DNA from: Phycisphaerales bacterium | Lineage (GTDB): Bacteria > Planctomycetota > Phycisphaerae > Phycisphaerales > SM1A02 | Direction: 5' to 3' | Length of the DNA: 32,122 nucleotides | Assembly: GCA_028823105.1 (NCBI GenBank) | Contig: JAPKCC010000033.1 | Coordinates: 1-32,122 of the forward strand | Shown: in pieces, positions 1 to 32,122 of the stretch | Numbering within the stretch: position 1 is the stretch's first letter | Layout of the letters: every line of letters starts with the position of its first letter | Program-made: the position numbers and the translations under genes | The notes under the pieces: model-generated | What the model saw: only the letters and a program-made list of their open reading frames with translations | The model's database searches: none | What the model was told of the DNA's origin: nothing

Positions 1-70
1 CGACGGACAGACGACGGACCCAAGAGGCGCACACCGGTGATGGAACCCATCCGATCACCACACGCCCGAA

Positions 71-571
71 CTACCCATCCGACGATTCCGACGCCTCCGA
101 AGCCTGAGCCGCCGATTCCTCAAGGGTGATCTGGCGGAGCATGGCCTTGGCAATCAACGGTACTTCGACCATCAGGAGAGCCAAGGAAGCGACGGCCAAG
201 CCCAGAACGTAGGGCTTGTCCGGCGGTTGGGTCGCGGAATATAGCAGAAAGGCCACTCCTGGAATCAGAAGAAGTCGACCAGTGGTCGCCGCCAGCCAGT
301 ACGTCGGGAGGTCACCAGAGCGGCGGGGTTTCCAGGGCATCAACGCGATCAGCCCCAGACCTCCGATGGTGGCGGCGAGCAGGGCGCCAATGAGGGCCCA
401 TCGAGTACCTCGAGCATCAAAACCGACCGCGGGCCCGATGAGCGGCCAGATTCCGACCGCGATGCTCTCGGAGACCAGCCATCCGATTGCCAGCGCTCGG
501 CTTGGAAGGGTATAGAGGGGCTCAGAATCCCGGTTCTTGGCCTCAAAAAGCATGTTTTCCGGAATCTTCAT
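71..571 (-). CDS. AtpI-like membrane protein (F0F1-ATP synthase accessory), putative
   Basis: The 166-residue product is hydrophobic, with four likely membrane segments at about residues 27-47, 57-78, 91-110 and 121-141. A polar N-terminus and an acidic, Ser/Ala-rich tail flank them. The ATG at 571 overlaps the stop of the upstream AtpZ-like gene in an ATGA overlap, so the two are translationally coupled. In many bacteria small AtpZ and AtpI proteins precede atpB, and AtpI helps assemble the c-ring. That order, the size and the membrane topology are the basis of the call; there is no decisive motif. The next operon gene would lie beyond the left edge of the window. A generic four-helix membrane protein remains possible. 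Confidence 0.6.
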   Translation of the reverse strand: MKIPENMLFEAKNRDSEPLYTLPSRALAIGWLVSESIAVGIWPLIGPAVGFDARGTRWALIGALLAATIGGLGLIALMPWKPRRSGDLPTYWLAATTGRLLLIPGVAFLLYSATQPPDKPYVLGLAVASLALLMVEVPLIAKAMLRQITLEESAAQASEASESSDG

Positions 572-900
572 CCGGCCTTCGACTCCGACTCGGAGCCCGA
601 TTCTCGAGGCTGATCATCGGGGCGAATTTCACTTTTCTTGCCGGTTGCTCGATCGAGTTGGCGGTTCAGTTTCAATCCGCTTCGGATCATCTGGGAGATC
701 CCGCTGGCAATCCCCGCGATCGCGCCGCCGACGATCCAGCCATCACCGCCGCCGAAACTCTCTTTGGCCAGCCAGCCGAGAAAGACCCCCCCCAGCACAT
801 ACGACGCCGTTTCCATACCGATGCCGGCCATCCGCCAGCCAATCCGAGCCTCGACGTCATCGCCGCTTCCTGGCGTTCCAATGGTTTTCTTTCGAGCCAT
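568..900 (-). CDS. AtpZ/AtpI-family small membrane protein
   Basis: A 110-residue protein with two membrane segments at about residues 22-45 and 54-75, separated by a short Gly-rich polar turn (KESFGGGDGW). A charged tail rich in Ser, Glu and Lys follows. This two-helix hairpin with Gly-rich helices (GWRMAGIGMETASYVLGG, then GGAIAGIASGISQMI) is typical of the AtpZ family, predicted F0F1-ATPase accessory subunits encoded just before atpI and atpB. I chose the ATG at 900. An in-frame GTG at 930 would add ten residues, and neither start has a clear Shine-Dalgarno sequence. The gene is first in a minus-strand unit and overlaps the four-helix gene downstream by 4 bp. Confidence 0.7.
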   Translation of the reverse strand: MARKKTIGTPGSGDDVEARIGWRMAGIGMETASYVLGGVFLGWLAKESFGGGDGWIVGGAIAGIASGISQMIRSGLKLNRQLDRATGKKSEIRPDDQPRESGSESESKAG

Positions 901-993
901 GTAGAAAAGCGTACCAGCCGACGGCGGCACACCGATCTTTGACGAATCCCTCCGACTCGCTCCCCACGGCGGTGGTCCCTACACTTCCCTCCC

Positions 994-1551
994 ATGCAGA
1001 ACCGCGAAGATCACATCGTCGACGTGACCCCGAAGAAGCTCTCGACCGCCGAGCGGCTTTATCTGCCGGAGATCTTCCGCGGACTGGGTACCACGCTCCG
1101 GCACGCCTTTCAGAATGTCGGGCGTGACGGAAAGAACAAGGACACCATCTGGGTCGTCCAATATCCCGAAGAGAAACGGGACCAGCGCCCGGTCGAGGAA
1201 GGCGGACAGTTCCGTGACTACTTCCGGGGTGTTCATCGCCTGAACAAGGACGACGATGGCCGTGTCCGTTGCGTCGCCTGCTTCATGTGCGCAACCGCCT
1301 GCCCTGCCAACTGCATTCACATCGTCGCCGAGGAAAGCCCTTGGGACGACCGCGAGAAGTATCCGAAGCAGTTCGACATCGATGAACTCCGATGCATCTA
1401 CTGCGGGATGTGCGAAGAGGCGTGCCCGGTCGACGCCATCGAACTGACGCCGCGATATGAGATCACGGGATTGACCCGACAGGAAATGATCTTCGACAAG
1501 GCGAAACTTCTCGAGGTCTACGACCAGACCATCGAAGACAAGCCCATGTGA
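994..1551 (+). CDS. nuoI: NADH-quinone oxidoreductase subunit I (8Fe-8S ferredoxin-type)
   Basis: NuoI carries two 4Fe-4S clusters (N6a, N6b) that pass electrons through the peripheral arm of respiratory complex I to quinone. The 185-residue protein has two CxxCxxCxxxCP motifs: C93, C96, C99, C103 and C134, C137, C140, C144. The spacer between them (IHIVAEESPWDD, FDIDELRC) and the following ELTPRYE segment match NuoI rather than a generic ferredoxin. The N-terminus has the usual LRHAF-type amphipathic segment. The ATG at 994 lacks a clear ribosome binding site. Unlike the usual nuoA-N operon, the gene stands alone, between the divergent atpZ-like gene and the convergent trkH, so the other complex I genes must be elsewhere. 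Confidence 0.93.
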   Translation: MQNREDHIVDVTPKKLSTAERLYLPEIFRGLGTTLRHAFQNVGRDGKNKDTIWVVQYPEEKRDQRPVEEGGQFRDYFRGVHRLNKDDDGRVRCVACFMCATACPANCIHIVAEESPWDDREKYPKQFDIDELRCIYCGMCEEACPVDAIELTPRYEITGLTRQEMIFDKAKLLEVYDQTIEDKPM

Positions 1552-1553
1552 GT

Positions 1554-1587
1554 GGATGCCATCGGATGCCATCGCACCGTGATGGCA
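1554..1587. repeat. Tandem 10-bp repeat with overlapping inverted repeat after nuoI
   Basis: The sequence GGATGCCATC occurs twice in perfect tandem at 1554-1563 and 1564-1573. The second copy supplies the left arm of a 7-bp perfect inverted repeat, TGCCATC (1567-1573) and GATGGCA (1581-1587), with a 7-base loop. It lies just after the nuoI stop in a 212-bp gap between convergent genes, so a transcription terminator is plausible. No T-tract follows on either strand. The rest of the gap (1588-1763) shows no convincing gene or site. Confidence 0.4.
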
Positions 1588-1763
1588 CGGATATAGATGG
1601 CGTTTGACGACGAGCTGCTGGCCTTGTTTGAACCACGGCCCCGAACAAATAATGGACCAATGAACGCATCAGCGGACAATCCCGGTGATGCGTTCGTTCA
1701 CAGGTCGATGCCGACATCACGAGCCCATGCCAGCGTCCCCAGCAGGCCTACATCCACGCTCCC

Positions 1764-3320
1764 TCAACCCCGATCCCAGAAGCGACGGGTGAAGAGCGCG
1801 AAGACGACGAAGAGCTCAAGCCGACCAAGCAGCATGAGGGCGACAAGCACCGACTTGCTCGCCGACGTGAGCCACGAGTAGTGATCATCCGATCCAACCC
1901 GGCCGAACGCCGGACCGACGTTCGCGAGGCAGCTTGCCGCCGCGCTCGATGCGGTGGTGAGATCGATTCCATCGGCGCCCTCGAAGATCTTCAGGAGCCC
2001 GGTGCCGACCGCGACGAGCGTGATGGTAAAGAGCACCAAGACTATGGCCGAAACCCTGACGTCCGGCGAGATGATGCTCCGGCCCACCTTCAGCGGCCGG
2101 ACGACGTCCGGCCGAAACTCCCGCTCGATGTCCCGAAGCATGAGTTTGCCGGCGATCCAGACGCGAATGACCTTGATACCGCCAGAGGTTGAACCGGCCA
2201 TCGCGCCGACCATGAAGATTGACAGCAGACAGACGATCGCCACCGCCGGCCAGTCCTCGTAGACCGCGGTCGCGAATCCGGAGGTGGTCAGGATGCTCAC
2301 CACGGTGAATACGCCATAGCGAAGCGAGTTCCAGAGAGTCGGCTCGACGCTGGTCCCACCCAACACGCTGATGCGATAGTTCGGGTCCTGCCATCCGTGT
2401 GTCCAGAGCGCGAGGCTGCAGGCGATCGAGACGATCACCAGCAGGGCCAGGAAGAGGCGCAGCTCGGAACTTTGCCAGATCAGCTCGAACCGGCGACGGA
2501 ACGCGAGAAAGTAGAGTGAAAAGCTGATCCCGCTCAGGATCATGAACGTCATCATGACCATCTCGACCGCCACTGAGTCGAACGACGCGATGCTCCCGTT
2601 CCGGGTCGAAAAGCCACCAGTCGCGACCGATGTGAACGTCTGGCAAACCGCGTCGAAGACCGACATCCCGCACAGCAGAAGGATCGGAAACTCGAGGAGC
2701 GTGAACCCCAGGTAGACCAGCAGGATGACTCGGGCAGTCTCGCGGGCGTGCGGACGCAGGCCCTCCGGCGCTGGCCCGGTCGACTCGGTGAGGTACATTT
2801 TCTTCCCCCCCGTTCCGAGGGAGGGCAGAATCGCGACAAAGATCACGATCACGCCGAGACCGCCGATCCACTGGATCATGGAACGCCAGATCAGGATGCT
2901 TCTCGGCAGGGCCTCAATGTCGGTGAGAATCGTCGCGCCACAGGTGGTCAAGCCACTCATCGCCTCGAAGAATGGATCGACGACGCCGTCGAGCATGTCC
3001 GCCTGCGGAAGCGAACAGAACATCGACCACGCCGCAAACGGGATCGCGGAGATGATCGCCCCAATCACCCATGCGGACACGACCAACAGGCACGCCTCGC
3101 GTCGACCGATCTCCCGGATTGCCCCGCGGAACCACATCATGCCGGTCCCGCCGAACAGGGCAGCGATCCCGGCCGCGGTCAGAAACGCCCAGAGCGCGGC
3201 CTCCTCGGCATCGTCGCCGGTCGCCCAGTAGATGCCAGCCACCCCTGCATGAGCGAGAAGCGTTGCCGCGAGCAACAGCACGAGCAACCCGAGCTGTCGG
3301 ATGACAATCGGGAAATTCAT
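1764..3320 (-). CDS. trkH: Trk-type potassium uptake channel subunit TrkH
   Basis: TrkH is the membrane pore of the Trk/Ktr K+ uptake system and is gated by the RCK protein TrkA, encoded just upstream. The 518-residue form has the family's four degenerate pore loops, each with a selectivity-filter Gly: TTCGAT (about 125-130), ATGGFS (233-238), TTSGFA (345-350) and CLANVGPAFG (464-473). It also has the conserved GAMAGSTSGGIK segment (372-383) and a terminal LGRLELF motif. Roughly ten or more membrane helices are visible. I prefer the ATG at 3320, because MNFPIVIRQLG resembles family N-termini and GGGGA lies upstream; an ATG at 3341 would add seven residues. The gene starts 30 bp after the trkA stop. 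Confidence 0.95.
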   Translation of the reverse strand: MNFPIVIRQLGLLVLLLAATLLAHAGVAGIYWATGDDAEEAALWAFLTAAGIAALFGGTGMMWFRGAIREIGRREACLLVVSAWVIGAIISAIPFAAWSMFCSLPQADMLDGVVDPFFEAMSGLTTCGATILTDIEALPRSILIWRSMIQWIGGLGVIVIFVAILPSLGTGGKKMYLTESTGPAPEGLRPHARETARVILLVYLGFTLLEFPILLLCGMSVFDAVCQTFTSVATGGFSTRNGSIASFDSVAVEMVMMTFMILSGISFSLYFLAFRRRFELIWQSSELRLFLALLVIVSIACSLALWTHGWQDPNYRISVLGGTSVEPTLWNSLRYGVFTVVSILTTSGFATAVYEDWPAVAIVCLLSIFMVGAMAGSTSGGIKVIRVWIAGKLMLRDIEREFRPDVVRPLKVGRSIISPDVRVSAIVLVLFTITLVAVGTGLLKIFEGADGIDLTTASSAAASCLANVGPAFGRVGSDDHYSWLTSASKSVLVALMLLGRLELFVVFALFTRRFWDRG

Positions 3321-3350
3321 CCCGATTTGTCCCCAAGGCATCGAATCCGG

Positions 3351-4691
3351 TCAGTGTGCATCGAAGAGCTCCCTGAGTCGGTCAGCGTGCTTCGTGCGTC
3401 CGAGAACGAGCACCTCGTCACCGGCCATCACTTCGTCGTCGGCATGCGGAACGCGGGTGGTCGCGCCCCGCTGCACCGCGATGATCGACCAGTCGGGTGT
3501 GAGTTTGATGGTCCGAAGTCGCTGCCCCGCGATCTCGCAGTTCGGACCGACCTCGACGCGGAACACCGAGACGCTACCGTCCGCGAGCTTTGAGATCGTC
3601 CGGACCGGACTTTCGTCGAGGGCCTCCTCGATCTGCTTTGCTGCGACGGTCCGCGGGCTGTACGCGCGATCAATGCCGATGGCGAACACTGACTCGAGGT
3701 AGGTCGAACGCTGCACGATCACAGTGACCGAATCAACTCCCCGCAGCTTCGCGAGGACCCCCGCGATGATGTTGTCCTCGTCGTCACTGCGAAGGGCGAC
3801 GAAATGATCGGCGTCCTGTATTCGCTCTTCCGCAAAGACGGTCGCGTCGTTCACGTCGCTCGCGATTACCGTCACCCACTCCAGGTCCACGGCCAGCTGT
3901 TCGGCGCGTTCCCGGTCTTGCTCGAAGACCCGGATAGAAAACGCTCGCCCTCGAAGGGCCCGACAGACCCACTCCGCCATCGGCGTCGCGCCCTGGAGGA
4001 CCACCGACCGGCGGGATTTCGGGTCCTCTCGGAAGATCTTCCGGGCCGCGTCGTAAATCGGCGCATCTGCGACGAGGACCACGAGGTCGCCGGCATCGAC
4101 CGTCGACGAGGAGTCGGGCACGTTCACCACGCCATCGCGGATGATCGCCGCTAACCGCGCCCCCGTCGGGAGACCGAGACCCGACAGCGGTCGGCCGACG
4201 GCCGAACAGCCGTCGGCGACCTGAAACTGCTGCATTTCCACCTGCCCGCGGGCGAAGGCTTCGACCGCGAGAGCCGCAGGATTTCGAAGGTTCTGAGCGA
4301 TCGCGAGGGCGGTGCTGTACTCGGGGCAGATCAGATGGTCGATCCCGAGCATCTCGCCATAGTCGTGGCCACTTCGATCCGCGAAGTTAAAGTCGTGGAC
4401 CCGGGCGACCACCTTCCTCGCCCCTGCCTTTTTGCCGAGGGCGGCAGTCAGCAGGTTCACCTCGTCGATGTTCGTCGCCGCGACCACCATGTCAGCATCG
4501 GCCGCGCCCGCATCGTCCAGGATGTCGGCACGGGCACAGTTTCCGACCACGGTCCGCGCATCGATGGTGTCGCCGAGACGACGAAGCCGGTCCGCGTCAC
4601 GATCGATCACCGTGACCGAGTGACCCGACCTCACCAGAACTTCGGCCGCGTGGCTGCCGACTTCTCCGGCTCCGCAGATGACGATGCGCAT
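3351..4691 (-). CDS. trkA: Trk potassium uptake regulatory subunit TrkA
   Basis: TrkA is the cytosolic nucleotide-binding (RCK/KTN) subunit that controls TrkH. The 446-residue protein has the classic duplicated layout. A first Rossmann domain starts MRIVICGAGEVG with GAGEVG at 7-12 and a D at the end of beta-2 (VIDRD, about 28-32), followed by an RCK_C domain. A second Rossmann-like half begins near residue 228 with GATPMA at 234-239, followed by a second RCK_C domain (EIAGQRLRTIKL, then DEVMAGDEVLVLG). The second copy has a weaker dinucleotide motif than the first, which is common. The ATG at 4691 has GGAG upstream at good spacing. It precedes trkH in the same operon. Confidence 0.95.
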   Translation of the reverse strand: MRIVICGAGEVGSHAAEVLVRSGHSVTVIDRDADRLRRLGDTIDARTVVGNCARADILDDAGAADADMVVAATNIDEVNLLTAALGKKAGARKVVARVHDFNFADRSGHDYGEMLGIDHLICPEYSTALAIAQNLRNPAALAVEAFARGQVEMQQFQVADGCSAVGRPLSGLGLPTGARLAAIIRDGVVNVPDSSSTVDAGDLVVLVADAPIYDAARKIFREDPKSRRSVVLQGATPMAEWVCRALRGRAFSIRVFEQDRERAEQLAVDLEWVTVIASDVNDATVFAEERIQDADHFVALRSDDEDNIIAGVLAKLRGVDSVTVIVQRSTYLESVFAIGIDRAYSPRTVAAKQIEEALDESPVRTISKLADGSVSVFRVEVGPNCEIAGQRLRTIKLTPDWSIIAVQRGATTRVPHADDEVMAGDEVLVLGRTKHADRLRELFDAH

Positions 4692-4793
4692 GACGTCACT
4701 CCGTCGAGGGACTTCGATCAGGAACGCTCCGGACCGATCCGAAGTTCGGAATGATACCTTTTGGGCATCAACTCCGGGTCGCGGAGCCAAGGA

Positions 4794-5981
4794 TCAGCCC
4801 TTGACGGCGACGGGAGCAAGGGGGACGTTGGCCAGCATGCGTTCGAGGGCCAACCGAGCATGGGCGGCGGCATCTGCGTGGACTTCGACGCGATTCACGA
4901 CGCGGCCTTCCGCGAGGTTATCGAGCGTCCAGAGAAGGTGCGGTTGATCGATTCGATACATCGTGGTGCAGAGGCACTGGCAATCGCTCAGCGTCCGGAC
5001 CTCCACATTCCGCTCGGCCAGCGCCTTGGCGACCCTGGTCACCAGATGAACCTCCGTCCCGACGAACCAGTGACTTCCCGGTTCGGCCCGCTCAAGGACG
5101 TCGATGATGTACTCGGTACTCCCCGCGAGATCCGCCAAATCCACGACTTCTTGGCTGCATTCAGGATGAACGATGACCGTGCAGTCGGGATGCTCGGCAC
5201 GAGCCGCCGTGACATGCTCCGGCCGGAAGAGCCGGTGCACGCTGCAGTGGCCGGCCCAGAGCACGACCTCCGCGGCCCGATAGGCCTCCTCTTCAGCCCC
5301 TCCATCCTTCCGCGGGTCCCAGAGTACGGTCTCGGCGAGGGTGGAATCGCCGTCCCGCGCCCGATCGACCTCGGTTCGGAGCCCCCGGGCATGTGCGGTG
5401 TTTCGGCCGAGGTGCTGGTCCGGCAGGAAGAGAATGCGGGCTGGCCCGTCCTGTGGCGACTCACCGCCGGCCCGCGCCCAGTCGAAGACCGCACCGGCGT
5501 TTGAGCTCGTGCAGCAGGCACCACCTTGCATTCCAACAAACGCCTTCACCGCCGCTGAACTATTCACGTAGGTGACCGGCACGATCCGCTCACCGGGGAG
5601 CATCGACTGGAGGGCGTCCCAGCAGTCGTTCACATCGTCCCATTGAGCCATGTCGGCCATCGAACATCCCGCGGAGAGATCCGGGAGCAGAACCTGTACC
5701 GAAGGCGGCGTAAGAATGTCCGCGGTCTCGGCCATGAAGTGGACGCCGCAGAACACGATGAACTCCGTCCCGCGCCGAGCCGCCTCCTCCGCCGCCATCC
5801 GACTGAGTTTCAGACTGTCGCCGGTGAGATCGGCATGACGAAGCACGTCGTCCTGCTGATAATGATGCCCCAGAATGAGAAGGCGATCGCCGAGTTCCTC
5901 GCGTCGCGAGAGAATCTGTGCGGCGATGATTGCCGGATCGTCGGCGAGATAGTGATCGGGAATCTTGGGCTGCCAAAGCAT
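4794..5981 (-). CDS. nadA: Quinolinate synthase NadA
   Basis: NadA condenses iminoaspartate with dihydroxyacetone phosphate to quinolinate, the second step of de novo NAD synthesis, using a 4Fe-4S cluster. The 395-residue protein shows GHHYQ (38-42), FCGVHFMAETA (77-87), DLSAGCSMAD with cluster Cys C106, YVNSSAAVKA, PDQHLGRNTA, WAGHCSVH with C246, HPECSQEV, GTE, and a C-terminal CTTMYRI with C338. C106, C246 and C338 are the expected cluster ligands. It is somewhat longer than the E. coli enzyme because of an insert before WAGHC. The ATG at 5981 has GAAGG upstream; an upstream in-frame GTG (6008) is less likely. It is divergent from ispE with 41 bp between starts. No nadB or nadC lies nearby. 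Confidence 0.97.
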   Translation of the reverse strand: MLWQPKIPDHYLADDPAIIAAQILSRREELGDRLLILGHHYQQDDVLRHADLTGDSLKLSRMAAEEAARRGTEFIVFCGVHFMAETADILTPPSVQVLLPDLSAGCSMADMAQWDDVNDCWDALQSMLPGERIVPVTYVNSSAAVKAFVGMQGGACCTSSNAGAVFDWARAGGESPQDGPARILFLPDQHLGRNTAHARGLRTEVDRARDGDSTLAETVLWDPRKDGGAEEEAYRAAEVVLWAGHCSVHRLFRPEHVTAARAEHPDCTVIVHPECSQEVVDLADLAGSTEYIIDVLERAEPGSHWFVGTEVHLVTRVAKALAERNVEVRTLSDCQCLCTTMYRIDQPHLLWTLDNLAEGRVVNRVEVHADAAAHARLALERMLANVPLAPVAVKG

Positions 5982-6022
5982 CGTGCCTTCATGGTACGCT
6001 CGCCCCACCTCGGAATCTGCGC

Positions 6023-6931
6023 ATGCGTCATCGAATTCAGGCCCGCGGGCCTGCCAAACTCAATCTCGCCCTTTCGGTGGCCGCCCCTCAGGCGGACGGC
6101 ATGCATCCCATCGCCAGTTGGATGGTCACCGTCGACCTTTTTGACGACATCGAGCTCGTTCGCCTTCCGATCGGGTACCCGAGTCGATACGCCATCACCT
6201 GGCACGAGGAAGCCGTTCGAAAGTCGAACATTGACTGGTCGGTCTCGAAGGACCTGACGGTGCTCGCGCACCACGCTCTAGAGCGGGTGGTCGGACGCGC
6301 ACTGGCGGTGCAGGCTCGGGTTCAGAAACGCATCCCCGTCGGCGGAGGACTCGGCGGTGGATCGGCGGATGCCGCCGCGATGCTCCACGGACTCAATCAA
6401 TTGTTCGACCTCGGCCTGTCCTCCGAAGAACTCGCCGCGATCGGCGGGCCGCTCGGATCGGATATCGCCTTCCAGGTGCACGGCGGCGCGGGCATCGTCG
6501 CCGGCCTCGGCGAGCGGATCGAACTGGTTCCGGCACCGGCGCCGCTGTACGCCGTCCTGATGTTTCCGGAGACCTCGTGCCCGACCGGCCCCGTCTACCG
6601 ACGATTCGACGATCTCAGCCCAGACGCCGGGGTCGATGAGGCTCGCGTTCGACGACTCTCCGCTGGTCCCCTGGACAAGGACGCACCGTTCAATGATCTC
6701 GCCGCGGCCGCGTTGGATCTGCATCCGACCCTGCAAGAGGATCTCGACCGAATCCGGCCCATCGTCGAACAGCCGATCCATCTCTCCGGGAGCGGATCGA
6801 CCCTCTTCACGCTGTGCGACGATCCACTCCATGCCGATCTGCTCGCCGCGGCGGTCTCCGAACGGCTTCAGATCCCTGCGACCGCCGTCCAGACGGCCCC
6901 CGGCATCAACCTTGGCAAGGTTGAGCGGTAG
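6023..6931 (+). CDS. ispE: 4-diphosphocytidyl-2-C-methyl-D-erythritol kinase IspE
   Basis: IspE phosphorylates CDP-methylerythritol in the non-mevalonate (MEP) isoprenoid pathway. The 302-residue GHMP-family kinase has AKLNLALSV at 11-19 (with catalytic-type Lys12), the ATP-binding loop GGGLGGGSADAA at 107-118 and LGSDIAF with Asp147 in the catalytic position. The C-terminal glycine motif LSGSGSTLF is also present. The length is normal. The ATG at 6023 gives the family-typical N-terminus; longer in-frame starts would run into nadA. It is transcribed divergently from nadA. No other MEP gene is adjacent. After its stop, 6932-7112 shows only a weak 6-bp inverted repeat (CTCGAA at 6950, TTCGAG at 6968) and no gene. 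Confidence 0.95.
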   Translation: MRHRIQARGPAKLNLALSVAAPQADGMHPIASWMVTVDLFDDIELVRLPIGYPSRYAITWHEEAVRKSNIDWSVSKDLTVLAHHALERVVGRALAVQARVQKRIPVGGGLGGGSADAAAMLHGLNQLFDLGLSSEELAAIGGPLGSDIAFQVHGGAGIVAGLGERIELVPAPAPLYAVLMFPETSCPTGPVYRRFDDLSPDAGVDEARVRRLSAGPLDKDAPFNDLAAAALDLHPTLQEDLDRIRPIVEQPIHLSGSGSTLFTLCDDPLHADLLAAAVSERLQIPATAVQTAPGINLGKVER

Positions 6932-7112
6932 GGATTGGTTGATTCCTCCCTCGAATCGATCCAGAGCTTCGAGTTCCCAATTATCCTTCTGAGTCAATTC
7001 CCCCAGGCACATCCCCGGATCTCCGCCTCTCCGAAGGCCGGAACATTCGAATTCACGATGCCGACGGCAGACCATCGCCGCCGGACAGACCCCCGATTTG
7101 AAAGCCAATCCC

Positions 7113-8813
7113 ATGAGTTGCACGACCAGTGATTTCGTTCCCGCAGACCTCGACGCCACGAAGTGGGACAACCTCGAGCCGCTTTACCGGGCGCTGGTGG
7201 ACCGGGTGCTCAAATGCCCAACCTGTTTGAAGAACTTGATCCTCGACCGAAGCGAGCTCGACGCCGCGACCAGCGAGGCGATGGCCAACCTCTACATCGA
7301 AACCACGAGGCATACCGACGACGAGGCCGTCCAGAAGGCCTTCGAGGAATTCGTCCAGAACGTCGAACCGCCGCTCAAGAAAATCGGATTCGAACTTGAT
7401 CGCAAGATCGTCGATTCGCCGCATGCCTCGTCCCTCGATGCCGATCGATACGAAGTGCTGCTCCGCTCCCTCCGCACCGAGGTCGAACTCTTCCGCGATG
7501 AGAACGTCGCCATCGAGACCGAGCTGAGCCTTCTCGATCAGAAGTACTCCAGGATCTGCGGTGCCATGACCGTCGAATTCCAAGGCGAGGAACGGACCAT
7601 GCCGGAGATGGGTCGGTACCTCGAGGTGACCGATCGCGAAATCCGTGAGGCCGCCTGGAAGGCGATTGCCGAGCGACGCCTTCGTGAACGTGACGTGACC
7701 GACGACATCTACGAAGAGATGATCGGCAAGCGGGACCAGCTCGCGAAGAACGCTGGCTTTGATAACTACCGCGACTATCAGCACCGCCGAATGCATCGGT
7801 ACGACTACACCCCCGCGGACTGCACGAAGTTCCATGACGCCGTGGAGAAGCACTGCGTCCCGGTGCTCCGACGCTTGAATGCCGAACGCCGGACCGAACT
7901 GGGCATTGATCCGCTCCGCCCCTGGGACCTCGGCGTCGACGTCAAAGGCCGCGAACCTCTCCGCCCCTTCGAGACCGCCGACCAGATGGTCGAAGGCACC
8001 TCGAAGATGTTCCATCGCATGGATGGACGTCTCGGCGAGATGTTCGACGAGCTGCAGGAAGGCGACTGTCTCGACCTGGCGACCCGCAAGGGTAAGGCGC
8101 CGGGTGGGTACCAGTACCAGCGTGAGCGCAGCCGCAAGCCGTTCATCTTCATGAACGCGGCAGGCCTTCACCGCGACCTTGAGACCATGGTGCATGAGGC
8201 GGGCCACGCCTTCCACTCCATGCTCTGCCGCGAAGAACCAATCCTCGCCTATCGCTCGGCGCCCATGGAATTCTGCGAAGTCGCCTCGATGGCTCAGGAA
8301 CTTCTGACCTTCCCGTACCTCGACGAGTTCTACAACGAGGTCGATGCCGACCGCGCCCGCCGCGAACATCTCGAAGGCATGGCGACCATCCTCCCCTGGA
8401 TCGCGACCATCGACGCCTTCCAGCACTGGATCTACACCAACCCCACGCATTCCAGAGACGACCGGACCGCCAAGTGGATCGAGTTGACGGATCGCTTCGG
8501 TGCGGATGTCGACTGGTCGGACGTCGAAGACGCCCGCGCGGCCGCCTGGCAGCGACAACTCCACCTGTTCGGCGTGCCGTTCTATTACATCGAATACGGC
8601 ATCGCCCAACTCGGCGCCTTGCAGGTCTGGTGCAACGCCATCCAAGACGAGAAGGGCGCCATCGGGAAGTACATGGCCGGACTCACGTTGGGCGGAACCC
8701 GCCCTCTCCCGGAGTTGTTTGAGGCCGCAGGAGCAAAGTTCGATCTCGGAGACGACACCGTCGGCCCACTGATGGCCCGGGTCGCTGATGAGCTTGAAGC
8801 ACTGCCCGCATGA
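7113..8813 (+). CDS. M3-family oligoendopeptidase (zinc metallopeptidase)
   Basis: A 566-residue oligopeptidase of the thimet/PepF (M3) clan, probably cytosolic because no signal peptide is visible. The zinc site is clear: HEAGH at 361-365 (H361, H365, catalytic E362) and the third ligand E389 in EFCEVASM. The downstream segment with FYYIEYGIAQLGALQVW (near the C-terminus) is the substrate-clamp region of PepF-like M3 enzymes. The long helical N-terminal half (about 1-330) is normal for the clan. I chose the ATG at 7113; a TTG at 7098 in the same frame is possible and neither start has a strong ribosome site. The gene is followed by a strong intrinsic terminator. Expected function is turnover of short peptides; the natural substrate cannot be told. 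Confidence 0.93.
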   Translation: MSCTTSDFVPADLDATKWDNLEPLYRALVDRVLKCPTCLKNLILDRSELDAATSEAMANLYIETTRHTDDEAVQKAFEEFVQNVEPPLKKIGFELDRKIVDSPHASSLDADRYEVLLRSLRTEVELFRDENVAIETELSLLDQKYSRICGAMTVEFQGEERTMPEMGRYLEVTDREIREAAWKAIAERRLRERDVTDDIYEEMIGKRDQLAKNAGFDNYRDYQHRRMHRYDYTPADCTKFHDAVEKHCVPVLRRLNAERRTELGIDPLRPWDLGVDVKGREPLRPFETADQMVEGTSKMFHRMDGRLGEMFDELQEGDCLDLATRKGKAPGGYQYQRERSRKPFIFMNAAGLHRDLETMVHEAGHAFHSMLCREEPILAYRSAPMEFCEVASMAQELLTFPYLDEFYNEVDADRARREHLEGMATILPWIATIDAFQHWIYTNPTHSRDDRTAKWIELTDRFGADVDWSDVEDARAAAWQRQLHLFGVPFYYIEYGIAQLGALQVWCNAIQDEKGAIGKYMAGLTLGGTRPLPELFEAAGAKFDLGDDTVGPLMARVADELEALPA

Positions 8814-8839
8814 ATCTGCATCGAAAGATATCGAGAAAC

Positions 8840-8857
8840 TGACGGTTTTTTCCGTCA
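8840..8857. other. 6-bp hairpin in the gap after the M3 peptidase gene
   Basis: TGACGG (8840-8845) and CCGTCA (8852-8857) pair perfectly around a TTTTTT loop, 26 bases after the M3 peptidase stop. No T-tract follows the right arm, so it is a weak terminator candidate at best. It is reported because a second, stronger hairpin stands about 65 bases further on. Confidence 0.35.
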
Positions 8858-8921
8858 ATCGCCCTGGCTTGTGGGGTAGATTCGATGCAACTGGTGCAAT
8901 GGGGGCAGAGATGCCGCCAGT

Positions 8922-8955
8922 AGCGGCGATCGCCTTTCGGCGTCGCCGCTTTTCT
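8922..8955 (+). terminator. Intrinsic terminator upstream of the PLP decarboxylase gene
   Basis: AGCGGCGA (8922-8929) pairs with TCGCCGCT (8943-8950), and inside it CGCC (8931-8934) pairs with GGCG (8939-8942) around a TTTC loop. The result is a 12-bp stem with one bulged T. The right arm runs straight into TTT and a T-rich stretch. It most simply ends the M3 peptidase transcript. It also lies only about 45 bp before the decarboxylase ATG, so it could sit in that gene's leader. Confidence 0.7.
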
Positions 8956-8998
8956 ATTCCCGTTGCCGGGAACTCCGACCCGCGTAGCATGCGAGTTC

Positions 8999-10474
8999 AT
9001 GCACCACGAACCGAACAAAAACGACCCCCACCTTGAACCTGCAGAATTCGAGCGACTCGGTAATCAGGCGCTCCGCTGGATCACGGAGTATCTCGACCGG
9101 GCGGAAACGCTTCCGGTCGCCTCCACGGTCGAGCCCGGCGACATCCGGCGTTCCTTTCCCGCCACCCCCCCGGAGAACGGCGCTTCGCTCGACGATCTCT
9201 TCGAGGTGATGGACGAGAAGATCGTTCCCGGACTGACCCATTGGCAGAGCCCGAACTGGTTCGCCTACTTTCCCTGCAACCATTCGTTCCCGTCAATTCT
9301 GGGAGAACTGCTCGCCGCGGGCCTCGGCACCCAGGGCATGATCTGGGCGACCAGTCCGGCGTGCACCGAACTCGAATCATTGATGATGGACTGGGCGCTC
9401 GACGCCTTCGGGCTTCCCGACCGTTTTCGCACCGGCGCCCGAGACGGCGATGGTTCCTCGGATTGTGTCGGTGGCGGCGTGATTCAGGACACCGCGAGCA
9501 GCGCGACGTTCTGCGCGTTACTCGCGGCCCGGGAACGGGCCACCGACGGCGTCGCCGGACGTGAGGGCGTCAGTGCCTGCCCCCCGCTCATCGCGTACAC
9601 CAGCGAGCACGCACACTCCTCGGTCGAGAAGGCGTGCGGCATGGCCGGCCTCGGCAGGGCGAACCTCCGACTGGTCGCCAGTGATCCCGAAACCCTCGCG
9701 ATGCGTCCCGACGAACTCGAACGCCTGATGGACGAGGATGCTGCGGCGGGTCGCATCCCGTTCTACGTCTGCACGACCTGCGGCACGACCTCGAGCGGGG
9801 CCATCGACGATACCGCCACGATTTCGGAAATCACCCGCAAGCACGGCGCCTGGCTGCACCTCGACGGCGCGATGTTCGGCGTCGCGGCCATCTGCCCCGA
9901 GTTTCGTTGGGTGCTCGACGGTGCGGAGCACTGCGATTCGATCTGCGTGAATCCACACAAATGGTTGTTCACGAATTTCGATTGCGATCTCTTCTGGGTC
10001 GCGGATCGAAAAGCCCTGACCCGTGCGCTGGGCATCATGCCGGAGTACCTTCGCAACGCTCCGACCGAGAGTGGAAAGGTCATCGACTATCGCGACTGGC
10101 AGGTTCCGCTGGGCCGACGGTTCCGCGCTCTCAAACTCTGGCTGGTCTTCCGACACTACGGCCTCGAGGGACTTCGTTCGGCATTGCGCGAACACATCGC
10201 CATGGCGCAGGAATTCGCGGACATGATTGATGCCGATCCCGATTGGATTCGCTGCGCCCCGTCACCCATCTCCCTGGTCTGCATTCGCCATCGGGACGGC
10301 GACGAACGAACCCAAGCGGTGCTCGAAGCGATCAACGCCAGCGGCGACGCGTTGCTGAGCCACACCAAGTTCGACGATCACTACGTGATTCGCGTCTCGA
10401 TCGGCCAGACCCGCACCCGCCTCGAACACGTCCACAAGCTCTTCGAGCTGCTCGGCATGCACGGTCGCGGGTGA
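8999..10474 (+). CDS. Aromatic-L-amino-acid-decarboxylase-like PLP enzyme (group II)
   Basis: A 491-residue fold-type I PLP decarboxylase, closest by motif to the aromatic amino acid (DOPA, tryptophan, tyrosine) decarboxylases. Visible signatures in order are HWQSPNWFAYFP (81-92), GGGVIQDTASSATFCALLAAR (158-178), the ring-stacking His206 in HAHSSVEKA, CGTTSSGAID (261-270), LHLDGAMFG with PLP-binding Asp289, and NPHKW with the Schiff-base Lys321. The following NFDCDLFWV is also typical of this group. The expected reaction is decarboxylation of an aromatic (or related) L-amino acid to the amine. Substrate cannot be read from these motifs, and some relatives act as aldehyde synthases. The ATG at 8999 is chosen by homology; its ribosome site is poor. 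It ends convergently, 42 bp from the phosphoesterase gene. Confidence 0.9.
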   Translation: MHHEPNKNDPHLEPAEFERLGNQALRWITEYLDRAETLPVASTVEPGDIRRSFPATPPENGASLDDLFEVMDEKIVPGLTHWQSPNWFAYFPCNHSFPSILGELLAAGLGTQGMIWATSPACTELESLMMDWALDAFGLPDRFRTGARDGDGSSDCVGGGVIQDTASSATFCALLAARERATDGVAGREGVSACPPLIAYTSEHAHSSVEKACGMAGLGRANLRLVASDPETLAMRPDELERLMDEDAAAGRIPFYVCTTCGTTSSGAIDDTATISEITRKHGAWLHLDGAMFGVAAICPEFRWVLDGAEHCDSICVNPHKWLFTNFDCDLFWVADRKALTRALGIMPEYLRNAPTESGKVIDYRDWQVPLGRRFRALKLWLVFRHYGLEGLRSALREHIAMAQEFADMIDADPDWIRCAPSPISLVCIRHRDGDERTQAVLEAINASGDALLSHTKFDDHYVIRVSIGQTRTRLEHVHKLFELLGMHGRG

Positions 10475-10516
10475 TGCGTGCGATGCCACCCGCACACCAC
10501 CGACGCTGCGGCTCCG

Positions 10517-11455
10517 TCACTCGATCTCGCGGACCCCGGTTTCGCCGCTCCGACAGGTCAGCACCACCACCTCGGCGGGGCAGTGCACGCGGAGCGGGAA
10601 CCAACTTCCGGTTCCGACCGTGACGAACAAGGTGCTCGTGTCACGGTGATAGAAGCCGGCGCTGTGGCGATGCGCCAGCGCGAGGTTTACTCCTGGGAGT
10701 TTCGGCGTCGCAATCTGTCCGCCATGAGTATGCCCGGCGAGGGTCAAAGGAATCCCCGCCCTGCTTGCCGGCAGGAAGGCCTTCGGATTGTGCGCCAGAA
10801 GCAAGGTCGGATTGACCGGCGAGACTGCCTCGACGCGACGAGCGAGACCGCTGACCGAACCGTCCCAGTCGACGCCGGCGACGACCAGAGGATGATCCGC
10901 CTGACCCCCCTTCTCGCCTCTACCGACGTGCGGGAGCGAGACGACGTCCCGAGCGAACGTGATCGCTTCGTCTTCGAGTAGCCGGACCCCGGCGGCCTTG
11001 GCCATCGATCGCACCCGCTCCCCGTCGTCGAGCAGATCGTGATTGCCCATGACCATCATCGCGCCGAGCGGCGCATCGATCGCCACCATGCGTTCAAACA
11101 GCGGTTCGGCTCCCCCGCATTCGAGGTCGATCATGTCACCGGTACACGCGATCAGATCCGGCGATCTGGCACCAAGAAGATCGATGACCTCAAGTCCCCG
11201 ATCGACCGGCATCAGATCCCCGAAGTGCAGATCACTGAAATGCCCGACCCGCAATCCATCCCAGGCCCGTGGCCACCCGGGCATCGTGACTTCGAGTTCA
11301 CGGACCACCAATGCCTTCGCGAGGTGCGCGGCCAGCAACCGGCCACCGCTCAGGCGATTCGCGCCGAGCGTGAGGATCGTGTGCCGTAGTTTCGCCCGCC
11401 GGAACTTCCCATTCTTACGGCCTTCAGTGGGTTTCGAATCTTCGGGGTTCACCAT
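10517..11455 (-). CDS. Calcineurin-like metallophosphoesterase (YaeI type)
   Basis: A 312-residue binuclear metallophosphoesterase. All five metal-site blocks are present: SDLHFGD (74-80, with D75 and H77), GDMID (106-110), GNHD (137-140), AHNP (221-224) and GHTHGG (241-246). The basic N-terminus and a hydrophobic stretch at about 38-50 precede the catalytic domain, as in YaeI-like membrane-associated phosphodiesterases, some of which act on lipid-linked substrates. Substrate is not predictable here. The ATG at 11455 overlaps the stop of the upstream outer-membrane protein gene by 7 bp, so the two genes are likely co-transcribed and translationally coupled. An envelope role is inferred from that pairing only. 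Confidence 0.9.
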   Translation of the reverse strand: MVNPEDSKPTEGRKNGKFRRAKLRHTILTLGANRLSGGRLLAAHLAKALVVRELEVTMPGWPRAWDGLRVGHFSDLHFGDLMPVDRGLEVIDLLGARSPDLIACTGDMIDLECGGAEPLFERMVAIDAPLGAMMVMGNHDLLDDGERVRSMAKAAGVRLLEDEAITFARDVVSLPHVGRGEKGGQADHPLVVAGVDWDGSVSGLARRVEAVSPVNPTLLLAHNPKAFLPASRAGIPLTLAGHTHGGQIATPKLPGVNLALAHRHSAGFYHRDTSTLFVTVGTGSWFPLRVHCPAEVVVLTCRSGETGVREIE

Positions 11456-12387
11456 GTGTACCGAACTCCAGCGAAGAGACCCTGAAGCCCACCGTCGAAC
11501 GCGGTCTCATCCCGCGAGAGATTGAAGTCATTCAATCGATACCCGAGGGTCACGGCGAGGTCTCGCGTGACATAGAACGCACCATCGACGCGAATCGTGA
11601 GGCTTGAATTACCGCCTCCGAACGCCGGGCCCCAGCCTGCCGTCACATCAAACGAGATGCGATCCAGAAAACCGAGGGTCTCCCGAGCGTTCCAGTCGAC
11701 TTCGATGCCCACGCCCAGATACGGCGAGACCCAGGTGTTGTTCGTGTCGACGGTTCCGATCCCCACGAGATCGTACTCCTGCTCGAGATTGATGAACCGC
11801 GTGCCGAATAACGCTTCGAACCGGAGATCGATGATGCGCCGACCATCACTGGTGCGATTGCCCTTCGACCGGTCCACCGGATCCGACCATGCGAACCGAC
11901 GATTTCGAAACGGTGTAAAGATCGAGTACGCGACCTCACTGGTGATCGACCAGACGTTGACGGAACTATCCACTGCCGTCCCCGCCCGCGCAAAGAGCCC
12001 CCCGATTCGAGCGGGGCCGTTCAGCGTGGCGTTTCCGTTGGAGTTCATGACATACCCGCCGAGCAGAAATTCCCAACGCCCGGACTCGACACGTGCCTCA
12101 CCATTGAAGATGGCGTGCGAATCATCGAGTGAGAGATCGTTGCCGGCATCGAGCTTGGTACCGTCCGGACCGATATTGATCGTCCCTTCGAGTCGCGAAA
12201 ACCAGACTCCGAGGGTGACGTCGAGGACGGGACGGCCAGCCAGTACCGAGAGCGCATCGACATCCAACGGCGGCTCCGACCCCGATTCGGCGGACTGGGC
12301 CACCGCCGTCGAGGCAAGGATGGCAAGGCTAAAGACGAGCGGAAGGACGAAACGACTCGAATCGAAGTGGCGAAGATGAGTTGACAT
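11449..12387 (-). CDS. Predicted outer-membrane beta-barrel protein
   Basis: A 312-residue exported protein of unknown specific function. Residues 1-30 form a signal peptide (basic start, hydrophobic LPLVFSLAILAS, cleavage likely after AVAQ). The rest is rich in alternating polar/hydrophobic strands (for example WEFLLGGYVMNS, ISFDVTAGWGPAFG, DLAVTLGYRLNDF). The protein ends GLFAGVRYTW; a terminal aromatic residue is the usual outer-membrane beta-barrel signal. It looks like an 8- or 10-strand barrel of the OmpA/OmpW-like size class. The ATG at 12387 gives a clean signal peptide; the in-frame ORF extends upstream but without sense as a leader. It leads a two-gene unit with the phosphoesterase. 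Confidence 0.75.
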   Translation of the reverse strand: MSTHLRHFDSSRFVLPLVFSLAILASTAVAQSAESGSEPPLDVDALSVLAGRPVLDVTLGVWFSRLEGTINIGPDGTKLDAGNDLSLDDSHAIFNGEARVESGRWEFLLGGYVMNSNGNATLNGPARIGGLFARAGTAVDSSVNVWSITSEVAYSIFTPFRNRRFAWSDPVDRSKGNRTSDGRRIIDLRFEALFGTRFINLEQEYDLVGIGTVDTNNTWVSPYLGVGIEVDWNARETLGFLDRISFDVTAGWGPAFGGGNSSLTIRVDGAFYVTRDLAVTLGYRLNDFNLSRDETAFDGGLQGLFAGVRYTW

Positions 12388-12449
12388 GTCGATTCCACGG
12401 GAGGACAGGATGGGACAGGGTACCCCGACCAGTAGGATGAGTGCCAAGG

Positions 12450-13007
12450 ATGCAATCGATGCCCGGACCGAACGAATCCAATCCAGACCACGGGAAGCCG
12501 GATGGAAACGACCGCTACAAGGCCGATCCACGCTGGCTAGATCGGCGGACGTCTGCCTCCGCCCGGCCGGTCAGGCCTGAGAACGCGATCCGATTCGGCG
12601 ACGGCGTCTGGACGTTGCCCGACGACCTTCGCTGGTCATTCGTCCGGTCGAGCGGCCCCGGCGGCCAGAACGTCAACAAGGTCTCGACCAAGGCGGAACT
12701 TCGCGTCGCACTCGCTTCTCTCCGCAACTTCCGCCCTGAGCATCGAACGCGACTCCGTTCGATCGCGGGTCGGTACCTCACCGCCGCGGAGGAGATCCTG
12801 ATCACCGCGGACGACACCCGCAGCCAACTCGACAATCGGGCGGCCTGTCTGGCCAGACTTCGATCAGTGGTGGAAGCCGCCACCACCCGACCGAAGACCC
12901 GAAAGAAGACCAAGCCCTCGCGAGGCTCGAAGGAGCGACGACTGAAGGCCAAGCGGGTCGCCAGCGACAAGAAACAGCGACGAAACTGGAATACTGGCGG
13001 CGATTGA
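12450..13007 (+). CDS. arfB: ArfB/YaeJ-type peptidyl-tRNA hydrolase (ribosome rescue factor)
   Basis: ArfB frees peptides from ribosomes stalled without a stop codon. The protein has the release-factor catalytic motif RSSGPGGQNVNKVSTKAEL with GGQ at about 71-73. A strongly basic C-terminal tail of about 35 residues (KTRKKTKPSRGSKERRLKAK) is the part that in ArfB enters the empty mRNA channel. No stop-codon recognition domain is present, which separates it from RF1/RF2. At about 185 residues it is longer than the usual ~140, because of an N-terminal region of about 45 polar residues. In-frame starts at 12441 (GTG), 12450 and 12459 are possible; I give 12450. The gene diverges from the barrel gene and converges on purM. 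Confidence 0.85.
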   Translation: MQSMPGPNESNPDHGKPDGNDRYKADPRWLDRRTSASARPVRPENAIRFGDGVWTLPDDLRWSFVRSSGPGGQNVNKVSTKAELRVALASLRNFRPEHRTRLRSIAGRYLTAAEEILITADDTRSQLDNRAACLARLRSVVEAATTRPKTRKKTKPSRGSKERRLKAKRVASDKKQRRNWNTGGD

Positions 13008-13058
13008 ACTGCACCGTGCCGAATGCGGAGGCGGTTCGCCGATGAACACCTGCTCTAC

Positions 13059-14207
13059 TCAGCAATAGCGGACGGTTCCCGAGCCCTTGACGATCTTCCC
13101 CATCCGGAAGACCGTCTCGCCTGACTTTTCGAGCTTGCGAGCGACCGCATCGGCGAAGGTCGGTCGAACCACAAGGCAGTATCCGACGCCCATGTTGAAG
13201 ACGCGGTCCATCTCGTCGGAAGCGACGTCGCCGTGCTTCTGGAGGAACGGAAAGAGCGGCGGAACCGTCCAAGAAGACCGATCGAGGAGCGCGTCCACAT
13301 CGGCGGGGAGCGCCCGGTTCAGGTTGCCTGGCAGACCGCCACCCGTGATGTGAGCCATCCCGGTGACGATTTTCTTGACGGTGTAGCCTCGGAGCAGCGA
13401 GACGATTGACTTCGCGTAGATGCGGGTCGGCTCGAGGAGCATCTCGCCGAGCGTACGATCCGACTCAAGCTCCGGGTAGGTTGATCCGAGATCGAGCCCC
13501 TTCGCTTCGATGATCCGACGCACGAGCGTGTATCCGTTCGAATGCACACCGCTCGACGCGAGGCCGAGCACCATGTCCCCCGGTTCGATCCGGGTGGAAT
13601 CCGTGGCCCTTGCGAGTTCGACCACGCCGACCGCAAATCCTGCGATATCGAAGTCGCCGGCCTTGTAGATGTCGGGCATTTCCGAACACTCGCCGCCGAT
13701 CAGGGCGCAACCCGAGATCTCGCATCCCCGCGCGACGCTCGTGATGATGTCTGCGGTCTTCGCGGGATCCACCTTCGAGAGACCGAGATAGTCGAGGAAG
13801 AAGAGCGGCTCCGCCCCTTGGACGATGAGGTCGTTGACGTTCATCGCCACACAATCGATGCCGATCGTGTCGAGGCGGTTCATCTCGATCGCGAGCATGA
13901 CCTTGGTGCCGACGCCATCGGTGCAGGCGACCAGCACCGGATCCTTGTAGTTCCGCTTGAAGAGACTCTCGTTGTAGTCGAGCCGGAACATGCCCGCGAA
14001 TGCCCCGTGCAACCCCATGACCCGCTGACCGTGCGTCCGCTTGAGCACCGGCTTGATTCGATCCACGACCTCATCACCCGCGTCGATATCGACGCCGGCT
14101 CCGGCGTAGGTCATTCCACCAGCATCGGATGCGTCGGATGCGGGGGATGCGGCAGAATCCGAAGGGTCCGGAGCTGAATCGGCATTGGGTCCTTGGTCGA
14201 GTGGCAT
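13059..14207 (-). CDS. purM: Phosphoribosylformylglycinamidine cyclo-ligase (AIR synthetase)
   Basis: PurM converts FGAM to aminoimidazole ribonucleotide with ATP in purine synthesis. The family signatures are clear: [13 protein letters not shown] near the start, [69 protein letters not shown] and the C-terminal [14 protein letters not shown]. The coding frame may begin at the ATG at 14207 or at an internal ATG at 14114. The long form adds 31 residues of Ser, Ala, Asp and Pro with a 9-bp tandem repeat, which is not part of the conserved enzyme. The short form begins just where homology begins, but neither has a well-placed ribosome site. It is divergent from sucD and convergent with arfB, with no other pur gene nearby. 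Confidence 0.95.
14127..14153. repeat. Three tandem 9-bp repeats in the purM N-terminal extension
   Basis: GGATGCGTC, GGATGCGGG and GGATGCGGC stand in direct succession, sharing GGATGCG. Read on the minus strand in the purM frame they encode Ala-Ser-Pro/Asp triplets. Slippage here would lengthen or shorten the extension by three residues without breaking the frame. Confidence 0.75.
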
Positions 14208-14362
14208 GGACGACGATTCTACGGAAGACGAGGCTCACCCGGGACCGGCGACGACTTCTCCCCCGCTGGATATCCGCCGCCTCCCAGGCCAGCATCTTCC
14301 TCACGGAAATCCTGCCCCATGCACTCGGAATCACCCGGGAAATCCGGTATCCTTGCGAGGCT

Positions 14363-15316
14363 ATGGCCATTCTTGTCGACGGAAATACCAAGGTCCTCTG
14401 CCAGGGCATCACCGGCTCCACTGGAGCCTTCCACACCAAAAACTGCCTCGCCTACGGCACGCAGATGGCGGGCGGAGTCACCCCGGGCAAGGGCGGCATG
14501 CAAGACGCCAACGGTCTGCCGATCTTCGATACGGTCCGCGAGGCCGTCGACGGCACCGGGGCCGACGCCACGATGATCTTCGTTCCGCCGCCGTTCGCGG
14601 CCGACGCGATCCTCGAAGCCGCCGAAGCAGGCATTCATGTGATCTGTGCCATCACCGAGGGCATCCCGGTCCAGGACATGGTGCGGGTGAAGTCCATTCT
14701 CCGTGACTATCCGGAGTCGGTCCTGATCGGCCCGAACTGCCCGGGGGTCATCACACCGGGCCGACGAGTCTCCGGAGAAGGCCCCGACACCGTCTTTGAG
14801 GGTGGTTGCAAGATCGGCATCATGCCCGGCTACATCCACACCGCCAAGGCCGACGCATCGAGCGGAAAGGCGGTCGGCGTGATCAGTCGCTCCGGAACGC
14901 TCACCTACGAAGCGGTCTGGCAGACTTCGGTGCTCGGCATCGGACAGACCACGTGCGTCGGTATCGGCGGAGACCCCGTCCGTGGGGCCGGCTTCATCGA
15001 TCTCATCGAGCGATTCGAAAGCGATCCCGAGACCGACGGCATGGTCGTGATCGGGGAGATCGGCGGCACCGACGAGATCGACGCTGCGAACTGGATCAAA
15101 GAGCACGCGAAGAAGCCGGTCGCGGCCTTCATCGCCGGCCGAACCGCGCCTCCAGGAAAACGCATGGGGCATGCCGGTGCGATCATCGGCGGGGTCGAAG
15201 ACACCGCGGATGCGAAGATCGCGGCGTTCAAGGCCTGCGGGGTCGACGTGGCGGAAAGCCCGGCCGACCTCGGCAGCACGATGGCCAAGGCCCTCGGACT
15301 CGAAGTGACGATCTGA
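14363..15316 (+). CDS. sucD: Succinate-CoA ligase alpha subunit
   Basis: SucD forms the CoA-binding, phosphohistidine-carrying half of succinyl-CoA synthetase in the citric acid cycle. The 317-residue protein has the CoA loop GITGSTG (15-21), [15 protein letters not shown] (31-45), [21 protein letters not shown] (97-102), [12 protein letters not shown] (122-133), [13 protein letters not shown], and the active His270 in [11 protein letters not shown]. It is about 28 residues longer than E. coli SucD. Part of this is an insert at about 134-148 between ITPG and CKIGIMPG. The ATG at 14363 follows GAGG closely and matches the family start. sucC, the beta subunit normally adjacent, is not in the window. 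Confidence 0.95.
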
Positions 15317-15482
15317 CGAATCCTTCGGCCGAGGAACAGTGGACACGGATCGTGATTCGACGAGATCACCTCGGTTCACACCGACCACACCGATGAGGTC
15401 TTGAGCCACCGTCTACCGTTCCGACCGGTCTCAAGCAGACTGAGGCCGGACCTGAATGACGATCAACGCGGAGTAGCCTCCA

Positions 15483-16445
15483 ATGGTCGAATCGCCGTTC
15501 CATCGATTCACGCATCTCGTTCTGACGCTCGCGCTGCTCACCAGTGGCTCCCTCGTTTCGATCGCCTCGGGTCAGGCGACTTCGCCATCGACCCCGGCGG
15601 TTGAGCCTGACACCGCTGCTCCCGCAAATCCCAACCAACGGATCTCACGGATCGCCATCATCGGCGCCAGCGCCTCCGCGGGATACGGGGTCTACTTCAC
15701 TCGGAAAGATGAACCGGGCTCGAGCCCGTCGGGAATGTCCCTCGCCAAACTGCTGCGAATCGCCAGCGGCGACGAGGTGGTCGTGATCGATCTCGGTACT
15801 GCGGCGTTCTTCTCGAATCCCACGGGAATCGGAACGCGGTTGGTCAATCGTGCGATCCAATCGAAGCCAGATCTGACCCTCGCCATCGACTATCTGTTCT
15901 GGTTCACCTTCGGATCCGTCGGCGTCGACAGCACCCGGATTCGAACCGTCGAAGATCGGCTCGCGCTCCTGGAGGTCGGTCTCGCGCAACTCGATCGCAT
16001 CAAGGGCCCGATTCTGGTCGGTGACATCCCTGACATGTCCAGTGCCGTGGGTCGAATGCTCCGCCAGAGCCAGATCCCCACGCCGGAGGGCCAGAACCTT
16101 GCGAACCAAAGGATCCGAGCATGGGTGGCCGCTCGACCGAATGCGAGGTTCTTCCCATTGCGGGAGTTAATCGAGCGACTTCGCAAGGGTGAGGCTTTCG
16201 AGATCGCGGGGCAGACCTGGACCGCGAAGGATGCCGCGACACTGATTCTCTCGGATCGTCTTCATCCCTCGCTTGACGGCCTGATCGCCCTGGTCGCGGC
16301 CATCGACGAGATTCTCGCGGCAGATGAACTGCTGGCCACGATCAGACCTTCGCTTGAAGTCCACCGTCGGCGACTGCGGGAACGAGTGACCGGGGAAAAA
16401 ACACCAGAACTAAAGTTTCTGGAAGAGCCGGCCATCACCGAGTGA
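15483..16445 (+). CDS. Exported SGNH/GDSL-like hydrolase-fold protein
   Basis: A 320-residue exported protein. Residues 1-31 are a signal peptide (hydrophobic LVLTLALLTSGSLVSIA, likely cut after ASGQA) followed by a Pro/Ala/Thr linker. The mature domain opens with RIAIIGASASAGYG, an SGNH block I in which the usual GDS is GAS (Ser63 would be the nucleophile), and closes with LSDRLHPSLDG, the block V Asp-x-x-His pattern. Between them, VIDLGTAAFFSN and LVGDIPDMSS fit alpha/beta core strands. An esterase or lipase role on an envelope or extracellular ester is possible; substrate is unknown. The ATG at 15483 has GGAG at ideal spacing. It stands alone, with 166 bp before it holding no clear site. 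Confidence 0.7.
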   Translation: MVESPFHRFTHLVLTLALLTSGSLVSIASGQATSPSTPAVEPDTAAPANPNQRISRIAIIGASASAGYGVYFTRKDEPGSSPSGMSLAKLLRIASGDEVVVIDLGTAAFFSNPTGIGTRLVNRAIQSKPDLTLAIDYLFWFTFGSVGVDSTRIRTVEDRLALLEVGLAQLDRIKGPILVGDIPDMSSAVGRMLRQSQIPTPEGQNLANQRIRAWVAARPNARFFPLRELIERLRKGEAFEIAGQTWTAKDAATLILSDRLHPSLDGLIALVAAIDEILAADELLATIRPSLEVHRRRLRERVTGEKTPELKFLEEPAITE

Positions 16446-16475
16446 AATCACCCGGGAACCCGCGGAGCGAATCGG

Positions 16476-18518
16476 TTACTTCTTGACCAGCAACGCCTGC
16501 AAGGCCTTGCGAGACGAAGCGTCCGACTCATCCTCGAGGTAGCGCTGCACCGCGGCACGGCCGGCCCCCCTTCCGAGCACGCGGTCGAGATGCGGCATCA
16601 ACCGCTCCAGATCCACGGCGGGCATTGGCTCCCGAATTTCGGCGGACAGGAATGCAATCGTGTTGGGGTCGGTGATGCTGTTCAATCGCGGCGTCGCAAG
16701 GTGCCAGAGCATGTCTCGCGAATCGCGGCTGCGATTCTCTCGAGAGAGACGACCGTAGGCGGCCATGAAATCGGGCCAGTCCTTCTCACGGAACAACGGC
16801 CCGATCGCTTCCGGAGCCGCCGCCGCGATGGCCGCCTGATCATCCGACGACTCGATGTTCTTCCAGATCTGCACGGCGATCTTGTCCCGACCAAGCAGTT
16901 CGAGCAATCGAATGGCCTCCGCCCCTTGCATCGGGTCGGTCTTGGTTGCCGCCATCATCGCCTTCGCCGACTCCAGCAGGTTGACCCCTCCCTCGATGGC
17001 GGGCGGATCGGTCGCTGGCTTGATGACCCGCAACTGAGGCGGAATCGCCTGCATGAAAGGATCACCGATGGCGGTGATCTTCCAGACGCCGCTCATCATG
17101 CCTCCCCCCGGCCAGTACCTTCCGGCCAGCAAGAACGGCACCCCGGCCGCGAGGCGTTCAACCGCCAGGCGTGGCGAAATAAAGGCGCTCAAGTACGGCT
17201 CATCAACGCTTCCGACGTACGCATAGACCCCGCGTTCGAGGAAACGACCACCGACGGTGTCGGGAGTGGCCGGTTGTTTGAGAGAGAACGAGTGGATCAT
17301 CTGAAGCGCGAGCGGTTTTTCCGAGAACGGAATGTCCTGTGGATACGCACGCTGATTCCCGCTGACATGAAAGAGCGTGGGCGAGCCGTGTGAGTTCATA
17401 AAGAGGACGTCGGCGGGGATCGCCCCACGAAGGAGCCTTATCCAAGACGCGAGATCGGCGTCGCCCTCCTCGAAGAAGAGGGATGCGTACCCGAGTTCGG
17501 CAAGGCGACCAGCCGGCTTTGATACTTCGTAGACGTTCCACTGCCCTTGCTTCTCGTAGCCAGAGAACATCCAGATGTTCCGGCGGTCTAGGAAAATCGA
17601 ACTCATCGCCATCACCGCCGAACGCCCTTCGTCACCGAAGATCCAGCCCGCGTATCCCCAACGTTGTCCGTCGTCGTTGCGGCAGATCGCGTCCATCGTC
17701 GCGTACGGCCCGCTAGGCGCACGGCCTTGCAGTCGGACCTGCGCGGCTTTTGGCACGTCCATCCGACATCGTCCCGGAAGCGATCGGCAGATCGCCACCG
17801 CATCCAGGCCATCTCCGAGGCCGGCCCACTCGTATCCCGTCGATCGAGCTCCGTCACGAATCATGAGTTCGAGTTCCCGAAGCCTTCTCGCAGAGAGCTC
17901 GCCGTTCGGTCCACCGAAGTCTCCATCCACGAAAACCAGCGGCAGTCCTCTTCCTGCTGCGAGCGCCACGCCCGCGGTCCATGCCGGGTCATTCATGGAC
18001 GCCACCACGAAGCCTGGCGGACGCCAGCCGAGCTTCTCATAGTGCTCTCGGAACCCGATCCGAGGATCGGTGGCACCGAAAGAGATCTTCGCGACGGCGG
18101 TCGCCAATCGTTGCCGCGGTTCGAGATCTTCGGGCAGGCGACGCGCCGTCGCTGGGACGACCAGAATCTCATCCGGCTGAAACGCACGAATGAACTGCGA
18201 GGTCCCTGGATCGTCCTCGAAGAGCACCGGCCACTGCCCGAGGGGAGACCACTTCGAGATCTGTTCGAGGTAGGTCGCTGCATCCGGAACGAGCACCACG
18301 CGGGATGCCACCGGACGATTGCGCTCGCAGATCATCACGCGGGCACCCAGAAGAACCGGCCACGGGGGCGTCGGTGCGACGGCTGCAGGCGGCGGCGGCG
18401 GAACGGTCGGTACTGGCGGCGAGCTCTGCGCGGAGCCGCGTTTCACGACGATCGTGCAGAACAGCATGGTCAGCAGCACGATCTTCAGATGCGTCTGCAC
18501 GTTGAACACTCCAAACAT
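16476..18518 (-). CDS. Large exported protein of unknown function, third gene of glpK-glpD unit
   Basis: A 680-residue protein that I do not recognise with certainty. Residues 1-31 are a signal peptide or anchor (LKIVLLTMLFCTIVV, then GSAQ), followed by a run of Pro/Ala (about 32-53). Residues about 60-200 contain alternating strands with WPVLFEDD and LPLVFVDGD, reminiscent of cell-wall-binding-type repeats. Residues about 330-490 contain DVLFMNSHGSP (His377), then GVYAYVGSVDEPYLSAF and GDPFMQ. That order resembles caspase-fold (C25/gingipain-like) domains, but there is no Cys after the barrel-end strand where the nucleophile would be. The C-terminal 150 residues are helical. The ATG at 18518 is 8 bp after the glpD stop, so it is surely in the glp operon. 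Longer starts inside glpD are less likely. Confidence 0.75.
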   Translation of the reverse strand: MFGVFNVQTHLKIVLLTMLFCTIVVKRGSAQSSPPVPTVPPPPPAAVAPTPPWPVLLGARVMICERNRPVASRVVLVPDAATYLEQISKWSPLGQWPVLFEDDPGTSQFIRAFQPDEILVVPATARRLPEDLEPRQRLATAVAKISFGATDPRIGFREHYEKLGWRPPGFVVASMNDPAWTAGVALAAGRGLPLVFVDGDFGGPNGELSARRLRELELMIRDGARSTGYEWAGLGDGLDAVAICRSLPGRCRMDVPKAAQVRLQGRAPSGPYATMDAICRNDDGQRWGYAGWIFGDEGRSAVMAMSSIFLDRRNIWMFSGYEKQGQWNVYEVSKPAGRLAELGYASLFFEEGDADLASWIRLLRGAIPADVLFMNSHGSPTLFHVSGNQRAYPQDIPFSEKPLALQMIHSFSLKQPATPDTVGGRFLERGVYAYVGSVDEPYLSAFISPRLAVERLAAGVPFLLAGRYWPGGGMMSGVWKITAIGDPFMQAIPPQLRVIKPATDPPAIEGGVNLLESAKAMMAATKTDPMQGAEAIRLLELLGRDKIAVQIWKNIESSDDQAAIAAAAPEAIGPLFREKDWPDFMAAYGRLSRENRSRDSRDMLWHLATPRLNSITDPNTIAFLSAEIREPMPAVDLERLMPHLDRVLGRGAGRAAVQRYLEDESDASSRKALQALLVKK

Positions 18519-18526
18519 GATCGGTC

Positions 18527-20104
18527 TCAAGACAATCGATACCCGTTCGCCAATTCCGTGAACGAACGCACCTGATCTGCCTCCCACTGGGAATCACGTC
18601 CCAACTCCGACGCGAGAATCGACGCCGCACGTGGCGCCGCCTCGATGGCCGCTTTCGCGTCGAGCAACAACGAACGCGTTCGGCGGGCGAGCGCATCGTC
18701 CAGATCGAGGGCCATCTCCTCCCGGGCGGCCCAAGCGATCTCGGCCCCGGTGTAGGGAAGATCCGCATGGATCGGCTCGGCCAGCGAGGGTTCCGCCGCC
18801 GCGATTTCCAGAATGCGGGCCGAATCACTCCCGTACATTCGGTGGGGGTCATGCGTGGGGAGATTCGGATCATCGCGTTCGAGGGCCGCGTGAACCTTGA
18901 GATCCTCGGTGATACACGGGCGTTCGTCGAGACCGCCCACCGACGTCGCATGCTTGAGCGTGTCCTCCGCCATCTTGCGATAGGTCGTCCACTTGCCACC
19001 GACGATCGTGACCACGCCGGCTGAACTCACGAATACCTCATGATTCCGGGAGATCGACTTCGAGTTTCCGGTGTTTCCACCCGGATGGACAAGCGGGCGC
19101 TGCCCAGCGAAGACCGACTTCACGTCCGCGCGGGTCGGGTCTTTCGCCAAGTACCGATTCGCATTGCGAAGAATGAATTCCACCTCGTCCGGCAGTGCGC
19201 GTGGCTCGAGATCCGCGGATTTCATCGGCGTGTCGGTGGTGCCGACCACCACGCGACCGTGCCAAGGAATCACGAACAACACCCGACCGTCGTCAGTGTG
19301 CGGCACCATGATCGCAGTCTCCGACGGCTGAAAGCTCTTGTCGAGGACAAGGTGAACGCCCTGCGCGGGTTCGATCACTGAGTTGCATTCCGGTTCGTCC
19401 ATGCGACGAATCTCATCCGCAAAGATGCCGCAGGCGTTGATCACAACCTTGGCCCGAATTTCGAATTCCTCGTCACCCCCGGTGGCTTCGCGGTCCACGA
19501 CGCGAACTCCGACGCAGTGATCACCTTCCTTGAGAAGACCGATCACCCGGCACCTCGTGGCGATGGCGGCCCCATGATCGGCTGCGGTCATCGCGAGTGC
19601 TGCCGCCATCCGCGCATCATCGAACTGGCCATCGTGATATCGCACGCCGCCGCGGAGCCCCTTCGTCTCGACGTTGGGGATCTCGGCGATGGTCTCTTCG
19701 ACATTCAGGCTGCGGCTCGGTGCGAGATTCAACTTCCCTGCCAGGAGGTCGTAGGCCTTCATACCTGCGCCGTAGAACGGACCCTCCCACCACTTGTATC
19801 GAGGCACGATAAAGGGCAGGTCGCGAACGATGTGCGGCGCATTGCGGTAGAAAATTCCTCGTTCCCGAAGCGCTTCGGTGACCAGCGAGATGTCCATCTG
19901 CTCGAGATAACGGACACCACCATGGACGAGTTTGGTACTCCGACTGCTCGTCGCCTTCGCGAAGTCTTCCGCTTCGAGCAGCGCCGTCCGGTACCCACGG
20001 CTCGCGGCGTCCACGGCAACGCCGAGCCCGGTCGCGCCGCCTCCGATCACCAGAACCTCGAAATCCCCACCGCGAAGTTGATCGATCATCTCGGAACGCT
20101 TCAT
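18527..20104 (-). CDS. glpD: Aerobic glycerol-3-phosphate dehydrogenase (FAD)
   Basis: GlpD oxidises glycerol 3-phosphate to dihydroxyacetone phosphate at the membrane and hands electrons to quinone. The 525-residue protein has the FAD dinucleotide fold [21 protein letters not shown] with GGGATGLG at 21-28, and the GlpD/GlpA signature [20 protein letters not shown]. Further marks are [33 protein letters not shown] and the C-terminal [15 protein letters not shown]. The length suits the glpD family with its C-terminal DAO_C domain. The ATG at 20104 overlaps the glpK stop (ATGA), indicating coupled translation. It acts directly on the GlpK product and feeds electrons to the respiratory chain. 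Confidence 0.96.
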
Positions 20105-21606
20105 GATTCATCCTCCATCCAATCGAGCGTCCGCTCGATGGCTTTACTCCACCAGTGCACCAATCTACGCCGCTCGGCTTCCTTCATCGCAGGCTCGAAG
20201 ACCCGATCGATCTCACGATGTGCTTCGAGCTCCTCAAGATTCTTCCAGACGCCGGTGGCCAGTCCTGCCATGTAGGCGGCCCCGGCGGCGGTGGATTCGG
20301 TCATCACCGGTCGCTGGACTGGCACCCCGAGAAGATCCGCCTGGAACTGCATCAAAAGATCGCTCGCGCACGCACCTCCATCGACTCGAATCTCCTTGAT
20401 CGCGATGCCGCTGTCCTTCGTCATGCACTGGAGAATGTCGTTGGATCGATAGGCGAGGCTACGGAGCGTCGCCAGTGCGATGTGGGCATCTGACGAACCC
20501 CGCGTGAGACCGAGGACCGCACCCCGGGCGTTCGGATCCCAGTACGGTGCCCCGAGCCCTGCAAAGGCGGGTACGACCATCACCCCTTCGGTGTCGGCGA
20601 CGCTTCCCGCGAGGTCGTTGACCTCGGGAGCCGACTTGATGATCTTCAGACCATCACGAAGCCACTGGATGGCTGCCCCGGCGATGAACACGCTGCCCTC
20701 GAGGGCATATTCGAGTGGGCCGTCGCCGATTTGCCACGCCACAGTGGTGAGCATTCGTGACGGGCTCGGCTTCGGCGTGGTTCCGGTATGCATCAGCATG
20801 AAGCACCCGGTTCCGTAGGTGTTCTTCACCATTCCGTCACGCGTGCAGAGTTGGCCGAAGAGCGCCGCCTGCTGATCCCCCACGATGCCCGCGATGGGAA
20901 TCGACGCCCCAAGAAGATCTGCCCTTGACTCTCCGATCGTGGCGCTTGACGGCACCACATCGGGAAGCAACTCCCGAGGAATGTCGAAGAGCTTCAGAAG
21001 AGAGTCGTCCCATTCGCCGGTATGAATGTTCCAGAGGAGGGTCCGACAAGCATTGCTCGGATCAGTCGCATGGACCGCTCCGTTGGTGAGTTTCCAGACC
21101 AACCAAGTGTCCATCGTGCCCGCGGCGAGTTCTCCGCGTCCCGCCCGGTCCCGAGCGCCGGGCACTTCGTCGAGGATCCATTTCAACTTGCTCCCCGAGA
21201 AGTAGGGATCGAGCACCAGCCCGGTCCGGGCCTGCACGTCGGGTTCATGCCCATCGGCCCTCAGCTTCTCCGTGAATTCGCTGGTTCGCCGGTCCTGCCA
21301 CACGATCGCGTGATGGATCGGCTCTCCGGTCTTTCGGTCCCAAACTACGATCGTCTCACGTTGATTCGTGATCCCGATCGCCGCGATCTCGGCGGCGGTG
21401 ATCCCAGCCTTCTTGATCGCCGCCCGCGCCGTTCCAAGCTGCTTCTCCCAGATCTCGGTGGCGTCGTGTTCGACCAACCCAGGGCGGGGAAAGAATTGCG
21501 TGAATTCGGTCTGATCGACACCCTTCATGGTGCCGTTGGAATCGAAGACGATTGACCGGCAACTACTGGTGCCTTCGTCGAACGCGAGAACGTAGTCTTT
21601 GGACAT
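20101..21606 (-). CDS. glpK: Glycerol kinase
   Basis: GlpK phosphorylates glycerol with ATP. The 501-residue FGGY-family kinase has the phosphate-1 loop [11 protein letters not shown] near the start (usually DQGTTSSR, so a Q-to-E change), [42 protein letters not shown] and [16 protein letters not shown]. The C-terminal signature includes [24 protein letters not shown] and [13 protein letters not shown]. The ATG at 21606 has GGAG eight bases upstream, which decides it over the ATG/GTG frame extension to 21627. It is the first gene of glpK-glpD-unknown. The 236 bp before it (21607-21842) shows no gene and no convincing promoter by eye. No glycerol facilitator or glpR repressor is adjacent. Confidence 0.96.
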
Positions 21607-21842
21607 TGGTGGATCTCCGTTGACCATCCTACGAAATCCATCGAAGACTGCGTATCACTCGCCGACTGTTCCGGGGACGATTTTCAAAGAACCGGAAGAG
21701 CCGCATCACCGTGGCAAATAAGTACGTCCCGTCATGTGGCCGATTGGCCAGGGATGGGATGCCGTCGACGACGCATGAGATTCCCCGGGTCGGCGTTGAT
21801 CCACATGGATGCGATTTCCGAACCGGGCTACGAGAGAGAACC

Positions 21843-21885
21843 AAACAAAGACGCCCCGTGGACCGGTCAGAATCCACGGGGCGTC
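21843..21885 (-). terminator. Strong intrinsic terminator after the DinB-fold gene
   Basis: A perfect 13-bp inverted repeat, GACGCCCCGTGGA (21850-21862) and TCCACGGGGCGTC (21873-21885), encloses a 10-base loop. On the minus strand it is followed by TTTGTTT. It begins 16 bp after the DinB-fold gene stop and separates that gene from glpK downstream. Confidence 0.88.
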
Positions 21886-21901
21886 GATTGACTCACGTTG
21901 C

Positions 21902-22423
21902 TCAGCCCAAAGATCCGAGGCCGATGGCTCGGCGCCAATGGCTGACCTGCCCGGCATGCATCATGACATGGTTGTTCATCATGAAGTTCACCGCGGCGCC
22001 GCAGGTGGGGAGCCGCTCGGCGAAACCGCCACCGAGCGGATTGTCCATCGCGAAGATCTCGGGGGAAATGTCGGGAAGGATGCCGAGGACCGTCTCGTAG
22101 CGTTCCTTGAAGTACGGCATGACGACATCTTTGGTTGGATACAGCGCGGCGTCGGCGAGACATTCCTGACCCTGTTCCAGCGGCGCTTCGTCGAACGGAC
22201 ATGGAACGACGAGATCGGCGCGGCCGAGGAAACCTGCCAAGACTTTGTTGGGGTAGATCGCCAGGTGCCCGTAAAGGAATGCGGGGTGATTCATCCCGTC
22301 CATGCCGTGATCGTTCCATCGATCGGCCGGAATGTCCACGGCGAGTTTCTCGGCGTAGCCCAAGCTGTAGGTCGAACACTGGGTGATGATGGTGCCGAGC
22401 GAAGTACTGGTTGCGGTGGACAT
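21902..22423 (-). CDS. DinB-fold protein (metal-dependent four-helix bundle)
   Basis: A 173-residue protein of the DinB/YfiT-like superfamily, which includes thiol transferases and stress-linked proteins with a three-histidine metal site. The likely ligands are His53 in FLYGHLAIYPNKVL and His152/His156 in NNHVMMHAGQVSHWRR; the H-x3-H-x-G-Q pattern of the last helix is diagnostic. There is a Cys-containing loop at about 75 and another Cys near 141. Four helices are visible. The ATG at 22423 is supported by GAGAAGAGAG just upstream. No signal peptide is seen, so it is cytosolic. The true substrate is unknown; members use bacillithiol, mycothiol or glutathione, or have no known activity. It sits alone between terminators. 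Confidence 0.8.
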   Translation of the reverse strand: MSTATSTSLGTIITQCSTYSLGYAEKLAVDIPADRWNDHGMDGMNHPAFLYGHLAIYPNKVLAGFLGRADLVVPCPFDEAPLEQGQECLADAALYPTKDVVMPYFKERYETVLGILPDISPEIFAMDNPLGGGFAERLPTCGAAVNFMMNNHVMMHAGQVSHWRRAIGLGSLG

Positions 22424-22519
22424 TGGGCTCTCTTCTCCAGGAATGAAATTCTGTTTGAACACGAGGTTTCGCGATGAACCAATTCGTCGCGAGACAGAGT
22501 GTGAATGATATCGCTCGCC

Positions 22520-22535
22520 GGCGGAATTTTCCGCC
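22520..22535. other. Inverted repeat just after the ThiF-like gene
   Basis: GGCGG and CCGCC pair around AATTTT (as read on plus). It lies 11 bp after the stop of the ThiF-like gene and about 100 bp before the DinB-fold start. It may be a terminator for the former, but no T-tract follows on the minus strand. Confidence 0.35.
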
Positions 22536-22546
22536 ACTCGGCAGGA

Positions 22547-23644
22547 TCAACTTCCGATGAAACGATCGAAAATGCCCCGCGCCCAGTCAACGTCCGTGTC
22601 ACCTTCGACGATCGCCCGTCCATCCTCGAAGACGAGCATCGAAACCGGGTGGCCGCTCGGGCTCCGTTCGCCTTCCAAAACACCGCGAATCGACGCGTCT
22701 CCACGTTCGAAGACCCCGTGGACGGCCAACGTTCGCTCGACTCGGTCGAGATCGAACGATCCCTGAGTCCGTCCGGGTCGGAGCTGGACCGCGTTTCGAC
22801 CACAGAGCATTCTCGCCGCGGCAGCCTCGGCATTCAGGAAGTCAAAGCGGCCATGCACGCAACATTCACACTCGGGATTCGCAGCCGCCGACGTATCCAT
22901 CGCCCGATGCTCATTCCTCCACAGGTCGAACGACCTCAACGTTCGATCGACGGCGGGGACTTCACCAACCATCAACTTGATTGCCTGAGAGACCTGGTGG
23001 GCCGCGACGATCGTGGTCGCACTTCCCAGCACCCCGGCGGTGTCACAGGTCGGCGTCGTTCCCGGTGCTGGTGGCTCGGAAAAAAGGCAGCGAAGACAAG
23101 GCGTGGCGTCCGCATCGGTCCAGCGGATTCGCGCCTTTTCGCCCGGTCCTGGGCGAGCGAGGATCGGCATCGTCATGCCCTCAGTCGCTACCGCCGCGCC
23201 GTAGATGTACGGGATGCCGTTCGCGACTGCGTAGTCGTTGAGAAGATATCTCGTCTCGAAGTTGTCCAATCCATCCAGCAGAAGATCGCAACCAGCCGCG
23301 AGATCTCCGATGGTGCCTGAATCGATGTCTTCGACGAATGCTCGGATCCGGACCGTGGAATTCGCCTGTCCCAACCGCAGTCTGGCGGCTTCCGCCTTCG
23401 GAACACCTCGCTCCGCATCCCGCTCGGTGAAGAGGGTCTGCCGCTGCAGATTCGTCGATTCGACCACGTCTCGATCCGCGATCACCAGCGTGCCCACACC
23501 CGCGCGGCACAGAAGGTCGGCGGCGACCGTCCCCAACGCACCACATCCTGCGATGAACACGGTCGAGTCCCGCAGCCGCTCCTGGCCGCGAACCCCGATT
23601 CCCGGAAGCAACGTCTGACGGTGATATCGATCGTCGGGAGACAT
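22547..23644 (-). CDS. ThiF/MoeB-type E1 adenylyltransferase with extra C-terminal domain
   Basis: A 365-residue E1-like enzyme that adenylates the C-terminal Gly-Gly of a small sulfur-carrier protein (ThiS- or MoaD-like). Signatures are the start RYHRQTLLPGIG, the nucleotide loop GCGALGTVAADLL (33-45), NLQRQTLF (65-72), DGLDNFETRYLLND (124-137) and the two zinc pairs C183/C186 and C259/C262. The crossover Cys lies at C200 in PTCDTAGVLGS. After the zinc site, about 100 residues (266-365) form a domain that does not look like the rhodanese domain of MoeZ-type proteins. Whether it serves thiamin, molybdopterin or tRNA thiolation cannot be told; no carrier protein gene is adjacent. The ATG at 23644 has no clear ribosome site. 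Confidence 0.88.
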   Translation of the reverse strand: MSPDDRYHRQTLLPGIGVRGQERLRDSTVFIAGCGALGTVAADLLCRAGVGTLVIADRDVVESTNLQRQTLFTERDAERGVPKAEAARLRLGQANSTVRIRAFVEDIDSGTIGDLAAGCDLLLDGLDNFETRYLLNDYAVANGIPYIYGAAVATEGMTMPILARPGPGEKARIRWTDADATPCLRCLFSEPPAPGTTPTCDTAGVLGSATTIVAAHQVSQAIKLMVGEVPAVDRTLRSFDLWRNEHRAMDTSAAANPECECCVHGRFDFLNAEAAAARMLCGRNAVQLRPGRTQGSFDLDRVERTLAVHGVFERGDASIRGVLEGERSPSGHPVSMLVFEDGRAIVEGDTDVDWARGIFDRFIGS

Positions 23645-23690
23645 GCTTGAAGCGTAGCGTCAAGACGGACGCAGGCCGTGGGAATCCACC

Positions 23691-23728
23691 ATGAAAGAAC
23701 TCCGCCTCGCACCATGCGAGACGGAGTT
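23691..23728 (-). terminator. Intrinsic terminator downstream of sodN
   Basis: On the minus strand AACTCCG-T-CTCGCA and TGCGAG-G-CGGAGTT pair through 14 positions (one T-G wobble) around a three-base loop. The arms are at 23698-23711 and 23715-23728. CTTTC follows. The hairpin begins 46 bp after the sodN stop and separates it from the ThiF-like gene. Confidence 0.75.
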
Positions 23729-23774
23729 GATTCGTCTTCCGGTCGACCTTCGACCTCTGAATCGACCTGACGGG

Positions 23775-24401
23775 TCACCCGCCTGGGTTGGACCGCCAGG
23801 AATCGGCCGTGCCATCGAGCGCGAGATGGTCATCCGGAACGATCGCCGCACCGGCACCCTTGCTTGCCGGATACCACGGCGCGATCGCATCGATCGCAGC
23901 AAGCAATTCGTCGGTGGCGGCCGGATCAAGGTTCTGAGCCGCCTTCATCGCTCCGACGGAGATCCGGTGAAAGGCCGCCAACTGCCCGTGATACTTCTCC
24001 CGCGCCGCATCGTCTGCGGCGTCGGCAGGAGCCTTGACCCGCTGGGTCAGGAAATACCATGCGACGGTGTGCTGGAGCTTTCGGCCATGCTCCTCCTTGA
24101 CCATCGCCCAGCGAGCGATGGTATTGAGGGAGGCGGCGTCGACCTTTTCGGCCAACGTCTCGATCTGTGCAGATGCCTTCTTCATGGTCATCGCGTCGAG
24201 CCGCATCCGCCCGACCTCCGCGTGGTCGTCGTAGATCCCACAGGGAATCTCACAGTGGGCCGGCAACGACGCTGCGACCGAAGCGCGGGCGGTCTGAATG
24301 ATGCTCCGGACGTCCGGAGCGGCCGCATCAAGTACGTTGACGGCCAGCAAGCCGCCAGCGATGGTTCCGGCGACAATGCCGGCAAGGGTGGTGTTCTTCA
24401 T
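23775..24401 (-). CDS. sodN: Nickel-containing superoxide dismutase precursor
   Basis: Ni-SOD dismutates superoxide to O2 and H2O2. In known Ni-SOD the mature N-terminus His1 and Cys2/Cys6 bind Ni after a propeptide is removed. Here the hook is HCEIPCGIY at 49-57: His49, Cys50, Pro53, Cys54 and Tyr57 match His1, Cys2, Pro5, Cys6 and Tyr9, with Glu for Asp at position 3. The 48-residue leader is long and begins with a hydrophobic Gly/Ala segment (TLAGIVAGTIAGGLLAV), then a polar region ending SLPA, so cleavage after Ala48 would expose the hook. The mature part (160 residues) has the helical body and an extra C-terminal stretch of about 40. GAGGAG precedes the ATG at good spacing. The maturation protease gene sodX is not visible nearby. 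Confidence 0.93.
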   Translation of the reverse strand: MKNTTLAGIVAGTIAGGLLAVNVLDAAAPDVRSIIQTARASVAASLPAHCEIPCGIYDDHAEVGRMRLDAMTMKKASAQIETLAEKVDAASLNTIARWAMVKEEHGRKLQHTVAWYFLTQRVKAPADAADDAAREKYHGQLAAFHRISVGAMKAAQNLDPAATDELLAAIDAIAPWYPASKGAGAAIVPDDHLALDGTADSWRSNPGG

Positions 24402-24418
24402 GATCGGAATCTCCTCGA

Positions 24419-25036
24419 ATGACTAGTGAAGATCAAGAGCCTAGCGGCGTGGGGCCGGATGAGTCGATGCACTCGCACCCGAATGCGGACCAGGGACGAT
24501 CCGGCTGGGGAGAGAACCTCTCCGAGCGGCGGCGACGAAATGCGGTCGAACTCGTCGAGACGCGAGTCCGCGAAATCGAAACCCTGCTCTCGAAGTCGAT
24601 TCCGGGAGCTGGTGTCCTGACCGGATCGGCAACCTGCGCCGAGGTCCGGCTGGCGGAGACTGACGCGGCGCATCGATACCTCCGAGTCGCCTTCATGGCC
24701 CGTCACGACGTGATCGACGAAGTCAGAGCAGCCTTGCTCCGAGGGAACTTTGAAGATGCGGCTCCGGGAAGTGATCTCTCGATCATCCGCATCGCCCATG
24801 CAAATGGACGCCGCCCTCACTATGTGGTCTGCGATGGAACGCGGGATCGACTCGATGGCCCGGATGCTCCACACCCGACAAGCCCCGAGGGAAGACAACT
24901 GCGAGCTGACCGCCTCCAGGCTGCGGTCAGACCACCGGTGTTCGTGATGAGCCGGACCCTCGACCTCCGAACCGAGCGTGGCTTGGAAACCGAAACCATC
25001 GAGGTGCAGATCACCGAAGACCGTGGATCAACGTGA
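24419..25036 (+). CDS. Hypothetical protein divergent from sodN
   Basis: A 205-residue open frame with no recognised motif. An acidic, disordered start (about 1-35) leads into an amphipathic helix (RRRRNAVELVETRVREIETLL), a predicted alpha/beta segment (RYLRVAFMARHDVIDEVRAALL, SDLSIIRIAHANGRRPHYVVCD), a polar loop, and a final strand pair ending ETIEVQITEDRGST. Codon use is like the neighbouring genes. Its ATG at 24419 is only 17 bp from the sodN start on the other strand, so it may begin further in (ATG at 24467 in frame). No ribosome site decides this. It is followed after 47 bp by the glycosyltransferase gene on the same strand and may be co-transcribed with it. Function unknown. Confidence 0.6.
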   Translation: MTSEDQEPSGVGPDESMHSHPNADQGRSGWGENLSERRRRNAVELVETRVREIETLLSKSIPGAGVLTGSATCAEVRLAETDAAHRYLRVAFMARHDVIDEVRAALLRGNFEDAAPGSDLSIIRIAHANGRRPHYVVCDGTRDRLDGPDAPHPTSPEGRQLRADRLQAAVRPPVFVMSRTLDLRTERGLETETIEVQITEDRGST

Positions 25037-25083
25037 ACGTGCGGCCCCGCCTATGACGAGTCGCTTCGCGTTAATATCTGTAT

Positions 25084-25890
25084 ATGGATCAAGAAGAGCG
25101 ACACGAGAGAACTCAGGAACCGGGTCCCAACGACGTGTCGATCGTGATGGCGGTCAAGGACAACCTCGAATGGACCCGCAAGGGCATCGAGTCCATCCGG
25201 GCGAACACCGACCATCGGTTCGAATTGATCACGGTCGACAACGGATCCCAGCCGGAAATGACCGAGTACCTCGCCGAAGCCTCTGACGTCTTCATCCGAA
25301 ACGACGAAAACCTCGGGTGTTCCGCGGCTTGGAACCAGGGAATCCGCGCCTCCAGCATGCCTCTGGTGTGCATCGTGAACAACGACATCGAGGTCCCCTC
25401 CGGCTGGTTGGGACGTCTGGTCGACTTCCTTCGCGACAATGACTTCCTCATGGTCTCGCCATCCATTCGCGAGGGCCCCTTCGACTACGACCTCGACGCC
25501 TACAACGCTGAATTCTCGGAACGACTGGGCCATCGGATGTTTCCCTCGGAGATGCGAGGGATCGCCATGCTGTCCCGCCGTGACCTGTTTGATGAGATCG
25601 GTTTGTACGACGAGTCGTACAAGGTCGGCGGATACGAGGACGAGGACATGTTCATGACGATTCGAAGCGTCGGCGGCGATGTCGCCACGACCAGTTCGGT
25701 CCTGCTTCATCACTACGGAAGCAAGACGCTAAATGCAGAGAAGCAGTCCAACGCATTTGACTTCAGCGCCGCCAATCGCGCCCACTTCATGCAGAAGTGG
25801 CGTCGCCGCTACTTCTGGCGAAAATTCCATCGGACGCGGATAAAATGGCGACGGGCTTCGATCAGGCGTCGCTTCGATGCGACCTACTGA
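25084..25890 (+). CDS. Family 2 glycosyltransferase
   Basis: A 268-residue inverting GT-A glycosyltransferase of the GT2 family that transfers a sugar from a nucleotide-sugar. Visible are the first strand SIVMAVKDNLEWT (19-31), FELITVDNGSQPEM (47-59, nucleotide-contacting D52), NLGCSAAWNQGIRAS (76-90) and the metal-binding NND (99-101) in CIVNNDIEVPSGWL. A C-terminal catalytic portion GGYEDEDMFMTIRSVGG follows, with EDED as the acceptor-side acidic motif. The last 40 residues are strongly basic (WRRRYFWRKFHRTRIKWRR), which suggests membrane or phosphate contact. Sugar and acceptor unknown; cell-envelope polysaccharide is the usual role. The ATG at 25084 has no clear ribosome site. Confidence 0.85.
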   Translation: MDQEERHERTQEPGPNDVSIVMAVKDNLEWTRKGIESIRANTDHRFELITVDNGSQPEMTEYLAEASDVFIRNDENLGCSAAWNQGIRASSMPLVCIVNNDIEVPSGWLGRLVDFLRDNDFLMVSPSIREGPFDYDLDAYNAEFSERLGHRMFPSEMRGIAMLSRRDLFDEIGLYDESYKVGGYEDEDMFMTIRSVGGDVATTSSVLLHHYGSKTLNAEKQSNAFDFSAANRAHFMQKWRRRYFWRKFHRTRIKWRRASIRRRFDATY

Positions 25891-25929
25891 TCTCGATCGC
25901 CCCATGATCTCTGCGGAATCGAAACGCTC

Positions 25930-25974
25930 AAATCAAAAAGACCACGAGCCGGATCTTGAGGAAGATCCGGCTCG
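25930..25974 (-). terminator. Intrinsic terminator of the rpsL-rpsG unit
   Basis: A perfect 13-bp inverted repeat, CGAGCCGGATCTT (25945-25957) and AAGATCCGGCTCG (25962-25974), has a four-base loop. On the minus strand TGGTCTTTTTGATTT follows. It lies 25 bp after the rpsG stop. It may also stop transcripts arriving from the convergent glycosyltransferase gene, though the plus side lacks a T-tract. Confidence 0.9.
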
Positions 25975-25999
25975 CGGCGTGTTCAGTTGAGTTGGAAGA

Positions 26000-26500
26000 T
26001 CAGCGATTTCGACCGAAGTGGGCGAACGCGCGGTTGGCTTCGGCCATGCGGTGCGTGTTCTCGCGGGTCGTGACCGACTTGCCTTCGTTGTGAGCGGCGT
26101 CCCAGAGTTCCTTGGCAAGCCGCAGGTGAATGGGCTTGCCACGTTCCTCGCGGGCCGAGATGATGATCCAACGGAAGGTCAGTGACTGCTGGCGACGCCG
26201 GTTGAGCTGCATCGGCACCTGGTAGTTCGCACCACCGACCCGCTTCGAACGAACCTCGACCTGCGGCCGGACGTTGTCCAGCGCGAGATGGAAGACCTCG
26301 ATGGCAGTTTCGGGGAGGTCCGGCGCCTTGCCGTCGTCGAGACGTTTCTGGATTTCGTCGAACGCGTTGTACACCACGCGGATCGCGGTGGACTTGTTGC
26401 CACCGTGCATCATGCAGTTGATGAAGCGAGAGAGCACGAGATCTCCGTAACGGGGATCCGGCTTCAGCTGAGCGTCTGACTTGGTGATTCGACCTGACAT
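26000..26500 (-). CDS. rpsG: 30S ribosomal protein S7
   Basis: S7 is a primary 16S rRNA binding protein that organises the head of the 30S subunit. The 166-residue protein carries PDPRYGDLVLSRFINCMMHGGNKSTA near the start and then the NVRPQVEVRSKRVGGANYQVPMQ signature. It ends in the AREERGKPIHLRLAKELWDAAHNEG and KSVTTRENTHRMAEANRAFAHF segments. It is a few residues longer than E. coli S7. The ATG at 26500 is fixed by a strong GGAAGGAG ribosome site; upstream in-frame starts would lack one. It follows rpsL after 206 bp with no gene between and is followed by a terminator. fusA and tuf, the usual next genes of the str operon, are absent. S7 often represses its own operon by binding mRNA, but no such site could be assigned here. 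Confidence 0.97.
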   Translation of the reverse strand: MSGRITKSDAQLKPDPRYGDLVLSRFINCMMHGGNKSTAIRVVYNAFDEIQKRLDDGKAPDLPETAIEVFHLALDNVRPQVEVRSKRVGGANYQVPMQLNRRRQQSLTFRWIIISAREERGKPIHLRLAKELWDAAHNEGKSVTTRENTHRMAEANRAFAHFGRNR

Positions 26501-26706
26501 TGATTGGACTCCTTCCGGCTCGTCCGCTCCGATCCCTCTCATTCGAGGGTTCGAAACCTTCGTTCATCGCAACCTGGGACTTGGTGATTCCCGGGGTCTC
26601 GGGGGTCGCGATTACTTGCCGAAAACTTGTTGTTGATCCGTCGTTCGCGGCGACCTTCGCTGCGATCCGTCGAATACGGGGGGTGGGACCGGACGGCCCC
26701 GTTGAT

Positions 26707-27081
26707 TCACTTCTTGCCGCGCTTCACGCCGTACTTCGATCGACCTTGCTGGCGTCCATCGACGCCAAGGCAGTCGAGGGATCCGCGGACGACGTGATAC
26801 CGGACACCGGGAAGGTCACGGACTCGACCACCACGCACGAGCACGATGGAATGTTCCTGGAGGTTATGTCCTTCGCCCCCGATGTATGCCGTGACTTCCT
26901 TGCCGTTCGAGAGTCGAACACGAGCCACCTTGCGAAGCGCCGAGTTGGGCTTCTTGGGAGTGACGGTTCGGACCTGAAGACACACACCGCGTCGCTGAGG
27001 ACAGGCGTCAAGGTCCCTGACCTTCGATTTGGCGGGCTGGTGGCGACGGGGTTTGCGGACGAGCTGGTTAATAGTCGGCAT
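26707..27081 (-). CDS. rpsL: 30S ribosomal protein S12
   Basis: S12 lies at the decoding centre and controls translational accuracy. The 124-residue protein aligns end to end with the family: [97 protein letters not shown]. The wild-type Lys in [11 protein letters not shown] and the Asp of RDLPGVRYH (methylthiolation site in E. coli) are retained, so no classical streptomycin-resistance change is visible. The ATG at 27081 has only a weak AGAGAC upstream. It begins a short rpsL-rpsG unit from a predicted promoter just upstream. Confidence 0.98.
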
Positions 27082-27139
27082 GCGGGGTCTCTGTCGGTCG
27101 ATCGATCACGAGGCTCGGAAAATGAGCAGCGAGCCGAGA

Positions 27140-27168
27140 AGGATACCGAGACCCTGCCGAGAGGGCAA
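27140..27168 (-). promoter_or_regulatory. Candidate sigma-70-type promoter for rpsL-rpsG
   Basis: On the minus strand TTGCCC (27163-27168) stands exactly 17 bases before TATCCT (27140-27145). Each box matches consensus at four of six positions and the spacing is ideal. Transcription would begin about 50 bases before the rpsL ATG, in the 140-bp gap after rnhA. Confidence 0.45.
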
Positions 27169-27221
27169 GGCTGAAGCCCCCCCGAACGCCCGGGGTCATT
27201 CGAGGCCGAAAACCTATGCTT

Positions 27222-27698
27222 CTAGGCCACCGTCCCGCCCACGCTGCGGATTCCGTCCTTGACAAGTTCGTCACATCGCTCATTGCCCAGATGCCCCGTA
27301 TGCCCACGCACCCACGTGAAAGTAAGGTCGATCTCCTGGGAGAGCGCATCCATTTCTTTCCAGAGATCAACGTTGAGCACCGGTTTGGCGGGTTTTCCAG
27401 CCTTCATCCAGCCTCGTTTCTTCCATCCCGGCATCCATTCCTGGAGCCCCTGAAGCACGTACTTACTGTCTGCGATGAGTTCCAAGCCGGGCTTGACCCC
27501 GCCAGAAACCGCCAACGCGGCCTCAAAACCGCGAATTACCGCCGTCATCTCCATCCGATTATTGGTGGAATTGGCCTCTCCCCCGAATCGTTCGCTCATC
27601 TGGCCGTCCCCCGACGCCAGAATGAAGGCCCAACCTCCGTGCCCTGGGTTCGGCGACGCACCACCATCTGTGAACAGCTTGAAAGTGGGTTTTGACAT
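27222..27698 (-). CDS. rnhA: Ribonuclease HI
   Basis: RNase HI cuts the RNA strand of RNA-DNA hybrids, removing R-loops and primers. The 158-residue protein has the full metal-binding set: Asp11 in FTDGGASPNPG, Glu50 in NRMEMTAVI, Asp77 in IADSKYV and Asp143 in NERCDEL. The active-site-loop His133 lies in WVRGHTGHLGN, and the basic handle region is WMPGWKKRGWMKAGKPAKPVLNVDLW. Length is normal. The ATG at 27698 has GGAGAG close upstream; an in-frame start at 27740 would add an unlikely leader. It lies upstream of rpsL on the same strand and is divergent from rpmF. Confidence 0.96.
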   Translation of the reverse strand: MSKPTFKLFTDGGASPNPGHGGWAFILASGDGQMSERFGGEANSTNNRMEMTAVIRGFEAALAVSGGVKPGLELIADSKYVLQGLQEWMPGWKKRGWMKAGKPAKPVLNVDLWKEMDALSQEIDLTFTWVRGHTGHLGNERCDELVKDGIRSVGGTVA

Positions 27699-27845
27699 GA
27701 ACTCTCCGGTTCCGAGACACACGAATCCTTGACACCCCATCGGGCTCGACGTACCTTACCCAATTCTCGCTTTCAGACCGCTTTGCAGTAACGAGAAGCC
27801 CGATTTTGCATGTCAGCATGATCGAGCCCCTCAGGAAACTCGCCG

Positions 27846-28034
27846 ATGTCCATCCCAGCATTCAGACAATCCCCCGGTCGTACCCGTCGTCGTCGCGCCC
27901 ATGATGCGATTGAGCCGACCCACACTGTCCTTTGTGCGAATTGCGGCGCCGCCAAGCGGCCGCACCATGCGTGCCGAGAGTGCGGCTACGTTCGTCCCGG
28001 CCTTCAGGTCAAGGCCACCAAGCCGTCGTCCTGA
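27846..28034 (+). CDS. rpmF: 50S ribosomal protein L32 (zinc-binding form)
   Basis: A 62-residue small ribosomal protein. The four-Cys zinc site C30-x2-C33 and C43-x2-C46 within CANCGAAKRPHHACRECGY is the L32 hallmark. The basic start (SPGRTRRRRAHD) takes the place of the usual KRKTSKSRRDKRR. Its place directly before plsX is the conserved rpmF-plsX-fabH order and supports the call. It departs from the common N-terminal sequence (MAVPKRKTS is MSIPAFRQS here) and has about six extra C-terminal residues. AGGA is placed about eight bases before the ATG. L32-linked transcription couples ribosome and lipid synthesis in other bacteria. Confidence 0.9.
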   Translation: MSIPAFRQSPGRTRRRRAHDAIEPTHTVLCANCGAAKRPHHACRECGYVRPGLQVKATKPSS

Positions 28035-28091
28035 CCGAATCCGGACGCCTCCTCCACTTCCTCTAACGTTCGGAACGGATACGCTGCTCCT

Positions 28092-29141
28092 ATGCGGATA
28101 GGCGTCGATGTGACGGGCGGTGACAACGCCCCCCACGAAATTCTCAAGGGTTGCTTCGAGGCGCTTGATCGCCTCGAACCCACCGACCGACTCGTGCTCG
28201 CCGGCGATGAGGCGGCGATCAGTGAAGCGCTGGTCGAGCGTGGCGTCAACGACGATCGAATCGAGATCCTCCCCTGCGAGGAAACCATCGGCATGAACGA
28301 ATCGCCGGTGGAAGCGGTTCGAACCAAACGAAAAAGCGCGATCGCCCTTCTTTCGAGATTGGGCGGACCCAAAGGTGGAGACGATCGTCTCGACTGCTGG
28401 CTCTCTGCAGGTAACACCGGTGCCTGCGTCACCGCTGCGCAGATGAACATGCGACGGCTTCGCAATGTGCATCGACCAGGCATCGCCGTGACGGTTCCGA
28501 CCTTCAGCGGGCCGATCGTCCTTCTCGACGTCGGCGCCAACATCGAGCCGAAGCCCCACCACCTCGCCCAGTACGGCGTGATGGGTTCCATCTACGCCCA
28601 GCGAATCCTCGGAATCGACTCCCCACGAGTTGGCCTGATGAACGTCGGCGGCGAGGAAGCCAAGGGCACCGCCGACCTCAAGTTTGCTCGGGACATGCTC
28701 CGCGATGCGGACGCGACCAATTTCATTGGCTACGTCGAGGGCCGTGGTGTCTTCGATGGCGAAGCCGACGTGGTTGTGACCGACGGAATCGTCGGAAACG
28801 TGATGATCAAACTGGCCGAAGGCCTGTCCGCCGGAATCTTCAAGGCGATCGCCAGCGAGGTGTTCGAGATTGATCCCGAACTCGCCATGCGGTTCGAACC
28901 CGTGGTCAAGAGCCTCTACCGCAAGCATGACTACCACGAATACGGCGGCGCTCCGCTGCTCGGGGTCAACGGGGTCTGCATGATCGTGCACGGCTCGGCG
29001 GTCGGCCGAACCATCACCAACGCCATTCTTCGAGGCCGAGAATTCGTGCTGAGCGGGGTCAACGAAGCGATCACCGAGGCGCTCGCAACCGTGGGCCAGG
29101 CACCGATCCGCCACGATTCCGGGAAAGAAATCGAGACATGA
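28092..29141 (+). CDS. plsX: Phosphate acyltransferase PlsX
   Basis: PlsX makes acyl-phosphate from acyl-ACP and phosphate, the first step of the PlsX/PlsY route to phosphatidic acid. The 349-residue protein has MRIGVDVTGGDNAPHEILKG (usual MGGD is TGGD here), SAGNTGACVTAAQ, LLDVGANIEPKPHHLAQYGVMGS, VGLMNVGGEEAKGT, EGRGVFDGEADVVVTDGIVGNVMIKLAEG, and the C-terminal YGGAPLLGVNGVCMIVHGSA. These cover the whole family. It starts 58 bp after rpmF and its stop overlaps the fabH ATG (ATGA), so translation is coupled. Confidence 0.97.
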   Translation: MRIGVDVTGGDNAPHEILKGCFEALDRLEPTDRLVLAGDEAAISEALVERGVNDDRIEILPCEETIGMNESPVEAVRTKRKSAIALLSRLGGPKGGDDRLDCWLSAGNTGACVTAAQMNMRRLRNVHRPGIAVTVPTFSGPIVLLDVGANIEPKPHHLAQYGVMGSIYAQRILGIDSPRVGLMNVGGEEAKGTADLKFARDMLRDADATNFIGYVEGRGVFDGEADVVVTDGIVGNVMIKLAEGLSAGIFKAIASEVFEIDPELAMRFEPVVKSLYRKHDYHEYGGAPLLGVNGVCMIVHGSAVGRTITNAILRGREFVLSGVNEAITEALATVGQAPIRHDSGKEIET

Positions 29142-30154
29142 ATCATGCCGCCCTGACCGCGGGATTCGCCCGCGGCGTCCGAATCGCGGGAACTGGCTCG
29201 GCGGTACCCGACGGAATTCTGACCAACGAAGATCTCGCTCGCATGGTGGATACCAGCGACGAGTGGATCCAACAACGAACCGGAATCAAGGAACGTCGGA
29301 TCTGCGACAAACCTCGAGAGGGAACGCTGACCCTCTCCCGGCTCGCGGTCCAACGAGCGCTGGAGGACGCCGGAGTCGACGGCTCCAGTCTCGACCTCGT
29401 CATCGTCGCTTCGGTGACCGGCGAAATGTCTTGCCCGTCCCTCGCCTGCCGAATCGCCGGCGAGATCGGCGCCACGCCCGCAGGTGCCTTCGACGTTGTG
29501 GCCGCGTGCAGCGGCTTCGTCTACGCCATGAATCTTGCGGACAGCCTGATCAGGGTCGGACGCGCCGACCGGATCGCGATCGTGGGCTGCGACTGCATGA
29601 GTTCGATCATCGATTACGACGATCGTTCGGTGTCGATCCTGTTCGGGGATGCTGCGGGATCGGCGATCCTCGAGGCAGATGACGATCCCACCAAGGGCTC
29701 GATCTACCAGACCATGGAAGCCGACGGCAGCGGCTGGAAGGCGCTCTATATTCCGCGAAGGGAATATGAGGTTGCCCCCGGTGATGAAGACAACCCCATC
29801 AAACTCGGCTGCCTGCGAATGAACGGCCGCGAGGTCTACAAGTTTGCGGTCACCCGCTTCCAGAGGGCGATCAAGGACGCGCTCGAGAAGTCCGGCCTCG
29901 CTCCCGACGAGGTCGGCGCGTACATCTGTCACCAGTCCAACGCCCGAATCATCGAGAGTGCCGTCGAGAAGCTCGGACTCCCCAGCGAAAAAGTCTTCGT
30001 AAACATCGACAAGTTCGGAAACAGCTCCGCCGGATCCGTCGGACTGTGCCTCGACCAGATGCGAAAATCCGGTCGAATCGACGAAACGAAACCCACCATG
30101 CTGGTCGCCTTCGGCGGCGGCATGACCTGGGCGAGTTCGGTCTGGCGACACTGA
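29138..30154 (+). CDS. fabH: Beta-ketoacyl-ACP synthase III
   Basis: FabH joins acetyl-CoA to malonyl-ACP to begin each fatty acid. The 338-residue thiolase-fold enzyme carries the Cys-His-Asn triad: Cys124 in AACSGFVYAM, His265 in ICHQSNARII and Asn295 in KFGNSSAGSV. It also has SDEWIQQRTGIKERR near the start, FGDAAGSAIL and the terminal FGGGMTWASSVWR. Length is a little over the usual 317 because of an insert around 205-220 (IPRREYEVAPGDEDNP). It is translationally coupled to plsX and followed after 156 bp by fabD. That gap holds no gene that I can support. Confidence 0.97.
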   Translation: MNHAALTAGFARGVRIAGTGSAVPDGILTNEDLARMVDTSDEWIQQRTGIKERRICDKPREGTLTLSRLAVQRALEDAGVDGSSLDLVIVASVTGEMSCPSLACRIAGEIGATPAGAFDVVAACSGFVYAMNLADSLIRVGRADRIAIVGCDCMSSIIDYDDRSVSILFGDAAGSAILEADDDPTKGSIYQTMEADGSGWKALYIPRREYEVAPGDEDNPIKLGCLRMNGREVYKFAVTRFQRAIKDALEKSGLAPDEVGAYICHQSNARIIESAVEKLGLPSEKVFVNIDKFGNSSAGSVGLCLDQMRKSGRIDETKPTMLVAFGGGMTWASSVWRH

Positions 30155-30310
30155 CCCACCGCCGGCCTCGGCCCTTTGGTCAGACCAGGCAGGATCGATC
30201 GCGAGCGACGGGTACGAGAACTTGCGGGTCGATCTGGACTTGAACAGCCGATGTCTCTCTTGAATCACCGTGACCGTTGATTCTGGCAAAGACCAATGGA
30301 GATCTCCGTC

Positions 30311-31288
30311 ATGCACAAGCCGAACGTCGTCCTGCTCTGTCCCGGACAAGGCGCTCAGATCGTCGGCATGGGCCGAGGGTGGATGGAAGCCCATCCCGCC
30401 GCCGCCCAGACCTTTGCCGCCGCGGATGAAGTCGTCGATCTCGGCGGCATCGGAACGCTGACGAATCTCTGCTTCGATGGGCCGGCCGATTCCTTGAATC
30501 GGACCGATGTCAGCCAGCCCGCCCTCTTCACGGCTGCAGTCGCCAGTTATCAAGGTCTCCTCGATCGCTGGGGTGGTGCCGACCTCTTCGCCACCCTTGG
30601 ACTTTCGCTCGGCGAGTACACCGCCCTGCATCTGGCGGGCGCCTTCGGATTTCGGGACGGCCTGAAGCTTGTCGCGACCCGCGGACGCCTCATGCAGGAC
30701 GCCGCGGAGGCCTCGGACGGTGGCATGGTCGCCCTCATCGGGGCGGACGAAGACCAAGCCAACGAGGTCTGTGACGCCGCCCGAGGCGACGATGTGCTGG
30801 TCCCCGCGAATTTCAATGCCACCGGCCAAATCGTGATTTCCGGGTCCAGATCCGCCTGTGAGCGGGCCGTGACGGCCGCCGGCGAAATGCGACTTCGCGC
30901 GACGTCCCTGGCCGTTGCCGGAGCCTTCCACAGCCCCTTAATGGCCCCTGCGGCCGAAGGAATGGCGAAAGCGCTCGAGGAAGTGGACTTCCAACCGCTC
31001 TCCACGATCGTCTACTCAAATGTCACCGGAAAGCCCCATGATCCAGACAATTCGGAACTTCTCAAGACTCGATTGATCGAACAACTGACGACCCCGGTAC
31101 GATGGTCGTCGAACTGTTTGGATCTCGCCCACACGATCTCGGAGACTCCGGAGTCGGAACGGCCACAGATTCATGAACTCGCCCCCGGCAAGGTGCTCAA
31201 GGGGCTTTTCCGCCGAATCAACAAAACCGTGGAGGTCACGAGCCATGACCAACCGGATCTCTCGCCCAACCACTCGAATGTTTCGTGA
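30311..31288 (+). CDS. fabD: Malonyl-CoA:ACP transacylase
   Basis: FabD loads malonate from CoA to acyl carrier protein. The 325-residue protein begins VVLLCPGQGAQIVGMG with the family's GQGxQ oxyanion motif. The nucleophile Ser99 lies in TLGLSLGEYTAL, Arg124 of the malonate-carboxylate site in TRGRLMQ and the catalytic His207 in GAFHSPLM. The elbow is GLSLG, not the usual GHSLG. The ATG at 30311 has GGAG at good spacing; a start at 30296 without one is less likely. Its last 44 bp overlap the start of the lipoprotein gene. The usual next genes fabG and acpP are absent here. Confidence 0.95.
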   Translation: MHKPNVVLLCPGQGAQIVGMGRGWMEAHPAAAQTFAAADEVVDLGGIGTLTNLCFDGPADSLNRTDVSQPALFTAAVASYQGLLDRWGGADLFATLGLSLGEYTALHLAGAFGFRDGLKLVATRGRLMQDAAEASDGGMVALIGADEDQANEVCDAARGDDVLVPANFNATGQIVISGSRSACERAVTAAGEMRLRATSLAVAGAFHSPLMAPAAEGMAKALEEVDFQPLSTIVYSNVTGKPHDPDNSELLKTRLIEQLTTPVRWSSNCLDLAHTISETPESERPQIHELAPGKVLKGLFRRINKTVEVTSHDQPDLSPNHSNVS

Positions 31289-32075
31289 TCTCGCCGGCCT
31301 GACCACGCTGACCGCCGTGTCGCTTGGTCTCGTGGCCTGCGGCTCCGAGCCCGCACCGCCGCCAGCCGCCCCCGTGGCGAAGCGAGCGCCCGCACCGCCG
31401 CCGCCGCCGCCGGCACCGACGGTGACGCCGATCGCCGACTTGATGGCGACGTATGACATCGATCCGCGCGTCAACCTTTCCGAGGATCTGGCACCGGACA
31501 ACGACGAGGGACGGATCGCCGTCCTGAGGTTCTTCGACGCGTTCGCTCGCGGCGATTCTGGCCGACTCGATGGCATGCTCTCCGGCATGGACGCGCTTCT
31601 TCTCGAAGAGATGACCGCGTCCGGCGACTGGAAAGCCGCCACCTCCAACATCATTGGTATCGACGTCCGAACCGGGACTCACCCGGTCGTCGGCGATTGC
31701 GCCCTTGCGGTCTTCATGGTCGACAACCAGTTTGAACCGCAACTGTGGGCCTATGAGGTCACCGGTAATCCCGCGGCGGATGGCGCCGAGTTCGATGCAC
31801 AGCCCTCACCCCCGAACATGATGGATCGACTGAGCGGAAACGACTGGATCACCGCATGGTTCGACATCCTCGGCGAAGAGATGGCCAGGGCGACCGCGCC
31901 GGACGAGATCGTGGAGATTCCCACCCAGGACTTCACCGAAGAAGAGTCCGGCAGCAGTTCCATGGGATCACCAGCCGGTGGCCCCGGCGGTGGCGGCAAC
32001 GCTCCCGGGAAGCGAAAACGCCCCAAGGGTCCGAAGATCGACCCGAACCCGGGTTTCGCACCGAGTGGGAACTGA
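31245..32075 (+). CDS. Predicted lipoprotein of unknown function
   Basis: A 276-residue protein with a signal peptide and lipobox LVACGSEP, so it should be lipid-anchored. A Pro/Ala run (about 32-56) follows, then a compact domain (about 60-230) with IAVLRFFDAFARGDSGRLDGMLSGMDALLL, which is reminiscent of small SnoaL/NTF2-like or imported stress domains but is not decisive. The C-terminus is a Gly/Ser-rich, then Lys/Pro-rich tail (GGPGGGGNAPGKRKRPKGPK). The ATG at 31245 has GGAGG at ideal spacing, and lies inside the fabD coding region in another frame (44-bp overlap). It is probably translated from the fabD transcript. Function unknown. Confidence 0.78.
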   Translation: MTNRISRPTTRMFRDLAGLTTLTAVSLGLVACGSEPAPPPAAPVAKRAPAPPPPPPAPTVTPIADLMATYDIDPRVNLSEDLAPDNDEGRIAVLRFFDAFARGDSGRLDGMLSGMDALLLEEMTASGDWKAATSNIIGIDVRTGTHPVVGDCALAVFMVDNQFEPQLWAYEVTGNPAADGAEFDAQPSPPNMMDRLSGNDWITAWFDILGEEMARATAPDEIVEIPTQDFTEEESGSSSMGSPAGGPGGGGNAPGKRKRPKGPKIDPNPGFAPSGN

Positions 32076-32122
32076 GCGACCTCAGCCGCTGAAAACTGAC
32101 CGATAGACCGAAACGCGACCTC

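Follow-up and report, generated by a model that had tools for sequence, protein, structure and literature searches.

We analyzed a 32,122-nucleotide stretch of DNA (the window) from a marine Phycisphaerales bacterium whose genome measures 3.35 Mb in 194 contigs and is 97.1% complete (contig of the gene, C139). An open reading frame on the minus strand, starting with an ATG at 24401 and reading down to 23775, encodes a nickel superoxide dismutase (Ni-SOD) precursor (Table 1). The 208-aa protein matched PF09055 at 98.8 bits (gathering cut-off 25, E 4.4e-28), so the hook H-C-x-x-P-C-G-x-Y found at residues 49-57 is not there by chance. The original prediction had named the protein a Ni-SOD from this hook and had described a 48-residue leader with a hydrophobic N-terminus; both claims were borne out, with His49 as the first hook residue (His1). 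Hook position 3 is Glu51 in place of Asp. Residues H49, C50, P53, C54, G55 and I56 were invariant across 78 aligned rows (His1, 78/78).

Table 1. Features of the sodN locus, in coordinates of the window
Feature	Coordinates	Strand	Basis
ThiF-family protein, neighbor, not thought part of the system	22547..23644	-	Pfam
Ni-SOD precursor gene, 208 aa plus stop	23775..24401	-	ORF; PF09055 98.8 bits
C-terminal extension, predicted disordered, residues 182-208, ends WRSNPGG	23778..23858	-	Model
Four-helix bundle, residues 58-181	23859..24230	-	Model and structure searches
Nickel hook HCEIPCGIY, residues 49-57	24231..24257	-	Sequence; alignment, 78 rows
Inserted linker or propeptide, residues 29-48, predicted helix 29-44	24258..24317	-	Tree, cut-site profile, model
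Signal-peptide-like part, residues 1-28 (helix 3-26)	24318..24401	-	Leader comparison and model
AGGAG ribosome-binding site	24411..24415	-	Present in 8/8 genus members
Divergent neighbor without Pfam match, not thought part of the system	24419..25036	+	Pfam, locus comparison

The predicted structural model was confident for the four-helix core (pLDDT mostly 95-98) and showed two separate helices at residues 3-26 and 29-44 and disorder at residues 182-208. It superposed on Ni-SOD crystal structures from residue 51 onward. Structure comparison placed seven NiSOD entries on top (Z 13.3-13.7) and FliS as the next fold (11.2); unrelated helical bundles can reach such values, and here the hook and the sequence family concur. 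Foldseek rows 1-16 were all NiSOD (best E 0.014, none below 0.001). The product belongs to the Ni-SOD family and, judging from its sequence, would be expected, with His1 freed, to bind nickel, assemble as a hexamer and be active. The C-terminal extension noted in the original prediction is real; within the genus it ends W-R-[ST]-x-P-G-G.

The annotated start is supported by an AGGAG a few bases 5' of the ATG in all eight genus members. An internal start near residues 35-40, which had also been raised, was rejected: no ATG, GTG, TTG or CTG lies there in any of the 7 genus members with start codons listed.

As originally claimed, no SodX is encoded next door, the neighbors being the ThiF protein and the divergent gene, whose product had no Pfam match. 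This ThiF-sodN-divergent gene arrangement was kept in the genus and at the related locus L114, and was not found at L115-L117, L075 or L076; no conserved protease neighbor of sodN was seen in any of these loci. The divergent gene begins 17 bases from the sodN start, with scarcely any space for separate promoters, and adjoins ribosomal protein genes. It shows 50-75% identity within the genus and L114. We found no relative of sodN among viral contigs and one plasmid record, from Ilyobacter polytropus (NC_014633.1; 36.8% identity over 55%).

Two Ni-SOD classes and the distribution of SodX

The protein shares with the classical SodN and SodX system (Streptomyces, cyanobacteria; PDB 1q0d, 1t6u) the hook, the four-helix bundle, Ala at position -1 and the need to expose His1. 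Classical SodN has Asp3, a short propeptide and an adjoining SodX, whereas the protein in the window has Glu3, a long leader and no SodX that we could find.

We compared 155 distinct Ni-SODs: 71 from planctomycetes (drawn with PF09055; 57 Glu/Gln3 and 14 Asp3), 72 named Glu/Gln3 proteins and 12 Asp3 proteins. The 72 named rows came from the pattern HC[EQ][VI]PCGI (best 80 of 572 matches), which fixes their hook class by construction. We dropped or merged L073, which is truncated, L170, in which we could place neither a start nor a leader, and rows sharing the first 80 mature residues. Start codons were chosen by hand or with a score favoring K/R, which biases leaders towards signal peptides. 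SodX-like ORFs were called with a home-made profile in loci of about 1.5 to 6 kb per side, some ending at contig ends.

Within the loci fetched, a SodX-like ORF accompanied 25/26 Asp3 Ni-SODs and 0/129 Glu/Gln3 Ni-SODs. The sole Asp3 miss (L019) lies against a contig end, with its start at base 87. The two classes also differed in their leaders. Glu/Gln3 leaders were hydrophobic, with a 10-residue hydropathy maximum of 1.83 to 3.47; Asp3 leaders had 8 to 23 residues and a maximum of -0.44 to 1.58, and the ranges did not overlap (17/26 Asp3 leaders measured). The leader in the window has Lys at residue 2 and falls inside the Glu/Gln3 range. In a quick tree built from the sequence that follows the hook, in which 80/152 forks were open, one branch split Glu/Gln3 from Asp3 (SH-aLRT 100).

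Genome-wide searches with the SodX model TIGR02754 gave a similar division. Matches over the cut-off occurred in 9/14 Asp3-bearing planctomycete genomes and in none of the 56 other planctomycete Ni-SOD genomes. Four of the remaining five Asp3-bearing genomes had an adjacent match under the cut-off, and the fifth was the contig-end case. Among the named Glu/Gln3 genomes (50 of 80 loci searched), 1/50 had a match over the cut-off. Full-span SodX-like matches of at least 38 bits occurred in 7/50, each with an adjoining second Ni-SOD, which was Asp3 in 7/7. One genome (G440) lacked an Asp3 gene but had a full-span match of 30 bits, in a frame of 250 aa; we took this match for an ordinary signal peptidase because four controls (E. 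coli, B. subtilis, Synechococcus, Thermotoga) also matched weakly. A separate class draw found Ni-SOD in 8/321 genomes: six were Asp3, all with a SodX-like ORF (6/6), and two were Glu/Gln3 (one the chosen center, one already in the set), without it (0/2). A search of the window's own genome, proposed with the original prediction, gave no TIGR02754 match at E 0.001. The missing SodX is therefore the rule of the Glu/Gln3 class, not an anomaly of this gene. The absent SodX, the Glu3 and the hydrophobic leader, first listed as separate oddities, are all real, but jointly they mark a broad class.

Judged by record title, this class extends over more than ten phyla among the best 80 of 572 pattern matches. 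The NCBIfam equivalog model for sodN (TIGR02753; cut-off 90 bits) scored the protein in the window at 43.6 bits and 6/6 further Glu/Gln3 proteins at 27-49 bits, all under the cut-off, while both Asp3 proteins scored over it (201 and 187).

Several other features were observed in the comparison. At hook position 7, Gly is replaced by Lys in six and by Ala in one of seven SodX-linked Asp3 Ni-SODs (L207, L208, L223, L224, L226, L227, L228); these seven are in the class counts and outside the hydropathy measurements. At least 3 His occur in the last 15 residues of 37/129 Glu/Gln3 proteins (e.g. L065, L127, L179, L189) and 0/26 Asp3 proteins. These tails perhaps catch nickel; the clade of the window gene lacks them. 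A Glu-type precursor at L072 (48-1466, minus strand) has 473 aa, of which PF09055 covers only the first 153, the rest having no Pfam match.

Direct and inserted leaders

In 98/128 Glu/Gln3 leaders the hydrophobic stretch ended at most 13 residues from His1, usually with an AxA-like site (direct leaders). Position -1 was A, S or G in 117/128 and position -3 was A, V, L, S or T in 123/128. K or R was present within the first 8 residues of 127/128, start choice having favored K/R. A twin-arginine motif was absent from the leader in the window, and RR occurred in the first 15 residues of 9/128 leaders. In a five-fold hold-out test, a cut-site profile built each time from four fifths of the leaders and scored on the other fifth ranked the hook first in 86/98 direct leaders. 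The closeness of the hydrophobic end to His1, together with the AxA-like site, suggests that, in the direct type, a single cut by signal peptidase I probably accomplishes both export and activation, so that SodX would be unnecessary there. Asp3 precursors likewise had A before His1 (19/19 examined), in agreement with SodX as a signal peptidase relative.

The direct type is already in print, in passing. In PMC12537917 (2025), the signal peptide of the Roseiconus lacunae Ni-SOD (WP_230780104.1) served as bait to find metalloproteins; in Table 1 of that paper it ends ASIASA, followed by His. The protein has in common with the one in the window that a signal peptide precedes a Ni-SOD, but it is of the direct type and has no insert. 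The word sodX is absent from that paper.

Upstream of the hook, the protein in the window carries 20-odd extra residues, as do those of its genus and of several relatives within the Phycisphaerales. In a careful tree (L068 left out), the insert-bearing Phycisphaerales formed a clade of 13 rows (support 100/100) nested among direct types, so the insert looks derived. A second group with long spacers lies outside this clade (L062, L067, L068, L069, L144, L145), and the trait needs 3 changes. At -1 these planctomycete leaders have Arg, Trp, Leu, Val or Phe, residues that should prevent cleavage by signal peptidase I. Within the genus, dN/dS was 0.33 for residues 1-28, 0.26 for residues 29-48 and 0.066 for residues 49-80; the leader, including the insert, is under purifying selection. 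The original prediction was right about the length of the leader but treated it as one unit, leaving unseparated a signal peptide (~26-28 aa) and a lineage-specific insert (~20 aa), the latter being the less ordinary of the two. Its suggested comparison with other Ni-SODs placed the insert in the 13-row clade, whereas in most of the Glu/Gln3 class the signal peptide lies directly before His1.

The cut-site profile ranked the hook top in 1/19 inserted leaders (L014 was assigned to these rows by hand). The home-made profile was ambiguous for the leader in the window: the best site fell after residue 40 (6.2), followed by those after 33, 45 and 26, the last of these being NVLDA/A just after the hydrophobic core (3.5, fourth best), with the hook sixth (2.5). 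Pro29 disfavors a cut after Ala28. In two other inserted leaders (L018 and L114), strong sites (7.9 and 8.8) directly follow the hydrophobic part. An amphipathic helix in the insert was not supported: shuffles reached the moment of the window's insert in 0.21 of draws, and the corresponding shares were 0.04-0.66 for 10 inserts and 0.03-0.85 for 20 Asp3 propeptides.

These leaders could in principle be matured in one step, with signal peptidase I cutting SLPA/H itself and the insert serving as a long c-region. Such a cut would fit the residues ahead of His49, Ala (-1) and Leu (-3), and the small -1 residue that most members of the clade retain. It would also fit the likeness of SodX to signal peptidases and the Ala at -1 that is common to both classes. 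We nevertheless consider the one-step reading unlikely. The hook was not the best site in 18/19 inserted leaders, and L017 and L014 carry Ile and Leu, respectively, at -1, neither of which signal peptidase I accepts at that position. The insert is also charged, unlike a c-region (mean of 2.7 charged residues in the last 20 of inserted leaders vs 0.9 in direct ones). The rarity of the hook as best site and the Ile and Leu at -1 make a second cut likelier for inserted leaders; in the clade of the window gene it would likely be needed and be made by a further protease. S26 matches were present in 20/20 genomes examined. We saw no extra signal peptidase dedicated to the clade among these matches, and the three S26 pieces of one genome (G000) proved to be one 557-aa frame.

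Proposed maturation and its consequences

Taken together, the sequence comparisons make it reasonably probable that the protein is a Sec-exported Glu/Gln3 Ni-SOD, cut by signal peptidase I and, in its own clade, cut a second time. The hydrophobic start of the leader would take the chain across the inner membrane, and signal peptidase I would remove the signal peptide near residues 26-28. For most Glu/Gln3 enzymes this cut would itself expose His1 and so switch the enzyme on. In the clade of the window gene, a second protease would remove residues 29-48, after which the amine of His49 could bind nickel. The mature enzyme would then act in superoxide defense outside the cytoplasm.

The original prediction had left open whether the enzyme is exported or membrane-tethered. 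Export is probable on our evidence, and tethering is less favored. An uncut leader holding the enzyme at the membrane, with the hook internal, would agree with a modeled helix (residues 3-26) long enough to span the membrane and with the weak signal-peptidase site of this leader. It is very doubtful given the invariance of His1 (78/78) and the clean cut site at His1 in most relatives. An uncut hook should also work poorly because, in PMC5722923, N-terminal acetylation abolished the activity of a Ni-SOD model peptide, while replacement of His1 did not. It is scarcely credible that the enzyme stays in the cytoplasm and that an unrecognized SodX removes the leader as an ordinary long propeptide: profile-spanning SodX-like matches of 30-34 bits, under the cut-off, occur in G116 and G109 (both Glu/Gln3 only) and in G440, but the controls suggest that such matches may be ordinary signal peptidases, the window's own genome has none at E 0.001, and none of the Asp3 propeptides measured is as hydrophobic as the leader.

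Export followed by two cuts, the reading we prefer, can be set beside the other superoxide dismutases of these genomes. Cu/Zn-SOD (SodC), the usual periplasmic enzyme, has a different fold and a different metal and is presumed to do the same job, superoxide defense outside the cytoplasm. We found no Cu/Zn-SOD in the 14 genus and family genomes, which fits an exported Ni-SOD in its place; Fe/Mn-SOD was present in 12/14 (not found in G003 and G004). In the drawn phylum, Cu/Zn-SOD occurred in 3/44 genomes with a Glu/Gln3 Ni-SOD vs 75/348 without (P = 0.025, kinship ignored), a weak trend towards replacement across the phylum.

Whether Ni-SODs as a whole have two maturation systems, one cytoplasmic with SodX and one exported with signal peptidase I as maturase, is in our view evenly balanced; the insert would part export from activation in the latter, making an exported pro-enzyme that is possibly regulated. 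Gain or loss of the hydrophobic stretch would shift a Ni-SOD between the two. Ni-SOD also follows another N-terminal module in algal ubiquitin-Ni-SOD fusions, as described in PMC6332867; these are eukaryotic, with ubiquitin instead of a signal peptide, and a general protease may free His1 there. Our search of open-licence PMC papers turned up neither the two-class rule nor the insert, a weak negative. The family itself is ordinary; the maturation route is probably unusual and under-described, and the probable two-step version in the clade of the window gene looks derived.

In PMC8346466, SodX is the activator of Ni-SOD and its absence is read as a possible loss of function. For the Glu/Gln3 class, where SodX absence is the rule and another maturation route is likely, genome surveys of superoxide defense would need rereading; the NCBI sodN model rejects 7/7 Glu/Gln3 proteins tried. 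If the proposed route is true, nickel would be loaded outside the cytoplasm, where Ni-SOD could replace Cu/Zn-SOD, and it would be among the tasks of signal peptidase I, the simplest kind of protease, to activate an enzyme. The effects of uncoupling export from activation could then be followed in the insert as a natural experiment.
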